From contig NZ_KE383820.1 in the NCBI RefSeq assembly GCF_000422365.1, forward strand, positions 277,324 to 341,323: a DNA stretch of 64,000 bases, in the 5' to 3' direction. The position numbers and the translations under genes are program-made. The stretch is from Mesoflavibacter zeaxanthinifaciens DSM 18436. Its GTDB lineage: Bacteria; Bacteroidota; Bacteroidia; Flavobacteriales; Flavobacteriaceae. Positions 1 through 64,000 of the stretch are shown here, piece after piece; the stretch's first letter is position 1, and each line of letters starts with the position of its first letter. The notes below the pieces were generated by a model. The model ran no database searches and was not told where the DNA came from. It was given only the letters and a program-made list of their open reading frames with translations.

Positions 1-855
1 GATGCTAAATTTTATAACACCGAAAAGCAAGATCATGCTTTAGATTCGGCTTTAGATTTTAAAATTATTAGTCAAGCACATCCGGCGTTATTCAGAAAAG
101 AAAAAACAGTACTTGAATCAAAAATTACTAATCGTAATCGTGCTTTCGGAGCAATTTTAAGTAACGAAATTTCAAAAATTTATGGTGCACAAGGTTTACC
201 AGATAACACGTTAAAAATTAATTTTACTGGTGCTGCAGGACAAAGTTTTGGTGCATTTGCAACCAAAGGTTTAACCTTGGTAATAAATGGTAACTCTAAC
301 GATTATTTAGGTAAAGGATTGTCTGGTGCAAAAATAGTGGTAAAAGTGCCAGACGAGTCTACATTAGTACCTGAAGAAAATATCATTATTGGTAACGTGG
401 CGCTTTACGGTGCTACTTCTGGTGAAGCTTATATTAACGGAAAAGCTGGTGAGCGTTTTTGTGTGCGAAATTCTGGCGCAAGTGCTGTTGTAGAAGGTAT
501 TGGTGATCATGGTTGCGAATATATGACTGGCGGACGCGCTGTAATTTTAGGTGAAGTTGGTCGTAATTTTGGAGCAGGAATGAGTGGCGGAATTGCATAC
601 ATCTACGACTCAAAAAACACCTTTGAAAAACACTGTAATAAAGAAGGGTTAAATCTTGATCCAGTTGAAACTGCTGAAGATATTTCAGAATTAAAAGACT
701 TAATAGAGAATCATTACAACGCAACATTAAGTCCGTTAGCACAACGTATTCTCGAAAATTGGCAAACAGAATTGCCAAAATTCATTAAGGTATTACCAGA
801 AGAATACAAACAAGCATTAATAAGAATAGCAGAAGAGCAAACTGTAAAAGCTTAA
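1..855 (+). CDS. gltB: Glutamate synthase large subunit, C-terminal end (partial)
   Basis: Only the last 284 residues are visible; the frame is open from base 1 and the start lies outside the window. This part is the glutamate synthase GXGXG beta-helix domain, with the conserved GDHGCEYMTGG stretch (bases about 502-534) and many regular glycines. The enzyme transfers the amide nitrogen of glutamine to 2-oxoglutarate and makes two glutamates, together with the small subunit encoded 4 bases downstream. The pair is clearly one operon. The FMN and glutaminase domains are not in the window, so their integrity cannot be judged. Confidence 0.95.
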   Translation, partial: DAKFYNTEKQDHALDSALDFKIISQAHPALFRKEKTVLESKITNRNRAFGAILSNEISKIYGAQGLPDNTLKINFTGAAGQSFGAFATKGLTLVINGNSNDYLGKGLSGAKIVVKVPDESTLVPEENIIIGNVALYGATSGEAYINGKAGERFCVRNSGASAVVEGIGDHGCEYMTGGRAVILGEVGRNFGAGMSGGIAYIYDSKNTFEKHCNKEGLNLDPVETAEDISELKDLIENHYNATLSPLAQRILENWQTELPKFIKVLPEEYKQALIRIAEEQTVKA

Positions 856-859
856 AATT

Positions 860-2326
860 ATGGGAAAGACAACAGGGTTTTTAGAATATAAAAGAGAAGA
901 CGAAGGTTATTTGAAAGTAGAAAATCGTCTAAAAAATTATAAAGAATTCACAGTGCCTTTAAAAGAGGAAAAACTCAAAAATCAAGGAGCTAGATGTATG
1001 GATTGTGGTATTCCGTTTTGTCATAGCGGTTGTCCGCTGGGTAATTTAATTCCTGATTTTAACGATAAAGTCTATAAAGGACGATGGAAAGAAGCAGCAC
1101 AAATTTTACATGCTACAAATAATTTTCCAGAATTTACAGGTCGTTTGTGTCCTGCACCTTGTGAAGAAGCTTGCGTGCTAGGGATTAATGAAGATCCAGT
1201 AACCATTGAAAATATTGAAAAAAACATTGCAGAAATCGCCTTTAAAGAAGGTTGGATACAAGCGCATCCACCAAAACATCTTACAGGTAAAAAAGTTGCT
1301 GTTGTAGGTTCTGGTCCGTCAGGTTTGGCTGCTGCACAGCAATTAAATAGAGCAGGACATTTGGTAACCGTTTTTGAGCGTGACGCAAAAGTTGGTGGTT
1401 TGTTACGTTACGGTATTCCCGATTTTAAGTTAGAAAAGAAAATTATAGATAGACGTATTAAAATCCTTGAAGACGAAGGGATTACCTTTAAAACCAATGC
1501 TCACGTTGGAAAAAACGTAAGTGTCGAAACGATTAAAGCAGATTTTGATGCAATTCTTTTATGTGGCGGCGCAACTGTTAGGCGTAATATTCCTATAAAA
1601 GGAAATCATCTAAAAGGTGTACATCAAGCAATGGAATTTCTAAAGAAAAATAATCAATATGTTGATGGACTGATAGGTGAAGATGAAATTATTTCAGCAA
1701 AAAATAAAAAAGTAATTGTCATTGGCGGCGGCGATACAGGTAGCGATTGTATTGGTACTAGTAATCGTCATGGTGCAACATCGGTAACAAATTTTGAAAT
1801 TTTGAGCAAACCAACTAAAGGTCGTCCTGCGCATCAACCTTGGCCTTATTGGCCTATGCGATTAAAAACGACAACATCGCATAAAGAAGGTGTTGAGCGC
1901 TTTTTTAGTATTTCAACTAAAGAATTTTTAGGCGATAAAAATGGAAATTTAATCGGTTTAAAAACTGTTGAAGTCGAATGGATTTTTAAAGAAGGCGAAA
2001 GACCAGAATTAAAAGAATTACCTGGAACAGAAAAAACTTGGGACTGCGATTTAGCGCTGTTAGCACTTGGTTTTACAGGTGCCGAAAAAACTTTAGCAGA
2101 ACAATTTGGTTTAGAAATGGATTTTAGAACCAACATCAAGGCAACCGAAAAAGATTATGCAACCAATGTAAAAGGTATTTTTACTGCAGGAGATATGCGT
2201 CGCGGTCAATCTTTAATTGTTTGGGCAATTTCCGAAGGTCGTCAAGCAGCACATCATGTAGATGCTTTTTTAATGGGAAAATCTAATTTACCATTAAAAG
2301 AAGAAGGTGATTTACCAAGAGTGTAA
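860..2326 (+). CDS. gltD: Glutamate synthase small subunit (NADPH, FAD, Fe-S)
   Basis: A 488-residue protein of the usual family length. The N-terminal iron-sulfur region has Cys46, Cys49, Cys54 and Cys58, followed by Cys97, Cys101 and Cys105. An FAD-binding GSGPSGLAAA motif lies near residue 150 and an NADPH-binding GGGDTGSDC motif near residue 290; the C-terminal FAD motif is TAGDMRRGQS. It passes electrons from NADPH to GltB. It begins 4 bases after gltB, so it is probably translationally coupled. No intrinsic terminator is seen directly after the stop; the next hairpin with a T run is the ilv attenuator. Confidence 0.96.
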   Translation: MGKTTGFLEYKREDEGYLKVENRLKNYKEFTVPLKEEKLKNQGARCMDCGIPFCHSGCPLGNLIPDFNDKVYKGRWKEAAQILHATNNFPEFTGRLCPAPCEEACVLGINEDPVTIENIEKNIAEIAFKEGWIQAHPPKHLTGKKVAVVGSGPSGLAAAQQLNRAGHLVTVFERDAKVGGLLRYGIPDFKLEKKIIDRRIKILEDEGITFKTNAHVGKNVSVETIKADFDAILLCGGATVRRNIPIKGNHLKGVHQAMEFLKKNNQYVDGLIGEDEIISAKNKKVIVIGGGDTGSDCIGTSNRHGATSVTNFEILSKPTKGRPAHQPWPYWPMRLKTTTSHKEGVERFFSISTKEFLGDKNGNLIGLKTVEVEWIFKEGERPELKELPGTEKTWDCDLALLALGFTGAEKTLAEQFGLEMDFRTNIKATEKDYATNVKGIFTAGDMRRGQSLIVWAISEGRQAAHHVDAFLMGKSNLPLKEEGDLPRV

Positions 2327-2334
2327 TCGTGTAA

Positions 2335-2366
2335 TTTGGATTTTAATTAAATAATTTCAATATTTG
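2335..2366 (+). promoter_or_regulatory. Probable promoter of the ilv leader and operon
   Basis: TTTG at 2335-2338 and AATATTTG at 2359-2366 are 20 bases apart, close to the Bacteroidota pattern TTTG, 17-23 bases, TAnnTTTG. The -33 region (TTTGGATTTTAA) is identical to that before the SAM riboswitch at about 15789. Transcription would start only a few bases before the leader ATG at 2376. The first base of the -7 box deviates from consensus, so the call is moderate. Confidence 0.5.
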
Positions 2367-2375
2367 TTTATCAAG

Positions 2376-2441
2376 ATGAACAAACAAATCGTAAATATCA
2401 TTTCAATTATTAGCATTGTGATTATTAAATCACGGTGTTAA
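2376..2441 (+). CDS. ilv operon leader peptide (Ile/Val-rich)
   Basis: A 21-codon ORF whose core reads IVNIISIISIVII: eight Ile and two Val in 21 residues, ending in TAA at 2439-2441. It lies upstream of a five-gene Ile/Val operon and is followed by a T-run terminator at 2478-2505. The sequence AAGGAAtGG at 2440-2448 overlaps the stop codon and can pair with the 5' arm of that terminator. This is the standard arrangement for ribosome-mediated attenuation: stalling at Ile codons would favour the antiterminator, and completion would favour the terminator. The peptide is too short to recognise by homology; the call rests on composition, position and RNA pairing. Confidence 0.8.
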   Translation: MNKQIVNIISIISIVIIKSRC

Positions 2442-2505
2442 GGAATGGTGTCTATAAGTTAAGAATAAATTTAAAAACCTTCCTTTTCAGGAAGGCTTTT
2501 TTTTT
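2440..2505 (+). terminator. ilv attenuator: antiterminator and intrinsic terminator
   Basis: The terminator stem is CCTTCCT (2478-2484) with AGGAAGG (2489-2495), a TTTC loop, then C and nine T (2497-2505). The competing pairing is AAGGAA (2440-2445) plus GG (2447-2448) with CCTTCCTT (2478-2485): eight pairs with one bulged T. The two structures exclude each other. The antiterminator strand starts inside the leader stop codon, where a terminating ribosome would cover it. ilvD starts 199 bases after the T run. Confidence 0.8.
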
Positions 2506-2611
2506 GGGTTTATTTCAGTTTAAAGTAAAATAAAAAGGTCAAATATTAACAATTGGGCATCATACGCGCTCTATTTTAAATAACTGATAATCAATATTTT
2601 AAATAGTTAAA

Positions 2612-2619
2612 TAGATTTG
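2612..2619 (+). promoter_or_regulatory. Possible second -7 box upstream of ilvD
   Basis: TAGATTTG fits TAnnTTTG exactly and lies 86 bases before the ilvD start, downstream of the attenuator. No TTG lies at the proper distance upstream. If active, it would give transcripts that bypass attenuation. The rest of the 2506-2704 stretch is AT-rich and shows nothing else that I can support. Confidence 0.25.
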
Positions 2620-2704
2620 TGGCTTTAGTCTATAATTCAATAACTAAAAAGTCAAGCATAGTCAAATTAGTAATTTAGAAAATCATAAATAAGAAACGGA
2701 CTAA

Positions 2705-4384
2705 ATGAGTCAACTAAATAAATACAGTAAAACAGTAACACAAGATCCAACGCAACCAGCAGCACAAGCGATGTTGCATGCAATAGGATTAACCAAAGAA
2801 GATTTTTATAAACCCATTATAGGTATTGCAAGTACAGGTTACGAAGGTAATCCATGTAATATGCACTTAAATGACTTAGCAAAACTCGCTAAGCAAGGCA
2901 CAAAAAATAAAGATGTTGTAGGCTTAATTTTTAATACAATTGGTGTAAGTGACGGAATTTCCATGGGTACACCAGGTATGCGTTATTCTTTACCGTCACG
3001 AGATATTATTGCAGATTCTATGGAAACCGTAGTGCAAGCAATGAGTTACGACGGACTAATTACCGTTGTTGGTTGTGACAAAAATATGCCAGGAGCATTA
3101 ATGGCGATGATTCGATTAGACAGACCAAGTATTTTGGTTTATGGTGGAACTATTGATTCTGGTTGTCATAACGGAAAAAAACTAGACGTCGTTTCTGCTT
3201 TCGAAGCTTGGGGAAGCAAAGTAGCTGGTACAATGAATGAAAGCGAATATCAAAATATAGTTGAAAAAGCTTGTCCTGGTGCTGGTGCTTGTGGCGGAAT
3301 GTACACCGCAAATACGATGGCGTCAGCTATCGAAGCTTTAGGAATGACATTACCTTTTAACTCATCAAATCCAGCAACAGGCGAAGAGAAAAAACAAGAA
3401 GCCATAAAAGCTGGCGAAGCAATGCGATTGCTAATTGAAAAAGATATTAAACCAAGCGATATTATCACACGTAAATCTTTAGAAAACGCTATTCGTTTGG
3501 TAACTATTTTAGGCGGATCGACCAATGCAGTGCTTCACTTTTTAGCAATTGCTCGTGCGGCAAATATAGATTTCACCTTAAAAGATTTTCAAAATATCAG
3601 TGATAACACACCATTTTTAGCCGATTTAAAACCTAGCGGAAAATACCTAATGGAAGACGTACATCGCGTTGGTGGTATTCCAGCAGTTTTAAAATATCTA
3701 TTGAAAAAAGGCTTAATTCATGGCGATTGTTTAACCGTTACCGGAAAAACACTAGCAGAAAATTTATTAGATGTTAATGATTTAGCAGAAGGTCAAGATG
3801 TGATAAAACCAATCGAAGAACCTATAAAAATCTCAGGTCACTTGCGCATGCTTTACGGTAATTTAGCTGAAGATGGAAGTGTTGCAAAAATCACAGGAAA
3901 AGAAGGATTACGCTTTTGCGGAAAAGCAAAAGTATTTGAAGGTGAATACGCAGCAAACGATGGTATTAGAGATGGTAAAGTAGAAAAAGGTGATGTGGTT
4001 GTAATCAGATACGAAGGACCAAAAGGCGGACCAGGAATGCCAGAAATGCTTAAGCCAACTGCAGCCATAATGGGCGCAGGTTTGGGTAAAGACGTAGCGT
4101 TAATTACAGATGGACGTTTTTCTGGTGGTACACACGGTTTTGTGGTTGGTCACATCACACCAGAAGCTCAAGATGGTGGTACAATCGCATTAGTTAAAGA
4201 TGGCGATTTTATCACAATAGATGCTGAAACCAACACCATTCAACTTGAAGTTTCAGAAGAAGAATTATCACAAAGAAAACAATCATGGAAAGCACCAGAA
4301 TTAAAATTTAATCGTGGTGTCCTTTATAAATATGCTAAAACAGTGTCCTCTGCATCCAAAGGTTGCGTAACCGACGAGTTTTAA
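2705..4384 (+). CDS. ilvD: Dihydroxyacid dehydratase
   Basis: A 559-residue protein with full family length. It catalyses the dehydration of 2,3-dihydroxy-isovalerate and of 2,3-dihydroxy-3-methylvalerate, the third common step of valine and isoleucine synthesis. The three iron-sulfur ligand cysteines are visible: Cys51 in GNPCN, Cys124 in CDKNMPG and Cys196 in [12 protein letters not shown]; Lys126 is the position that is carbamylated in characterised members. It is the first gene of the ilv operon and follows the leader/attenuator. In many bacteria ilvD is not first, so the order ilvD-B-N-C-A is a feature of this group. Confidence 0.97.
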
Positions 4385-4387
4385 CAA

Positions 4388-4407
4388 ATTCCTGCGAAAG
4401 CAGGAAT
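4388..4407 (+). repeat. Short palindromic repeat, copy 1
   Basis: ATTCCTGCGAAAGCAGGAAT, a hairpin with an ATTCCTGC/GCAGGAAT stem and a GAAA loop, 3 bases after the ilvD stop. An identical copy lies at 22185-22204 and a variant at 4486-4505. There is no T run, so it is unlikely to be a classical terminator. Confidence 0.75.
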
Positions 4408-4485
4408 CTAAAAGAGATGGTTTAATAAAATCATAAAACTCAAGTGTTACTTGAGAAAACATAAAAATTAAAAAGGTAGGATGAG

Positions 4486-4505
4486 ATTCCTGCCTGCGCA
4501 GGAAT
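4486..4505 (+). repeat. Short palindromic repeat, variant copy before ilvB
   Basis: ATTCCTGCCTGCGCAGGAAT shares both arms with the copies at 4388 and 22185 but has a different centre. It ends 2 bases before the ilvB start codon at 4508, so the hairpin could affect access of ribosomes to ilvB. Confidence 0.65.
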
Positions 4506-4507
4506 TT

Positions 4508-6241
4508 ATGGAAACAAAAACGATAAAAAATAACGAGCAATCTACTTCAAAAACTATCCGCATTTCGGGTAGCGAAGCGGTTGTTCGAAGCTTAATGGCT
4601 GAAGGCGTAGATGTACTTTATGGTTATCCAGGCGGTGCAATTATGCCAGTTTATGACGAGTTGTATAAATTTCAAAACGAAATTCATCATGTCTTAACAC
4701 GTCATGAGCAAGGTGCAACGCATGCGGCACAAGGTTATGCGCGCATTTCTGGTAAAGTTGGTGTTGCTATGGCAACTTCTGGTCCAGGCGCAACCAACCT
4801 AATCACAGGTATTGCAGATGCGCAAATAGATAGTACGCCAATGGTGTGTATTACTGGTCAAGTTGGTTCACACTTATTAGGTAGTGATGCCTTTCAAGAA
4901 ACCGATATTGTTGGTATTTCTACACCTGTGACTAAATGGAATCATCAAGTCACAAAAGCTTCAGAAATTCCTGAAGTCATTGCTAAAGCATTTTATATCG
5001 CAAAAAGTGGTCGTCCTGGTCCAGTTTTAATAGATATTACTAAGGATGCCCAATTTGAAGAATTCGATTTTAAATACGAAAAATGTACAGGAATTAGAAG
5101 CTACAAACCAATTCCTGAAACTGATCCAAACACCTTACAAGCTGCTGCAGATTTAATAAATAATGCAAAAAAACCTCTTGTCGTTTGGGGACAAGGTGTA
5201 ATTTTAGGTGAAGCTGAAGCTGAATTTAAAGCTGTTATCGAAAAAGCTGGTTTACCATCGGCTTGGACTATTTTAGGTGCTTCGGCAATTCCTTCAACAC
5301 ATCCATTAAATGTTGGTATGGTTGGTATGCATGGTAATTATGCACCAAATGTGTTAACAAATGAATGTGATGTTTTAATCGCAATCGGAATGCGTTTCGA
5401 TGATCGCGTCACAGGAAACTTAGCATCATACGCTAAACAAGCTAAAGTGATTCATTTTGAAATTGATCCAGCAGAAGTTGATAAAAATGTAAAAACAGAT
5501 GTTGCAGTTTTAGGAAATTCGAAAGATACTTTGGCGGCAATTCTTCCACTTTTAAAAGAAAATTCGCATACAGAATGGCATCAAAAGTTTAAAGATTTGT
5601 ATCAAATTGAATTTGATAAAGTCATAAAAGACGATTTGCATCCAACAAAAGATGGATTGACTATGGGTGAAGTGCTTAAAGAGATTAATGCACAAACCAA
5701 AGGTGAAGCAGCAATAGTTACCGATGTTGGTCAGCACCAAATGATTGCGTGTCGTTATGCCGATTTTAATGTATCTAAAAGCAACATTACGTCTGGCGGA
5801 TTAGGGACTATGGGATTTGCTTTACCAGCTGCAATTGGTGCAAAAATGGGCGCACCAGAACGTGATGTTGTAATGATTGCTGGTGATGGTGGTTATCAAA
5901 TGACAATACAAGAACTTGGAACTATTTTTCAAACCAAAGTACCAGTAAAAATTGTCGTACTTAACAACAATTTTTTAGGTATGGTAAGACAGTGGCAACA
6001 ACTATTTTTTGATAGACGTTACGCATCTACTGAAATGGAAAACCCAGATTTTGTAGCGATAGCAAAAGGCTATCATATTAATGCTAAAAGCGTGTCTAAA
6101 CGAGAAGATTTAGCTAATGCTGTAAAAGAAATGATGGAAACGGAAGGCCCATATTTCTTAGAAGTTATGGTTGAAAAAGAGGATAATGTATTCCCTATGA
6201 TACCAACAGGCGCAAGTGTTTCAGATGTAAGATTAGAGTAA
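4508..6241 (+). CDS. ilvB: Acetolactate synthase large (catalytic) subunit
   Basis: A 577-residue thiamin-diphosphate enzyme that joins pyruvate with pyruvate or 2-oxobutyrate, the committed step for Val/Leu and Ile. Glu67 in RHEQGA is the cofactor-activating glutamate, and the ThDP/Mg motif runs from GDGG at about 459 to NNN at about 488. I use ATG 4508 rather than the in-frame ATG at 4481, because the extra nine residues would be encoded by a palindromic repeat. ilvN follows after 2 bases, so the two subunits are probably made together. Confidence 0.96.
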   Translation: METKTIKNNEQSTSKTIRISGSEAVVRSLMAEGVDVLYGYPGGAIMPVYDELYKFQNEIHHVLTRHEQGATHAAQGYARISGKVGVAMATSGPGATNLITGIADAQIDSTPMVCITGQVGSHLLGSDAFQETDIVGISTPVTKWNHQVTKASEIPEVIAKAFYIAKSGRPGPVLIDITKDAQFEEFDFKYEKCTGIRSYKPIPETDPNTLQAAADLINNAKKPLVVWGQGVILGEAEAEFKAVIEKAGLPSAWTILGASAIPSTHPLNVGMVGMHGNYAPNVLTNECDVLIAIGMRFDDRVTGNLASYAKQAKVIHFEIDPAEVDKNVKTDVAVLGNSKDTLAAILPLLKENSHTEWHQKFKDLYQIEFDKVIKDDLHPTKDGLTMGEVLKEINAQTKGEAAIVTDVGQHQMIACRYADFNVSKSNITSGGLGTMGFALPAAIGAKMGAPERDVVMIAGDGGYQMTIQELGTIFQTKVPVKIVVLNNNFLGMVRQWQQLFFDRRYASTEMENPDFVAIAKGYHINAKSVSKREDLANAVKEMMETEGPYFLEVMVEKEDNVFPMIPTGASVSDVRLE

Positions 6242-6243
6242 TT

Positions 6244-6771
6244 ATGAGCGAAAATAAATTATATACCGTTTCTATTTATACTGAAAATAATATTGGGTTA
6301 TTAAACCGTATTTCGGCAATATTTCAACGTAGACACATCAATATTGAAAGTATAAATTCTTCAATTTCTGAAATTGAAAATGTGTCTAAATGGACCATTG
6401 TGGTGAAGTTAACCGAAGACCAAATGAAAAAAATTATTGGTCAGATTGAAAAACAGGTTGAGGTGATTAAAGCCTATTATCACACCGAAGAAGAAACCAT
6501 TTATCAAGAATCTTGTCTGTTTAAAATCAAATCAGATTTATTGTTTGAAGAGCGACAAATTCAAAATATTATCAAAGAAAGTAATGCAAGAATTGTCACT
6601 GTAAATAAAGAATTTTTTGTACTTGAAAAATCAGGAAGACGAAGCGAAATAGAATTATTACACAGAGAATTAAGTGCGTTTGGAATTTTACAATTCACCC
6701 GTTCTGGACGAATTGCAGTTACCAAAACACCAATGGAAATAACTAAAATGCTAGAGGCATTTAATTACTAA
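6244..6771 (+). CDS. ilvN: Acetolactate synthase small (regulatory) subunit
   Basis: 175 residues. The N-terminal ACT domain (about 4-80) contains [15 protein letters not shown] and the HINIESI segment typical of this family. A C-terminal small-subunit domain fills about 95-170. It binds valine and stimulates and feedback-inhibits IlvB in characterised systems. It starts 2 bases after ilvB and is followed by ilvC after 13 bases. The length and two-domain layout match the long form of the small subunit. Confidence 0.95.
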
Positions 6772-6784
6772 AAAACAAACTAAA

Positions 6785-8284
6785 ATGGCAAATTATTTTA
6801 ACACATTACCATTAAGAAAACAATTAGAACAATTAGGAAAATGCAGATTTATGGACGCTTCAGAATTTGAAGATGGCGTAGCTGCATTAAAAGATAAAAA
6901 AATAGTCATCGTAGGTTGTGGCGCACAAGGATTAAACCAAGGATTAAACATGAGAGACTCTGGTTTAGATATTTCTTATGCTTTACGTCAGCAAGCTATA
7001 GATGAAAAACGAGCGTCGTACAAAAATGCAACCGATAACGGATTTAATGTTGGAACCTATGAAGATTTAATCCCAACAGCAGATTTAGTGTTAAACTTAA
7101 CACCAGACAAGCAACATACAGATGTAGTAAATCAAGTGATGCCTTTAATGAAAAAAGGCGCAACGTTAAGCTACTCGCATGGATTTAATATTGTTGAAGA
7201 AGGTACGCAAATTCGCAAGGATATTACGGTAATTATGGTCGCGCCAAAATGTCCAGGTACCGAAGTACGTGAGGAATATAAACGTGGTTTTGGTGTGCCA
7301 ACTTTAATTGCTGTGCATCCAGAAAACGATCCAGAAAATAAAGGTTGGGCGCAAGCAAAAGCTTACGCAGTTGCAACTGGTGGCGATCGTGCAGGCGTTT
7401 TAGAATCGTCTTTTGTAGCTGAAGTGAAATCTGATTTAATGGGTGAGCAAACCATTTTATGTGGCTTATTGCAAACTGGTGCGATTTTGTCTTTTGACAA
7501 AATGGTTACCGAAGGAATTGATGCTGGTTATGCTGCAAAATTAATCCAGTTTGGTTGGGAAACCATTACTGAAGCCTTAAAACATGGCGGAATTACAAAC
7601 ATGATGGATAGATTGTCAAATCCTTCAAAAATTAAAGCATTTGAATTGTCTGAAGAATTAAAAACCATCATGCGTCCGTTATTTGAAAAACATATGGACG
7701 ATATCATTTCTGGTCATTTCTCAAAAACCATGATGGAAGATTGGGCAAATGATGATGTTAATCTATTAAAATGGCGAGCAGCAACTGGTGAAACTGCTTT
7801 CGAAAAAACCGAATTAACCACAGATCACATCACAGAACAAGAGTATTTTGATCATGGTGTGCTGTTAGTCGCATTTGTAAAATCCGGTGTAGAACTTGCT
7901 TTTGAAACTATGGTAAGCGCAGGAATAATCGAAGATTCAGCTTACTATGAATCGTTACACGAATTACCATTAATAGCAAATACCATTGCACGTAAAAAGT
8001 TATTTGAAATGAATCGCGTCATTTCAGATACTGCTGAATATGGTTGCTATTTATTTGATCATGCGTGCAAACCCTTATTAGCAGATTTTATGAAAACAGT
8101 TGATACTTCTGTAATTGGAAAGTCATTTTCAACAAAAACAGGTGTTGATAATATCGAATTAATCAAAGTGAATGACGCTATTAGAAATCATCCAATTGAA
8201 ACCGTTGGTAAACGTCTTCGTGCCGCAATGACCGCAATGAAAGTGATAAAAACCGAAGCTAAAGAAGAAAGTGTTTTAGCTTAA
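6785..8284 (+). CDS. ilvC: Ketol-acid reductoisomerase, class II (long form)
   Basis: 499 residues, the length of the class II enzyme with a duplicated helical C-terminal domain, rather than the roughly 330 residues of class I. The dinucleotide-binding motif GCGAQG is at 44-49 in the N-terminal Rossmann domain. It isomerises and reduces acetolactate or acetohydroxybutyrate with NADPH and Mg2+. It sits inside the ilv operon, 13 bases after ilvN and 10 bases before ilvA. Confidence 0.96.
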
Positions 8285-8294
8285 AAACAAACTA

Positions 8295-9557
8295 ATGCAA
8301 ACGCAAACAATCTATTTTCCTAAATTAAAAGCAGTAGAAGCTGCAGCCGAAAAGTTACGCGATGTTGCAGCGGTGACGCCATTAACATCAAGCTTTAGAT
8401 ATTCTAAAGAATTTGACTGTAATATCATGTTTAAACGTGAAGATTTACAGCAAGTGCGATCTTATAAAATTAGAGGCGCATATAATAAAATGTCTTCGTT
8501 ATCGGCTTCAGAAGTAGAGAATGGTGTTGTTTGTGCTAGTGCTGGTAATCATGCGCAAGGTGTAGCATTGTCGTGTAAATTATTAAAAATCAAAGGTACT
8601 ATTTATATGCCTGCTCCAACGCCAAAACAAAAGGTGGAGCAGGTAAAAATGTTCGGAGAAGAGTATATAGATATTATTCTTGCAGGCGATACTTTTGACG
8701 ATTCTTATCATCTAGCGATGAAAGAATGCGAGCGACTGTCAAAAGCATTTATTCATCCATTTAATGATGAAAAGGTAATTGAAGGTCAAGCTACCGTTGG
8801 ATTGGAAATTATAGACCAAGCACATCATCCAATTCATTATGTATTTGTACCTGTTGGTGGTGGCGGATTATCAGCTGGATTATCTTCAGTGTTTAAAGAG
8901 TTATCACCGCAAACCAAAATTATTGGTGTCGAGCCTTTAGGCGCGCCATCAATGAAAACGTCAATTGAAAATCAAAAAAACACACAGCTTAACCACATCG
9001 AAAAGTTTGTAGACGGCGCAGCAGTACAACGCGTTGGCGATTTAAATTTTGAAATCTGTAAGTCAAATTTAGATCAAATGGTAACGGTTGCTGAAGGTAA
9101 AGTTTGCCAAACTATCTTGGATTTATACAATAAAGATGCGATAGTAGTTGAACCTGCTGGCGCTTTGAGTATTTCTGCTTTAGATGATTTTAAAGAAGAA
9201 ATAAAAGGTAAAAATGTGATTTGTGTAGTAAGCGGAAGTAATAATGACATTACTAGGACTGCCGAAATTAAAGAACGTGCCTTGTTACACGCTAATCTAA
9301 AACATTATTTTATTGTGACGTTTCCGCAGCGTGCTGGCGCATTACGAGAGTTTGTTGTGGATATTTTAGGAGAAAATGATGATATCACTCACTTTGAATA
9401 TACCAAAAAAACAAACCGTGAAAATGGTGCAGCAGTAGTAGGAGTAGAGTTAAAATCGGCAGACGATTTACAGCCATTAATTACTAAAATGAAACTTCAT
9501 AATTTTTACGGGGATTATTTAAATAATAAACCGGATTTATTTCAGTTTTTAGTGTAA
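8295..9557 (+). CDS. ilvA: Threonine ammonia-lyase (threonine deaminase), biosynthetic
   Basis: 420 residues. The PLP lysine is Lys58 in RSYKIRGAYN, and the phosphate-binding loop GGGGLSAG is near residue 194. A single ACT-like regulatory domain follows from about residue 330 (FIVTFPQRAGALREF). It makes 2-oxobutyrate from threonine, the first isoleucine-specific step. It is shorter than the 514-residue E. coli enzyme, which carries two such domains. It is the last gene of the ilv operon, so isoleucine entry is under the same attenuator. Confidence 0.94.
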   Translation: MQTQTIYFPKLKAVEAAAEKLRDVAAVTPLTSSFRYSKEFDCNIMFKREDLQQVRSYKIRGAYNKMSSLSASEVENGVVCASAGNHAQGVALSCKLLKIKGTIYMPAPTPKQKVEQVKMFGEEYIDIILAGDTFDDSYHLAMKECERLSKAFIHPFNDEKVIEGQATVGLEIIDQAHHPIHYVFVPVGGGGLSAGLSSVFKELSPQTKIIGVEPLGAPSMKTSIENQKNTQLNHIEKFVDGAAVQRVGDLNFEICKSNLDQMVTVAEGKVCQTILDLYNKDAIVVEPAGALSISALDDFKEEIKGKNVICVVSGSNNDITRTAEIKERALLHANLKHYFIVTFPQRAGALREFVVDILGENDDITHFEYTKKTNRENGAAVVGVELKSADDLQPLITKMKLHNFYGDYLNNKPDLFQFLV

Positions 9558-9585
9558 AAAAAAAAGCACCTTTTTCAAGGTGCTT
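9557..9585 (-). terminator. Terminator of the leu operon (minus strand)
   Basis: AAGCACCTT (9564-9572) pairs with AAGGTGCTT (9577-9585). Read on the minus strand, the hairpin is followed by about ten T, which makes a strong intrinsic terminator 28 bases after leuB. On the plus strand the hairpin lacks a T run, so ilvA is less well terminated by it. Confidence 0.8.
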
Positions 9586-9612
9586 CATAGACTCCAAATT
9601 AAATACTAAAAC

Positions 9613-10731
9613 TTAAATAATTGTGGATTGTCCTAAGTGAATATTAGTAAAATTTAAATTACTATCCTTAGGATTATGGATAAAATCTTCTATAAAATCT
9701 CCAACTTTAGACGTTGTGATATGATCAAAATTATCATTTAAATCTGGTGTTGTTACATGCAATTGTAACGATTTTTCTACACCAGCTTTAATAACATTTG
9801 CTTCTTTGTAAAGACCAAAATGTTCAAGTAACATTGCAGCGCTTAAAATTGAAGCTATAGGATTTGCAATACCTTTACCTTTTGCTTGAGGATAAGAACC
9901 ATGAATTGGTTCAAACATAGCATGCTTATCTCCAACAGATGCGCTAGCTAACAAACCAATGCTTCCACCAATAACGCTAGCTTCGTCACTAATTACATCA
10001 CCAAACAAGTTTTCGGTTAAGATCACGTCAAATTGTTTTGGATTTAAAATCATTTGCATTGCAGCATTATCTACAAATAAAAAGTCTAATTCTACATCAG
10101 GATAATCTTTAGCTAGTTCAGTAACTACTTTTCTCCATAAACGCGATGTTTCTAAGACATTAGCTTTATCTACTAAAGTCACTTTTTTCTTTCGGCTTTG
10201 AGCAGCTTTAAAAGCAAGATGTGCAATACGCTCTATTTCTTCCCGAGAATATTCACATAAATCTGAAGCTACATGTCCGTCTTCGCTTAATTGTTTTTTA
10301 CCAAAATAAATACCGCCAGTCAACTCGCGATAAATACTAATATCTGTACCTTTAATAATGTGTTCTTTTAGAGGCGATTTGTCTAATAATGTCTCGTAAG
10401 CCTTAACTGGTCTAATGTTAGCGTAAAGACCAAGAGATTTTCTTAATTTAAGTAACCCTTGTTCTGGTCTAACTTTAGCACTAGGATTATTATCGTATTT
10501 AGGATCACCAATAGCGCCAAATAAAATAGCGTCACTAGCCTCGCAAAGTTGTAAGGTGTCGTCAGGTAAAGGATTACCGGTTTGGTCAATCGCAATTGCA
10601 CCAACTGGCGCTTCTTTAAATCTAAAACTATGGTCAAACTCTTGTGCGATAGCTTTAAGTACTTTTATGGCTTGATGCGTAACTTCTGGTCCAATACCAT
10701 CACCAGATAAAACTGCAATATTTAATTTCAT
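9613..10731 (-). CDS. leuB: 3-isopropylmalate dehydrogenase
   Basis: 372 residues, the usual length. It oxidises and decarboxylates 3-isopropylmalate to 2-oxo-isocaproate with NAD+. Visible family marks are the start LNIAVLSGDGIGPEVT, the metal/substrate segment with DVILTENLFGDVISDEAS, and FEPIHGSYPQAKGKGIANP. It is the last gene of leuA-leuC-leuD-leuB. The 137-base gap to leuD contains a dispersed repeat (10784-10868) and a small AAAGCAA/TTGCTTT hairpin, so leuB might be expressed at a different level from leuD. Confidence 0.96.
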   Translation of the reverse strand: MKLNIAVLSGDGIGPEVTHQAIKVLKAIAQEFDHSFRFKEAPVGAIAIDQTGNPLPDDTLQLCEASDAILFGAIGDPKYDNNPSAKVRPEQGLLKLRKSLGLYANIRPVKAYETLLDKSPLKEHIIKGTDISIYRELTGGIYFGKKQLSEDGHVASDLCEYSREEIERIAHLAFKAAQSRKKKVTLVDKANVLETSRLWRKVVTELAKDYPDVELDFLFVDNAAMQMILNPKQFDVILTENLFGDVISDEASVIGGSIGLLASASVGDKHAMFEPIHGSYPQAKGKGIANPIASILSAAMLLEHFGLYKEANVIKAGVEKSLQLHVTTPDLNDNFDHITTSKVGDFIEDFIHNPKDSNLNFTNIHLGQSTII

Positions 10732-10783
10732 AGTATATATTTTAAAGCAATTTTTGCTTTTTGTTAGTTAATTTTTTGTTTTA

Positions 10784-10868
10784 GGGCGTTTCCCTATCGG
10801 GTCGCGCTTTCACTACTCGCGCTCTGCGAGGCGCTCAAACATACCGTTCAATCGCTAACGCAGGCTAA
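10784..10868 (+). repeat. Dispersed intergenic repeat, copy A
   Basis: It begins GGGCGTTTCCCT..CGGGTCGCGCTTTC and ends AATCGCTAACGCAGG. The same flanks occur at 21291-21405 and 37801-37910. The middle differs: here it holds a GC-rich stem (GCGCTCTGCGAGGCGC), whereas the other two have a TTTTTGTGTTG hairpin. Its GC content is clearly above the surroundings. It abuts the leuD stop codon. Confidence 0.75.
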
Positions 10869-11456
10869 CTAGCTACGTTGGTTTTCAAACTGAGTGATTA
10901 ATTCTTTTTTGCTTAATAAATAGTCAATATCATCATAACCATTAATTAAGCATGTTTTTTTATAAGGGTCAATCTCAAAATGTTCTTTAAACGAAGTGTT
11001 GGCAACGCTTATAGTTTGTTTTTCAAGATTTACAATTAATTCGGTTTTTGGATTTTCTTTAATTTCATTTAAAAGTACCTTTAAAAAATCGTCGCTAACT
11101 TGTACTGGTAGTAAACCGTTGTTAAGTGCATTTCCTTTAAAAATATCTGCAAAAAAACTAGAGACAACAACTTTAAAACCGTAATCTGTCAAAGCCCAAG
11201 CAGCATGTTCTCTACTAGAGCCACAACCAAAATTATTACCCGCAACCAATATGCTTCCGCTGTATTCTTTTTGGTTTAATGCAAAATCTGTATTAACAGA
11301 TCCATCTTTATTAAAACGCCAATCTCTAAACGCATTTTCGCCAAAACCGTTACGGTCTGTAGCTTTTAAAAATCGCGCAGGTATAATTTGATCGGTATCT
11401 ATATTTTCTATCGCTAATGGAATGGCTGTAGATTGTAATGTTGTAAACTTTTCCAT
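10869..11456 (-). CDS. leuD: 3-isopropylmalate dehydratase small subunit
   Basis: 195 residues, the swivel domain of the aconitase-type isomerase. Family marks are [14 protein letters not shown] near the N-terminus, then [17 protein letters not shown], and [13 protein letters not shown]. With LeuC it converts 2- to 3-isopropylmalate. It starts 3 bases after leuC ends, which suggests coupled translation. The stop codon abuts a dispersed repeat. Confidence 0.96.
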
Positions 11457-11459
11457 GTC

Positions 11460-12860
11460 TTAAATCTCTTCAGCAACAAAATTGGTTGCAGTTACATCAA
11501 TAATTTTTCCTTCAATAGCTGTTGCGGCTGCAACTAATGGACTTGCCAAAATAGTACGTGATCCTTGACCTTGTCTACCTTCAAAATTTCTATTTGAAGT
11601 CGATACACAGTATTCGCCTTCCGGAATTTTATCGTCATTCATTGCTAAACAAGCACTACAACCAGGTTGACGTAACTTAAAACCAGCATTTTCAAAAATA
11701 CTTTTTAAGCCTTCTTCAATAATTTGAGATTCTACCTGTTTGCTTCCTGGGACTAACCAAGCAGTTACATTATCTGCTTTTTGTTTGCCTTTTATATATT
11801 GTGCAGCAATCCTAAAATCTTCAATTCTTGAGTTGGTACAACTACCAATAAATACGTAATTAATGGTTTTGTCTATCAGACTTTCACCTTTTTTAAAATC
11901 CATGTATTTTAAAGATTTTTCAAACGATGCATCATTAAATTGCGGTATATTATCGGTGATTTTTATGCCCATTCCTGGGTTTGTACCGTAGGTAATCATG
12001 GGTTCGATATCTTCAGCATTAAAGGTGTATTCTTTATCAAAAATAGCACCTTCGTCCGTTGGTAAAGTTTTCCAGTAGGCTACTTTGTCTTCAAAATCTT
12101 TTCCTTTTGGTGCAAACTCTCTATCTTTTACATAGTCAAAAGTAGTTTGGTCTGGAGCAATCATTCCGCCACGTGCGCCCATTTCAATACTCATATTACA
12201 AACTGTCATTCTACCTTCCATAGACATGTTTTCAAACACATCACCAGCATATTCGCAGAAGTAACCTGTTCCTGCATTAGTGCCTATTTGAGCGATAATG
12301 TATAAAATGACGTCTTTAGGTAAAACGCCTTTTTTTAGTGTTCCGTTAACGGTAACTCTTAAGCTTTTTGGTTTGGTTAATAATAGGCATTGACTAGCAA
12401 ATACTTGTGCAACTTGGCTTGTGCCAATACCAAAAGCGATAGATCCAAATGCACCATGAGTTGAAGTGTGACTATCGCCACAAACTATGGTCATTCCTGG
12501 TTGAGTAATACCAAGTTCTGGTGCCATAACATGAACAATACCATTGTATTTATGACCTAACTCGTAAAGTGTAATATAGTTAGCTTTACAATTTTCAGAA
12601 AGTTGTTTTAATTGTTTTCTTGATAAATCGTCTTTAACAGGTAAATGTTGATCTACTGTTGGTGTATTGTGATCTGCTGTTGCAACAATCTGATCAGGTC
12701 TAAAAATAGGAATGTTACGCGCCTTTAGCTCATTAAAAGCTTGCGGACTTGTAACTTCATGTATTAAATGTTTATCTATATATAAAATTTGCGGACCATT
12801 TTCTATTGCATCTACCACATGCGCGTCCCAAACTTTATCAAATAATGTTTTTTTGCTCAT
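11460..12860 (-). CDS. leuC: 3-isopropylmalate dehydratase large subunit
   Basis: 466 residues, full length. The three 4Fe-4S ligands are Cys341 in FIGSCTNSR and Cys401 and Cys404 in [10 protein letters not shown]. The substrate motif [14 protein letters not shown] is at about 126-139. It works with LeuD. It begins 22 bases after leuA and ends 3 bases before leuD. Confidence 0.97.
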
Positions 12861-12882
12861 TAACTTTAATGTTTATTTTGTA

Positions 12883-14058
12883 CTAAGCGCTTTTAATTTG
12901 TTGATATACTTTACTTGTTTCTATGATTTGGTGTATATCGTTATCGTTAATTTCTTTTTTCTTGTCTGCAAAACTTAAAAAGTTTGCATATACGTCGTCT
13001 AACTGAAGTTTTGTTAATTCGTAACCGACATTTTTAGCTCGGTATGCTAAAGCAGCTCTTCCGCTACGAGCAGTTAAAACAATTGCACTTTCGGTTACAC
13101 CAACGTCTTTTGGGTCAATGATTTCGTAAGTTTCACGATTTTTAATCACACCATCTTGATGTATTCCAGAGCTATGTGCAAACGCATTTGCACCAACTAT
13201 AGCTTTATTTGGTTGCGTGTAAATACCCATATTTTCACTTACCAATTGGCTGATGCCGTAAAGGTGTTTTGTGTTAATTGTGGTGTCTAAATCTAGGTAA
13301 GGATGTTGTTTTAAAACCATAACAACTTCTTCTAAAGCAGTGTTGCCAGCACGTTCGCCAATACCATTTATAGTACATTCTATTTGTCTTGCACCATTAA
13401 TTACGCCTTCTATAGAATTTGCTGTTGCCAAACCTAAATCGTTATGGCAATGACAAGAAAGTATGGCATTTTCAATGCCTTTTACATTTTCTTTTAAGTA
13501 TTTTATTTTTGCACCATATTCACTAGGTAAGCAATAGCCTGTTGTGTCTGGAATATTTAAAACTGTTGCGCCAGCTTTTATGGCAGCTTCGCAAACACGT
13601 GCTAAATATTCGTTTTCTGTACGACCAGCATCTTCTGCATAAAATTCGACATCTTCAACAAAGGATTTTGCATACTTAACCGCTTCAAAAGCACGATCGA
13701 TAATAGCGTCTCTGTTTGATTTAAATTTGAATTTTATATGAGAATCTGAAGTGCCAATTCCTGTGTGGATTCTTGGTGTTTTTGCAGTTTTTAAAGCGTC
13801 TGCAGCAACTTTAATATCATTTTCTACAGCTCTTGTCAAGCCACAAACAGTAGCATTTTTTACAATTTCAGAAATTGCTTCTACCGATTGGAAGTCGCCA
13901 GGACTAGATACAGGAAATCCAGCTTCTATTACATTAACACCAAGTAAGTCTAGTTGCTTTGCAATGACTACTTTTTGTTCTGTATTTAATTTACAACCTG
14001 GGACTTGTTCTCCGTCCCTAAGTGTAGTATCAAATATTTGAATTGTGTTTTTAGACAT
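12883..14058 (-). CDS. leuA: 2-isopropylmalate synthase, short form without regulatory domain
   Basis: 391 residues. The catalytic TIM barrel is complete: [13 protein letters not shown] near residue 9, [12 protein letters not shown] near 203, and [16 protein letters not shown] near 230. It condenses acetyl-CoA with 2-oxoisovalerate. The protein ends after the linker region, so the C-terminal leucine-binding dimer domain of about 120 residues found in 500-residue LeuA proteins is absent. The frame ends cleanly, with no sign of a truncation artefact, and the next gene follows. Leucine feedback must therefore act elsewhere; a Leu-rich leader ORF lies just upstream. Homocitrate or citramalate synthases are related, but the leuCDB context decides. 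Confidence 0.93.
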
Positions 14059-14078
14059 TTTAAGAGAGAATTATTTTT

Positions 14079-14198
14079 CTATTGACTTACTAATTTATAC
14101 TTTGGTATGTCTAACACATAATGGCTAATTGATATCTTACGATGTTCAGTTTTTAAAAACAAACATAAGAGCTTGTAAGTAAGCAAGTTAAATAACAT
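14079..14198 (-). CDS. Possible leu operon leader peptide (Leu-rich N-terminus)
   Basis: A 39-codon ORF on the leuA strand, ending 20 bases before leuA. Its first 15 residues contain seven Leu, including the run LLTYKLLCLFL. Position and composition match a leucine leader peptide. There is no T-run terminator between it and leuA, so classical transcription attenuation is not supported. The Leu codon stretch includes TTGCTTAC (14079-14086 of the peptide-coding region read as codons 5-8), which can pair with GTAAG segments downstream at about 14136-14140 and 14086-14090. That hints at translational control. AT-rich DNA yields TTA codons by chance, so this is a tentative call. Confidence 0.45.
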   Translation of the reverse strand: MLFNLLTYKLLCLFLKTEHRKISISHYVLDIPKYKLVSQ

Positions 14199-14206
14199 GT
14201 TAATTG

Positions 14207-15751
14207 ATGACTAAAGACCAAAAAGATAATTTATTTATACTAGTTAAATCTTTAACTAAGTCAGAAAAACGTCAATTTAAATTGTATGTAGGTAGGTTAG
14301 GAGTAAATAGTGATTCTAAATTTTTAAACCTTTTTAATGTCTTAGATAAGTTAAAAGTGTATGATGAAATTGCAATTTTAAAGTCTACTGAAATTAAAAA
14401 ACAGCAATTAGCCAATGTCAAAGCACATTTATATAAGCAAATTTTAATAAGTCTTAAGTTAAGCCCATCTCATCAAAACATACGTTCTCAAATTAGAGAA
14501 CAGTTAGATTTTGCCTCTATTTTATATCATAAAGGACTCTATAAACAGAGTCTAAAAATATTGGATAAAGCCAAAGAGCTAGCCGTACAAAATGAAGAAA
14601 AAAACTTAGCTTATGAAATTGTAGAATTCGAAAAAGTTATAGAATCTCAATACATAACCAGAAGTATCAGTAGTAGGGCAGATGAGTTAACTATTCAAGC
14701 AAAAGAGTTAAGTACTCAAAACTTGATAGCAAGTAAGTTGTCAAATCTATCACTTCAGCTTTATAGTATTATTCTTAAAACTGGCTATGTAAAAAGTGAA
14801 GCAGAAGGTAATGAGGTTAGTGATTATTTTAAAGCTAGATTGCCTAAATACAAAATAAAAGATTTAGGATTTAGAGAAAAATTATGGTTGTATAACGCTT
14901 ATTTGTGGTACAGTTTTTTATTACAGGATTTTAAAAACTGTTATAAATATGCCTTAAAGTGGGTTGATCTTTTTTATGAAAATCCTTCAATGATAAGCCT
15001 AAATCCTGTTTTCTTCTTAAAAGGAAATAACTACTTGTTAGAATCACTGTTTTTTATAAAAAACAAAAATAAATTTGACGAAGCTTTAAATAAATTTCGA
15101 GCAGTTATAGAAGATAAAAAATTCCCTAAAGATGAAAATGTAGAAGCACTTTCGTTTTTGTACTTCAATTTAAATAAAATCAATTCTTTTTTTATTGATG
15201 GAAGCTTTAAAGAAGGTGTAGAATTAATCCCAGAAATTGATAAAGAATTAGAGCGTTTTAAGGATAGGATTGACGAGCATCATACCATGATTTTTTACTA
15301 CAAATTTGCTAGCTTACATTTTGGGTCTGGTAATAATAAAGCATGCATTTTTTATCTAGATAAAATAATTTCAAACAAATCTTTAACTATGAGAGAAGAT
15401 TTGTTATGTTTTTCTAGAGTTTTAAATTTAGTTGCGCATTATGAAGCTGGTTTAGATTATCATTTAGAAACTTTATTGCGTACAACTTATAAATTTTTAA
15501 TACAAATGAATGAGTTGCACGAAGTGCAAAAAGAGATGATAAAATTTATCAGAAATTTACAAGATATTTATCCACAAGACATTAAAAAAGCATTTAAATC
15601 TTTACTTGAAAAGTTGAAAGTCTACGAAAATCACCCTTTTGAACGTCGTGCATTTTTATATTTAGATATCATTTCTTGGCTAGAAAGTAAAGTTGAAAAC
15701 AAGCCTGTAGACCAGGTGATTAGAGAGAAGTTTTTGCAAGAAAACCAATAG
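14207..15751 (+). CDS. Conserved large helical protein of unknown function
   Basis: 514 residues, no signal peptide, predicted cytosolic. The sequence is rich in Lys, Leu, Glu and Asn, with repeated amphipathic helix pairs, for example YHKGLYKQSLKILDKAKEL near residue 105, as in TPR-like folds. I chose ATG 14207 over the TTG one codon upstream. It is divergent from the leu operon, so its 5' region overlaps the antisense of the possible leu leader. I do not recognise a named family and do not assign a function; TPR-like adaptor roles are one possibility. Confidence 0.8.
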   Translation: MTKDQKDNLFILVKSLTKSEKRQFKLYVGRLGVNSDSKFLNLFNVLDKLKVYDEIAILKSTEIKKQQLANVKAHLYKQILISLKLSPSHQNIRSQIREQLDFASILYHKGLYKQSLKILDKAKELAVQNEEKNLAYEIVEFEKVIESQYITRSISSRADELTIQAKELSTQNLIASKLSNLSLQLYSIILKTGYVKSEAEGNEVSDYFKARLPKYKIKDLGFREKLWLYNAYLWYSFLLQDFKNCYKYALKWVDLFYENPSMISLNPVFFLKGNNYLLESLFFIKNKNKFDEALNKFRAVIEDKKFPKDENVEALSFLYFNLNKINSFFIDGSFKEGVELIPEIDKELERFKDRIDEHHTMIFYYKFASLHFGSGNNKACIFYLDKIISNKSLTMREDLLCFSRVLNLVAHYEAGLDYHLETLLRTTYKFLIQMNELHEVQKEMIKFIRNLQDIYPQDIKKAFKSLLEKLKVYENHPFERRAFLYLDIISWLESKVENKPVDQVIREKFLQENQ

Positions 15752-15788
15752 CGATTTTCATCTTTTTTAAAAATTTTAGTATAAATTA

Positions 15789-15821
15789 TTTGGATTTTAA
15801 GTTTTTGTGTTTGAATATTTG
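15789..15821 (+). promoter_or_regulatory. Probable promoter of the SAM riboswitch transcript
   Basis: TTTG at 15789-15792 and AATATTTG at 15814-15821 are 21 bases apart. The -33 segment TTTGGATTTTAA and the -7 box are the same as those before the ilv leader. A start a few bases downstream would leave about 30 bases before the riboswitch. Confidence 0.5.
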
Positions 15822-15849
15822 TGCTCACAAAGTTCAATAACTTACTGAA

Positions 15850-15975
15850 ATGTTATCAAGAAAGGCAGAGGGAATAGACCCAATGAAGCCTTAGCAACCC
15901 TTAGACTTACTAAGAAGGTGCTAAATTCTACTTGAAAGTGCGAATCATTTCTCGCATTCTCGGATAGATAACTAA
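15850..15975 (+). promoter_or_regulatory. SAM-I (S-box) riboswitch
   Basis: The core is recognisable by eye: TTATCAAGAAAGGCAGAGGG, then GACCC-AATGAAGCC, TTAGCAACCC and AAGGTGCTAAATTCTAC, closing with GATAGATAAC. The P1 helix pairs GTTATC (15852-15857) with GATAAC (15967-15972). It binds S-adenosylmethionine in the known family. It lies 120 bases before the O-acetylhomoserine sulfhydrylase gene, as expected for repression of methionine synthesis. Confidence 0.92.
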
Positions 15976-15978
15976 CAC

Positions 15979-16010
15979 GTAATTACTCATCTGTAATTAC
16001 TATTTTTCTT
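15979..16010 (+). terminator. Likely expression platform of the SAM riboswitch
   Basis: GTAATTAC (15979-15986) pairs with GTAATTAC (15993-16000) around a TCATCT loop and is followed by TATTTTTCTT. The stem is AU-rich and weak for a terminator, but the place right after P1 and the T-rich tail fit an off-switch. The 16011-16094 stretch up to the gene shows no further element. Confidence 0.5.
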
Positions 16011-16094
16011 ATAACATTTTTCTATTAAGTACGCTTCTTACGAGGCTTATTTGGCTTTTGGTTTAATTATTTATTAACTCAAAAACTTAGAAAA

Positions 16095-17387
16095 ATGAGT
16101 ACACAAAAATTTGCAACCCAAGCGTTGCACGCAGGTCATGACGTTAGTCAACATGGAGGAACAAGAGCAGTCCCAATTTATCAAAACACAGCATATGTTT
16201 TTGATAATGCAGATGACGCAGCAGGAAGATTTAATCTGTCAGTTCCTGGGTTTATTTACACTAGATTAAATAATCCAACTACAGATGTTTTAGAACAACG
16301 ATTAACTGCTTTAGAAGGCGGTATTGCTGCAGTAGCAACAGCTTCTGGCACATCTGCAATAGCAACTACATTACTAACATTACTTAAGGCAGGAGACCAT
16401 ATTGTTGCTTCAAATAGTCTTTATGGTGGATCGTATAATTTATTAAGTGTAACCTTGCCAAGACATGGTATAACGACCACTTTTGTAGACCCTTCAGATC
16501 CTGATAATTTTAGTAAAGCTACAAAAGAAAATACAAGAGCTATTTTTGTGGAATCTTTAGGAAATCCAAAATTAGATGTTTTAGATTTAGAAAGTATTTC
16601 TAAAGTAGCAAAAGCACACAAAGTACCATTAATTGTTGATAATACAGTGCCAACGCCATATTTATTAAACCCAATAGAATATGGTGCAAACATTGTTATT
16701 CATTCCTTAACAAAATACATTTCAGGTAATGGTACTTCGTTAGGCGGAATTATTATTGATGCAGGAACATTTGATTGGACAAATGGTAAATTTCCAGAAT
16801 TTACAGAACCATCACCAGGGTATCATGGATTAGTATATAGCGAAGCTATTGGTGCTGCTGCATTTATTGCAAAAATAAGAATAGAAGGTTTGCGTGATTA
16901 CGGTAGTGCTTTAAGTCCGTTTAATTCGTTTCAAATCATACAAGGATTAGAAACTTTAGAATTACGTTTAAGTAAGCATAGTGATAATGCACTACAACTA
17001 GCTAAATGGTTAGAAGAACAACCAGAAGTTAATTGGGTAAACTATCCAGGTTTAGAAACTAGTAAGTACTACTCTTTAGCACAAAAGTATTTGCCAAAAG
17101 GACAAAGTGGTGTGTTAACTTTTGGAGTAAAAGGCGGTTATGAGTCTGCAAAAAAAATAGTAGATACAACCAAACTGTTTGATTTAGTAGCAAATTTTGG
17201 AGACTCAAAATCATTAATTATTCATCCAGCTAGTACAACACATCAACAACTTAGTGATGTGTCTCAAGAAGATACAGGTGTTACAAAAGACTTAATTAGA
17301 CTATCTGTTGGCTTAGAAAATATTAAAGATTTAAAAGCTGATTTAAAAGAAGCTTTTAATGTTGTAGAAAAGTCAGTATTGGCTTAA
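16095..17387 (+). CDS. O-acetylhomoserine aminocarboxypropyltransferase (sulfhydrylase)
   Basis: 430 residues, Cys/Met metabolism PLP enzyme. The PLP lysine is Lys207 in HSLTKYISGNG, and the region around FDWTNGKFPEFTEPSPGYHG is typical of the O-acetylhomoserine sulfhydrylase branch (MetY type) rather than of cystathionine lyases. It makes homocysteine from O-acetylhomoserine and sulfide. It is controlled by the SAM-I riboswitch directly upstream and followed by metX, which makes its substrate. Confidence 0.93.
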   Translation: MSTQKFATQALHAGHDVSQHGGTRAVPIYQNTAYVFDNADDAAGRFNLSVPGFIYTRLNNPTTDVLEQRLTALEGGIAAVATASGTSAIATTLLTLLKAGDHIVASNSLYGGSYNLLSVTLPRHGITTTFVDPSDPDNFSKATKENTRAIFVESLGNPKLDVLDLESISKVAKAHKVPLIVDNTVPTPYLLNPIEYGANIVIHSLTKYISGNGTSLGGIIIDAGTFDWTNGKFPEFTEPSPGYHGLVYSEAIGAAAFIAKIRIEGLRDYGSALSPFNSFQIIQGLETLELRLSKHSDNALQLAKWLEEQPEVNWVNYPGLETSKYYSLAQKYLPKGQSGVLTFGVKGGYESAKKIVDTTKLFDLVANFGDSKSLIIHPASTTHQQLSDVSQEDTGVTKDLIRLSVGLENIKDLKADLKEAFNVVEKSVLA

Positions 17388-17483
17388 AAATAGCATGTTT
17401 TATTTTTAGTTATTAGTAAGAAATAGCTTCGCATTTTATATGAAAAAGTGAAGTGCGAAGTCTATTTTAAAAAATCTGCAATT

Positions 17484-18497
17484 ATGAGAAAATTACAACA
17501 TATATCAATATATGACTTTGCGTTAAGCAACGGTCAAACAAAATCAATAGACTTAACATATCAAATATTTGGGCAAGCTTTACACACAGCACCAATAGTT
17601 CTTATTAATCATGCATTAACCGGAAACTCAAATGTAACAGGAATAAATGGTTGGTGGAACGATGTTGTTGGCGACCAAAACATAATTGATACCCAAAAAT
17701 ATACAATCTTATGCTTTAACATACCAGGTAATGGCTTTGATAATAAAGAAGAAAATCTAATAAATAACTATAAAGATTTTACAGTAAATGATATTGCAAA
17801 AATCTTTGAAATTGGGCTTTATACACTAAATATTGACAGCATACATACTGTAATTGGTGCCTCTTTAGGTGGCGGTATTACTTGGCATTTGGCAGTAAAC
17901 AATCCAAATCTATTTGATAATATAGTTGTTGTCGCTAGTCATTGGAAAGCAGACGACTGGTTGATAGGTAATGTTTTTATTCAAGATAATATTTTAAATA
18001 ATTCTAATCGACCAATAGAAGATGCACGTATGCATGCTATGACATTTTATCGCACAGCAACATCTTTCAATCATAAGTTTAATAATCAAAAAGAAGCTAA
18101 TTATTATGCAATAGAAAATTGGTTGCAATATCATGGTAATACATTAAAAAATAGGTTTCAATTGTCTTCCTATAAATTGATGAATCATCTGCTAAAAACT
18201 ATTGAAGTTGCCAAAACAAAAGAAGAGTTTATTAGCAAAGCTTCAAAAATATCTGGACAAATTCATCTAATAACGATAAATACAGATGGTTTGTTTTTAT
18301 CAGATCATAACTGGGATACTTATATTCATCTAAAACCTAAAAAAGAAAATATATCTATTTCAGAAATTAAATCAATACATGGTCATGATGCGTTTTTAAT
18401 AGAGTTTGAGCAGCTTTCAAAAATTTTAAAACCTATTTTTCAATACTCAAACTTAAATAAAGAAGCCTTAACAAAATATAAACAAGCCGCTAGTTAA
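17484..18497 (+). CDS. metX: Homoserine O-acetyltransferase (MetX family alpha/beta hydrolase)
   Basis: 337 residues from ATG 17484; a GTG at 17448 would add 12 residues with no family support. The nucleophile is Ser127 in GASLGGG, the acid is probably Asp268, and the base is His301 in HGHDAFL. NHALTGNSN near residue 42 is the oxyanion/substrate strand typical of MetX. It activates homoserine with acetyl-CoA for the sulfhydrylase encoded upstream. At 337 residues it is slightly shorter than usual (350-380). It lies 96 bases after the sulfhydrylase gene and probably shares its riboswitch control. Confidence 0.9.
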   Translation: MRKLQHISIYDFALSNGQTKSIDLTYQIFGQALHTAPIVLINHALTGNSNVTGINGWWNDVVGDQNIIDTQKYTILCFNIPGNGFDNKEENLINNYKDFTVNDIAKIFEIGLYTLNIDSIHTVIGASLGGGITWHLAVNNPNLFDNIVVVASHWKADDWLIGNVFIQDNILNNSNRPIEDARMHAMTFYRTATSFNHKFNNQKEANYYAIENWLQYHGNTLKNRFQLSSYKLMNHLLKTIEVAKTKEEFISKASKISGQIHLITINTDGLFLSDHNWDTYIHLKPKKENISISEIKSIHGHDAFLIEFEQLSKILKPIFQYSNLNKEALTKYKQAAS

Positions 18498-18505
18498 TTA
18501 AGCTT

Positions 18506-18513
18506 TATCTTTG
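18506..18513 (+). promoter_or_regulatory. -7 box candidate upstream of cysE
   Basis: TATCTTTG fits TAnnTTTG and lies 22 bases before the cysE ATG, between metX and cysE. No matching TTG was found at 17-23 bases upstream, so it is a partial match. Confidence 0.35.
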
Positions 18514-18535
18514 TAGCTGTTAGATAAACACTTTA

Positions 18536-19261
18536 ATGGCTTTAACAATAAACGTAAGATTAAAAGATAAAGTAGAAGTTTTTACCAAAAGACTTTACTA
18601 CTTTATGTTTGACGAGCAACCTGAAGATTCTCAATTTTTAGAAGAAAAATTTTTAGAAATAACTACAGCTTTAGGAGTAAATGATACAGCTCAAATTTGG
18701 AATGATTTTAACGCAAGCTTACCGTTAATCAGAAAAAAATTGCATTTAGATGCAAAAGCTTTTCAAGATAATGACCCTGCAAATAAATGCGTAGAAGAAA
18801 TCTATTTAGCATATCCAGGATTTTATGCAATTTCAATACACCGTTTAAGTCATCAATTATTAAAACTTGGTGTTAGGATTTTGCCAAGAATGATGAGTGA
18901 ATATGTGCATGGTATAACAGGTATAGATATTCATCCAGGAGCAACTATTGGCGATTCTTTTTTCTTAGATCACGGTACAGGAATTGTAATAGGAGAAACC
19001 ACAATCATAAAGGATGAAGTAAAAATTTACCAAGGTGTTACACTTGGTGGATTACATGTATTAAAAAGTCTTGCAGATACAAAAAGACATCCAACTATAG
19101 AAAAAAATGTGGTTATTTATGCCAATGCTACAGTGTTAGGCGATATTGTTATTGGCTCTAATACCATTATAGGTGCTAATGTATGTGTAACAGAAAATGT
19201 TCCTAAAAATTCAACGTTAACCTATAAAAAAGAATATAAAATCAGAACAAAAAGTGAGTAA
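18536..19261 (+). CDS. cysE: Serine O-acetyltransferase
   Basis: 241 residues. An N-terminal helical region is followed by left-handed beta-helix hexapeptide repeats (about 125-225), including [21 protein letters not shown] and [11 protein letters not shown]. It makes O-acetylserine from serine and acetyl-CoA, the first step of cysteine synthesis. It overlaps the start of cysM by 8 bases, so the two products are probably made together. Confidence 0.93.
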
Positions 19262-20141
19262 TAAAAGTATCATAAACCTTATAGGAAACACGCCTTTAGT
19301 AAAGTCTATAAGTATCAACCCAAACAAAAATGTGACCTTATATTTTAAATTAGAAGGACACAATCCTGGTGCAAGTGTTAAGGATAGAGCGGCTTATAAC
19401 ATGATAAACGAAGCTTTAAAAAGAGGAGATATAAAAAAAGGAGATACTTTAGTAGAAGCAACAAGCGGTAATACAGGAATAGCATTAGCTTTTATAGCAA
19501 ACTTATTAGGCTTAAAAATGAAATTAATCATGCCTGAAAATTCTACCGAAGAACGTGTAAAAACGATGAAAGCTTATGGTGCAGAAGTCATCCTAACATC
19601 TGCAGAAGACGGTATTGAAGGCTCAAGAGATGTGGCTTTTAAACTTCGTGATGAAAAAGGATATACACTATTAAATCAGTTTGAAAATAATGATAACTGG
19701 AAAGCACATTACAAAACTACAGGTCCAGAAATCTGGAGAGATACTAACGGAGAAGTAACACATTTTGTATCTGCAATGGGAACAACAGGAACCATTATGG
19801 GTACATCTACTTTTTTAAAAGAAAAAAATAAAAACATCACCATAGTTGGTGCGCAACCTACCGATGGATCAAAAATCCCAGGAATTAGAAAATGGTCACC
19901 AGCTTACGTGCCAACAATATTTGATAAAAACAAAGTAGATCAAGTTTTTGAAGTTAGTACAGAAGAAGCTAAAGCAATGACACAACGGTTAGCAAAAGAA
20001 GAAGGCGTTTTTGCAGGAATGAGTAGTGGTGGCGCTGTTGCAACTGCATTAAAATTGATTAAAAATTTAGACCAAGGAACAGTTGTTGTGATTATATGTG
20101 ATAGAGGAGATAGGTACTTATCTTCAGATTTATTTGATTAA
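19254..20141 (+). CDS. cysM: Cysteine synthase (O-acetylserine sulfhydrylase, CysM type)
   Basis: 295 residues with a GTG start that overlaps cysE by 8 bases. The PLP lysine is Lys43 in [11 protein letters not shown], the substrate loop is SGNTG near 69, and the phosphate-binding loop is GTTGTIMG near 176. It makes cysteine from O-acetylserine and sulfide. The short length and [12 protein letters not shown] resemble CysM more than CysK, though the boundary is not sharp. Confidence 0.92.
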
Positions 20142-20166
20142 TAAAATCAGTATTTTAAAAAACCAT

Positions 20167-20174
20167 TACTTTTG
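20167..20174 (+). promoter_or_regulatory. -7 box candidate for the PagL-like gene
   Basis: TACTTTTG fits TAnnTTTG and lies 18 bases before the ATG at 20192. A TTTG at 20133-20136 is too far upstream (30 bases) to be a normal -33 element. Confidence 0.35.
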
Positions 20175-20191
20175 TTTCATTAATTTTTAAG

Positions 20192-21286
20192 ATGAAACTA
20201 AAACTAGCCCTAATTTGTTGTTGTATTACAACATTAATTTTTGCTCAGGAAGACAAGCGACCATTCTCTTTAGATGTCAATTACTTTTATGGAAATATAG
20301 CAGAACATAATACTGATATTTCGCATTTAATTAAAGGTCATCCAACTGGCGTAATATTAAGTTTTAACCAAAAAACCTTTGGCGATCAAGCTTGGCAAAG
20401 CAGGTATAATTATCCGGATTATGGCGCATCTTTTATCTATCAAAACCTTCAGAATAAAACTTTAGGGAACAATTTTGGGTTATACGCGCATTATAATTTC
20501 TACTTCTTAAAAAGACATTTGATGTTTAGGATTGGTCAAGGTTTAGCCTATAATACTAATCCTTACGATAAAGTAGAGAATTACCGCAATAATGCGTTTG
20601 GAACACATTTATTAAGCTCGACATATTTGATGCTTAACTACAAAAAAGAAAACTTATTTAAAGGTTTAGGATTACAAACTGGATTATCGTTAATCCATTA
20701 TTCTAACGCCAATGTAAAAGCACCTAACAGTTCAATAAACAGTATTACATTTAACTTAGGTGTAAATTATGTGTTAGATGCAGATCAATTACCAGAATAT
20801 ATCCCAAATACAGAAGACAAAGCCTTTACCGAAAAAATTAAATACAATATCGCTTTTAGAACAGGTGTAAACGAAAGCGATATCATAAATTCTGGTCAAT
20901 ACGCATTTTACATTGTGTCTGCTTATGCAGATAAAAGATTAAATCGTAAAAGTGCCATCCAATTAGGAACAGATGTGTTTTTTTCAAACTTTTTAAAGAA
21001 GCATATCGAGTATAAATCAGTAGCCTTTCCAGAAGATAATGTTAGCGGAGACGAAGATTACAAACGTGTTGGCGCATTTGTTGGGCATGAGTTGTTTATA
21101 AGTAAAACGTCTTTAGTAACGCAGTTAGGTTATTATGTGTATTACCCTTTCGATTTTGAAGGTCGTGTCTACAGTCGTGTTGGTTTAAAACGTTATTTTG
21201 GAGATAAAATTTTTGGAGCATTAACCCTAAAATCTCATGGTGCAAAAGCAGAAGCTGTAGAATTTGGCGTTGGAATTAGATTATAA
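20192..21286 (+). CDS. Acyloxyacyl hydrolase / lipid A deacylase-like (PagL-type) outer-membrane protein
   Basis: 364 residues with a signal peptide of about 19 residues ending LIFAQ. The remainder has alternating hydrophobic strands that suggest an outer-membrane barrel. The segment LIHYSNANVKAPN has His169 and Ser171 in the HxSNA arrangement of PagL-type lipid A 3-O-deacylases. It would remove an acyl chain from lipid A in the outer membrane; the substrate in this organism is not known. It is followed by a dispersed repeat. Confidence 0.75.
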   Translation: MKLKLALICCCITTLIFAQEDKRPFSLDVNYFYGNIAEHNTDISHLIKGHPTGVILSFNQKTFGDQAWQSRYNYPDYGASFIYQNLQNKTLGNNFGLYAHYNFYFLKRHLMFRIGQGLAYNTNPYDKVENYRNNAFGTHLLSSTYLMLNYKKENLFKGLGLQTGLSLIHYSNANVKAPNSSINSITFNLGVNYVLDADQLPEYIPNTEDKAFTEKIKYNIAFRTGVNESDIINSGQYAFYIVSAYADKRLNRKSAIQLGTDVFFSNFLKKHIEYKSVAFPEDNVSGDEDYKRVGAFVGHELFISKTSLVTQLGYYVYYPFDFEGRVYSRVGLKRYFGDKIFGALTLKSHGAKAEAVEFGVGIRL

Positions 21287-21290
21287 AATT

Positions 21291-21405
21291 TGGGCGTTAC
21301 CACAAGGGTCGCGCTTTCGGTAGTCGCTTTTTTGTGTTGCATATGTGCAACAACACAAAAAGAGCTCCGACAAAACCTTAATCGCTAACGCAGGTAAAGC
21401 CAGTG
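21291..21405 (+). repeat. Dispersed intergenic repeat, copy B
   Basis: TGGGCGTTACC..AAGGGTCGCGCTTTCGGTAGTCGC at the left and TTAATCGCTAACGCAGG at the right match copies A and C. The centre is a long hairpin: CTTTTTTGTGTTG pairs with CAACACAAAAAG across ATATGTGCAA. It fills the gap between the PagL-like gene and the GIN-domain lipoprotein gene. Confidence 0.8.
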
Positions 21406-21439
21406 GTTAGTGTTTGACGATAAAGTAAAGAGTAAAAAA

Positions 21440-22183
21440 ATGAAAAAAATACTATACATAATTACCCTATTTTTTGTTTTTGGATGCAATCAAGAAGATG
21501 CACCAGACTGTTTTCAAAGTGCAGGAGATATCATTCAGCAAACTTTTGAAGTTGGTACATTTTCTAAAATCACGGTATATAAAGATGTCGAGTTATTTAT
21601 AACACAAGGCGCAACGCCAAGTGTTTTAGTAGAAACTGGTGAAAACTTAATTAATGATGTTGAGGTTTATGTACAAAACGACCGATTGATTTTAAGAGAT
21701 AACAATACTTGTAATTTAACCAGAGATTACGGTATCACCAAAGTACACGTTACTGTTCCAAATCTAACCGAAATTAGAAACAGTAGTACTTTAGATGTGC
21801 ATAGCGTTGGCGTTTTAAATTTTGAGGAATTAAAATTACTGTCTGAAGATTATGGTGGAAATTTTTATAACGTAGGTAATTTTAATTTAGAAGTTAATTG
21901 CACAACATTAAGAGTTGTAATTAACAATCTAACAACAAATATAATTTCTGGTTCTACAGAAAATTTAAACATAAGTCATGCATCAGGAGATGGACGTTTT
22001 GAAGGACGATATCTTGTGGCGCAAAACGTGACTATTTATCATCGTGGTAGTAACGATATAATTGTAAATCCGCAACAAGAACTTACCGCAAATTTAGTAA
22101 GCACAGGAAATGTAATTGCAGTCAATATTCCGCCAATTATTGATGTTACCGAGCAATTTGATGGTCGGGTTATTTTTGAGTAA
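21440..22183 (+). CDS. Putative auto-transporter adhesin head GIN domain lipoprotein (DUF2807)
   Basis: 247 residues from ATG 21440; an in-frame GTG at 21410 would add ten residues out of the flanking repeat and is rejected. A lipoprotein signal is seen, with the lipobox FVFGC at Cys16. The body resembles DUF2807: FSKITVYKDVELFITQG, then VETGENLINDVEV, and a beta-strand-rich repeat with many Asn/Thr/Ser. It is expected to be exported and anchored to a membrane. Its role is not known. Confidence 0.75.
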   Translation: MKKILYIITLFFVFGCNQEDAPDCFQSAGDIIQQTFEVGTFSKITVYKDVELFITQGATPSVLVETGENLINDVEVYVQNDRLILRDNNTCNLTRDYGITKVHVTVPNLTEIRNSSTLDVHSVGVLNFEELKLLSEDYGGNFYNVGNFNLEVNCTTLRVVINNLTTNIISGSTENLNISHASGDGRFEGRYLVAQNVTIYHRGSNDIIVNPQQELTANLVSTGNVIAVNIPPIIDVTEQFDGRVIFE

Positions 22184-22184
22184 C

Positions 22185-22204
22185 ATTCCTGCGAAAGCAG
22201 GAAT
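22185..22204 (+). repeat. Short palindromic repeat, copy 2
   Basis: ATTCCTGCGAAAGCAGGAAT, identical over 20 bases to 4388-4407. It starts 1 base after the stop codon of the GIN-domain gene, mirroring its position right after ilvD. Confidence 0.75.
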
Positions 22205-22228
22205 ATTAATTTCTAGTTAGCTTTTATA

Positions 22229-22735
22229 ATGAAAACATTGGCAATTTTAATTATAATTATTGGAGTTTTATTAATAGTCCTTTTAATAAAAAAAATCAGA
22301 ATTGACAAAAAATCAGAATTTGATTCTTACTCAAATGATAGATATAAATGGGGAATTCTAACATCTTTTTTGGAATTTAAAATATTGAGTAAATATGCTG
22401 GAGAAATTCCTTTTGGACCAGTATTCATTCATATAAAAACTGAACCAAAAAATATTTTTGATAAGACGTTTTTTAGTGACTGGTTTTATAGAGTAGAAAA
22501 TGGCGTGTTTTTACAACGATGGAGTCTAAATCCTTTAAAAAGATCTAATTTGTCTAATGCTGAACGAGAACTAATATTTATAGATTTTGGAACTAAAAAA
22601 ATTAAAATTATCTATTCAGATAAAAAAACATTTTGGATGGATATTGAAAAAAATGACAACGATCAATTAATATTAGTATTGAATAATGTTAAATTAGAAG
22701 AAAGAATAAAAATTCCTAATCTTAATAATTTATGA
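22229..22735 (+). CDS. Hypothetical membrane-anchored protein
   Basis: 168 residues. A hydrophobic segment at about 3-20 (LAILIIIIGVLLIVLLI) is followed by a positively charged stretch, so the rest is probably cytosolic. No family is recognised. The body is Lys-, Ile- and Phe-rich and contains several aromatic residues. It is convergent with gldA, with only 10 bases between the stop codons. Confidence 0.6.
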   Translation: MKTLAILIIIIGVLLIVLLIKKIRIDKKSEFDSYSNDRYKWGILTSFLEFKILSKYAGEIPFGPVFIHIKTEPKNIFDKTFFSDWFYRVENGVFLQRWSLNPLKRSNLSNAERELIFIDFGTKKIKIIYSDKKTFWMDIEKNDNDQLILVLNNVKLEERIKIPNLNNL

Positions 22736-22745
22736 AAAACTTTGC

Positions 22746-23639
22746 TTAACTCGTTAATTCCCTAAACAAACTCTCCAAACTCGCATTTTTCTGGTTTAAC
22801 TGAAGAATCTTCAACTCATTATCATGTGCAAAATCAAATACATGAGCACGCATATCTGTTGTTGTATCAAATACAATTTCATAAATAAAATCGTGAACAT
22901 TTTTTACACTTTTAGCATGCGGAAGTTTAAGTAAAAACGCATCTTCTACGCGGTAATCAAACTCGACAATAACGGTTTGTTCTTGTCCTTCTCGTAATTC
23001 ACTTAACTTTTTATCAGCAACAATTTCACCTTTATTTATTATAATAACACGATCACACATAGCTTCTACTTCCTGCATAATATGTGTAGATAAAAACACG
23101 GTTTTGTCTTTACCTAAGCCTTTAATTAATTGTCTTATGTCTACAAGTTGATTTGGATCTAATCCAGTTGTAGGTTCGTCTAAAATTAAGACTTCAGGAT
23201 TGTGTAATAAAGCATTTGCTAAACCAACACGTTGTCTGTAACCTTTAGAGAGTTGTCCAATAGTTTTATGTGCTTCTGGTGTTAATCCAGTAAGCTCAAT
23301 AACTTCTTCAACTCTAGATTTGTCAACGTTATATACGTTTGCATTAAATTTTAAATATTCACGTACATATTGGTCTAAATATAAAGGATTGTGCTCTGGT
23401 AAGTAGCCAACACTTTTTTGTACTTGCTTTTGTTGATTTGATACAGCATGCCCATTTACTTCAGCGTTACCAGAAGTAGGAGAAAGGTAAGTGGTTAAAA
23501 TTTTCATCATTGTCGATTTTCCTGCGCCATTAGGACCTAAAAATCCAACAATTTCTGGACGATTAACGCTAAAAGATACATTGTTTAATGCCTTTTGAGA
23601 TCCAAATTGTTTAGTGATGTTTTTAACTTTTATTGACAT
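22746..23639 (-). CDS. gldA: ABC transporter ATP-binding protein, GldA-like
   Basis: 297 residues from ATG 23639; the in-frame ATG at 23657 would add six residues. Walker A GPNGAGKST is at 35-43, the signature LSKGYRQRVG near 135, Walker B VLILDEPTTGLDP near 155, and the switch His in STHIMQE near 190. The size and the C-terminal extension (about 220-297) resemble GldA, the ATPase of the Gld ABC system needed for gliding motility. The permease genes gldF and gldG are not in the window. The name could also cover other ABC-2 ATPases, so it is moderately sure. Confidence 0.8.
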   Translation of the reverse strand: MSIKVKNITKQFGSQKALNNVSFSVNRPEIVGFLGPNGAGKSTMMKILTTYLSPTSGNAEVNGHAVSNQQKQVQKSVGYLPEHNPLYLDQYVREYLKFNANVYNVDKSRVEEVIELTGLTPEAHKTIGQLSKGYRQRVGLANALLHNPEVLILDEPTTGLDPNQLVDIRQLIKGLGKDKTVFLSTHIMQEVEAMCDRVIIINKGEIVADKKLSELREGQEQTVIVEFDYRVEDAFLLKLPHAKSVKNVHDFIYEIVFDTTTDMRAHVFDFAHDNELKILQLNQKNASLESLFRELTS

Positions 23640-23742
23640 GCTAATATGTTTCTTCAAAAATAAACAATCTTTAATTTAAAAGCTTATTTGCTTTAAAATC
23701 TTTAAAACTTGTTATAAAACTCATAATTTCAGGCTTTAGTAT

Positions 23743-23772
23743 TTTGATTTTTCAATTAATTGTCTACTTTAG
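23743..23772 (+). promoter_or_regulatory. Probable promoter of the aromatic amino acid operon
   Basis: TTTG at 23743-23746 and TACTTTAG at 23765-23772 are 18 bases apart; the -7 box has one mismatch to TAnnTTTG. The leader ATG is 17 bases downstream, giving a leader of roughly ten bases before the short peptide. Confidence 0.5.
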
Positions 23773-23788
23773 CAATAACAAAAAAATA

Positions 23789-23866
23789 ATGAACACAATT
23801 TTAAATACATATTATAACTGGTTTTACTTCTTTTTTAACGAAAAGAACGAGACGTTGTATATGTAA
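23789..23866 (+). CDS. Aromatic operon leader peptide (Phe/Tyr/Trp-rich)
   Basis: A 25-codon ORF with the core YYNWFYFFF: four Phe, four Tyr and one Trp in the whole peptide. It ends at TAA 23864-23866 and precedes a strong terminator and the operon pheA-aminotransferase-tyrA-DAHP synthase. Codons 20-23 contain CGAGAC, which can pair with the 5' arm of the terminator. The arrangement is that of ribosome-mediated attenuation, where stalling at Phe/Tyr codons would free the antiterminator. As with the ilv leader, the call rests on composition, position and competing RNA structures rather than homology. Confidence 0.82.
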   Translation: MNTILNTYYNWFYFFFNEKNETLYM

Positions 23867-23919
23867 TTTAAACAGCATAAATTTAATACTAAGTCTCGAT
23901 TTTATCGGGACTTTTTTTT
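23848..23919 (+). terminator. Aromatic operon attenuator: antiterminator and terminator
   Basis: The terminator stem AAGTCTCGAT (23891-23900) pairs with ATCGGGACTT (23904-23913): ten pairs, one T-G, loop TTT. A run of T (23912-23919) follows. The antiterminator strand CGAGAC (23848-23853) pairs with GTCTCG (23893-23898), and TT 23855-23856 may add to it with AA 23891-23892. The pheA ATG begins at 23920, directly after the last T. Confidence 0.82.
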
Positions 23920-24747
23920 ATGACAAAAACAATAGCAATACAAGGTATACAAGGCTCTTTTCATCATATAGTGTCGTTAAATTATTATGATAACACACAT
24001 AAAGTGAAAGAATGTTTAACGTTTGACGAAACGGTTGCATCCTTATTTGATAATACCGCAGAAACAGCAATTATGGCATTAGAAAACTCTATTGCTGGTT
24101 CTATTTTGCCAAATTACGCGTTAATAGATAATAATAATTTACACATTGTTGGCGAGCAGTATTTGGATGTGCAACATCAATTAATGGCATTACCAAACCA
24201 AACAATTGCAGATATAAAAGAAGTACACAGTCATCCTATGGCGCTATTGCAATGCAAATCATTTTTTAAAGACTTTCCGCATATCAAATTAGTCGAAGAT
24301 AAAGATACTGCAGATGTGGCAAGAAAAATTGAAGCACAGCAAATAAAAGGTGTTGCAGCAATAGCAAGTACTTTGGCGGCACAGATTTTTAATTTAGACA
24401 TTTTAGCCGAAAGTATTCAAACCATAAAACACAATCAAACCCGATTTGCTATTGTAAAAACGCAACCAATTAACAATCATAAAAACGAAATTAATAAAGC
24501 GTCATTAAAATTTGAATTAGACCATAAAAGAGGAAGTTTGGCAACAATTTTAAATGTGATGAGCGATTGTAAACTAAACCTTACCAAAATACAATCCTTA
24601 CCAAAAATTGAAACACCTTGGAAATACTCATTTTTTGTCGATGTCACTTTTGAAGCTTATGAAGATTTTGAAAAAGCAGCATCAATTATGACAATAATGG
24701 CAACTCATTTTAAAATTTTAGGAACCTATAAAAACGCAAAACTATAA
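23920..24747 (+). CDS. pheA: Prephenate dehydratase
   Basis: 275 residues, without the chorismate mutase domain that is fused in E. coli PheA. The catalytic domain begins TIAIQGIQGSFHHIVS, includes ALENSIAGSILPNY near residue 54, and keeps the TRFAIV element near 168. A C-terminal ACT domain (about 190-272: HKRGSLATILNVMSDCKLNLTKIQSLP) would bind phenylalanine. It turns prephenate into phenylpyruvate. It starts directly after the attenuator T run, with no Shine-Dalgarno site. Confidence 0.94.
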   Translation: MTKTIAIQGIQGSFHHIVSLNYYDNTHKVKECLTFDETVASLFDNTAETAIMALENSIAGSILPNYALIDNNNLHIVGEQYLDVQHQLMALPNQTIADIKEVHSHPMALLQCKSFFKDFPHIKLVEDKDTADVARKIEAQQIKGVAAIASTLAAQIFNLDILAESIQTIKHNQTRFAIVKTQPINNHKNEINKASLKFELDHKRGSLATILNVMSDCKLNLTKIQSLPKIETPWKYSFFVDVTFEAYEDFEKAASIMTIMATHFKILGTYKNAKL

Positions 24748-25886
24748 TGAAAGTTGCAGATCGATTACATAGCGTTCAAGAATATTACTTTTCTCGTAAG
24801 TTAAAAGAAGTCAATCAATTAATTAAAGACGGAAAACCAATTATTAATTTAGGGATTGGTAGTCCAGATTTAGAGCCACCAAAACAAGTGGTTGATGTTT
24901 TGGTAGATAGTTTAGTACATCCTGTGGCGCACAAATACCAGAGTTATCAAGGGTTACCAGAATTAAGAACAGCAATTGCAGATTTTTATAACTCTGAATT
25001 TAATGTCGAAGTAAATCCTGATACCGAAGTTTTACCACTTATGGGAAGCAAGGAAGGTATTATGCATATTTCTTTAGCGTTTTTAAATGAAGGCGATGCT
25101 GTTTTAATACCAAATCCGGGTTATCCAACTTATAGCTCGGTGACACAATTGGTACAAGCAACACCAATGCATTATAATTTAGATGAAACCAATAATTGGC
25201 TGCCAAATTTTGAAGCTATCGAGCAGCAAGATTTAAGCAAAGTTAAATTAATGTGGACCAGTTATCCGCATATGCCAACAGGTGCAAAAGCGACAAAAGC
25301 CGATTTAGAAACGTTAGTCGCATTTGCTAAAAAGCACAATATTTTATTAATAAATGACAATCCGTATAGCTTCATTTTAAATAATAATCCAATAAGTATT
25401 TTAGATGTTGAAGGTGCAAAAGATGTCGCTTTAGAGCTAAATTCGTTAAGCAAAACATTTAATATGGCAGGTTGGCGAGTTGGAATGGTTTTAGGAAAAG
25501 CAGAGCATGTCAATGCGATTTTAAAAGTAAAAAGTAATATGGATTCTGGTATGTTTTACGGAATCCAAAAAGGTGCGATAGAAGCTTTAAAATGCTCATC
25601 AGCTTGGTATAAAAGTTTAAATGAAATTTATAAAAGCAGACGCGAACTTGTTTGGAAATTAGCCGATAAATTAGATTGTACGTACGATAAAAATGCAACA
25701 GGATTATTTGTTTGGGCAAAGTTACCAGAAGGAAAAACATCTGAAGCATTTATAGATCAAATTTTATACAACAACAGCGTGTTTATTACACCAGGAACCG
25801 TTTTTGGTTCTCAAGGCGAAGGTTATATACGTTTTTCGCTTTGCGCTAAAGAAGCACAAATTAAAGACGCAATTAGTAGATTATAA
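24747..25886 (+). CDS. Class I/II aminotransferase of the aromatic operon
   Basis: 379 residues, fold type I PLP enzyme. The PLP lysine is Lys236 in NSLSKTFNMAGWRVG. The first base of its ATG overlaps the pheA stop (TAATG). The operon suggests that it makes phenylalanine and tyrosine from phenylpyruvate and hydroxyphenylpyruvate. The usual NPTG element reads YPHMPTG (about 173-179), so the Asn that contacts the PLP ring oxygen is replaced by Met; such variants occur in related aminotransferases. Substrate specificity (aspartate, aromatic or LL-diaminopimelate type) cannot be fixed from sequence alone. Confidence 0.85.
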   Translation: MKVADRLHSVQEYYFSRKLKEVNQLIKDGKPIINLGIGSPDLEPPKQVVDVLVDSLVHPVAHKYQSYQGLPELRTAIADFYNSEFNVEVNPDTEVLPLMGSKEGIMHISLAFLNEGDAVLIPNPGYPTYSSVTQLVQATPMHYNLDETNNWLPNFEAIEQQDLSKVKLMWTSYPHMPTGAKATKADLETLVAFAKKHNILLINDNPYSFILNNNPISILDVEGAKDVALELNSLSKTFNMAGWRVGMVLGKAEHVNAILKVKSNMDSGMFYGIQKGAIEALKCSSAWYKSLNEIYKSRRELVWKLADKLDCTYDKNATGLFVWAKLPEGKTSEAFIDQILYNNSVFITPGTVFGSQGEGYIRFSLCAKEAQIKDAISRL

Positions 25887-26737
25887 TGAAACATATATAC
25901 ATCATAGGAACAGGCTTAATTGGCGGTAGTTTGGCATTAGATTTTAAAAATGCGTTGCCAGACTGTATCATTTATGGTATTGATAAAAACGAAGCGCATT
26001 TAATAGAAGCGCAAGAATTAGGCGTTATTGATCAAAAAGCAACTTATGAAGATTTGCCAAATGCAGATTTGGTAGTGCTTGCAATTCCAGTAGATGTTGC
26101 GGTAAATGAGTTGCCAAAAGTACTGGATAAAGTGTCTGATTTTTCGGTAGTGATAGATGTTGGTTCTACAAAACAAGCTATTTGTAAAGCGGTAGATAAT
26201 CACCCAAAACGTCGTAACTTTTTAGCAACACATCCAATTGCTGGTACCGAGTTTTCTGGTCCTAAAGCAGCTATTCAAAATTTATTTAAAAATAAAACAA
26301 ATATCATTTGTGAAGTCGAAAAAACCGCATCAAAATTACAAGAACAAGTTTTAAATGTGTTTTCAAAAATAGGTATGCGCATGCGTTACATGAATCCAGA
26401 ATCGCATGATAAACATATAGCATACGTGTCGCATTTATCACACATTAGTTCGTTTATGTTAGGAAAAACTGTAATAGAAAAAGAAAAAAACGAACGCGAT
26501 ATTTTTGATATGGCAGGATCTGGTTTTGAAAGTACAGTTAGACTTGCAAAAAGCAGCCCAGAAATGTGGACGCCAATTTTTGAGCAGAACAAACAAAATG
26601 TCGTAGAGACTTTAGAAGAGTATATTCAAAATCTTTCAATGTTTAAACAAATGATTGTAGAAGACGATTTTCAGTCGGTTTACAAAGCAATGAAAGACAC
26701 TAATTATATAAAACAAATTTTAAACGGAATACATTAA
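25886..26737 (+). CDS. tyrA: Prephenate dehydrogenase
   Basis: 283 residues. The NAD(P)-binding motif is GTGLIGGSLALD at 8-19, and the catalytic-site segment is THPIAGTEFSGP near residue 112. It makes 4-hydroxyphenylpyruvate from prephenate. It overlaps the aminotransferase gene by one base, so translation is coupled. There is no ACT domain, in contrast to longer TyrA proteins, so tyrosine feedback is not expected through such a domain. Confidence 0.93.
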   Translation: MKHIYIIGTGLIGGSLALDFKNALPDCIIYGIDKNEAHLIEAQELGVIDQKATYEDLPNADLVVLAIPVDVAVNELPKVLDKVSDFSVVIDVGSTKQAICKAVDNHPKRRNFLATHPIAGTEFSGPKAAIQNLFKNKTNIICEVEKTASKLQEQVLNVFSKIGMRMRYMNPESHDKHIAYVSHLSHISSFMLGKTVIEKEKNERDIFDMAGSGFESTVRLAKSSPEMWTPIFEQNKQNVVETLEEYIQNLSMFKQMIVEDDFQSVYKAMKDTNYIKQILNGIH

Positions 26738-26769
26738 TATAACCTGGTAGGTTAAATTCAGAAAAAGAA

Positions 26770-27852
26770 ATGGAAAACAAGAAAGAATTAAGAACATGGT
26801 TGGACGATTTACAATTAGATCATCCTTTAGTAATTGCAGGACCATGTAGCGCAGAAACCGAAGAACAAGTTTTAAAAATCGCTCACGATTTAAAAGATAC
26901 AGACGTAAGCTATTACAGAGCAGGAATCTGGAAACCACGAACAAGACCAGGTAATTTTGAAGGTGTTGGTGCATTAGGTTTAAAATGGTTACAAAAAGTT
27001 AAGGAAGAAACAGGATTAAAAACAGCTACCGAAGTTGCTAATCGTGCACACGTAGAATTAGCGCTAGAGCATGATATTGATTTGTTATGGATAGGAGCAA
27101 GATCTACGGTTAGCCCTTTTATTGTTCAAGAAATTGCAGACGCTTTAAAAGGAACAGATAAAGTAGTGTTAGTTAAAAACCCAGTAAACCCAGATTTACC
27201 GTTATGGTTAGGCGCGATAGAGCGTTTAGCGAGTGCAGATATTAAAAAGTTAGGAGTCATACACAGAGGATTTTCTACGTATGAAAAAACAAAATACAGA
27301 AACAATCCAGAATGGCAATTAGCTATCGAGTTGCAAACCAAGTTTCCGGATTTACCGTTAATTAACGATCCGTCGCATATAACAGGAAAACGTGATATGA
27401 TTTTTGACGTATCACAAACCGCATTAGATTTAAACTTTGATGGATTAATGATCGAAACTCATTTTGATCCAGATAACGCGTGGAGTGATGCTGCACAACA
27501 AGTTACACCAAGTAGTTTAGTGCAAATTATGAAAGATTTACGCATTAGAAAAGAAACCGATCCTGAAGCAGAGTTTAATAGAGACTTAGCCAATTTAAGA
27601 GCTAAAATAGATGTTGTAGATAATCAAATTATCGAGCTTTTAGGAAAGCGTATGCAAGTAGCAGATGGTATTGGACAGCTTAAAAAAGAAAAAAACGTAG
27701 CAGTTTTACAAAGCAAGCGTTGGAATGAGATTTTAGGAAAAATGGTGCTTGAAGGCGAGCAAAAAGGATTAAGTGAAGAGTTTATTTTAAAGTTATTTAA
27801 AGCTATTCATCAAGAATCTATAAATCATCAAGAGAAAATTATTAAATCTTAA
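26770..27852 (+). CDS. Bifunctional DAHP synthase / chorismate mutase
   Basis: 360 residues. The N-terminal three-quarters are a KDPG-type DAHP synthase barrel (IAGPCSAET near 21, YRAGIWKPRTRPGNFEG near 55, and NDPSHITGKRD near 198). The C-terminal 90 residues are an AroQ-type chorismate mutase (LRAKIDVVDNQIIELLGKRM..IGQLKKEKN). It supplies both the first step of the shikimate pathway and the prephenate for PheA and TyrA. It lies 32 bases after tyrA and closes the operon before a terminator. Confidence 0.94.
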   Translation: MENKKELRTWLDDLQLDHPLVIAGPCSAETEEQVLKIAHDLKDTDVSYYRAGIWKPRTRPGNFEGVGALGLKWLQKVKEETGLKTATEVANRAHVELALEHDIDLLWIGARSTVSPFIVQEIADALKGTDKVVLVKNPVNPDLPLWLGAIERLASADIKKLGVIHRGFSTYEKTKYRNNPEWQLAIELQTKFPDLPLINDPSHITGKRDMIFDVSQTALDLNFDGLMIETHFDPDNAWSDAAQQVTPSSLVQIMKDLRIRKETDPEAEFNRDLANLRAKIDVVDNQIIELLGKRMQVADGIGQLKKEKNVAVLQSKRWNEILGKMVLEGEQKGLSEEFILKLFKAIHQESINHQEKIIKS

Positions 27853-27858
27853 AAATTA

Positions 27859-27893
27859 AAAAAGCCTTTTTTATTAATTGAAAAAGGCTTTTT
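27859..27893. terminator. Bidirectional terminator
   Basis: AAAAAGCCTTTTT (27859-27871) pairs with AAAAAGGCTTTTT (27881-27893). T runs on both strands allow it to end the aromatic operon (plus) and the convergent gene at 27910-28551 (minus). Confidence 0.85.
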
Positions 27894-27909
27894 ATATTTT
27901 TTTATAATG

Positions 27910-28551
27910 TTATTTTGTGTAAGCTAATCTTCTAGATGCTTTACGCATCAAAATATTTACCAAATCTTCTGGGCTACTTCCAATGCTGCCTTTTACTTTT
28001 TTATTATAATTCCAAAGTAATATTCCATCATTACTGTTATGAACATTCATATTTACTATAGCGTTGTTTGTGCTTCCCCAAAAACCTACTAAAAGACCTA
28101 ATGCTATTGATGCTCCTTCAGACATTGGTTTGTTGGTTTCAAATGTTCCCATTATTACAGCATCAACTCCTAAAAGTTTAGCAAGTTCTTCAGGTAGTTG
28201 ATCTTCAATATTATTATAAGAAATGTTTGATTTTTTTAATATTGCATTTGTTCTTGAAGGTTCTTGAACTTCTATTTTAAGACTACCTCTTTTCTTTCTT
28301 TTTAAAAACCAAGAATGCATTCCTTGTTGTAAACCTAAAGATTCATCTTTTTCTAATTTTTTTAATTGCTCCTCAGTGATGTCTTTCATCTGTTTGGGTC
28401 TCAGTTTTACTTGAGTTTTAAAAGGAATTATCGCAATAGATTTGTGGTTTTTTGCAATGCTATCAAACTTAGGGTTTTCGTAGAGATGTGTTTGCGATTG
28501 ACCTAAAAATAGGATAAAAAAGAAAAATAAAAAGGTTAATTGTTTTTTCAT
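27910..28551 (-). CDS. Secreted protein of unknown function, CsgG/GNA1162-like fold possible
   Basis: 213 residues with a signal peptide (about 1-19, ending GQSQ). The mature part opens with HKSIAIIPFKTQV, a beta strand common in periplasmic CsgG-like proteins, followed by a Lys-rich segment, ELAKLLGVDAVIMGTFETN and a final strand with DGILLWNYNKKVKG. This order resembles CsgG or GNA1162-type lipoprotein domains, but there is no lipobox. I offer the fold only as a possibility. It is convergent with the aromatic operon and divergent from the T9SS cargo gene at 28710. Confidence 0.6.
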   Translation of the reverse strand: MKKQLTFLFFFFILFLGQSQTHLYENPKFDSIAKNHKSIAIIPFKTQVKLRPKQMKDITEEQLKKLEKDESLGLQQGMHSWFLKRKKRGSLKIEVQEPSRTNAILKKSNISYNNIEDQLPEELAKLLGVDAVIMGTFETNKPMSEGASIALGLLVGFWGSTNNAIVNMNVHNSNDGILLWNYNKKVKGSIGSSPEDLVNILMRKASRRLAYTK

Positions 28552-28615
28552 TGATATTAAATTGATTGTTTGTTCATTTGCGAATATACATTAATTTATA
28601 ATTTTTATCAATTTA

Positions 28616-28647
28616 TTTCCCTCAATCAAAATGGTCTTTCCCTCAAT
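28616..28647 (+). promoter_or_regulatory. Paired direct repeat, possible operator
   Basis: TTTCCCTCAAT occurs at 28616-28626 and again at 28637-28647, exactly 21 bases apart from start to start, i.e. two helical turns. It lies 63-94 bases before the ATG at 28710 and could bind a regulator as two sites on one face of the helix. No identical third copy was noticed in the surrounding region. Confidence 0.4.
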
Positions 28648-28709
28648 TAAGGTTTTATAAATTTTAGGTTAATGTTAAGTTTGGTTGTCTAATTAATAAT
28701 TTAATAATT

Positions 28710-29339
28710 ATGAAACTAAAATTACTCTTAAGTCTATTGCTTTTATCTTCAATAATAATAAAAGCGCAAACAATAAAAGGAACTATTACAGATGGTGAAA
28801 ACAAACTTGAAGATGCTAATATTATTGTTAAAAGCACAAAAAGGGGAACAACATCTGATGCTAATGGTGAATTTAAAATTGAAGCAATAAAAAATGATAC
28901 ACTTTCAATTTTGTATTTAGGTTACAGTACTAAAAATATTGTAATCACTGATCAAAATAATATTGAAGTAATATTAAAAGTTGATAATACTTTGGATGAA
29001 GTTGTTTTAATTGGTTATCAATCTACGACTTATAAATGTTGTTACAGTTGCTTTGTAAAGGTTACTAAAATTACAGAAAACAATAAAGCTATAGTCAAGT
29101 CTAAGCTTTTTCCAAATCCTTCATCAACAGGTGTTTTTAGTTTACAACTGTTAAAGAATTATAATCAAGTTGAAGTGCAAGTAACAAACTTATCGGGACA
29201 AATTTTGCAACAACATCAATTTAATAATGTATCACAACCTTTAAGTTTAGATTTATCTCAGTTTAACTCTGGTGTTTATTTAATAACTATTGTAGCAGAT
29301 GGTGAAAAATTACCATCTAAAAAAGCGATTAAGCCTTAG
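28710..29339 (+). CDS. Small secreted protein with carboxypeptidase-regulatory-like and T9SS sorting domains
   Basis: 209 residues. A signal peptide (about 1-19, ending IKAQ) is followed by a CarboxypepD-regulatory-like domain (about 21-95: IKGTITDGENKLEDANIIVKS and GTTSDANGEFKIEA). A short Cys-rich link (YKCCYSCF near residue 108) leads to a type A T9SS sorting domain (LFPNPSSTGVFSLQL to SGVYLITIVADGEKLPSKK). It should be exported by the T9SS and may be attached to the cell surface. Its function is unknown. Confidence 0.8.
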   Translation: MKLKLLLSLLLLSSIIIKAQTIKGTITDGENKLEDANIIVKSTKRGTTSDANGEFKIEAIKNDTLSILYLGYSTKNIVITDQNNIEVILKVDNTLDEVVLIGYQSTTYKCCYSCFVKVTKITENNKAIVKSKLFPNPSSTGVFSLQLLKNYNQVEVQVTNLSGQILQQHQFNNVSQPLSLDLSQFNSGVYLITIVADGEKLPSKKAIKP

Positions 29340-29385
29340 CGTATTTCAATTTAAAAATTGTTATTTTGTAACTTATTTAGCTTAA

Positions 29386-30336
29386 ATGACAGGACGCGTT
29401 TATAAATCTACAGGAAGCTGGTACACAGTAAAGACCGAATTAGGTCAGACTTACGAGTGTAGAATAAAAGGTAAATTCCGTTTAAAAGGAATAAAAAGTA
29501 CCAATCCAATTGCTGTTGGTGATTTCGTGGATTTTGAGTTAGATACAAAAAGTGATAATGAAACTGGAGTGATAAACAAGATTCATGATAGAGACAATTA
29601 TATCGTTAGAAAATCTGTTAACTTATCTAAACAAACACACATAATTGCTTCTAATATTGATCAGGTATTTTTGTTAGTAACAATTGATAATCCTCCAACA
29701 TTTACCAGTTTTATAGATCGTTTTTTGGTTACTGCAGAAGCTTATGATATTAAGGCTGTACTTTTGTTTAATAAGGTAGATACTTATGATCAAGATACAC
29801 TAAATGAGGTAAGGTATTTGGCACATGTTTATAGACAAATAGGATACGAGTGCGTTGGCATTTCAGCAAAAACTGGAAAAAATATAGATAAGGTAAAAAG
29901 TATGATGTCTGGTAAAGTAAGTATGTTTACAGGTCATTCTGGTGTAGGAAAATCTACTTTGGTAAATGCTATAGAACCATCTTTAGATTTAAAAACTAAA
30001 GAAATATCCATGCAGCATATGCAAGGACAACACACTACTACTTTTGCAGAAATGTTTGATTTAAGTTTTGATGCTAAAATCATAGACACTCCAGGGATTA
30101 AAGGTTTTGGAGTTGTTGATATGGAAAGAGAAGAAGTAGGTGATTATTTTCCTGAGTTTTTTGCCTTAAAACAAGATTGTAAATTTAATAATTGTCTACA
30201 TTTAGAAGAGCCAAAATGTGCTGTAAAAAATGCTTTAGAAAATGATGAAATTGCAGCATCAAGATATAGAAGTTATGTTCAGATTTTAGAAGGAGAAGAA
30301 GAGCATTACCGAACTGATAATTGGGATAAAGAGTAA
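29386..30336 (+). CDS. rsgA: Ribosome small-subunit-dependent GTPase A
   Basis: 316 residues, circularly permuted GTPase: an N-terminal OB domain, then G4 NKVD at 129-132, G1 GHSGVGKS at 183-190 and G3 DTPG at 234-237. The C-terminal zinc knuckle has Cys265, Cys270, His272 and Cys278. It acts in late maturation of the 30S subunit. It is followed 1 base later by dtd, so it likely forms an operon with dtd and the small membrane protein gene. Confidence 0.95.
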   Translation: MTGRVYKSTGSWYTVKTELGQTYECRIKGKFRLKGIKSTNPIAVGDFVDFELDTKSDNETGVINKIHDRDNYIVRKSVNLSKQTHIIASNIDQVFLLVTIDNPPTFTSFIDRFLVTAEAYDIKAVLLFNKVDTYDQDTLNEVRYLAHVYRQIGYECVGISAKTGKNIDKVKSMMSGKVSMFTGHSGVGKSTLVNAIEPSLDLKTKEISMQHMQGQHTTTFAEMFDLSFDAKIIDTPGIKGFGVVDMEREEVGDYFPEFFALKQDCKFNNCLHLEEPKCAVKNALENDEIAASRYRSYVQILEGEEEHYRTDNWDKE

Positions 30337-30337
30337 G

Positions 30338-30790
30338 ATGAAAGTTGTATTACAACGTGTTAGTCAAGCAAGTGTCACTATAGATAACCAAACAGTAGCT
30401 AAAATAGAACAAGGTCTATTAGTTTTAGTAGGAATTGTAGAAGAAGATGCGCAAGAAGACATTAATTGGTTAGTCAATAAAATAATGAATTGCCGTATTT
30501 TTTCTGATGAAAACGGTGTGATGAACAAGTCTGTAAAAGATATTGATGGCGATGTAATAGTTGTAAGTCAATTTACTTTACATGCCAGTACTAAAAAAGG
30601 CAATAGACCAAGCTATATAAAAGCAGCAAAACCAGATGTTGCAATTCCGCTTTACGAAAGTTTTATAAAAACTTGCGAAGCAGACTTACAAAAGCCTATT
30701 CAAACAGGACAATTTGGTGCCGATATGAAAGTTGCTTTAGTAAATGATGGACCAGTAACCATCATTATAGATACAAAAAATAAAGAATAA
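30338..30790 (+). CDS. dtd: D-aminoacyl-tRNA deacylase
   Basis: 150 residues, the usual length. The active-site cross-subunit motifs are SQFTLHAS (about 76-83) and NDGPVT near the C-terminus (about 137-142), with KKGNRPSY between them. It removes D-amino acids, and glycine mischarged on tRNA-Ala, from tRNAs. It follows rsgA by one base and precedes a 64-residue membrane protein gene by two. Confidence 0.95.
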   Translation: MKVVLQRVSQASVTIDNQTVAKIEQGLLVLVGIVEEDAQEDINWLVNKIMNCRIFSDENGVMNKSVKDIDGDVIVVSQFTLHASTKKGNRPSYIKAAKPDVAIPLYESFIKTCEADLQKPIQTGQFGADMKVALVNDGPVTIIIDTKNKE

Positions 30791-30792
30791 CC

Positions 30793-30987
30793 ATGAAAAG
30801 AAAAATATTAGAATTTATTGTAGCTTTTTTATTTAACGGTATTATCTTTTCGTTAATTCATTTAGTTATAGATAATGATTATACTTTAAATGAATTAGTT
30901 AAAATGGGCGTGTTTTTTGGTGTAGCAATGGGATTATTTCATATTTTAATTTTACCATACATAGTTAAAAGGAAAAACAGAAATTGA
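30793..30987 (+). CDS. Small membrane protein
   Basis: 64 residues with two hydrophobic segments (about 7-25 and 38-56) joined by an acidic loop, and a basic tail (VKRKNRN). No family is recognised. It starts 2 bases after dtd and is probably part of the rsgA-dtd operon. Confidence 0.6.
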   Translation: MKRKILEFIVAFLFNGIIFSLIHLVIDNDYTLNELVKMGVFFGVAMGLFHILILPYIVKRKNRN

Positions 30988-31041
30988 TATAAGTTTTTTT
31001 GTTGAATTAATATTCATATATTAGTCGCAAATTAATCAATA

Positions 31042-32946
31042 ATGCCCTTTTATAAAAACCTGAAGAGCGCTTTGCTCTTAATCCTTTTTTCAACAACTTT
31101 TTTTGCACAAAGTAACTTACAGTTTAGTTTATTTAATACTGCTTTAACAGATAATGCTAATGCAATTATTAGAGAAAATTCAGTAGAAATTACTATCGAA
31201 TCAATAGATGTTATTACTTATAAAAAACGTCGAATAGTAACGGTTTTAAACGAAGCAGGAAATAGACACGTAAATGCAGTAGCTTATTATGATGATGGTA
31301 AAGATGTCAAGAAGATAAAAGCGATTATATATGATCAATTAGGAAGAGAAATTAAAACTGTAAAAAAAAGAGACTTTTCAGATGTTAGTGTTGCTGATGG
31401 TTTTTCTATTTTTAATGATAATCGTGCATTGCATTTAGATTATACACCAAGCAGTTATCCTTATACAGTAGACTTTACTGTCGAGACAATTAATACAAAT
31501 ACTGCTTTTATTCCGTCATGGTATCCTTTAGAGGCTTATAACGTAAGTACAGAGCTTTCTACCTACAAAATAATAAATAACACACCTATAGAGGTAGTAG
31601 TAAAAGAATCTAATTTAAAAGAATATAAAGCTGAAAAGATTTCAGATTTTAATTATAAGATTGAAAACGCTTCAGCAGTTACAAGAGAAGCTTTTAGTCC
31701 TTCATTATCAAAAATAGTTCCTTCAGTCAAAGCAACTTTAAAAAACTTTAGCATGTTAGGCGTAGAAGGTGTTAATAACAATTGGCAAGACTTTGGGAAG
31801 TGGATGGATGATAAACTATTATCTGGCACACAAGAGCTACCAGAAGAAGTTAAAACAGAAATTACAGAGCTTACCAAAGACGCTTCTTCACCAATTGAAA
31901 AAGCCAAAATAGTCTATAACTACATGCAAAATAAAACAAGGTATATAAGCATACAAGTTGGTATTGGTGGCTGGAAGCCAATGTTAGCAGAAGATGTAGA
32001 TAGACTTGGGTATGGAGACTGTAAAGGTCTTTCTAACTACACAAAAGCATTACTAGATTACGTAGGTGTAACCTCTTATTATACTATTGTTTATGGTGAC
32101 TCAGATATACGTGATATAGATTCAGATTTTTCTTCATTACAAGGTAATCATGCTATTTTAAGTATACCTAATAATGACGATTATATTACTTTAGAATGTA
32201 CAAGTCAAACAGCACCATTTGGTTATATAGCTAATTTTACAGACGATAGGGATGTGTTGATAATAACACCAGAAGGCGGTAAAATAATACATACAAAAAG
32301 TTATGCTCCTAAAGAAAATAAACAAACAACTTTAGCAAGTGTAAGTATTGATCAAACAGGAAGTATTAAAGCTAATGTTAGCATAAAATCTCAAGGAACA
32401 CAATATAAAAAATATCAACGCTTAGATATACAAACAGAAAAAGAAAATATACTTTATTATAAAAATTATTTTGATAATATAAAGAATCTTAAAATAGAAA
32501 ATATCAACCTAATCAATAACAAAGATCAGATTGTATTTGAAGAAAATTTAAAATTATCTGCAAAAAACTACACAACAAAAGCAGGAAACAGATTTTTGTT
32601 CTGCCCTAATATTTTTAATATAATGGCATACGTGCCACCAAGATATAAGACCAGAAGTTTACCTTTTGAAATAGACAGAGGTTTTTATGATGTTGATGAG
32701 TATGAAATATTACTACCAGAAAATGTAGTAGTAGAAGCTCTATTTGAACCAATAGAAATAAAAAATAAATTTGGGCTATATAAAGCTTCTATCCAATCAA
32801 AAGATGAAAAAACTTTAATATACACAAGAGAATTACTTATCAATAAAGGCGCATATACTAAAGAAGACTACAAAAACTACAGACAATTTAGACTAGATAT
32901 AGCAAAATATGACAAATCAAAAATGGTCTTAAAAATAAATCAATAA
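31042..32946 (+). CDS. DUF3857 / transglutaminase-like exported protein, active-site residues present
   Basis: 634 residues with a signal peptide ending TTFFAQ at about residue 23. A DUF3857 beta domain (about 45-200) is followed by a transglutaminase-like domain (about 285-395) with Cys327 in GYGDCKGLS, His370 in GNHAIL and Glu385 in TLECTSQ as a likely triad. It is probably periplasmic or surface-located. The substrate is unknown. It is 3 bases from its paralogue downstream and so co-transcribed. Confidence 0.8.
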   Translation: MPFYKNLKSALLLILFSTTFFAQSNLQFSLFNTALTDNANAIIRENSVEITIESIDVITYKKRRIVTVLNEAGNRHVNAVAYYDDGKDVKKIKAIIYDQLGREIKTVKKRDFSDVSVADGFSIFNDNRALHLDYTPSSYPYTVDFTVETINTNTAFIPSWYPLEAYNVSTELSTYKIINNTPIEVVVKESNLKEYKAEKISDFNYKIENASAVTREAFSPSLSKIVPSVKATLKNFSMLGVEGVNNNWQDFGKWMDDKLLSGTQELPEEVKTEITELTKDASSPIEKAKIVYNYMQNKTRYISIQVGIGGWKPMLAEDVDRLGYGDCKGLSNYTKALLDYVGVTSYYTIVYGDSDIRDIDSDFSSLQGNHAILSIPNNDDYITLECTSQTAPFGYIANFTDDRDVLIITPEGGKIIHTKSYAPKENKQTTLASVSIDQTGSIKANVSIKSQGTQYKKYQRLDIQTEKENILYYKNYFDNIKNLKIENINLINNKDQIVFEENLKLSAKNYTTKAGNRFLFCPNIFNIMAYVPPRYKTRSLPFEIDRGFYDVDEYEILLPENVVVEALFEPIEIKNKFGLYKASIQSKDEKTLIYTRELLINKGAYTKEDYKNYRQFRLDIAKYDKSKMVLKINQ

Positions 32947-32949
32947 CCA

Positions 32950-34920
32950 ATGGGAAGAATAATTATTATTTTACTGTTAATATCTACAGTAACAACAAAA
33001 GCACAAAATTTTAAATTCGGAAAAGTTAGTAAAGAAGAGGTTGAAGAAAAACAACATCCTTTAGAGTCAGAAGCAAATGCAGCAGTATTATATAAAAGTG
33101 AAGAGATTGCTTTTGATTTTAGTACAATAGAAGGCTTCGAGCAAACAAGAAAAGTACACGAAAGGATTAAAATTTATAATAAAGAAGGTTACGATTATGC
33201 AACTAAAAAGTTGAAACTATACAATGAAGATGCCTCAACAAGAGAGAGAGTTATAGGAATTAAAGGCTATACTTATGTTTTAAAAAATGGAAAAGTAGAA
33301 AAAATAAAACTTAGAAAAGAAAATATTTTTGAAAACGAAAATAATGAATTTTGGGCAACCAAATCTTTTACAATGCCAAGTATAGAAGAAGGTTGTGTAA
33401 TAGAATTTGAGTATATTCTTAAAACTCCATTTATGAGTATAGATGATGTTATTGTTCAATATGATATTCCAATAAATAAAATAGAAAGTAGAATAGCAAT
33501 ACCAGAGTATTTTAACTACAATAAATACCCAAATCTTAAAGCAAAAATTCAACCAGAACTAACAGAAACAAAAAAAGTAAGAAGAGAGCAATTTGATGCA
33601 AAATCTCAAGGATTAGAGTTTGATGAAAACATCATCAATATCAATATGGATAATGTAGCTTCGTTAAAAGATGAACCGTATGTTGATAATTTAGATAATT
33701 ATAGAGGTAAATTAGCATTAGAGTATGCTTTTTATAGAGCTCCAAACGGAAAAGTTACATCATATTCTACCACTTGGGACAAAATCACAAAAAACATAAA
33801 TAAAAGCGAAAGCTTTGGAGAGCAAATAGAAAAATCAAGTTACTACGAAGAAGATTTAGCAAAAGTACTTAAAGAAACTAATAGTGATGACGAAAAGATT
33901 CTTGCAATATTCGACTTAGTAAAATCCAAGGTAAAATGGAATGACTTTATAGGATATAAAACCAATGACGGTGTAAAAAAAGCTTACAAAGAAGGAGTAG
34001 GTAATGTTGCAGAGATAAACCTTATTTTAGTATCAATGCTTAAAAAAGCAGGAATAAAAGCAAATCCTGTATTAATAAGTACAAGAGATAATGGTGTGCC
34101 TCTTTTTCCAACAAGAAGTGGATTTAACTATGTAGTCTGTGCAGTAGAAAAAGAACAAGGTTTAATCTATTTAGACGCTACACAAAAAAACGCTAACATA
34201 AATATTCTTCCTACAAGAGCTATTAATTGGTTAGGTAGAATTGTAAGAGAAGACAATACTTCAGATTGGGTACAATTGTCTCCAAAAAAAACATCTAAAG
34301 AAATAATTTCATTAAACTTAGATTTAAATGAAGATTTAACCGAAACAGGTAAACTTAGAAAAAGACTAACCGATTATTATGCTTTTAATTATAGGGATGA
34401 TAATAGAGGTAAAGCAAAAGAATCTATAATTCAAGACATAGAAAATGATAATTCAGGGTTAATAATTAATGAGATTAATCATAAAGATTTAGATAATACA
34501 TACAAGCCAATAACCTATGATTACGATTTTACATACGAAGGTGCAGCAGAAGAAATTGCAGGTATGATCTATTTGTCTCCTTTAGCATTTTTGATTTCAG
34601 AAGAAAATCCATTTGTACAAGAACAAAGAAATTATCCTATAGATTTTGTAGCACCATTATCAAGTAAATATATCGTAAATATTAACCTTCCAGAAGGCTA
34701 TGTGGTAGATGCTTTACCAGAAAGCGCATCAGTTAAGTTTAATGCTAATGCAGCTAGCTTTACTTACATAGCAAAGCAGGTAGGTAATAAAATTCAGATT
34801 ATGGTAGATACAGAGATAAATCAAACTTTAATTACTCCAGATCAATATCTTGATTTTAAAAAATTCTATCAGTTTTTAAAAGACAAAGAGTCAGAAAAAA
34901 TTGTTCTTAAAAAAGCTTAA
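32950..34920 (+). CDS. DUF3857 / transglutaminase-like exported protein, catalytic Cys and His replaced
   Basis: 656 residues with a signal peptide ending TTKAQ. It has the same DUF3857 plus transglutaminase-like layout as its neighbour. The catalytic segment reads GVGNVAEINL, so Val353 occupies the Cys position; the His position holds Tyr394 (FNYVVC), while Asp409 (YLDATQ) remains. It is probably not an active cysteine enzyme and may bind a ligand or partner. It starts 3 bases after the first copy. Confidence 0.78.
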   Translation: MGRIIIILLLISTVTTKAQNFKFGKVSKEEVEEKQHPLESEANAAVLYKSEEIAFDFSTIEGFEQTRKVHERIKIYNKEGYDYATKKLKLYNEDASTRERVIGIKGYTYVLKNGKVEKIKLRKENIFENENNEFWATKSFTMPSIEEGCVIEFEYILKTPFMSIDDVIVQYDIPINKIESRIAIPEYFNYNKYPNLKAKIQPELTETKKVRREQFDAKSQGLEFDENIININMDNVASLKDEPYVDNLDNYRGKLALEYAFYRAPNGKVTSYSTTWDKITKNINKSESFGEQIEKSSYYEEDLAKVLKETNSDDEKILAIFDLVKSKVKWNDFIGYKTNDGVKKAYKEGVGNVAEINLILVSMLKKAGIKANPVLISTRDNGVPLFPTRSGFNYVVCAVEKEQGLIYLDATQKNANINILPTRAINWLGRIVREDNTSDWVQLSPKKTSKEIISLNLDLNEDLTETGKLRKRLTDYYAFNYRDDNRGKAKESIIQDIENDNSGLIINEINHKDLDNTYKPITYDYDFTYEGAAEEIAGMIYLSPLAFLISEENPFVQEQRNYPIDFVAPLSSKYIVNINLPEGYVVDALPESASVKFNANAASFTYIAKQVGNKIQIMVDTEINQTLITPDQYLDFKKFYQFLKDKESEKIVLKKA

Positions 34921-34986
34921 ACAAAAATTTATTCAAACATTCTAATCATATTTTAAAAGTATTATAGCTTTTGAAAATACAATAAT

Positions 34987-34994
34987 TATCTTTG
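34987..34994 (+). promoter_or_regulatory. -7 box candidate for the MazG-like gene
   Basis: TATCTTTG fits TAnnTTTG and lies 34 bases before the ATG at 35029. The nearest TTTG (34970-34973) is only 13 bases upstream, shorter than the usual spacing. Confidence 0.35.
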
Positions 34995-35028
34995 AAGTGT
35001 TTAATCAACATTTCAAAGGTAATTAGTA

Positions 35029-35355
35029 ATGAATATCAAAAACGCACAGCAAGAAGTAGATAATTGGATTAAAAATCATGGAGTAAGATATTTTAACGAG
35101 CTTACTAATATGGCGCAACTTACAGAAGAAGTAGGTGAAGTTGCACGTATTATTGCAAGACGTTATGGAGAGCAAAGCGAAAAAGAAAGCGATAAAAATA
35201 AAGATTTAGGTGAAGAGTTAGCAGACGTTATGTTTGTAGTTTTATGTTTAGCAAATCAAACAGGAGTAGACTTACAAGATGCTTTTGATAAAAAGTTAGA
35301 CTTAAAAACAAAACGCGATCACGACAGACACCATAACAATCAAAAATTAAAGTAA
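35029..35355 (+). CDS. MazG-like nucleotide pyrophosphohydrolase
   Basis: 108 residues, the single-domain MazG-like type. The metal-binding acidic residues are seen in EEVGEVARII (about 31-40) and EELADVMFVVL (about 64-74). It is expected to hydrolyse (d)NTPs to monophosphates; the exact substrate cannot be told. It precedes aroA by 11 bases. Confidence 0.85.
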   Translation: MNIKNAQQEVDNWIKNHGVRYFNELTNMAQLTEEVGEVARIIARRYGEQSEKESDKNKDLGEELADVMFVVLCLANQTGVDLQDAFDKKLDLKTKRDHDRHHNNQKLK

Positions 35356-35366
35356 ATCATAGATAG

Positions 35367-36590
35367 ATGAATTTACAACTCCATAAATCTACCATATCAA
35401 GCAACAAAAAAATAGCTATAACAGGCTCAAAAAGTGAGTCAAACAGACTGTTGCTTTTACAAGCGTTATATCCAAGTATTAATATTGCAAACCTGTCAAA
35501 TTCAGACGATAGTCAATTAATGCAAAAGGCATTAAAATCATCAGATAGAATTATAGATATACATCACGCTGGTACAGCAATGCGTTTTTTAACAGCATTC
35601 TATTCTACTCAAAAAAATAGAGAAGTAGAATTAACTGGATCTAAACGGATGAAAGAGCGACCAATAGCCATATTAGTTGATGCTTTAAGACAAATTGGTG
35701 CAGATATTTCATATAAAGAAAACGAAGGTTTTCCACCATTGATCATAAAAGGAAAACAACTAACAGGTCATGAAGTTACTTTAAAAGCCAATGTTAGTAG
35801 TCAATATATTTCGGCATTATTGTTAATTGCTCCTAAATTAGAAAACGGACTAAAGTTAACTTTAGAAGGAACAATAACATCTATTCCATATATAAAAATG
35901 ACGCTTAATTTATTATCACAAATAGGCGTAGAATCTTCTTTTAAAGATAATGTAATTACAGTAAAGCGATTACTAAATATAAAAGAAAATAAAAATTTGG
36001 TAGTAGAGTCCGATTGGTCTTCTGCATCCTATTTTTATAGTATTATAGCACTTTCAGATATAGGTGCTAATGTTACTATTTCATCTTATAAAAAGGAAAG
36101 TTTGCAAGGCGATTCTGTTTTAGAACAGATTTATAAAACATTTGGAGTTTCGACTGAGTTTAATAATAACTCTGTAATAATTTCAAAAACTTCCGAAGCA
36201 AAATCAATTAAAGAATTAAACTTACAAGAAGCGCCAGACATAGCTCAAACCATTACAGTAACAGCATTTGGGTTAGGCTTATCTTGTTATTTAACAGGTT
36301 TGCACACTTTAAAAATAAAGGAAACAGATAGATTAGTTGCTTTAAAAACCGAAATAGAAAAACTTGGAGGTAATGTAATTATTACTAATGATAGTCTAAC
36401 TTTAGAAGCTTCAAATTCAATTTTAAATAATATCGAAATAGACACCTATAATGACCACAGAATGGCTATGGCATTTGCACCATTAGCATTAAAAACAGAT
36501 ATTATAATTAAAGATTATAAAGTCGTTTCTAAGTCATATCCAACATATTGGGAAGATTTAAAAACTTTAGGTTTTAATTTAGCTCTGTAA
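35367..36590 (+). CDS. aroA: 3-phosphoshikimate 1-carboxyvinyltransferase (EPSP synthase)
   Basis: 407 residues, slightly short for the family. Substrate motifs include SKSESNRLLLLQAL near residue 18, GTAMRFLTAF near 70, KERPI near 95 and the C-terminal NDHRMAMAFAP. It joins shikimate-3-phosphate with phosphoenolpyruvate, and so feeds chorismate to the aromatic operon at 23.9-27.9 kb although it is not part of that operon. It lies 11 bases after the MazG-like gene. Confidence 0.92.
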   Translation: MNLQLHKSTISSNKKIAITGSKSESNRLLLLQALYPSINIANLSNSDDSQLMQKALKSSDRIIDIHHAGTAMRFLTAFYSTQKNREVELTGSKRMKERPIAILVDALRQIGADISYKENEGFPPLIIKGKQLTGHEVTLKANVSSQYISALLLIAPKLENGLKLTLEGTITSIPYIKMTLNLLSQIGVESSFKDNVITVKRLLNIKENKNLVVESDWSSASYFYSIIALSDIGANVTISSYKKESLQGDSVLEQIYKTFGVSTEFNNNSVIISKTSEAKSIKELNLQEAPDIAQTITVTAFGLGLSCYLTGLHTLKIKETDRLVALKTEIEKLGGNVIITNDSLTLEASNSILNNIEIDTYNDHRMAMAFAPLALKTDIIIKDYKVVSKSYPTYWEDLKTLGFNLAL

Positions 36591-36633
36591 ACCCTTGTTA
36601 TTGCTAGGTTGTAAATAATAATTGCTCATTTAC

Positions 36634-36665
36634 TTGACAACGCCTAGTTTCAGATTGTATATTTG
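36634..36665 (+). promoter_or_regulatory. Promoter of queA (best consensus match in the window)
   Basis: TTG at 36634-36636 and TATATTTG at 36658-36665 are 21 bases apart, an exact fit to the flavobacterial pattern TTG, 17-23 bases, TAnnTTTG. The ATG of queA is 29 bases downstream. Confidence 0.65.
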
Positions 36666-36693
36666 CAACTTGTAAATAAAATAAAGCAACTAG

Positions 36694-37743
36694 ATGAAAT
36701 TATCACATTTTAACTTTGACTTACCAGAAGAACTTTTAGCAGAATATCCAGCAGAAAATAGAGACGAGTCTCGTTTAATGGTATTGCACAGAGATACTCA
36801 AAAAATCGAACACAGAATGTTTAAAGACTTGATCGATTATTTTGATGAAAAAGACGTGATGATTCTTAATAATACCAAAGTGTTTCCTGCACGTTTATTT
36901 GGTAACAAAGAAAAAACAGGAGCACGTATAGAAGTATTTTTATTAAGAGAATTAAACGAAGAACAACGTCTTTGGGATGTATTAGTAGATCCAGCGCGTA
37001 AGATTCGTATTGGTAATAAATTGTATTTTGGAGAAGACGAGTCTTTGGTTGCAGAGGTAATAGATAACACAACATCTCGTGGTCGTACACTACGTTTTCT
37101 TTACGATGGATCTTACCAAGAGTTTCGTAGAAAATTAAATGAGTTAGGAGAAACACCATTACCAAAATATATTAAAAGAGAAGTAGAGCCAGAAGATGAA
37201 GAGCGTTACCAAACCATTTTTGCAAAAGAAGAAGGCGCAGTAGCAGCTCCAACAGCAGGATTACACTTTTCAAAACACTTATTAAAACGTTTAGAAATTA
37301 AAGGTGTAGACTTTGCAGAAGTAACATTACACGTTGGTTTAGGTACATTTAACCCAGTAGAGGTAGAAGATCTTTCTAAACATAAAATGGATAGCGAAGA
37401 GCTAAAAATAGGACCAGAAGCAGTAAAAATAATCAATAACGCAAAAGCCGAAAAACGTCGTGTATGCGCAGTTGGTACTACAGCAATGCGTGCTATAGAA
37501 AGCTCGGTATCTTCAAGCGGTACGTTAAACGAGATTGAAGGTTGGACAAATAAATTTATTTTTCCACCATACGATTTTAGTATTGCTAATTCAATGATTA
37601 CAAACTTCCATACACCAAAATCAACATTATTAATGATGATTTCTGCATTTGCAGGACACGATTTTGTAAAGCATGCTTATGAAGAAGCTGTTAAAGAAAA
37701 ATACAAGTTTTACAGTTATGGTGATGCCATGTTAATTCTGTAA
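36694..37743 (+). CDS. queA: S-adenosylmethionine:tRNA ribosyltransferase-isomerase
   Basis: 349 residues, full length. Family signs are the start [19 protein letters not shown], the segment [26 protein letters not shown] and the final [10 protein letters not shown]. It uses SAM to build epoxyqueuosine in tRNA. It is a single gene with its own promoter and terminator. Confidence 0.96.
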
Positions 37744-37763
37744 AAGAAAAATAAATATAAATT

Positions 37764-37799
37764 AACCTCTTTTTATGTCAATAAGAAGAGGTTTTTTTA
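37764..37799 (+). terminator. Terminator of queA
   Basis: AACCTCTTTTTAT pairs with ATAAGAAGAGGTT around a GTCA loop (37764-37793; one T-G pair), followed by seven T (37792-37798). It is immediately followed by dispersed repeat copy C. Confidence 0.8.
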
Positions 37800-37800
37800 T

Positions 37801-37910
37801 GGCATTACCCAAAAGGGTCGCGTTTTCGGCAGTCGCTTTTTTGTGTTGCATATACGCAACAACACAAAAAGAGCTTCAACAAAGCCTTAACCGCTAATGC
37901 GCCAGCCAAA
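37801..37910 (+). repeat. Dispersed intergenic repeat, copy C
   Basis: GGCATTACCC..AAGGGTCGCGTTTTCGGCAGTCGC at the left and CCTTAACCGCTAATGCGCCAGCC at the right, with a central CTTTTTTGTGTTG/CAACACAAAAAG hairpin. It is close to copy B, with several substitutions. It lies between queA and rlmN. Confidence 0.8.
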
Positions 37911-37963
37911 GACTATTACATTAAATAAATCAATCACTTACACAAAGGATAAATCATAATTTG

Positions 37964-37971
37964 TAGCTTTG
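37964..37971 (+). promoter_or_regulatory. -7 box candidate of rlmN
   Basis: TAGCTTTG fits TAnnTTTG and ends 8 bases before the rlmN ATG, which implies a very short or absent 5' leader. No TTG was found at the right distance upstream. Confidence 0.4.
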
Positions 37972-37979
37972 CAAAATCT

Positions 37980-39023
37980 ATGGAAATAAAGAAAAAAGAC
38001 ATACGTGCATTAACCAAAGACCAATTAAGAGATTTTTTTGTGTCTCAAGGCGACAAAGCCTTTAGAGGTAATCAAGTATATGAATGGTTATGGAGTAAAA
38101 GCGTTCATACTTTTGAAGATATGACCAATATCTCAAAAGAAACACGTCAAATGCTAGAAGATAATTTTGTAATTAATCATATACAAGTAGATACTTTACA
38201 GCGTAGTAGTGATGGTACAGTGAAAAATGCTGTAAAATTACATGATGGTTTGGTGGTCGAGTCGGTTTTAATACCAACCAGTACACGTACAACAGCATGT
38301 GTTTCTAGTCAAGTTGGTTGTAGTTTGGATTGTAAGTTTTGCGCCACAGCACGTTTAAAACGTATGCGTAATCTTAATCCAGACGAAATTTATGACCAAG
38401 TCGTAGCCATAGACAGAGAAAGTAGATTATACCATGATAGACCTTTAAGCAATATTGTTTTTATGGGTATGGGAGAACCATTAATGAACTACAACAACGT
38501 ATTAAAGGCAATAGACAAAATTACCTCGCCAGAAGGTTTAGGAATGTCTCCAAAGCGTATTGTGGTGTCAACTTCAGGAGTGCCAAAGATGATTAAAAAA
38601 ATGGCAGACGATGAGGTTAAATTTAAATTAGCAGTGTCATTACACTCTGCAATAGATGAGGTAAGAACATCAATAATGCCATTTAATGCAACGTTTCCGC
38701 TATCAGATTTAAGAGAAGCTTTAGAATATTGGTATGCTAAAACAAAAAATAGGATAACTTATGAATATGTAGTATGGAAAGGCATAAACGATAAACGTAA
38801 AGATGTAGATGCATTAGTTAAGTTTTGCAAATTTGCACCAAGTAAAGTTAACTTAATCGAATATAATCCAATTGATGATGGCGAGTTTCAGCAAGCAAAC
38901 ACAGAAGCTATAGATATGTATCAAAATATATTAGAAGCTAATAATATAACGGTAACAGTTAGGCGAAGTAGAGGTAAAGATATAGATGCCGCTTGTGGTC
39001 AATTAGCCAATAAGAGTAAATAA
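37980..39023 (+). CDS. rlmN: 23S rRNA (A2503)-C2 / tRNA (A37)-C2 methyltransferase
   Basis: 347 residues. The radical SAM cluster cysteines are Cys114, Cys118 and Cys121 in GCSLDCKFCAT; the C-terminal catalytic Cys339 sits in DIDAACGQL. The FMGMGEPLMNY segment near residue 160 is typical. It methylates adenosine 2503 of 23S rRNA and A37 of some tRNAs. It stands between repeat copy C and a bidirectional terminator. Confidence 0.96.
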   Translation: MEIKKKDIRALTKDQLRDFFVSQGDKAFRGNQVYEWLWSKSVHTFEDMTNISKETRQMLEDNFVINHIQVDTLQRSSDGTVKNAVKLHDGLVVESVLIPTSTRTTACVSSQVGCSLDCKFCATARLKRMRNLNPDEIYDQVVAIDRESRLYHDRPLSNIVFMGMGEPLMNYNNVLKAIDKITSPEGLGMSPKRIVVSTSGVPKMIKKMADDEVKFKLAVSLHSAIDEVRTSIMPFNATFPLSDLREALEYWYAKTKNRITYEYVVWKGINDKRKDVDALVKFCKFAPSKVNLIEYNPIDDGEFQQANTEAIDMYQNILEANNITVTVRRSRGKDIDAACGQLANKSK

Positions 39024-39058
39024 AAAAAGCGATTTCAATTATTTTGAAATCGCTTTTT
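39024..39058. terminator. Bidirectional terminator
   Basis: AAAAAGCGATTTCAA (39024-39038) pairs with TTGAAATCGCTTTTT (39044-39058), 15 pairs with a five-base loop. It ends rlmN on the plus strand and the T9SS cargo gene on the minus strand. Confidence 0.88.
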
Positions 39059-39076
39059 AAATATTAATAAGTGTAA

Positions 39077-40066
39077 TTATTCTTTTATAAATTTAAAAGT
39101 TTCTTTCCTTTCTTCAGTGGTAATAGTCATAAAATAAATACCGTTATTAAACTCTTTTACATTTATGGAGTTGTCTATTATTTGATCATTATTTAATGAT
39201 AATACTTTTTGTCCTAATTGATTAAATACTTCAACAGAATTTATAGTTACTTCTGTTTTAATTTTTATAAAGTCTGATGTTGGATTAGGATAAATACTAA
39301 ATGATTTAATGTTAAATTCATCTGTAGATAAATTAGGATCAGCTTCGGTTGTAAAAGTGTAATCAACACTAGTTACTGTTCCTAAACAATTAGTAGAAGT
39401 AATATTCCATGTATAGGTTGTATTATAAGCCCAAGAACCATAAGTTATGTTAACAGGACTTGTAACTCCAGTAACAGTTCCTACAGTTAATAGATTTAAG
39501 TCGTACGTAGTAGCAGCGCCATTATCTGTCCATGCAAAACCGTTTATAACAGGGTTTGCTGGATCTGTCATATCAATTGGTACATCGATAGCACCATTAG
39601 CAGGATAAGTAATATTTGCAGCATCTGGCATCATTGTAGCGGTGCAGGTACAAGAAGGACTTGTACATTGTATTGTAGTTACTGTTGCGTCAAAAGCTTG
39701 GGTTTGACAAGCTGCATTTAAATGCCAATGAATTATGACATCTGTAGTAGTAGCAGTAAACGATACAGAAGAAGCACCATGTGCTAATACTGTACCTCCT
39801 ATAGCAGGATTTTGCCAGTCGATTTCTGCAACAGTAATATATATGCTAGTAGTATTTGTTCCTGTAACAGTATAGGTGTTACCTATAATTAAGCCTTCAA
39901 TAGCAGAATATTCTGCGTTTGGCCAATTATCTGCAGCAATTTGTTCTGCTGTACCATCATTGACCATAACCAAGTTTCCATAATTTTCACCTGTAATAGT
40001 GGTGCATTGGCTATAAGCACCAATCGAAAAAATAATGGATAATAAAAGTAAAGTAAAATTTCTCAT
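39077..40066 (-). CDS. Secreted protein with T9SS sorting domain
   Basis: 329 residues with a signal peptide (about 1-19, ending GAYSQ). The middle is Thr- and Asn-rich, with a Cys-rich link (TSPSCTCTATMM near 137), and a fibronectin-like segment (ITYPANGAIDVPIDMTDP to YNTTYTWNITSTNCLG to VDYTFTTE). It ends in a type A sorting domain: SFSIYPNPTSDFIKIKTE..NNGIYFMTITTEERKETFKFIKE. It is a T9SS cargo, probably cell-surface or released. The function is unknown. Confidence 0.8.
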   Translation of the reverse strand: MRNFTLLLLSIIFSIGAYSQCTTITGENYGNLVMVNDGTAEQIAADNWPNAEYSAIEGLIIGNTYTVTGTNTTSIYITVAEIDWQNPAIGGTVLAHGASSVSFTATTTDVIIHWHLNAACQTQAFDATVTTIQCTSPSCTCTATMMPDAANITYPANGAIDVPIDMTDPANPVINGFAWTDNGAATTYDLNLLTVGTVTGVTSPVNITYGSWAYNTTYTWNITSTNCLGTVTSVDYTFTTEADPNLSTDEFNIKSFSIYPNPTSDFIKIKTEVTINSVEVFNQLGQKVLSLNNDQIIDNSINVKEFNNGIYFMTITTEERKETFKFIKE

Positions 40067-40181
40067 AAGCTAATTAGTTGTTGATTAATAAATTAACTTA
40101 AAGTTAAACAAAAAAATCTATTAAATAGCACGACTACAAAAAATTACAAAATATTAATAATATTGTGTCTTACTTTATTCG

Positions 40182-40189
40182 TATTTTTG
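40182..40189 (+). promoter_or_regulatory. -7 box candidate of the polyprenyl synthase gene
   Basis: TATTTTTG fits TAnnTTTG; a TTG at 40163-40165 lies 16 bases upstream. It is 25 bases before the proposed TTG start codon at 40215. Confidence 0.45.
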
Positions 40190-40214
40190 AAATTCATAAA
40201 ATAATCACTGTTTT

Positions 40215-41192
40215 TTGAAAATAACCGAACAAATAAAACAACCTATAGCGTTTGAAATGGATCTTTTCGAACAAAAATTTAGGTTGTCAATGTCTTCTAA
40301 AGTCGCATTACTTAATCGTATTACCTACTACATTGTAAATAGAAAAGGAAAACAAATGCGACCAATGTTTGTATTTTTAGTTGCAAAAATGGTAGCAAAC
40401 GGAGAGGTTAGCGAACGTACCTATCGTGGTGCATCTGTTATAGAACTAATCCATACAGCAACTTTAGTACACGATGATGTTGTTGATGATAGTAACAAAC
40501 GTCGTGGTTTTTTCTCGATCAATGCACTTTGGAAAAACAAAATAGCAGTTTTAATAGGAGACTTTTTATTATCAAAAGGGTTATTACTTTCTATAGATAA
40601 TAACGATTTTGATTTGCTTAAAATAATTTCGGTTGCCGTAAGAGAAATGAGTGAAGGCGAATTGCTTCAAATAGAAAAAGCCAGAAAATTAGATATTACC
40701 GAAGAAGTCTATTACGAAATCATCCGACAGAAAACAGCAACTTTAATCGCTGCTTGTTGTAGTTTAGGCGCAGCGTCTGTAAAACCTAATTCTGTTGAAG
40801 TAGAAACCATGCGTAAATTTGGAGAGTTAATAGGAATGGCTTTTCAAATAAAAGACGATTTGTTTGACTACGGTTCTAAAAGTATTGGTAAACCTATAGG
40901 TATAGATATTAAAGAGCAAAAAATGACCTTACCGCTTATTTATGTGCTTAATACTTGCTCTAAAAAAGATAAAAACTGGTTAATCAATTCAGTGAAAAAC
41001 CATAACAAGGATAAAAAAAGAGTTAATCAGGTTATAGAATTTGTAAAAGAAAATGGCGGACTAGATTATGCTGTTTCTAAAATGAAATCTTTTCAAAAAG
41101 AAGCCCTAAACATCCTTGAAACTTTCCCAGAATCAGACTATAAAGCATCATTAAAACTGATGGTAAATTACGTGATAGAAAGAAAAAAATAA
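40215..41192 (+). CDS. Polyprenyl diphosphate synthase
   Basis: 325 residues from a TTG start at 40215. I prefer it to the ATG 14 codons later because the N-terminal KITEQIKQPIAFEM segment looks like part of the fold. First aspartate-rich motif DDVVDD is at 87-92 (HDDVVDDSNKRRG); the second is KDDLFDYG near 216. It lengthens isoprenoid diphosphates, probably for menaquinone side chains. The chain length cannot be told. Confidence 0.9.
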   Translation: MKITEQIKQPIAFEMDLFEQKFRLSMSSKVALLNRITYYIVNRKGKQMRPMFVFLVAKMVANGEVSERTYRGASVIELIHTATLVHDDVVDDSNKRRGFFSINALWKNKIAVLIGDFLLSKGLLLSIDNNDFDLLKIISVAVREMSEGELLQIEKARKLDITEEVYYEIIRQKTATLIAACCSLGAASVKPNSVEVETMRKFGELIGMAFQIKDDLFDYGSKSIGKPIGIDIKEQKMTLPLIYVLNTCSKKDKNWLINSVKNHNKDKKRVNQVIEFVKENGGLDYAVSKMKSFQKEALNILETFPESDYKASLKLMVNYVIERKK

Positions 41193-41269
41193 TTTTTTTT
41201 CAACTTCAGGCAACCTTTTTCATAGTTTTTGCGTCTTTATAAATACAACGTCCAACTAAACACGTTTTT

Positions 41270-41830
41270 GTGAAAGTAGTAACACTTTTTAATAACGAAG
41301 CAAAGCTGATAAAAAAAGCAATTCAGCATAACAGAAAAGCGCAGCATACGTTATACGAGATGCACGCGCCAAAAATGTTAAGCGTTTGTCGTTATTATAT
41401 AAAAGACCTTCAAAAAGCAGAAGAAGTCATGCTAAACGGTTTTTTAAAAGTGTTTACTAATCTTAAACAATTTAAAAGTGAAGGAAGTTTTGAAGGATGG
41501 ATAAGACGCATTATGATAAGAGAAAGTATCTCTTTCTTACGTCAAGACAAGCAACTATTTTTTACAGAAGATACGCATCCTTATACAGAGATAGAAGATA
41601 GTACATCACAACAATATGATGTGGCACATTTGCAAAAAATGATAGATAATTTACCTGATGGCTATAAAATGGTTTTTGTTATGTATGCGATAGAAGGTTA
41701 TAAACACTCAGAAATTGCAAAAGAATTAAACATTTCAGAAGGTACATCAAAATCACAATTGTTTAAAGCACGACAATTATTGCAAACCCAAATTAATAAC
41801 CAAAAGACCAAAGAGTATGGCTCCAAATAA
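41270..41830 (+). CDS. RNA polymerase ECF-type sigma factor
   Basis: 186 residues with a GTG start. Sigma-70 region 2 (about 25-90: LYEMHAPKMLSVCRYYIKDLQKAEEV and FEGWIRRIMIRESISFLR) and region 4 (about 120-170: LPDGYKMVFVMYAIEGYKHSEIAKELNISEGTSKSQLFKARQLL) are clear. It overlaps the next gene by 14 bases. That neighbour has a single membrane segment and so is a candidate partner, but it is not an obvious anti-sigma factor. Confidence 0.9.
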   Translation: MKVVTLFNNEAKLIKKAIQHNRKAQHTLYEMHAPKMLSVCRYYIKDLQKAEEVMLNGFLKVFTNLKQFKSEGSFEGWIRRIMIRESISFLRQDKQLFFTEDTHPYTEIEDSTSQQYDVAHLQKMIDNLPDGYKMVFVMYAIEGYKHSEIAKELNISEGTSKSQLFKARQLLQTQINNQKTKEYGSK

Positions 41831-42527
41831 ATTTGAAAAGAAAGCTAAAGACGTTTTAGAACGCCGTGCCATAGCGCCAAGTAAAGACGCTTGGACACAG
41901 TTAAATAATAAACTAGAGCAGTCTGATAAAAAAAGAAAATTGTCTGTTTGGTGGTTAGGTGTAGCTGCAACTTTAGTAGGTGTAATGTTAGCCATTACTT
42001 TGTTTAACAAAGAAGAAGTATTGCCAGAAAACACTATTGTTAATCAAGAAAAAAACCAACAAAATAAAGAAAAGCCTACAATTACAAAAAATAAAATTGA
42101 AGAAAATTTAGAAAATAAACCATTAGTAAATGTTAATGAAGAAAGCGAAAACTCTAAATTAAAAACAGAAGCACCTAAAACATTAATAACTAATAAAAAG
42201 AAAAAACCAGAGCAACATTTAGCAACGGTTAACCATAAAAATAAAGAAGAAAATAACAATCAACTAATTAATCAAATATCAGAAAATATAGTTGCAGAAG
42301 TATCTGAAGAACAAATAAATTTAGACGAAGCTAACCAGCTTTTAGAAAATGCAATGAATCAATTTTCTGCAGATGATTATAAAAACGTAACAGAAAAAAT
42401 AAACGCTAACGATCTACTGGAAGAAGTAGAGATGACTTCAGAAAAGTCATTAAAACACAGACTGTTTCATGTCGTAAAATCAGGCTATGAAACCGTAAAA
42501 AGCACAGTAGTAAGTAGCGATAATTAA
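41817..42527 (+). CDS. Single-pass membrane protein adjacent to the sigma factor (candidate anti-sigma partner)
   Basis: 236 residues. A cytosolic N-terminal part of about 40 residues (KKAKDVLERRAIAPSKDAWTQLNNKLE) precedes one membrane segment at about 43-64 (WLGVAATLVGVMLAITLF). A long, low-complexity Lys/Glu/Asn-rich part follows on the other side. The layout suits an anti-sigma factor: an N-terminal sigma-binding region, one helix and a periplasmic part. I see no ZAS motif, so this rests on context and topology. It overlaps the sigma gene by 14 bases. Confidence 0.65.
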   Translation: MAPNKFEKKAKDVLERRAIAPSKDAWTQLNNKLEQSDKKRKLSVWWLGVAATLVGVMLAITLFNKEEVLPENTIVNQEKNQQNKEKPTITKNKIEENLENKPLVNVNEESENSKLKTEAPKTLITNKKKKPEQHLATVNHKNKEENNNQLINQISENIVAEVSEEQINLDEANQLLENAMNQFSADDYKNVTEKINANDLLEEVEMTSEKSLKHRLFHVVKSGYETVKSTVVSSDN

Positions 42528-42559
42528 TATTTCATCTAACAAAATTAACACGAACAATT

Positions 42560-43627
42560 ATGCAAAACATTATTAAACACTTAACGCTATTAATTTCAAT
42601 TTTTGTAGTTAGTCAACTGCAAGCACAAGACACATTAACAGTTGCAAAACAAGACGTTTCTAAAATGATCGAAGATTATAAAGAACGTATTAAAAAAGCC
42701 GAACTTGAAACTTTAAAAGAAGAAGTAGATAATATTAATGACCGTTTAGATAGAGAAGATATTACTTTTGAAGAAGCAGAAAAGCTTAAAAAAGAAGCTG
42801 CAGAAAAACATGCTAAAAACATAGAGAATCGTTACATTATTTTAGAAAATAAGTTCGAATTAATGGAGCGCAATAACGATCTACCAGATCCAGATAAAAA
42901 GTCAACAGTGTTTTCTATTAATATAGGAGATGGACAAAAAGAAATAGTAGAGGTTAAAGCAAAAAAAACTCCACCAAAATATGATATAAGAACTGGTAAT
43001 CAATTGCTTTTTGCAATGGGTTTTAATAACGCAATTATAGATGGTGTTTCTTTAGATGATTCTCCATACAAATTAGGAGGATCTGGGTTTGTAGAACTTG
43101 GTTGGTTATGGAATACACGAGTTTTTAAAGAATCTAATTTTTTAAGATTTAAATACGGGTTGTCTTTTCAGTGGAATAAATTTGATATAAAAGACAATTT
43201 GTATTTTGAAAAAGGAACAGAAGAAACAACTCTGCAGGTTTTTCCTAACGACTTAAAAAAAGCAAAGTTTAGAACTACAAATCTTGTAATACCTGTGTAT
43301 TTTGAGTTTGGACCATCAACTAAAAAAGAATATAAAGATCGTATTAGATATTTTACAGATGATCATTTTAAAGTAGGTATAGGTGGTTATGGTGGTGTCA
43401 ATTTAGGGACACAACAAAAGTTAGTTTACGAAGATGAATTTGGTGATCGTGTAAAACAGAAAATAAAAACAAGCTACAATACTAATACTTTTGTTTATGG
43501 TTTAGCGGCTTATATAGGTTACGGAGATTTAAGTTTATATGCTAAATATGACTTGTCTACAATTTTTAAAGACGCAACAGTAGATCAAAATAATATTTCA
43601 TTAGGTATTAGAGTAGATTTGGATTAA
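42560..43627 (+). CDS. Outer-membrane beta-barrel protein with N-terminal coiled coil
   Basis: 355 residues. A signal peptide (about 1-22, ending QLQAQ) is followed by a charged helical stretch (about 30-105: KMIEDYKERIKKAELETLKEEV), probably a coiled coil. From about 140 to the end, alternating strands with Gly/aromatic residues (NQLLFAMGFNNA, FLRFKYGLSFQWNKF, LGIRVDLD) suggest an outer-membrane barrel of the PorT/OmpA-barrel kind. It is 32 bases after the membrane protein gene, giving a sigma, membrane protein and OMP set. Confidence 0.7.
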   Translation: MQNIIKHLTLLISIFVVSQLQAQDTLTVAKQDVSKMIEDYKERIKKAELETLKEEVDNINDRLDREDITFEEAEKLKKEAAEKHAKNIENRYIILENKFELMERNNDLPDPDKKSTVFSINIGDGQKEIVEVKAKKTPPKYDIRTGNQLLFAMGFNNAIIDGVSLDDSPYKLGGSGFVELGWLWNTRVFKESNFLRFKYGLSFQWNKFDIKDNLYFEKGTEETTLQVFPNDLKKAKFRTTNLVIPVYFEFGPSTKKEYKDRIRYFTDDHFKVGIGGYGGVNLGTQQKLVYEDEFGDRVKQKIKTSYNTNTFVYGLAAYIGYGDLSLYAKYDLSTIFKDATVDQNNISLGIRVDLD

Positions 43628-43645
43628 GTCTAATAAGTTAGTATT

Positions 43646-43677
43646 AAAGCCTCTTAAAATTTTAAGAGGTTTTTTTT
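43646..43677 (+). terminator. Terminator after the beta-barrel gene
   Basis: CCTCTTAA (43650-43657) pairs with TTAAGAGG (43662-43669) around AATT, extended by AAAG/TTTT, and followed by eight T (43670-43677). It separates the sigma-factor operon from dnaG. Confidence 0.85.
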
Positions 43678-43759
43678 GTTTAGATTGTTTTGTTATTAAA
43701 AGAAGAAGTAAAATATTATTACTTTTACAGTCTAAATAAGCATTAAAAACACACATCTT

Positions 43760-45718
43760 TTGATATCAAAAACTACCATAGATCAAGTATATGAAACCGC
43801 CAGACTAGAAGAGGTTATTGGTGACTTCGTTCAGCTTAAAAAAGCTGGTAGTAACTTTAAAGGTTTAAGTCCGTTTTCAGACGAGCGTACACCAAGTTTT
43901 ATGGTATCTCCAGTAAAGCAAATCTGGAAGGATTTTAGTACAGGTAAAGGAGGAAATGTAGTAGCTTTTTTAATGGAGCATGAGCATTTTACTTATCCTG
44001 AAGCAATAAAGTATTTAGCAAAAAAATACAATATTGAAATTGAAGAAACAGAGCAAACTAACGCTCAAAAAGAAGCGCAAGATAAAAGAGAAAGTCTTTA
44101 TTTGGTAAGTGAATATGCAAACACATATTTTCAAAATATATTACACAATACAGATAAAGGTAAAGCAATTGGATTAAGCTATTTTAAAGAGCGTGGTTTT
44201 ACATCAGAAACTATAAAAAAGTTTGATTTAGGTTATTCTTTAGACGATTGGAGTGCTTTTACAGATGAGGCTATAAAACAAGGATATCAATTAGAGTTTT
44301 TAGAAGAAACAGGACTTACAATAGTTAAAGAAAACAAACAATTTGACCGATTTAAAGGTCGTGTAATGTTTCCTATACAAAGCATGAGTGGTCGTGTTTT
44401 AGGTTTTGGAGGTCGTATTTTAACAAACGATAAAAAAGCAGCCAAATATCTAAATAGTCCAGAAAGTGAAATTTACCATAAAAGTAAAGTGCTTTATGGT
44501 ATTTATCATGCTAAGCAAAGCATAGCAAAAGAAGATAATTGTTATTTAGTAGAAGGTTATACAGACGTTATTCAGTTTTATCAAACAGGAATAAAAAACG
44601 TAGTTTCAAGTTCTGGTACAGCTTTAACAAGTGATCAAATTAGATTAATTAATAGGCTAACCAAAAATATTACGGTGCTTTTTGACGGCGATGCTGCAGG
44701 TATGCGTGCGTCATTACGTGGTATAGATTTGATTTTAGAGCAAGGTATGAATGTTAAGGTTTGTACCTTTCCAGAAGGCGAAGATCCAGATAGTTTTGCT
44801 AAGTCAAATACATTAGAAGAGTTAACAACTTATTTAGAAGAAAACGCTAAAGATTTCATTCAGTTTAAAGCATCGGTGTTATACCAATCTGCAAAAGGAG
44901 ATCCAATAAAAAAAGCTGAAACGATTAGAGACATTGTTACAAGTATCTCAAAAATACCAGACAGGATTAAAACCGAGGTTTATATTCAAGAATGCGCTCG
45001 TATTATGGATATAAGTGAAGATGTACTTTTTACAACTTTAGCACAACTTCAAAATAAAGAAGTAAACGAAACTTCAAAACAAAATGTCATAGCAAAAAAA
45101 GCATTTGATGTAATAAAACCAGAGCAATCTGTAAAAAAGGTTGATGTTCAATATGAATTAGAAAGAAAAATTATTGAAATTTTATTGCTTTATGGTGATA
45201 GAACAGAAGAGTTTGAAGATTCTATATTGAAAGAAAATGAAAAAGGTGATTTAGTAGAGGAAACAGTAATACAAGAAGCTAAAGTATTTGAAAAAATTTA
45301 CTTAGATCTTCAAGAAGACGAAATGGAGTTTTTAAATCCAAAATTTAAATCTATTTATTATGAGGTCATAAATGGTTTAAACCAAGATCCTAATTTTAAA
45401 ATAGAAAACCTTATTAACACTATAGATCCTGTGCTTTCACAAGAGATCACTTCTATTATGATGGAAGATGAAAAATATAGTCTAGCAGATTGGCAAAGAA
45501 ACAATATCTTTCCTAAGGACAAAACAATAAGTTTATCTCAATTAGTTAGTCAAACTATTTTGCACTTAAGGTCATTTTTAATAACTAAAAAGATAAACAG
45601 TTTATTGCAGCAAACAGATAGTGATTTAACAGTGCAAAATAGATCTATTATCGAAGATGTAATGGATTATAAAAAACTAGATAACATTTTATCTAGACGC
45701 TTAGGTAAACCTTTATAG
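43760..45718 (+). CDS. dnaG: DNA primase, lacking zinc ligands
   Basis: 652 residues from a TTG start (ISKTTIDQVYETARLEEVIGDFVQLKK). The N-terminal domain aligns with the CHC2 zinc finger but its four ligand positions read Ser37, Ser40, Asp58 and Thr61. The TOPRIM core is intact: VEGYTDVIQF near 268 and DGDAAG near 313. It makes RNA primers for DNA replication. The remaining fold looks complete, so the loss of zinc ligands appears to be an inherited feature. It is convergent with the response regulator gene, and the two stop codons overlap by six bases. Confidence 0.93.
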   Translation: MISKTTIDQVYETARLEEVIGDFVQLKKAGSNFKGLSPFSDERTPSFMVSPVKQIWKDFSTGKGGNVVAFLMEHEHFTYPEAIKYLAKKYNIEIEETEQTNAQKEAQDKRESLYLVSEYANTYFQNILHNTDKGKAIGLSYFKERGFTSETIKKFDLGYSLDDWSAFTDEAIKQGYQLEFLEETGLTIVKENKQFDRFKGRVMFPIQSMSGRVLGFGGRILTNDKKAAKYLNSPESEIYHKSKVLYGIYHAKQSIAKEDNCYLVEGYTDVIQFYQTGIKNVVSSSGTALTSDQIRLINRLTKNITVLFDGDAAGMRASLRGIDLILEQGMNVKVCTFPEGEDPDSFAKSNTLEELTTYLEENAKDFIQFKASVLYQSAKGDPIKKAETIRDIVTSISKIPDRIKTEVYIQECARIMDISEDVLFTTLAQLQNKEVNETSKQNVIAKKAFDVIKPEQSVKKVDVQYELERKIIEILLLYGDRTEEFEDSILKENEKGDLVEETVIQEAKVFEKIYLDLQEDEMEFLNPKFKSIYYEVINGLNQDPNFKIENLINTIDPVLSQEITSIMMEDEKYSLADWQRNNIFPKDKTISLSQLVSQTILHLRSFLITKKINSLLQQTDSDLTVQNRSIIEDVMDYKKLDNILSRRLGKPL

Positions 45719-46339
45719 GTTTAAATTATTAGCTTGATTAACCAAGTCTATTAAGTTAGAGACGTTTAACTTTTTCATTAATCTTGCTTTATAAGTACTT
45801 ACCGTTTTTTCGTTTATGTTTAATTCTTCAGCAACTTCTTTGTTTCGTCTACCATTAGAAAGAAGTTTTAAAACTTCTACTTCTCTTGTAGATAGTTTTT
45901 TAAAATAACTTCCTCCTCTACTTTTAGATTTATTTGATGCAATTTTTTTAGATAAAGCAGGACTTAAATAAACGCCTCCTAAATGCACTTTCATTATTGC
46001 ATCTTTTAATGTTAATAAGTCTTCTGTTTTAGATATAAATCCATCTGCGCCAGCTTTAATGGTGCTAATCGCATAAACATCTTCTTGTTGTCCAGAAAAA
46101 ATAATTGTTTTAACGTTAGGGTGTTCTTTTTTTAAGCGTCTTAAAACGCTTATCCCGTTAAGTTTGGGTAAGTCAATGTCGCACATTATAATGTCTACGT
46201 AGTATTCATTTAAAACGTCAAAGATAGCTTCTCCGTCTGCTACAGTAGCAACAATTTTTACATCTCTAGAATCTGAAAAGACCAATTCTATTCCTTTTGT
46301 AATAATAGGATATTGGTCTGCAACCAATAATTTGACCAT
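45713..46339 (-). CDS. NarL/LuxR-type response regulator
   Basis: 208 residues. An N-terminal receiver domain (about 1-120) carries the phosphoacceptor Asp54 in CDIDLPKLNG, and a C-terminal LuxR HTH runs from about 146 to 205 (LSTREVEVLKLLSNGRRNKEVAEELNINEKTVSTYKARL). The sensor kinase is not adjacent. It overlaps the 3' end of dnaG by six bases on the opposite strand. Target genes are unknown. Confidence 0.9.
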   Translation of the reverse strand: MVKLLVADQYPIITKGIELVFSDSRDVKIVATVADGEAIFDVLNEYYVDIIMCDIDLPKLNGISVLRRLKKEHPNVKTIIFSGQQEDVYAISTIKAGADGFISKTEDLLTLKDAIMKVHLGGVYLSPALSKKIASNKSKSRGGSYFKKLSTREVEVLKLLSNGRRNKEVAEELNINEKTVSTYKARLMKKLNVSNLIDLVNQANNLNL

Positions 46340-46448
46340 GTTGTAAGTTTTTTATATCCATCAAAAAGTAAGATAGACTGGTTATAGAATAATTAATAGC
46401 ATTCTAAAGTTATGTAAAAAACAGAAAAAAACAAAGTAAATTAAGGTG

Positions 46449-47237
46449 TTATAACAAAAATTTAGGGATTTCACACACAGGTATAGGGTTCATTTTATGT
46501 AAGTTTCTGGTATTGTATGACTTATATATTTTAAAAACTTCTTTTTCTCTTCCCGAAAAATCAGAAACCTGTTTTCCTTTGGCATCCATGGTCATAGCCC
46601 ATTCTAATTCAGGATAGCTAGCGCCTATTTGGTCTTCGTCGCTTCTTGCGTCACCAAATAAACCATCGCTTGGTGCTGCCTCAATTATTGATTTAGGGAC
46701 ATGTAAAAATTCGCCAATTTTATAAACTTCACTTTTCATTAAATCTGCAATTGGACTTAAATCTACGCCGCCATCTCCATATTTTGTATAAAAACCAACG
46801 CCAAAATCTTCAACTTTATTTCCAGTTCCAGCAACTAATAACCCATATAAACCTGCATGGTAGTACAAAGTAGTCATGCGCAGTCTTGCTCTTGTGTTAG
46901 CAAGTGCCATATCAACAGTATCCTGTTTGCCTTCTAAAGAAACTTCTGTCTTAAACTCTTCAAAAACAGGAGTTAAATCTACTCTAACATCGTCAACATT
47001 ACTATATCTATTTTTAAGTTGTTTGATGTGTTCTTGTGCTCTACTTACGTGGCTAGCTGCTTGATGTATAGGCATTTCTATGCATAAAACTTTTAAGCCT
47101 GTTTCTGCGCACAAAGTAGATGTTACTGCGCTATCGATTCCGCCAGAAACACCAACAACAAAACCATTAACTTTTGCGTTATTTGCATAGTCTTTTAACC
47201 AGTTTACAATATGTTTAACAACTTTTTCTGTTTGCAT
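46449..47237 (-). CDS. nadE: NAD+ synthetase, ammonia-dependent
   Basis: 262 residues, without the N-terminal glutaminase domain. The ATP-binding loop SGGIDS is at 31-36, and the P1/P2 segments include GTGNKVEDFGVGFYTKYGDGGVDLSP. It makes NAD+ from nicotinate adenine dinucleotide. It is divergent from gldB with 91 bases between. The response regulator gene is 110 bases downstream on the same strand, but co-transcription is uncertain. Confidence 0.93.
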   Translation of the reverse strand: MQTEKVVKHIVNWLKDYANNAKVNGFVVGVSGGIDSAVTSTLCAETGLKVLCIEMPIHQAASHVSRAQEHIKQLKNRYSNVDDVRVDLTPVFEEFKTEVSLEGKQDTVDMALANTRARLRMTTLYYHAGLYGLLVAGTGNKVEDFGVGFYTKYGDGGVDLSPIADLMKSEVYKIGEFLHVPKSIIEAAPSDGLFGDARSDEDQIGASYPELEWAMTMDAKGKQVSDFSGREKEVFKIYKSYNTRNLHKMNPIPVCEIPKFLL

Positions 47238-47264
47238 AATAAAAGAATTTAAGTTAAAGTGTAG

Positions 47265-47272
47265 TACCTTTG
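47265..47272 (+). promoter_or_regulatory. -7 box candidate of gldB
   Basis: TACCTTTG fits TAnnTTTG exactly and lies 57 bases before the gldB ATG. No TTG was found at 17-23 bases upstream. The other side of this 91-base gap drives nadE. Confidence 0.4.
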
Positions 47273-47328
47273 TTTAACAAAAGTAAAGTAAAGCTTTAAG
47301 TAATAAAAATTAAGAGAAGTTTAAGTCT

Positions 47329-48288
47329 ATGAGAGTTTACATTTTTTGTGTTTTTATTTTTTTTAGTCTGTTTTCTTGTGAAGACGACAATAAAATAGAA
47401 GAAGAAATATCTAAAATTAATGTGAATTTAGATGTAGAACGTTTTGATTTAGCGTTTTCTAACACTTCTAAAGAAGATTTTCCAAAACTAAAAGAAGCAT
47501 ATCCATTTATGTTTTCTAATAAATATGAAGATGAGTTTTGGTTAAACAGAATGACAGATACTTTAGATGTTCTAATTGCTGAAAAAACAAGAGAAGTTTT
47601 TCCTGATTTTAAGGATGAGACTGTTGAAATAAAAAAAATGTATCAACATCTAAAATATTATTTCCCAGATACTAAAATCCCAAGAATAATAACCTTTAAT
47701 GATAGAGTGGTATATCAAAATAGAGTTTTTGTAACAGATACAGTTACGTTAATAGAGCTTGATACGTATTTAGGAAAAGACCATGAGTTTTATCAAGGTA
47801 TGCAAAAGTATATTGCTAGTAATATGGAGTCAGAATATATAGTTTCAGACCTATCTGAAGCTTATGCTAAAAAAATAATTTTAGATGGCAAACGAAAAAA
47901 CTTGTTAGAAGAAATGATTTACCACGGAAAGATATTGTATTTCAAAGACATGATTATTCCGTTTAAAACTGATGCAGAAAAAATAAAATACACACCAGAG
48001 CAAATAGAATGGGTAAAATCTAATGAAGAGTACATCTGGCGTTACTTTGTAGATAAAGAGTTGCTTTTTAGTACAGATGCAAAATTACCTGGTAGGTTTA
48101 TTAATCCAGCTCCTTTTTCTAAATTTTATTTAGAGCAAATTGATAATGAATCGCCTGGTCGTGTAGGAAGATACATAGGTTGGCAAATTGTAAGGTCTTA
48201 TGCAGAAAAAAATGACATAGATTTTGTACAGTTGTTAAATACACCAGCACAAACAATTTTTAATAAAGCAAAATATAAACCAAATTAA
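47329..48288 (+). CDS. gldB: Gliding motility lipoprotein GldB
   Basis: 319 residues. A lipoprotein signal with lipobox LFSC (Cys17) is followed by a conserved GldB body (VERFDLAFSNT, AYPFMFSNKYEDEFW, YYFPDTKIPRIITFNDR, YLGKDHEFY). GldB is required for gliding and T9SS function in flavobacteria. It is followed 2 bases later by gldC, the usual gldBC arrangement. The protein would be a membrane-anchored periplasmic lipoprotein. Confidence 0.92.
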   Translation: MRVYIFCVFIFFSLFSCEDDNKIEEEISKINVNLDVERFDLAFSNTSKEDFPKLKEAYPFMFSNKYEDEFWLNRMTDTLDVLIAEKTREVFPDFKDETVEIKKMYQHLKYYFPDTKIPRIITFNDRVVYQNRVFVTDTVTLIELDTYLGKDHEFYQGMQKYIASNMESEYIVSDLSEAYAKKIILDGKRKNLLEEMIYHGKILYFKDMIIPFKTDAEKIKYTPEQIEWVKSNEEYIWRYFVDKELLFSTDAKLPGRFINPAPFSKFYLEQIDNESPGRVGRYIGWQIVRSYAEKNDIDFVQLLNTPAQTIFNKAKYKPN

Positions 48289-48290
48289 TA

Positions 48291-48623
48291 ATGGCAAATA
48301 TTAAATCAGAAATAAAATTAAACGTAGAATTAGATGAAAATCGTGTTCCAGAAAAATTAAACTGGACAGCACAAGATGGCGGAATAACAAATGCAGAAGC
48401 TAAAGCAATGATGCTTTCTGTTTGGGATAGTAAAGCGCAAGAATCTTTAAGGATAGATTTATGGACAAAAGATATGCCTGTAGATGAAATGAAAGTTTTT
48501 TTCCATCAAACATTAGTAGCTATGAGTAACACATTTCATAGAGCAACACAAGACGAAAAAATGTCTGCTACAATGAAAGATTTTTGTGATTACTTTGCAG
48601 AAAAACTTGAATTGAAAAAATAA
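48291..48623 (+). CDS. gldC: Gliding motility protein GldC
   Basis: 110 residues, typical of GldC (KSEIKLNVELDENRVPEKLNWTAQDGGI, FFHQTLVAMSNTFHRATQD). No signal peptide is seen, so it is probably cytosolic. It starts 2 bases after gldB and is followed by a bidirectional terminator. In F. johnsoniae its gene neighbour relationship is the same. Confidence 0.93.
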   Translation: MANIKSEIKLNVELDENRVPEKLNWTAQDGGITNAEAKAMMLSVWDSKAQESLRIDLWTKDMPVDEMKVFFHQTLVAMSNTFHRATQDEKMSATMKDFCDYFAEKLELKK

Positions 48624-48642
48624 GAGCATCATAATTTAAAAT

Positions 48643-48675
48643 AAAAAACCGAAGCAATTTGCTTCGGTTTTTTTT
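48643..48675. terminator. Bidirectional terminator
   Basis: AACCGAAGC pairs with GCTTCGGTT around AATTT (core 48647-48669), flanked by A and T runs on both sides. It ends gldBC (plus) and pruA (minus). Confidence 0.88.
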
Positions 48676-48692
48676 ATTGAATAATTTATAGA

Positions 48693-50321
48693 TTATTCAC
48701 CTAAAAACGGATATCTGTAATCTGTTGGAGTTACAAATGTTTCTTTAATCATTCTTGGTGAAACCCAACGTAATAAATTTAAAGCACTTCCAGCTTTATC
48801 GTTAGTTCCAGATGATCTTGCACCACCAAAAGGTTGTTGTCCTACAACAGCACCAGTTGGTTTATCGTTAATGTAGAAGTTACCAGCACAATTTTGTAAT
48901 GCTTTTGTTGCTTCTACAATAGCATATCTGTCTTGTGCTAAAATAGCTCCTGTTAAAGCATACTCGCTAGTGCCATCTACTAATTCTAATGTTTCAGAGA
49001 ATTGATCATCTTTAAACACGTAAATAGTAATTACAGGACCAAAAAGTTCTTCTTGCATTGTTGTATATTTTGGATCTGTTGTTAAAAGTACAGTTGGCTC
49101 TATAAAATAACCTTTACTTTTATCGTAATTTCCGCCAGCTATAACTTCAACATTATCATCAGCTTTAGCTTGGTCGATATACTTTGCTAATTTATCAAAA
49201 GAACCTTCGTGTATTACAGCAGTAAAGAAGTTGCTCATATCTTCTGGAGAACCTATTTTAAATGATTTTACATCTTCTACTACGTAGTCTTTAACTTGGT
49301 CCCAAATACTTTCAGAGATGTATGCTCTAGAAGCTGCGCTACATTTTTGACCTTGAAACTCAAATGCGCCTCTAACAATTGCAGTAGCGACTTGTTTTGG
49401 GTTTGCGGTTTTATGTGCGACAATAAAATCTTTTCCTCCAGTTTCACCTACAATTTTAGGGTATGTTTTGTAGTTGTGAATGTTGTTACCTATTTTTTTC
49501 CATAATTCTTTAAAGATAAAAGTAGATCCTGTAAAGTGTAATCCTGAAAAATCTGGACTGTCTAAAACAGTATCTGTAATCATCACTGGATCACCAAAAA
49601 CAACGTTAATTACACCGTCTGGTACACCAGCTTCTTTAAATACATCCATTACAACTTTAGCAGAGTAGATTTGTGAGTCACTTGGTTTCCAAACCACAAC
49701 ATTACCCATCATAGCCATACAAGAAGGTAAGTTTCCTGCAATTGCAGTAAAGTTAAATGGAGTTACTGCGTATGTAAATCCTTCTAACGGGCGATATTCT
49801 AAACGATTCCAAGCATCACTTGTGCTTTCTGGTTGGTCGTGATAAATGTCTGTCATGTATTGCACGTTAAAACGTAAAAAATCAATCAACTCGCAAGCAG
49901 AATCAATTTCAGCTTGGTGTATTGTTTTTGATTGTGCAATCATGGTTGCTGCATTAATTTTTGCACGGTATGGACCAGCAATTAATTCTGCAGCTTTTAA
50001 AAATATAGCAGCACGTTGTTCCCAAGGTGTGTTAGCCCATGTTTTTCTAGCTTCTAATGCAGTTGCAATAGCTTCGTCAACATGTTTTTTTTCAGCTAAA
50101 TGGTAGGTTCCAACAACATGTTTATGGTCGTGAGGAGGAGACATTGTTCTTGTGTTTCCTGTAGTAACATCTTTACCATTAATATACATTGGTACATCAA
50201 TAGTCGTGTTAATCATTTCTTTGTATGCTTTTAAAACTGCTTCGCGTTCTGGCGAGCCTGGAGCATAGCTTTTTACTGGTTCATTAACAGCAATAGGTAC
50301 GTTAAAAAATCCTTTTCCCAT
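48693..50321 (-). CDS. pruA: L-glutamate gamma-semialdehyde dehydrogenase
   Basis: 542 residues, single-function form (not fused to proline dehydrogenase). Catalytic Cys327 is in FQGQKCSAA, and the general-base Glu293 is in GETGGKD. The C-terminal PFGGARSSGTNDKAGS is typical. It oxidises glutamate semialdehyde to glutamate in proline catabolism. The proline dehydrogenase gene is not in the window. Confidence 0.94.
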   Translation of the reverse strand: MGKGFFNVPIAVNEPVKSYAPGSPEREAVLKAYKEMINTTIDVPMYINGKDVTTGNTRTMSPPHDHKHVVGTYHLAEKKHVDEAIATALEARKTWANTPWEQRAAIFLKAAELIAGPYRAKINAATMIAQSKTIHQAEIDSACELIDFLRFNVQYMTDIYHDQPESTSDAWNRLEYRPLEGFTYAVTPFNFTAIAGNLPSCMAMMGNVVVWKPSDSQIYSAKVVMDVFKEAGVPDGVINVVFGDPVMITDTVLDSPDFSGLHFTGSTFIFKELWKKIGNNIHNYKTYPKIVGETGGKDFIVAHKTANPKQVATAIVRGAFEFQGQKCSAASRAYISESIWDQVKDYVVEDVKSFKIGSPEDMSNFFTAVIHEGSFDKLAKYIDQAKADDNVEVIAGGNYDKSKGYFIEPTVLLTTDPKYTTMQEELFGPVITIYVFKDDQFSETLELVDGTSEYALTGAILAQDRYAIVEATKALQNCAGNFYINDKPTGAVVGQQPFGGARSSGTNDKAGSALNLLRWVSPRMIKETFVTPTDYRYPFLGE

Positions 50322-50360
50322 AGTTTAATGTTGTGTTTTTTAATTCAAAATTTTGTCACA

Positions 50361-50368
50361 CAAAGGTA
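50361..50368 (-). promoter_or_regulatory. -7 box candidate of pruA
   Basis: On the minus strand TACCTTTG fits TAnnTTTG, 39 bases before the pruA ATG. The same octamer precedes gldB at 47265. No clear -33 element was found. Confidence 0.4.
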
Positions 50369-50455
50369 CAATTTTTTTATGGGTAAAAGTATGTTTTTAG
50401 GAATAGTTAATGGGTAATGTAAATACTTGTTTGGTAGCTTATTATTTAAAAATAA

Positions 50456-50842
50456 TTAGTTGATAGCAAATGGCGCACTAAGGTGAAACTTAGGTATTGC
50501 TACTTCAAAATTTTTGGTGGTTGCAAAATTAACCATATTGTAAAATCCTGACATAGCTCCAAATGGAGATGTTAATAAGCAACCAGAAGAATAGGTGTGA
50601 GATTCACCAGGTTTAATTACAGGTTTTTGACCAATTACGCCTTCGCCTTCAACTTCTTCAATATTGTTTAAAGCATCGTAAATTGTCCATTTTCTTGAAT
50701 TAAGTTGAACAGCATCTTTACCTTGGTTTTCAATAGTTACTTGATAACCAAAAGCAAAATGAAGTTTGTAGTTTTTGTAAAACGTACCTTCAAAATTTGT
50801 TTCTACCGAAATTTTTATGCCTTTAGTAATTTGCTGTACCAT
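50456..50842 (-). CDS. apaG: ApaG domain protein
   Basis: 128 residues, single-domain ApaG (FN3-like fold): YQVTIENQGKDAVQLNSRKWTI and GEGVIGQKPVIKPGESHTYSSGCLL. Associations with Co2+/Mg2+ homeostasis come from studies of other bacteria; no reaction is certain. It lies between the T9SS plug gene and pruA on the same strand, with gaps of 89 and 134 bases. Confidence 0.88.
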   Translation of the reverse strand: MVQQITKGIKISVETNFEGTFYKNYKLHFAFGYQVTIENQGKDAVQLNSRKWTIYDALNNIEEVEGEGVIGQKPVIKPGESHTYSSGCLLTSPFGAMSGFYNMVNFATTKNFEVAIPKFHLSAPFAIN

Positions 50843-50931
50843 AATAGATTAACTGGTTTTCTGCTATTGCAAAAATAGCAAATTATCAGTTAAGTTGATT
50901 GTTTTTAATGTTTATTAGAATAATTTTAAGA

Positions 50932-52182
50932 TTAATTGGTGATTCCAACCGAGTTTTTTTCGCCTAAACCAATTACTTTATCATATCTAGCACCAAGTTC
51001 TCTATAATAAACTATAACTTTATAATTATTTTCTGTTTGCCAAAAACTTCCGCCTATTTTATCATGATCTATGGAGTTGTCTTTGTTTAAAATAACATAT
51101 TTGTAGTTGTAAAAACCTTGTTTTAATATAAATGAAGTGGTATAAATACCTTCTTCTTCAAAAAACTCCATTCTTGTAGCTTCTTCAAGTTCATAGTTAT
51201 TAAAATTCCCATAAACAAAAATATCTTGACCGTCTTCTAATTTTGGGTATTGAAGACTAAAATGAACTTCGGCATAATCTGCTTCTACATCAGGATTATT
51301 AACATCTAAAGCAGTGATTACAAAATTACCGTTAATGTCAGGATTGTATGTGTATTTTTGATTTGCTCTTGACACGTTTGTAAATAAATAAGAGTGGTAT
51401 AAGTCTTGTAAATCAATAAATTGAACGCCATTACTTGCGGCTCTTATTTCTTTGTTTTCGAAAAAGAAAAATTCGTTACCACCATAAAAGCTAGACTTTT
51501 CATTATATCTATAAGTTAGCTCGTTGGCTAAGATGTATTGTGGTTTTAAATCAGTAATTGCAGTTTTTAAATTATTGTTTTGAATAACTACGGTTTTTAC
51601 AGTTTCTTTTGGGTTTACAAACTGAATTTGACTAGAGTTAATGGTAATATCTACTGATTGTTTTTTGTCTATTTCTTTAACGTTTCTGGATCGTCTTATT
51701 GCAACTCCAACATCAGCTAATTGCTCATAAACCATAAATTTTCTAGAGAAAATTATATCGTCATAATCATCATAAATAGTAATCATATAGTTACCTGTAA
51801 CTTTAATGGCTTGCGTGTATTGGTTAGGTATAGTTAACTTGTAATGCGAGTAAGTTTGTAGTGTGTTAAATGAGTTTTGGTAGTTTCTTATGCGTTGTTC
51901 ATCAAAGCCATCTAAGTATTCAGATTCTACTAATTGCGATGGTGTCCAATCAAAATTATAATGTTTAATCTCGTAATAATAATCATCTTCATTTCCATTG
52001 AGAGCATCAAATTCAAGTTGTAAGGATTCGCCTAATTTTATGATTGGAAGTTGGCTTTCTGCAGTCCCGCCATTAAAATAAATGGTTTTAATATAGTCAG
52101 GAGGAATAATTTCTTCAACTTGTGAAAAGCCAAATAAAGGAAAGATTAATAGCAATATAAGTTGTTTAATTTTTTGTTGCAT
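50932..52182 (-). CDS. Type IX secretion system plug protein (DUF5103)
   Basis: 416 residues with a signal peptide (about 1-20, ending FGFSQ). The family signature is visible at the start of the mature part (PDYIKTIYFNGG, PIIKLGESLQLEFDALN, YYEIKHYNFDWTPSQL), and the C-terminal part has strand-rich repeats (DGQDIFVYGNFNNYELEEATRM). Members of this family close the periplasmic side of the T9SS SprA pore in the known structure. It is divergent from nqrA. Confidence 0.88.
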   Translation of the reverse strand: MQQKIKQLILLLIFPLFGFSQVEEIIPPDYIKTIYFNGGTAESQLPIIKLGESLQLEFDALNGNEDDYYYEIKHYNFDWTPSQLVESEYLDGFDEQRIRNYQNSFNTLQTYSHYKLTIPNQYTQAIKVTGNYMITIYDDYDDIIFSRKFMVYEQLADVGVAIRRSRNVKEIDKKQSVDITINSSQIQFVNPKETVKTVVIQNNNLKTAITDLKPQYILANELTYRYNEKSSFYGGNEFFFFENKEIRAASNGVQFIDLQDLYHSYLFTNVSRANQKYTYNPDINGNFVITALDVNNPDVEADYAEVHFSLQYPKLEDGQDIFVYGNFNNYELEEATRMEFFEEEGIYTTSFILKQGFYNYKYVILNKDNSIDHDKIGGSFWQTENNYKVIVYYRELGARYDKVIGLGEKNSVGITN

Positions 52183-52271
52183 TTAACGAAGATTTTATAT
52201 AACAAATATAAACAAAATCTGTGCCTTAAAGTTTTTCTTGATTATTTATGATATAATTATGTATTTATTCT

Positions 52272-52279
52272 TAAATTTG
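52272..52279 (+). promoter_or_regulatory. -7 box candidate of the nqr operon
   Basis: TAAATTTG fits TAnnTTTG and lies 60 bases before the nqrA ATG. A TTG at the proper distance upstream is not obvious. Confidence 0.45.
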
Positions 52280-52339
52280 CACGGATTTTTGATTCCTCAA
52301 AACTCAATCAGTATAACTATTAACTAATAGATTTATAAC

Positions 52340-53695
52340 ATGTCAAACGACATTAAGATTAAAAAAGGTCTAGATATAAAGTTAGAAGGAGAGGCAGAAA
52401 AGGCTACTGAAAATGCCATAGTAAGCAACTTTTACGCTATTAGACCAGAAGATTTCCATCAAGTTACTCCAAAATTAGTTGCTAGAGAAGGAGATAAAGT
52501 AAAAGCAGGAAGTGCTGTTTTTTATGATAAATCCGACGAAAGTGTAAAATTTGTTTCTCCTGTTTCTGGAGAAATCGTTGAGATAGAACGTGGAGCTAAA
52601 AGAAGAATTTTAACAATCAAAATTAAAGCAGACAAAGAGCAAGCTTACGAAGATTTTGGAAAGTTAGACGTACAGTCTGCAAATGCAGAAGCAGTAAAGT
52701 CTAGGTTATTAGAATCAGGTTGTTGGGCTTTTATCAAACAACGTCCTTACGATGTTGTTGCAAAGCCAAATGGTATGCCAAAGTCTATCTTTATTTCAGC
52801 TTATGCAAGTGCGCCATTAGCAGCAGATTTAGATTATACACTGCAAGGTAAAGAGGCTGAGCTTCAAGCTGCAGTAACTGCTTTAAGTAAGTTAACAGAA
52901 GGAGCAGTGCATGTTTCTGTTGGTAAAAATGGTAACTCACCATTAGCTAACTTAAATAATGTAACAGTACACAAAGTGTCTGGTCCGCATCCATCTGGTA
53001 ATGTAGGAACACAAATCAACAAAATAGATCCGATTAATAAAGGTGAAGTTGTTTGGACAGTAAATGCTCAAGATTTAGTAATCATAGGAGAATTACTTTT
53101 AACAGGAAAGTTTAATGCAGAACGTGTTATCGCGCTAGCAGGAGCATCTGTTAAAAAGCCAAGATATTTCCGTACTAAAATAGGAAGTGAAGTGTCTACT
53201 ATGATTTATGATAATGGTGTTGATAAAGATGGTAATGACCGTATTATTTCAGGAAATGTCTTAACAGGAAAGCAAGTTAAACCAGACGGATATTTAGATT
53301 ACTACAGTAACATAATTACGGTAATTCCTGAAGGAGACGATTACGAATTTTTCGGTTGGAATAAGCCTGTATTTAATAAAATATCTACATCAAGAGCTTT
53401 AACTTTTTCTTGGTTATCGCCAAACAAAAAATATAACTTAGATACTAATACTAACGGAGAGCATAGAGCTTTTGTAGTAACAGGAAGTTATGAAGAAGTA
53501 TTTCCTTTAGATATTTATCCATTACAAATCTTAAAATCTTGTATGTATAAAGATCTAGATGAAATGGAAGCTTTAGGGATGTATGAGGTTGCACCAGAGG
53601 ATTTTGCATTAACAGAATTTATTTGTGTGTCAAAACAACCACATCAAAAAATAATTAGAGAAGGATTAGACTTAATGCTTAAAGAAATTGGATAA
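52340..53695 (+). CDS. nqrA: Na+-translocating NADH:quinone reductase subunit A
   Basis: 451 residues, soluble cytosolic subunit. It starts with the family-typical KIKKGLDIKLEGEAE and continues with an N-terminal biotinyl-like domain and ISTSRALTFSWLS. It is the first gene of nqrABCDEF, which couples NADH oxidation to Na+ export and quinone reduction. Its stop codon overlaps the nqrB start by one base. Confidence 0.95.
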   Translation: MSNDIKIKKGLDIKLEGEAEKATENAIVSNFYAIRPEDFHQVTPKLVAREGDKVKAGSAVFYDKSDESVKFVSPVSGEIVEIERGAKRRILTIKIKADKEQAYEDFGKLDVQSANAEAVKSRLLESGCWAFIKQRPYDVVAKPNGMPKSIFISAYASAPLAADLDYTLQGKEAELQAAVTALSKLTEGAVHVSVGKNGNSPLANLNNVTVHKVSGPHPSGNVGTQINKIDPINKGEVVWTVNAQDLVIIGELLLTGKFNAERVIALAGASVKKPRYFRTKIGSEVSTMIYDNGVDKDGNDRIISGNVLTGKQVKPDGYLDYYSNIITVIPEGDDYEFFGWNKPVFNKISTSRALTFSWLSPNKKYNLDTNTNGEHRAFVVTGSYEEVFPLDIYPLQILKSCMYKDLDEMEALGMYEVAPEDFALTEFICVSKQPHQKIIREGLDLMLKEIG

Positions 53696-54909
53696 TGGGT
53701 TTAAAAAGTAACTTACACAATTTAAAAGAAAAGTATAAGGGCACCAAAATGGCGCCAGCATTTAATGCAATACATACTTTTTTATATCTGCCAAATGAAA
53801 CGACTCATGGAGGAACTCATGTAAAGGCAGCAGACGATTTAAAGCGTACAATGAATACTGTAATCATGGCATTAATACCATGTTTAATTTTCGGTATTTT
53901 TAACGCCGGTTACCAACACTATGCAGCTATCGATGCTGCTGCAGGTATAACAAGAGAAGCTTCTTTATTTGGAAACTTCTTAACATGGGATAATTTTGTT
54001 ATCGGTGCTTGGACCGTTTTACCTTTAGTAATCGTATCTTACGGAGTTGGTCTTTTAGTCGAATTTATTTTTGCAGTAATTAAAGGTCACGAAGTAGAAG
54101 AAGGTTACCTTGTAACAGGAATGTTAGTGCCATTAATTGTTCCAGTAGATATCCCATTATGGATGTTAGCTGTAGCAGTTGTTTTTGGTGTAGTTATAGG
54201 TAAAGAAGTTTTTGGTGGTACAGGAATGAATATCTTAAACCCAGCATTAGCTATTCGTGCATTCTTATTCTTTGCTTATCCAACATGGATGTCTGGAGAT
54301 AAAGTATGGGTACACGGAGCAGTTGAAAGAGCAGGTACACCAGATGCTATTTCAGGCGAAACACTATTAGGAGCTTATGCTCAAAACAGTAGTCTAGCCG
54401 GAATTGACTACATGGACATGTTCTACGGTTTTATTCCAGGTTCAGTTGGAGAAACTTCTAAGTTATTAATTATAGTAGGAGCATTATTCTTAATCTTCAC
54501 TAAAATAGGAAGCTGGAGAATTATTCTATCCACAATAATTGGAGCTTTATCTATGGGGTTAATTTTTAATGGTGTAGTAGATGCAGGTTGGATAGGAGAT
54601 ACTAGTAAGTTTTATGGATTAATGAGTGTTCCTTTCTGGCAACATTTAATTATTGGAAGTATTTTGTTTGGTGCTGTTTATATGGCAACAGATCCAGTTA
54701 CAGCATCTCAAACAAACAAAGGAAAATGGATATATGGTTTCTTAATTGGTTTCCTATCAATAATGATACGTGTATTTAATCCAGCATATCCAGAAGGTGT
54801 TTTCTTAGCTATTCTTTTAATGAATGTTTTTGCACCAACAATTGATCATTACGTTGTACAAGCAAATGTAAAACGTAGAATGAAACGTTTAAAAGTTAAA
54901 ACTGCTTAG
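53695..54909 (+). CDS. nqrB: Na+-translocating NADH:quinone reductase subunit B
   Basis: 404 residues with about ten membrane helices. The covalent-FMN threonine is Thr223 in DAISGETLL, matching the SGxT-type acceptor motif of NqrB. The ATDPVTASQT segment near 330 is also conserved. It overlaps nqrA by one base and is followed by nqrC after two bases. It needs ApbE for its FMN; apbE is at 62390. Confidence 0.95.
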   Translation: MGLKSNLHNLKEKYKGTKMAPAFNAIHTFLYLPNETTHGGTHVKAADDLKRTMNTVIMALIPCLIFGIFNAGYQHYAAIDAAAGITREASLFGNFLTWDNFVIGAWTVLPLVIVSYGVGLLVEFIFAVIKGHEVEEGYLVTGMLVPLIVPVDIPLWMLAVAVVFGVVIGKEVFGGTGMNILNPALAIRAFLFFAYPTWMSGDKVWVHGAVERAGTPDAISGETLLGAYAQNSSLAGIDYMDMFYGFIPGSVGETSKLLIIVGALFLIFTKIGSWRIILSTIIGALSMGLIFNGVVDAGWIGDTSKFYGLMSVPFWQHLIIGSILFGAVYMATDPVTASQTNKGKWIYGFLIGFLSIMIRVFNPAYPEGVFLAILLMNVFAPTIDHYVVQANVKRRMKRLKVKTA

Positions 54910-54911
54910 TC

Positions 54912-55667
54912 ATGTCAAACAAAACAGATAGTAATTTATATACCGTATTATTTGCCATAGGAATGGTAGTTGTAGTTGGTGCTTTATTAGCTTTTACAGC
55001 AGCATCTTTAAAGCCTACTATAAAAGAAAACGAAAGAATGGAAAAACAACAAAACATTCTTTACGCTATGGGAGTAAATGACAATGGAGAAACTGATGTT
55101 GCATTTATTTCTACAGATAAGGTTAGCGAAGCTTTTTCAAAATACATTACTAAACAAATTGTAATAGAAGGTAATGATGTTAAAGAAAATGATGAGGCTT
55201 ACTTAATCGATGTTAAAAAAGAACAAGCAAAAGCAAAAGCAGGAGAAACAAGACGTTTGCCTTTATTTATTGGAGAAAAAGATGGTAATACATTTTACGT
55301 AGCACCAATATATGGTAAAGGACTTTGGGACGCTATTTGGGGCTATATTGCTATGGATAAAGATATGGTTGTTCAAGGTGTGTATTTTGACCATAAAGGA
55401 GAAACACCAGGTTTAGGAGCAAACATTAAACAACGTTATTTTATGGATGACTTTTATGGAGAACACTTACTAACAGATAATGGAGTGTTTAAAGGTATAA
55501 CAGTTGCAAAAGGAAATAACGATCCTAAAAATGAAGATAAAACAGATTATGAGGTAGATGCTCTGGCAGGAGCTACCATTACAGGTAATGGAGTTAGTGC
55601 TATGATTAAAAATGACTTGAAGTTATACATGCCTTATTTTGAAACATTAAAAAATCAAGCTAATTAA
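54912..55667 (+). CDS. nqrC: Na+-translocating NADH:quinone reductase subunit C
   Basis: 251 residues. One N-terminal membrane helix (about 9-32) precedes a periplasmic FMN-binding domain; the FMN-attaching threonine is Thr222 in DALAGATIT. GLWDAIWGYIA near 137 and GETPGLGA near 163 are family marks. It is in the middle of the nqr operon with 2-base spacers on each side. Confidence 0.95.
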   Translation: MSNKTDSNLYTVLFAIGMVVVVGALLAFTAASLKPTIKENERMEKQQNILYAMGVNDNGETDVAFISTDKVSEAFSKYITKQIVIEGNDVKENDEAYLIDVKKEQAKAKAGETRRLPLFIGEKDGNTFYVAPIYGKGLWDAIWGYIAMDKDMVVQGVYFDHKGETPGLGANIKQRYFMDDFYGEHLLTDNGVFKGITVAKGNNDPKNEDKTDYEVDALAGATITGNGVSAMIKNDLKLYMPYFETLKNQAN

Positions 55668-55669
55668 TT

Positions 55670-56314
55670 ATGGGACTACTTTCAAAAAAAGACGCTAAAT
55701 TAATTACAGATCCATTAGCAGATAATAACCCAATTACTATACAGGTATTAGGTATTTGTTCTGCGTTAGCAATTACTGCAGAACTTAAAGCTTCTATAGT
55801 AATGGCAATTTCTGTATTATTTGTATTAGGAGTTGGTAACGTTGTTATCTCTTTAATGAGAAATATCATACCTTCAAAAATTAGAATTATAGTACAACTT
55901 ATTGTTGTAGCTGCTCTTGTAATTATTGTTGATCAAGTACTAAAAGCTTTTGCTTACGAGTTAAGTAAAACACTTTCGGTATTCGTTGGTTTAATTATTA
56001 CAAACTGTATCATTATGGGACGTTTTGAAGCATTTGCTTTAGGTAATGGACCGTGGAAATCTTTCCTTGATGGAATAGGTAACGCATTAGGATACGGTGT
56101 TATATTAATAATAGTAGGTTTTTTTAGAGAATTATTAGGTTCTGGTACTTTATTAGGATTTAAAGTTTTAGGAGATCCAATCGAAAAATCAGGTTTGTAC
56201 GCAATAGGATATGAAAATAACGGGTTTATGTTATTATCGCCAATGGCATTAATTGTTGTAGGAATTATTATTTGGGTACAACGTAGCAGAAACAAAGATT
56301 TAATAGAAGACTAA
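55670..56314 (+). CDS. nqrD: Na+-translocating NADH:quinone reductase subunit D
   Basis: 214 residues, six-helix membrane subunit of the NqrD/RnfE family. Conserved parts are PLADNNPITIQVLGICSALA near the start and NCIIMGRFEAFA near residue 110. A loop with a lone Cys in LGICSALA and another in TNCIIM fits the intramembrane iron-sulfur site known between NqrD and NqrE. A 52-base gap separates it from nqrE. Confidence 0.95.
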   Translation: MGLLSKKDAKLITDPLADNNPITIQVLGICSALAITAELKASIVMAISVLFVLGVGNVVISLMRNIIPSKIRIIVQLIVVAALVIIVDQVLKAFAYELSKTLSVFVGLIITNCIIMGRFEAFALGNGPWKSFLDGIGNALGYGVILIIVGFFRELLGSGTLLGFKVLGDPIEKSGLYAIGYENNGFMLLSPMALIVVGIIIWVQRSRNKDLIED

Positions 56315-56366
56315 ACATTGACTCGTTTTTTGAAGTATACTTCAAAAAGACATCAAAAAATAACAT

Positions 56367-57101
56367 ATGGAACATATAGAATTATTTTTCAAATCAATCT
56401 TTATAGATAACATGGTATTTGCAACATTCCTTGGGATGTGTTCTTACCTTGCAGTATCTAAAAAAGTATCAACAGCTGTAGGTTTAGGTGCTGCAGTAAT
56501 CTTTGTATTAGCAGTTACTGTGCCTATAAACTGGCTTTTAGATCAATATGTATTACAACCAGGTGCATTATCTTGGTTAGGAGAAGAATATGCTAGTTAT
56601 GATTTAAGTTTCTTATCATTTATCATGTTTATTGCAACTATAGCAACCATGGTACAATTAGTAGAAATTGTTGTAGAAAAGTTTTCTCCTTCATTATATA
56701 ACTCACTAGGTATATTTTTACCGCTAATTGCTGTAAACTGTGCAATTTTAGGAGGATCTTTATTTATGCAGTCTAGAGAAATCGAAACTATAGGTTTAGC
56801 ATTTAATTATGGTATAGCTTCTGGTATAGGTTGGTTCTTAGCAATTTTAGCTATCGCAGCAATCCGCGAAAAGATTCGTTATTCTAACGTACCAGCTCCT
56901 TTAAGAGGACTAGGAATTACATTTATTATTACTGGTCTTATGGCAATTGGATTTATGAGTTTTGGAGGAATGTTAACTGGAGGAGATGATGAAGGTTCTA
57001 AAAAAACAGAACAAGCAGCTCAAATTGAAAAGCAAGATAAAACCGAAACTAAGGTTATAGAGAATAACTCAACTATAGCTAACAATACAACAGTAGAGTA
57101 A
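56367..57101 (+). CDS. nqrE: Na+-translocating NADH:quinone reductase subunit E
   Basis: 244 residues. The six-helix membrane part includes [14 protein letters not shown] near residue 16 and [11 protein letters not shown] near 123, matching NqrE/RnfA. The C-terminal 35 residues are an extra charged tail (Lys/Glu/Asn/Thr-rich) beyond the usual 200 residues. It is 1 base from nqrF. Confidence 0.95.
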
Positions 57102-57102
57102 T

Positions 57103-58413
57103 ATGATTTTAGCAGCAAGTACATTAGGAACAGTTTTAACAACTGTTATCGCATTCTTAGTAATAACATTGGTATTAGTATCATTATTATTATATGTTAA
57201 GCAAAAATTATCACCATCAGGTCCTGTAACTATAAAAATAAATGGTGAAAAAGAAATTGAAGTATCATCAGGTGGTACATTATTATCAACATTAGGTAAC
57301 CAAAAAATATTCTTGCCATCAGCATGTGGTGGTGGTGGAACTTGTATCCAATGTGAATGTCACGTTTTAGATGGAGGAGGAGAAGCTTTACCAACAGAAA
57401 CACCTCACTTTACAAGAAAAGAATTACAACATGGTGCGCGTTTAGCTTGTCAAGTTAAAGTTAAACAAGACATGGAAATTACGATACCAGAAGAAGTATT
57501 TGGTATTAAAAAATGGGAAGCAACAGTTGTACGTAATTACAATGTAGCCTCTTTTATTAAGGAGTTTGTAGTTGAAATCCCTGAGGATATGAATTACAAG
57601 GCTGGTGGATACATTCAAATTGAAATTCCTAAATGTGAAGTGAAATATTCAGATATGGATATTACCGCACATCCAGAAGAACATGATTCACCAGATAAGT
57701 TTCAGGCAGAATGGGATAAATTCAATTTATGGCCATTAGTAATGAAAAATGACGAAACTGTAGAACGTGCTTACTCTATGGCTTCTTACCCAGCAGAAGG
57801 TAGAGAGATTATGTTAAATGTTCGTATTGCAACGCCACCATGGGATAGAAATAAAAATGGATGGATGGACGTAAATCCAGGTGTAGCATCATCATACATA
57901 TTTAACTTAAAGAAAGGTGATAAGTGTGTAATCTCTGGACCTTATGGAGAGTTCTTTATTAACGAATCTGATGCAGAAATGCTTTACGTTGGTGGAGGAG
58001 CAGGTATGGCACCAATGCGTTCTCACTTATATCATTTATTCAAAACGTTAAAAACAGGACGTAAAGTAACATATTGGTATGGTGGTCGTTCTAAGCGTGA
58101 ATTATTCTATATTGAACATTTCCGTGAGTTAGAAAGAGATTTCCCTAACTTTAAATTTTACTTAGCTCTTTCAGAACCTTTAGAAGAAGATAACTGGAAA
58201 GTTAAGAAAGATATACATGATGAAGAAGGAGATGGTTTTGTAGGGTTTATTCATAATTGTGTAATAGATAACTACTTAAATCATCATGATACACCAGAGG
58301 ATATAGAGTTATACTTCTGTGGTCCTCCTTTAATGAATAAAGCAGTACAAAAAATGGGTGAAGATTTTGGTATACCAGATGAAAACATCCGATTTGATGA
58401 CTTTGGAGGATAG
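57103..58413 (+). CDS. nqrF: Na+-translocating NADH:quinone reductase subunit F
   Basis: 436 residues. One N-terminal membrane helix (about 8-32) is followed by a 2Fe-2S domain with Cys75, Cys81, Cys84 and Cys116, and then FAD- and NADH-binding domains (RAYSMASYP near 222; GGGAGMAPMRSHL near 297; FCGPPLMNKAV near 405). It accepts electrons from NADH. It ends the operon before a terminator. Confidence 0.96.
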   Translation: MILAASTLGTVLTTVIAFLVITLVLVSLLLYVKQKLSPSGPVTIKINGEKEIEVSSGGTLLSTLGNQKIFLPSACGGGGTCIQCECHVLDGGGEALPTETPHFTRKELQHGARLACQVKVKQDMEITIPEEVFGIKKWEATVVRNYNVASFIKEFVVEIPEDMNYKAGGYIQIEIPKCEVKYSDMDITAHPEEHDSPDKFQAEWDKFNLWPLVMKNDETVERAYSMASYPAEGREIMLNVRIATPPWDRNKNGWMDVNPGVASSYIFNLKKGDKCVISGPYGEFFINESDAEMLYVGGGAGMAPMRSHLYHLFKTLKTGRKVTYWYGGRSKRELFYIEHFRELERDFPNFKFYLALSEPLEEDNWKVKKDIHDEEGDGFVGFIHNCVIDNYLNHHDTPEDIELYFCGPPLMNKAVQKMGEDFGIPDENIRFDDFGG

Positions 58414-58431
58414 TATAAAACCTCTTCAAAT

Positions 58432-58468
58432 AAAAAAAAGCCAATGTTTTTACATTGGCTTTTTTTTA
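58432..58468 (+). terminator. Terminator of the nqr operon
   Basis: AGCCAATGT (58439-58447) pairs with ACATTGGCT (58452-58460) around TTTT; flanking A and T runs (eight T at 58461-58468) give it strength on the plus strand. Confidence 0.9.
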
Positions 58469-58597
58469 TTACTTAAAATCAAAAAAAACCGAATATTTCC
58501 TTTTTTTTTAGTTTTTTATCGAAAAATGATTAAAATCATTCTATTTTTAAGTTTAAAAGTTAATTTGCATCGGTTAAATGTAAATATTCTTATATCT

Positions 58598-61402
58598 ATG
58601 AAAAAAAATACTAAATTATTGTTAATAGCGATACTTTTGTTAAGTGTTAATCTCAGTTACTCTCAAAATAGAAAGATTAATAAAGAAAATTCTAAAAGTA
58701 TTAGTCATAATCATCCTAATACAGAGCAGGATGTTATATTAAATGAAGAAAATCAAAGATTCTTAAATGAGAATGGTGTTGTTCGTTGTCTTACTGAAGA
58801 AATGAATAACAAGTATAGATTAAATAACCCAAATGTGCAATCTAAACAGCAGTTTGAAGATTGGATTGCTCCTTTAGTTCAGCAGTATAAAGCTCAACAG
58901 GCTTCAAGAATAGCTAATAATGTAGAATCTGCTCAAATGCAAGTATATACTATTCCTATTATCTTTCATGTAGTTTCTGGAACACAAGGTGATGCACCAG
59001 ATTTAGATGCTCAGTATGTAAATGCTCAAATCGAACAATTAAATCTTGATTTTTCTAATCAAGCTGGCGGAGCAACAGGATATTGGTCTTCTGTAGCAGC
59101 AGATGCACAAATTGTATTTGTTCCTGCTCAAGTAGATCCCAATGGAAATCCTTTAGCAGAACCAGGTATTAATCGTGTTTATGGATATCCTGGACAATTA
59201 TCAACTGCAGATTTTGATAATACAATTAAACCTGCTACAATTTGGGACAGAACATTATATGCTAATTGTTGGACTGGAAATTTAGGAGGTGGATTATTGG
59301 GATATGCTCAGTTTCCTGATAGTTCAGGATTACCTGGTATGCCAGCTTCAGGAGGATCTGCAAATACAGATGGTGTTGTTTGTTTATATACATCAATAGG
59401 ATCTGTAGCTAACCCACATCCAAACGGAGGTGTTTATGCAGCAGGAAGAACTTTAACACATGAAATAGGTCACTGGATCGGTCTAAGACATATTTGGGGA
59501 GATGGAAATTGTAGTGTAGACGATTTTTGTAATGATACACCAAACCAAAACGGATCAAGTTCAGGTTGTCCAAATACTAACGATACATGTATTGGAGGAG
59601 ATAGAGATATGGTAGAAAATTTTATGGATTATAGTTTTGATACTTGTATGAATTTATTTACTGCAGATCAAGTTGCAAGAATGGCTGTAGTTATGCAAAA
59701 CTCTCCTGGTCGATCTGAGTTAGCTAGCTCTAACACAGGTAACGCTGGACCTATAATTTCTTTTGCTTTAGCTAGTGATAATGTTATTGAAGGGTCTGAT
59801 TGTAATTTTACAGATGTAACTGTAGATTTAACAATTGCCGAAGGAGCTTCTCAAAACACAACTGTTAACTTAACAGTACAAGGGGCAACAGCAGATGCAC
59901 AAGATTATACGCTTTTAAATAATTCAGTAGTATTCAGTGCAGGTTCAACAGCAACACAGTCTGTAGTAATAAGAGTTTTTAATGATGGCTTTGTTGAAGG
60001 AGAAGAAAGTATAGATTTAACTTTTACAGTTAATGCTAATGGAGGAGATGCTACAGCAGGTAATAATAACTTTACATTAGTAATTACAGATGATGATGTT
60101 GTTCCTGTAAATATTCAAACAATTACTCTAATAGATTCTAATTTAGAAACAACAGATGCTACAAATTGGTTTGTAATAGATAATGATGGTGATGGAAATA
60201 ATTTCTTAAGTGCTAATTCTTCAGGTACAGATTTATATGGTAATGGGACAATAGTAAGTGTATTTTTTGCTTCAGAATCTAATGGTGCAATTTTTGGTAC
60301 AGGAGCTAATTTTACACCAGATAATTTCTTACTGTCTGATATGATATCTATACCTTCAAATGCATCTTCAGTTAACTTATCTTATGGTATTGCAGGATAT
60401 GGGGATAGTGAACCGTATGAGGTTTATTGGACTACAGATAACACTAATGTAAGCACTATAACTAGCGGTAATTTAATTGATTCAGGAAATACACTTGATG
60501 ATAATGGTGAGTTTAGAAATATAGATATGTCTGCTTATATTGGTCAGACAGGTTATTTAGCATTTAGGCACAATAGTCCTGGTACAAACAACGGTAACGG
60601 GGTAACAGAAGGACTGTTCTTATTAGATAATATAAATTTTGAAGCTATAGTTGCTAAAAGTATACAAACAGATGTTAATACAAGTACATCTAATGATTTA
60701 TTAGCTTTAAGGTCTAGTGGAACTGTTTACGCTTCAGATTCTGTTAGTACAGATTTAATGTTAGATATAACCAATGTAAATAATGATGATTTTGGTTGTG
60801 TAGACATATCTGTATCTAGAGCAGGTACTAGTGCACAAAGCTACAACGGAAGCTCTGTGTCTAATTATGTAACAGATAAGACGTTTACTATAACACCTTC
60901 AAATATACTTACGACTTCTAATGTTACTGTAGATTTTTATTTTACTGAAGCAGAAATATTAGGTTATGAAGCTACTACTGGACAAAGTAGAAATTCGATT
61001 AGTATATTAAGAGATAATGGAGTTACAACAGAAGTAGTATCAGCTTCAGTCTCATCTTTTGGTTCAGACTATAAATTATCAGGAACATTTACTTCAGGAA
61101 TTGAAGGGACTTATTATTTTGGTGTGCCTGCTGCATTATCAACTTCAGAATTTGATTTTGATCAATTTGCAGTTTATCCAAACCCAACAAATGGCAAAGT
61201 GACTATTGCTTTAAGCACCAATCAAGATGTTAATCTTTCTTTATTTGATATTAGAGGTCGTCAAATTTTTAATAATTTATACTCTAACAACAATTCAATA
61301 TTTAATAAGACTATTAATTTAAATACAAATTCAACAGGAATTTATATACTTAAAGTTGAAGCAGGTAATAAGTCTGCATTTAAAAGAATTGTAGTGAAGT
61401 AG
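58598..61402 (+). CDS. Secreted M43-type zinc metalloprotease with Calx-beta and T9SS sorting domains
   Basis: 934 residues from ATG 58598 (the frame is open further upstream, but a signal peptide starts here: MKKNTKLLLIAILLLSVNLS). The zinc motif is HEIGHWIGLRH (His288, Glu289, His292, His298), with a Met-turn FMDYS near 345, as in pappalysin-like M43 proteases. A Calx-beta-type domain (about 390-500, GSDCNFTDVTVDLTIAEGA..DGFVEGEESIDLTFTV) follows. It ends in a T9SS type A sorting domain (FAVYPNPTNGKVTIALS..STGIYILKVEAGNKSAFKRIVVK). It is exported by the T9SS and degrades an unknown protein substrate. Confidence 0.9.
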   Translation: MKKNTKLLLIAILLLSVNLSYSQNRKINKENSKSISHNHPNTEQDVILNEENQRFLNENGVVRCLTEEMNNKYRLNNPNVQSKQQFEDWIAPLVQQYKAQQASRIANNVESAQMQVYTIPIIFHVVSGTQGDAPDLDAQYVNAQIEQLNLDFSNQAGGATGYWSSVAADAQIVFVPAQVDPNGNPLAEPGINRVYGYPGQLSTADFDNTIKPATIWDRTLYANCWTGNLGGGLLGYAQFPDSSGLPGMPASGGSANTDGVVCLYTSIGSVANPHPNGGVYAAGRTLTHEIGHWIGLRHIWGDGNCSVDDFCNDTPNQNGSSSGCPNTNDTCIGGDRDMVENFMDYSFDTCMNLFTADQVARMAVVMQNSPGRSELASSNTGNAGPIISFALASDNVIEGSDCNFTDVTVDLTIAEGASQNTTVNLTVQGATADAQDYTLLNNSVVFSAGSTATQSVVIRVFNDGFVEGEESIDLTFTVNANGGDATAGNNNFTLVITDDDVVPVNIQTITLIDSNLETTDATNWFVIDNDGDGNNFLSANSSGTDLYGNGTIVSVFFASESNGAIFGTGANFTPDNFLLSDMISIPSNASSVNLSYGIAGYGDSEPYEVYWTTDNTNVSTITSGNLIDSGNTLDDNGEFRNIDMSAYIGQTGYLAFRHNSPGTNNGNGVTEGLFLLDNINFEAIVAKSIQTDVNTSTSNDLLALRSSGTVYASDSVSTDLMLDITNVNNDDFGCVDISVSRAGTSAQSYNGSSVSNYVTDKTFTITPSNILTTSNVTVDFYFTEAEILGYEATTGQSRNSISILRDNGVTTEVVSASVSSFGSDYKLSGTFTSGIEGTYYFGVPAALSTSEFDFDQFAVYPNPTNGKVTIALSTNQDVNLSLFDIRGRQIFNNLYSNNNSIFNKTINLNTNSTGIYILKVEAGNKSAFKRIVVK

Positions 61403-61421
61403 ATTAATGATATATATTTAG

Positions 61422-61451
61422 AAAAGCCCAATACTAAAGTGTTGGGCTTTT
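61422..61451. terminator. Bidirectional terminator
   Basis: AAAAGCCCAA (61422-61431) pairs with TTGGGCTTTT (61442-61451), ten pairs and a ten-base loop. It ends the protease gene (plus) and the gene at 61457-61930 (minus). Confidence 0.85.
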
Positions 61452-61456
61452 TTATT

Positions 61457-61930
61457 TTAAACATTTTCAAATTCAAAATTTGTAAATTTTAAATCACTAT
61501 TTTTTGTAATTACAGCTTTAAATACGTTGGAATAATCCATAATATTTTCAATATTATCAAAGCTGCAAAGCACTTTAATTGTTTCTTTTAAACCATTAAA
61601 TAGTATGTCTTTATTTGTTGAGTTTTTAGGTCTTTTATTTTTATGATTAAGTGGTAGTTCGTAACCACAACCTTTCAAAAAAGCAGCTTCAATTTTTAGT
61701 AATTCTAATGGCGAATATCCGTTAAAAGTTCTTCCTAAATTTTGATGTACTAGTCCAAGATAATTCAACTTTAAAGAGCCATGATCATCAGATAAATATT
61801 TCCAAGCATCTTTTTGATCTAAAATATTTCCAACAGCACATTGTTTACAACATTCAGGGTTTAATAGATTTTCATTAAAAGCTGTGTATAGTTTTTTAAT
61901 AGCGTTATCAAATCTTGTTGATGTTTTCAT
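61457..61930 (-). CDS. Conserved protein of unknown function with CCxxC motif
   Basis: 157 residues, no signal peptide, cytosolic. A CCxxC group (Cys27, Cys28, Cys31 in NPECCKQCAVGN) and a lone Cys88 could bind a metal or be redox-active. The QKDAWKYLSDDHGSLKLNYLG segment and GYSPLELLKIEAAFLKGCGY look like conserved helices. It is divergent from the gene at 62008 and lies between the nqr genes and apbE. That suggests a flavin or Nqr-related role, but nothing in it resembles NqrF. I do not assign a function. Confidence 0.7.
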   Translation of the reverse strand: MKTSTRFDNAIKKLYTAFNENLLNPECCKQCAVGNILDQKDAWKYLSDDHGSLKLNYLGLVHQNLGRTFNGYSPLELLKIEAAFLKGCGYELPLNHKNKRPKNSTNKDILFNGLKETIKVLCSFDNIENIMDYSNVFKAVITKNSDLKFTNFEFENV

Positions 61931-61995
61931 TTTAAATTTCTTAGCGATTTTCTTCTTTTAAAATAAGAAAATTTCAGCAAATAAATGTTAAAACG

Positions 61996-62003
61996 TATTT
62001 TTG
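61996..62003 (+). promoter_or_regulatory. -7 box candidate just before the gene at 62008
   Basis: TATTTTTG fits TAnnTTTG and ends 4 bases before the ATG at 62008. A transcript starting about 4-8 bases downstream would have almost no 5' leader. Confidence 0.45.
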
Positions 62004-62007
62004 TACT

Positions 62008-62385
62008 ATGAGTAAAGCCTTAACAAAACAAGAACTTCATAATCTAGCAATGAACCATGTTGGAAAAGACTTAGAACAACGTGGTTTCGAGTTTATTGCT
62101 ATAAATAGTAAGCTAAAAAGACATCCGCAATTTGTTTGTATGGATAAAAATAAACAGTACTACTTTGTAATAGTAAAAGCTGTAATTTTACCTGAAAATG
62201 CTAATAATTATGATGTCGTTTGGATGGAATCTTTTAAAAAACATGCTCAAGAGCATAATGCAAAAGTTTTATATGCTGGTGTTGGTTTAGGTAATCCAAA
62301 AGGAGAGGATTTACCGATATACTTAAATGAAGAGTATTTAATAGAATATAATGGCATCCAAGTGATAGAAACTCATTTAAATTAA
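62008..62385 (+). CDS. Conserved small protein of unknown function
   Basis: 125 residues without a signal peptide. The order of strands and helices (ELHNLAMNHVGKDLEQRGFEFIAINSKLKRHPQFVCMDKNK, then YYFVIVKAV, then KVLYAGVGLGNPKG) looks like a compact alpha/beta domain; the pattern is reminiscent of restriction-endonuclease-like folds but the catalytic residues are not clear. apbE follows 4 bases later, so it is probably co-transcribed with it. Confidence 0.7.
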   Translation: MSKALTKQELHNLAMNHVGKDLEQRGFEFIAINSKLKRHPQFVCMDKNKQYYFVIVKAVILPENANNYDVVWMESFKKHAQEHNAKVLYAGVGLGNPKGEDLPIYLNEEYLIEYNGIQVIETHLN

Positions 62386-62389
62386 ATTT

Positions 62390-63373
62390 ATGTTACAGCG
62401 TTTATCTTCAATTTTATTATTGTTATTAGTTTTTATTTCTTGTAAAAACGAACCAGAATTAGTAAAAATTAAAGGACCAATTTTTGGCACTGCTTATCAA
62501 ATACAATATTATGATGTTGGCAGTAAAAGTTATCAAAAGCAATTTGATAGTATTTTTGAAGTACTAAATCAATCTATGTCAAATTACATTCCGTCTTCAA
62601 ATATTTCAAAAATTAATAGAAACGAAAGCGTAAATACAGATCCTCATTTTGACACTGTTTTTAAGGCAGCTAAGAAAATTTACAGAGAAACAGAAGGAGT
62701 TTTTGATCCAACGATTGGTAAGTTAGTAAACGCATGGAATTTTGGATCAGAGAATAATAAATCTGCTGTAGATAGTATTAAAGTGGATAGTCTAATGAAA
62801 TCTGTAGGTTTTAATCGTGTTGGTGTTGTAAACGGAGTTATAATGAAACGCACTAATACGTTTATAGATTTTAATGCTATAGCTAAAGGTTATGGTGTAG
62901 ATGTTATAGCAGATTTTTTAGAAAGTAAAGGCATAACTAATTATTTGGTAGATATAGGAGGAGAGTTAAGAGCTAAGGGAATAAATTTAAATAAACAAAA
63001 AGAATGGGCAATTGGCGTAGAAAACCCAAATTTTGATGGCTCTCAAAGTTATTCTAAGGTTATTGGTATTACAGATAAAGCTATGGCTACTTCAGGAACT
63101 TACAGAAAGTTTAAGGTAGATAATAACGGTAACAAATACGCTCATATTATAAATACAAAAACAGGCTATCCAACACGAACCAGAATCTTAAGTGCTTCAG
63201 TAATTACAGATAAATGTATGATGGCAGATGGTTATGCTACAGCATTTCAAGCAATGGGAATAAAAAAAGTAGATTACTTTTTAGCAAAACACCCAGAATT
63301 ACAAGTGTATTTAATTTTTGAAAATGAAAAAGGAGAGTTAGAAACGAAGTCTTTTAATGGTTTTCCTGAATAA
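62390..63373 (+). CDS. apbE: FAD:protein FMN transferase
   Basis: 327 residues, lipoprotein (lipobox FISC, Cys18). Family marks are GPIFGTAYQIQYYDV near residue 25, EGVFDPTIGKLVNAWNFG near 103, FIDFNAIAKGYGVDVIADFL near 163 and MATSGTYRKF near 232. It attaches FMN to a threonine of target proteins, here most likely Thr223 of NqrB and Thr222 of NqrC. It is located 4 kb from nqrF in the same strand orientation. Confidence 0.93.
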   Translation: MLQRLSSILLLLLVFISCKNEPELVKIKGPIFGTAYQIQYYDVGSKSYQKQFDSIFEVLNQSMSNYIPSSNISKINRNESVNTDPHFDTVFKAAKKIYRETEGVFDPTIGKLVNAWNFGSENNKSAVDSIKVDSLMKSVGFNRVGVVNGVIMKRTNTFIDFNAIAKGYGVDVIADFLESKGITNYLVDIGGELRAKGINLNKQKEWAIGVENPNFDGSQSYSKVIGITDKAMATSGTYRKFKVDNNGNKYAHIINTKTGYPTRTRILSASVITDKCMMADGYATAFQAMGIKKVDYFLAKHPELQVYLIFENEKGELETKSFNGFPE

Positions 63374-63375
63374 AA

Positions 63376-63750
63376 TTAAAAGTTAATAGCTTTAAGTATT
63401 AATAACAACCAACCAATCACAAAAAGTAAGCCGCCAATAGGTGTAATTGGACCTAAAAACTTTAGTTTTTTTCCTTTTACATCACTTAAAATCAAACCGT
63501 AAATACTAAAAGAAAAAAGTACAATACCTAAAGTGAAACACCAATACATTGCAGAAGTTGAAAACTGAAAATTAAACCCAAGAAGTAATAAAACAATAGC
63601 ATGATACATTTGGTATTTAATACCGGTTTCAAAACTTTTAAGTTGATCATCTGATAAGATTTTCTTTAAAGCATGTGCTCCAAAAGCGCCAAATATTATG
63701 GCTAACATACCAAAAAATGCACCTGTAATGATAAAAGTTTGTTGTGTCAT
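63376..63750 (-). CDS. DUF423 family small membrane protein
   Basis: 124 residues with four predicted membrane helices. The family signature is GAFGAHALKK near residue 24, then a YHAIVLLLLG segment and a GIVLFSFSIYGL segment. Its biochemical role is not known. It is convergent with apbE, with stop codons 2 bases apart. Confidence 0.88.
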   Translation of the reverse strand: MTQQTFIITGAFFGMLAIIFGAFGAHALKKILSDDQLKSFETGIKYQMYHAIVLLLLGFNFQFSTSAMYWCFTLGIVLFSFSIYGLILSDVKGKKLKFLGPITPIGGLLFVIGWLLLILKAINF

Positions 63751-63758
63751 AATTGTTT

Positions 63759-64000
63759 CTATTTATAACAAACAGGGATAATTTCCCCTTTTGCTAAACG
63801 ATATTTGTCTATTTTTTCTAAAGAAAGTTTACTTGTATAATCTACTTCTTCAACTTTAAAACCTATGCTTCTAAGTTTGTCAAAATAATCACGACCGTAA
63901 ATGCGTACATGATCGTATTGACCAAAAATTTCAGCACGTTCTTTTTTGTCTGTAATGGTGTTATCCTCAAAAGTAGTTTCACGATTTAAGTCTTGCGGTA
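63759..64000 (-). CDS. C-terminal end of a class I SAM-dependent methyltransferase-like protein (partial)
   Basis: The last 79 residues of a minus-strand gene whose start lies beyond base 64000. The segment FGQYDHVRIYGRDYFDKLRSIGF is typical of the C-terminal half of some class I methyltransferases (Rossmann type). The gene ends at TAG (63759-63761), 8 bases before the DUF423 gene start. The SAM-binding part is not visible, so the assignment is provisional. Confidence 0.6.
   Translation of the reverse strand, partial: PQDLNRETTFEDNTITDKKERAEIFGQYDHVRIYGRDYFDKLRSIGFKVEEVDYTSKLSLEKIDKYRLAKGEIIPVCYK

Follow-up and report, generated by a model that had tools for sequence, protein, structure and literature searches.

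A phenylalanine- and tyrosine-codon-rich leader overlaps alternative RNA hairpins upstream of the aromatic amino acid operon in Flavobacteriaceae

The aromatic amino acid operon of Mesoflavibacter zeaxanthinifaciens DSM 18436 is preceded by a leader of 25 codons, many of them for phenylalanine or tyrosine, that overlaps a set of alternative RNA hairpins. We examined this element in a 64,000-nucleotide stretch of the genome (hereafter the window) and in the corresponding loci of relatives. From comparative sequence data and modeled folds, we conclude with high confidence that ribosome-mediated transcription attenuation by charged tRNA-Phe and tRNA-Tyr is its best explanation. A first-pass annotation had described a 25-codon ORF containing YYNWFYFFF, a CGAGAC motif able to pair with a downstream GTCTCG, and a hairpin at 23891-23913 with a T run. 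Translation and inspection of the sequence recovered all of these where they had been placed (Table 1); the ORF has 25 codons plus a stop, with YYNWFYFFF at codons 8-16. The CGAGAC of strand 2 sits inside the leader reading frame, the GTCTCG of strand 3 is also part of the 5' arm of the terminator, and the T run directly abuts the pheA ATG at 23920.

Table 1. Positions of the leader elements and operon genes, in window coordinates.
Feature	Position	Strand	Description	Basis
Putative -33-type promoter box	23743..23746	+	TTTG, 18 nt before the -7 box	Kept in most, not all, rows of the 27-leader alignment A1
Putative -7-type promoter box	23765..23772	+	TACTTTAG (consensus TAnnTTTG)	Sequence
Leader peptide ORF	23789..23866	+	MNTILNTYYNWFYFFFNEKNETLYM, then stop	Translation; aromatic ORF at the equivalent place in relatives
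Control codons	23810..23836	+	Y8 Y9 N10 W11 F12 Y13 F14 F15 F16, putative stall sites	Translation
Protector hairpin (1:2)	23800..23872	+	Codon stretch paired with strand 2	MFE fold
Strand 2	23848..23853	+	Core CGAGAC, codons 20-22; extended by 23857-23860	Sequence, pairing, fold
Strand 3	23886..23898	+	23886-23889 and GTCTCG 23893-23898; partner of strand 2	Predicted antiterminator fold
Intrinsic terminator	23891..23919	+	10-bp stem 23891-23900/23904-23913, 3-nt loop, T run 23912-23919	Sequence, fold
pheA, prephenate dehydratase	23920..24747	+		PF00800, E 5.2e-52
aat, class I/II aminotransferase	24747..25886	+		PF00155, E 2.7e-62
tyrA, prephenate dehydrogenase	25886..26737	+		PF02153 and PF20463; NF006307 above cut-off (389 vs 295 bits)
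DAHP synthase/chorismate mutase	26770..27852	+		PF00793 and PF01817, above cut-offs

The Pfam matches agree with the downstream gene identities given by the first-pass annotation, pheA-aat-tyrA-DAHP synthase/chorismate mutase. The best NCBIfam model for pheA is prephenate dehydratase, with 186.2 bits against a cut-off of 219; the best models for the aminotransferase are LL-diaminopimelate aminotransferases, also below their cut-offs; and the best model for the last gene, bifunctional DAHP synthase/chorismate mutase, scores 189.7 bits against a cut-off of 279, the operon DAHP synthase being assigned by Pfam. The genome has two PF00793 proteins, one in the operon and the other a KDO8P synthase (TIGR01362, 367.7 bits, cut-off 314), and a class II DAHP synthase was not found in it. 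The operon thus carries the sole DAHP synthase detected in the genome. The order pheA-aat-tyrA-DAHP synthase/chorismate mutase recurs in 79 of the 80 named-record loci, and one shows the first three genes only.

The leader is widely conserved around pheA. Among 60 relatives, 44 had a pheA match, 34 of them in the family of the window, and the leader is present in 32 of these 34 family genomes, including the congener (L002, genome G001). Twenty-seven of the first 30 family loci carry an aromatic leader close upstream of pheA, each followed by a terminator hairpin according to our script (27/27), and all four remaining family genomes (G011, G013, G017 and G026) have leader and terminator. In one genome, G014, the leader is displaced to about 600 nt upstream of pheA (L006), with tandem repeats between them; a separate look at this genome (L158, contig C21) showed a repeat unit of about 100 nt, present in several tandem copies, between attenuator and pheA. 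An aromatic cluster is absent throughout the 3.8-kb locus of G024 (L025) and in the 380 nt of contig upstream of pheA in G036 (L026). Leader and terminator are also found in 79 of 80 named-record loci (the best 80 of 583 matches), the exception, L110, having no leader within 900 nt. The closest pheA relatives among named records, a set that may omit entries for this very genome, belong to Lacinutrix, Confluentibacter and Psychroserpens, all genera of Flavobacteriaceae. The first-pass annotation had staked its reading on the leader being present in close relatives with pheA at the same position, which these counts bear out, and the comparative alignment of pheA upstream regions that it proposed (27 leaders, alignment A1) shows conservation of promoter, codon stretch and alternative helices.

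Beyond the family, loci were chosen with a PF00800 profile search of the phylum (296 genomes, of which 258 matched), which served this choice only. From 31 class-level matches, 20 upstream regions and four genomes were taken; G372, G378, G413 and G446, as well as the family members G079 and G083, were left out. The wider set comprised 40 loci: the four family genomes named above and 36 loci outside the family but within the order or class. A leader was found in 24 of the 40, with a terminator in 22 (none was detected at L143 and L145), and the remaining 16 had no leader by the criterion used. Counted outside the family, 20 of 36 loci have a leader and 18 have both elements. All five loci (L123-L127) of one family of the order with a divergent PheA lack the leader, as do all 20 loci from outside the class, hand-chosen from the matches listed. 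Two loci, L122 and L144, show two tandem aromatic leader ORFs upstream of pheA, possibly double attenuators.

The intergenic DNA is AT-rich, and TTT runs encode phenylalanine, so that one might suspect a chance poly-Phe ORF in T-rich sequence, followed by an ordinary terminator of the upstream gene. Letter-shuffled upstream regions yielded 0.0 leaders (20 shuffles per locus over 60 loci, including all 40 of the wider set), tyrosine codons occur in 104 of 104 distinct leaders, and the leader persists in L144, where the upstream region has 51% GC. Moreover, the gene upstream of the leader is divergent, on the minus strand, and therefore no upstream transcript needs ending there. We consider the probability of a chance arrangement very low.

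Further evidence for an RNA switch comes from the pairing of strands 2 and 3. Across the 27 aligned leaders, 157 of 162 positions are paired between the two strands; when strand 3 was exchanged among rows, the mean was 147.4 (sd 1.5), and none of 2000 exchanges reached 157. Counting Watson-Crick pairs only, the leaders have 148 against 130.4 in row exchanges (0/2000), and a control window after the stop gave 99. Since the sequences are related, the significance of such row shuffles is weaker than that of independent trials. The two arms swap together between clades, as in CGAGAC/GTCTCG, CGGGAC/GTCCCG, AGGATTGT/ACAATCCT, AGCGGGA/TCCCGCT, GAGCGGTC/GACCGCTC and CCGGGACT/AGTCCCGG. When the helix search was limited to a set interval downstream of the last aromatic codon, no more than 2 of 50 letter shuffles were as good as the best strand 2 helix in 90 of the 101 family-level leaders, and in the other 11 the helix had no clear advantage; an unconfined search for the best helix picked other, mostly AT-rich helices in L023, L028 and L030. 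For the wider set, the helix beats shuffles (at most 5 of 100 as good) in 16 of the 22 leaders with a terminator, four of the 22 being from the family, and does not in six. The protector helix is likewise favored across leaders, scoring 1758.5 against 1429.9 (sd 27.9) in row shuffles, with 0 of 200 as good.

The spacing between codons and strand 2 points the same way. In all 101 distinct leaders strand 2 begins 10-15 nt after the last aromatic codon, counted from the first base of that codon; the value is 14 nt in 53 of them, with a standard deviation of 1.26 overall. Since the search range was 6-26 nt, a wider spread was possible. This "ruler" extends to the wider set, where it spans 8-16 nt (mean 12.5, sd 2.1; 22 of 24 leaders, those with a terminator; search range 4-32 nt). 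The distance from the last aromatic codon to the stop ranges from 6 to 36 nt (sd 9.3), and in 21 of the 106 leaders the stop precedes strand 2, so that covering of strand 2 by a terminating ribosome cannot be identical in all. The front edge of a ribosome lies about +12 to +13 from its A-site codon; a ruler of 10-15 nt would therefore leave strand 2 uncovered by a ribosome that stops no further along than the last control codon. Judged from the sequences, a fixed codon-to-strand-2 spacing combined with a free stop fits just what stalled-ribosome attenuation needs.

These patterns also bear on whether the element might be a metabolite- or protein-sensing RNA, such as an unlisted riboswitch, with a coincidental short ORF. 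It is a structured, conserved 5' element with a terminator, and no Rfam family matches the locus at gathering score, points in favor of such an RNA. Its conservation, however, tracks the reading frame and the aromatic codons, the spacing is fixed to the last aromatic codon, and the alignment has no conserved core besides promoter, codon stretch and alternative helices. We regard a sensing RNA as extremely unlikely.

Predicted folds are consistent with attenuation. The RNA from 23789 to 23925 folds at -30.2 kcal/mol, against a mean of -15.2 for dinucleotide shuffles (z -5.2, 0 of 200 as good). The first-pass annotation had proposed attenuation governed by aromatic aminoacyl-tRNA levels, a reading now supported by the compensatory changes, the fixed spacing and three exclusive predicted folds of similar energy: the protector alone at -16.7 kcal/mol, the antiterminator at -11.6 (before strand 4 exists) and the terminator hairpin alone at -10.9. 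To its description we add the protector hairpin and a second antiterminator helix, 23857-23860/23886-23889, which makes the antiterminator longer than CGAGAC/GTCTCG. Without a ribosome, and before strand 4 exists, the protector is predicted to prevail (-17.3 kcal/mol). With the ribosome edge assumed, a ribosome at F16 is predicted to let the antiterminator form (-11.6 kcal/mol), and one at the stop, the terminator (-11.2 kcal/mol). Once all of strand 4 is present, the terminator state is predicted at -14.7 kcal/mol even if strand 2 is free, versus -12.2 with the antiterminator enforced, a difference of 2.5. As the terminator state is favored at equilibrium, antitermination must win by forming earlier, and the order of formation matters.

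Three features of ribosome-mediated leader-peptide attenuators are found at the locus: a short ORF in which codons for the operon's own amino acids are clustered; mutually exclusive protector, antiterminator and terminator helices, according to predicted folds and covariation; and a putative stall site that would leave strand 2 free, according to the ruler and the ribosome footprint. In the mechanism we propose, a ribosome would start the leader without a Shine-Dalgarno site and trail the RNA polymerase. When Phe-tRNA or Tyr-tRNA is scarce, it would stall within codons 8-16. Even with F16, the last of these, in the A site, its front edge would lie just short of strand 2, which could then pair with strand 3, blocking the terminator and allowing transcription of pheA-aat-tyrA-DAHP synthase/chorismate mutase. 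When charged tRNAs are plentiful, the ribosome would reach the stop at 23864 and cover strand 2 or, alternatively, depart and let the protector hairpin trap it. In either case strand 3 would pair with strand 4 and transcription would end before pheA.

The position of the terminator raises the question of whether the hairpin chiefly hides the pheA start codon, acting on translation. At the locus in the window, the T run ends immediately before the pheA ATG, and the predicted fold pairs the end of the T run and the ATG with an upstream CAUAAA. Across 106 loci, however, the distance from the terminator to the pheA match ranges from 0 to 411 nt; it exceeds 30 nt in 37 loci and is no more than 10 nt in 29. 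For 27 loci this distance was counted from the end of the T run and for 79 from the end of the hairpin, and the match may begin a few codons inside the gene. The tandem repeats of G014 separate terminator and pheA by several hundred nucleotides. The 411-nt gap occurs in a Gelidibacter locus (L043). Because this distance is not conserved, translational occlusion by an abutting terminator was rejected, and control through the start codon appears highly unlikely. We retain transcription attenuation as the preferred reading.

The signals for expression of the leader are in keeping with a Bacteroidota host. The upstream box is TTTG, which we take to be the Bacteroidota -33 consensus. A box of the form TAnnTT[T/A][G/A] is found no more than 70 nt from the leader start codon in 81 of the 101 distinct leaders. 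The -7 consensus TAnnTTTG is described at positions -12 to -5 (PMC9723704). Because of where the -7 box lies, the predicted transcription start falls near 23777, about 12 nt before the leader ATG, which would give a 5' UTR of about 12 nt. None of the Shine-Dalgarno-like words searched for precedes the leader ORF in any of the 101 distinct leaders, and an A occupies position -3 in 89 of 106 leaders, a positive determinant in F. johnsoniae (PMC6847099).

As to which amino acids are sensed, all 104 distinct leaders have at least two phenylalanine and at least two tyrosine codons, and 60 of the 104 also contain tryptophan (104 rather than 101 because of slightly different duplicate rules). As the sole DAHP synthase detected lies in the operon, sensing of any aromatic amino acid would make sense. 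The idea that leaders without tryptophan occur in genomes with a second DAHP synthase was not supported: all 37 family genomes examined have exactly two PF00793 matches, whether or not the leader has tryptophan, the second match being identified as KDO8P synthase in the window's own genome only, and no class II DAHP synthase was found in the 37. Tryptophan sensing is the least secure part of the reading, as the codon could be kept for protector pairing. We propose only tentatively, and think it rather doubtful, that a single leader integrates the charging of Phe-, Tyr- and, where kept, Trp-tRNA to set the cell's only DAHP synthase, in a phylum that does not rely on Shine-Dalgarno sites, with a class-wide ruler and a stop free to lie on either side of strand 2. 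The rarer phenylalanine codon TTC makes up 167 of 538 phenylalanine codons in 106 leaders versus 1 of 50 in the four operon genes of the window, and in alignment A1 it often stands within a block such as TAT TTC TTT TTT. Speculatively, TTC may serve in the leader to interrupt T runs.

Structured 5' elements upstream of pheA and hisG, occurring in other Flavobacteriaceae genera and without Rfam hits, were reported in F. psychrophilum, together with strong clues that operons for amino-acid biosynthesis are preceded by leader-peptide attenuators (PMC9723704, 2021). Compared by position and description, the F. psychrophilum pheA element resembles ours: it is a transcribed 5' region that precedes the same gene, is conserved across Flavobacteriaceae and has no Rfam hit. 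The passages of that paper compared here do not give its peptide, codons, pairing or spacing, which Table S7 or the supplementary information may hold. The matches listed in our literature searches contained no description of this pheA leader peptide, and those supplements may already hold one. The kind of switch was already known; the ruler, the covariation, the class-wide spread and the codon logic are what the present analysis adds to that paper.

Two Rfam families invited comparison. The pheA locus scores 18.3 bits with Phe_leader (RF01859, the enterobacterial pheL-pheA element; gathering score 55) and gave no match with Bacteroid-trp (RF01692), and membership in either family was rejected on these grounds. 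The pheL-pheA attenuator has phenylalanine codons in a leader ORF, alternative helices and a terminator before pheA. The present leader differs from pheL as generally described in also having tyrosine codons, in serving an operon with tyrA and DAHP synthase, in the absence of a Shine-Dalgarno-like site and in the location of strand 2 within the ORF. Bacteroid-trp, a predicted Trp leader of the same phylum, is listed in PMC2864571 and stands before the trp operon of F. psychrophilum (PMC6414381). It has one match in the genome, on contig C8 (MNTILNHTWWWNFKISIFVK; 67 bits vs 49; 75 of 2262 first-look candidates scored). The C8 leader differs from the pheA leader in having a control codon run of tryptophan only and, judged by eye, the alternative partner of its strand 2 appears to be the terminator loop and 3' arm, not the 5' arm.

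This trp leader (L177, C8:75324-75650 of the window's genome, G000) and the pheA leader (23789-23806) are identical over their first 18 nt, ATGAACACAATTTTAAAT. The first 17 nt of this sequence occur at two places in the genome with at most one mismatch allowed, both exact, and a reversed control pattern had one match. Trp leaders of some relatives start alike (MNTILNHTWWW, MNTILNNTWWW). These shared starts suggest copying or a favored start context. Other regulatory leaders were also seen. Upstream of hisG, on contig C1, lies a His-rich leader (L163), MTFIQLHHHHFHTCTQAS, followed by a strong terminator whose 5' arm can pair, by eye, with the end of the ORF. As a chance control, terminator-like hairpins were collected from both strands of the window; of the 15 found, our script's criteria place a short codon-biased ORF ahead of two, namely that of the pheA leader and that of a leader at 2376-2441. 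The latter is Ile/Val-rich, MNKQIVNIISIISIVIIKSRC, with a terminator at 2474-2499, and is apparently the ilv leader mentioned by the first-pass annotation. A SAM riboswitch (RF00162, 75.7 bits) lies at 15850-15974 on the plus strand.

In the part of a 2010 survey cited here (PMC2965389), leader peptides were known only in Proteobacteria and Actinobacteria, to which the survey added Firmicutes. The aligned leader sequences assembled here are sufficient to found an Rfam family, and the ruler offers a natural measure of where the front edge of the ribosome stops in bacteria that initiate without Shine-Dalgarno pairing. Because the operon carries the sole DAHP synthase detected, the switch would control entry to the aromatic pathway as a whole; as far as sequence comparison and models can tell, it probably restricts production of the aromatic amino acid enzymes in this flavobacterium to conditions in which those amino acids are scarce. 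The class-wide occurrence of a Phe/Tyr leader suggests that such switches are in routine use in this class of Bacteroidota, here at the entry step of aromatic biosynthesis.
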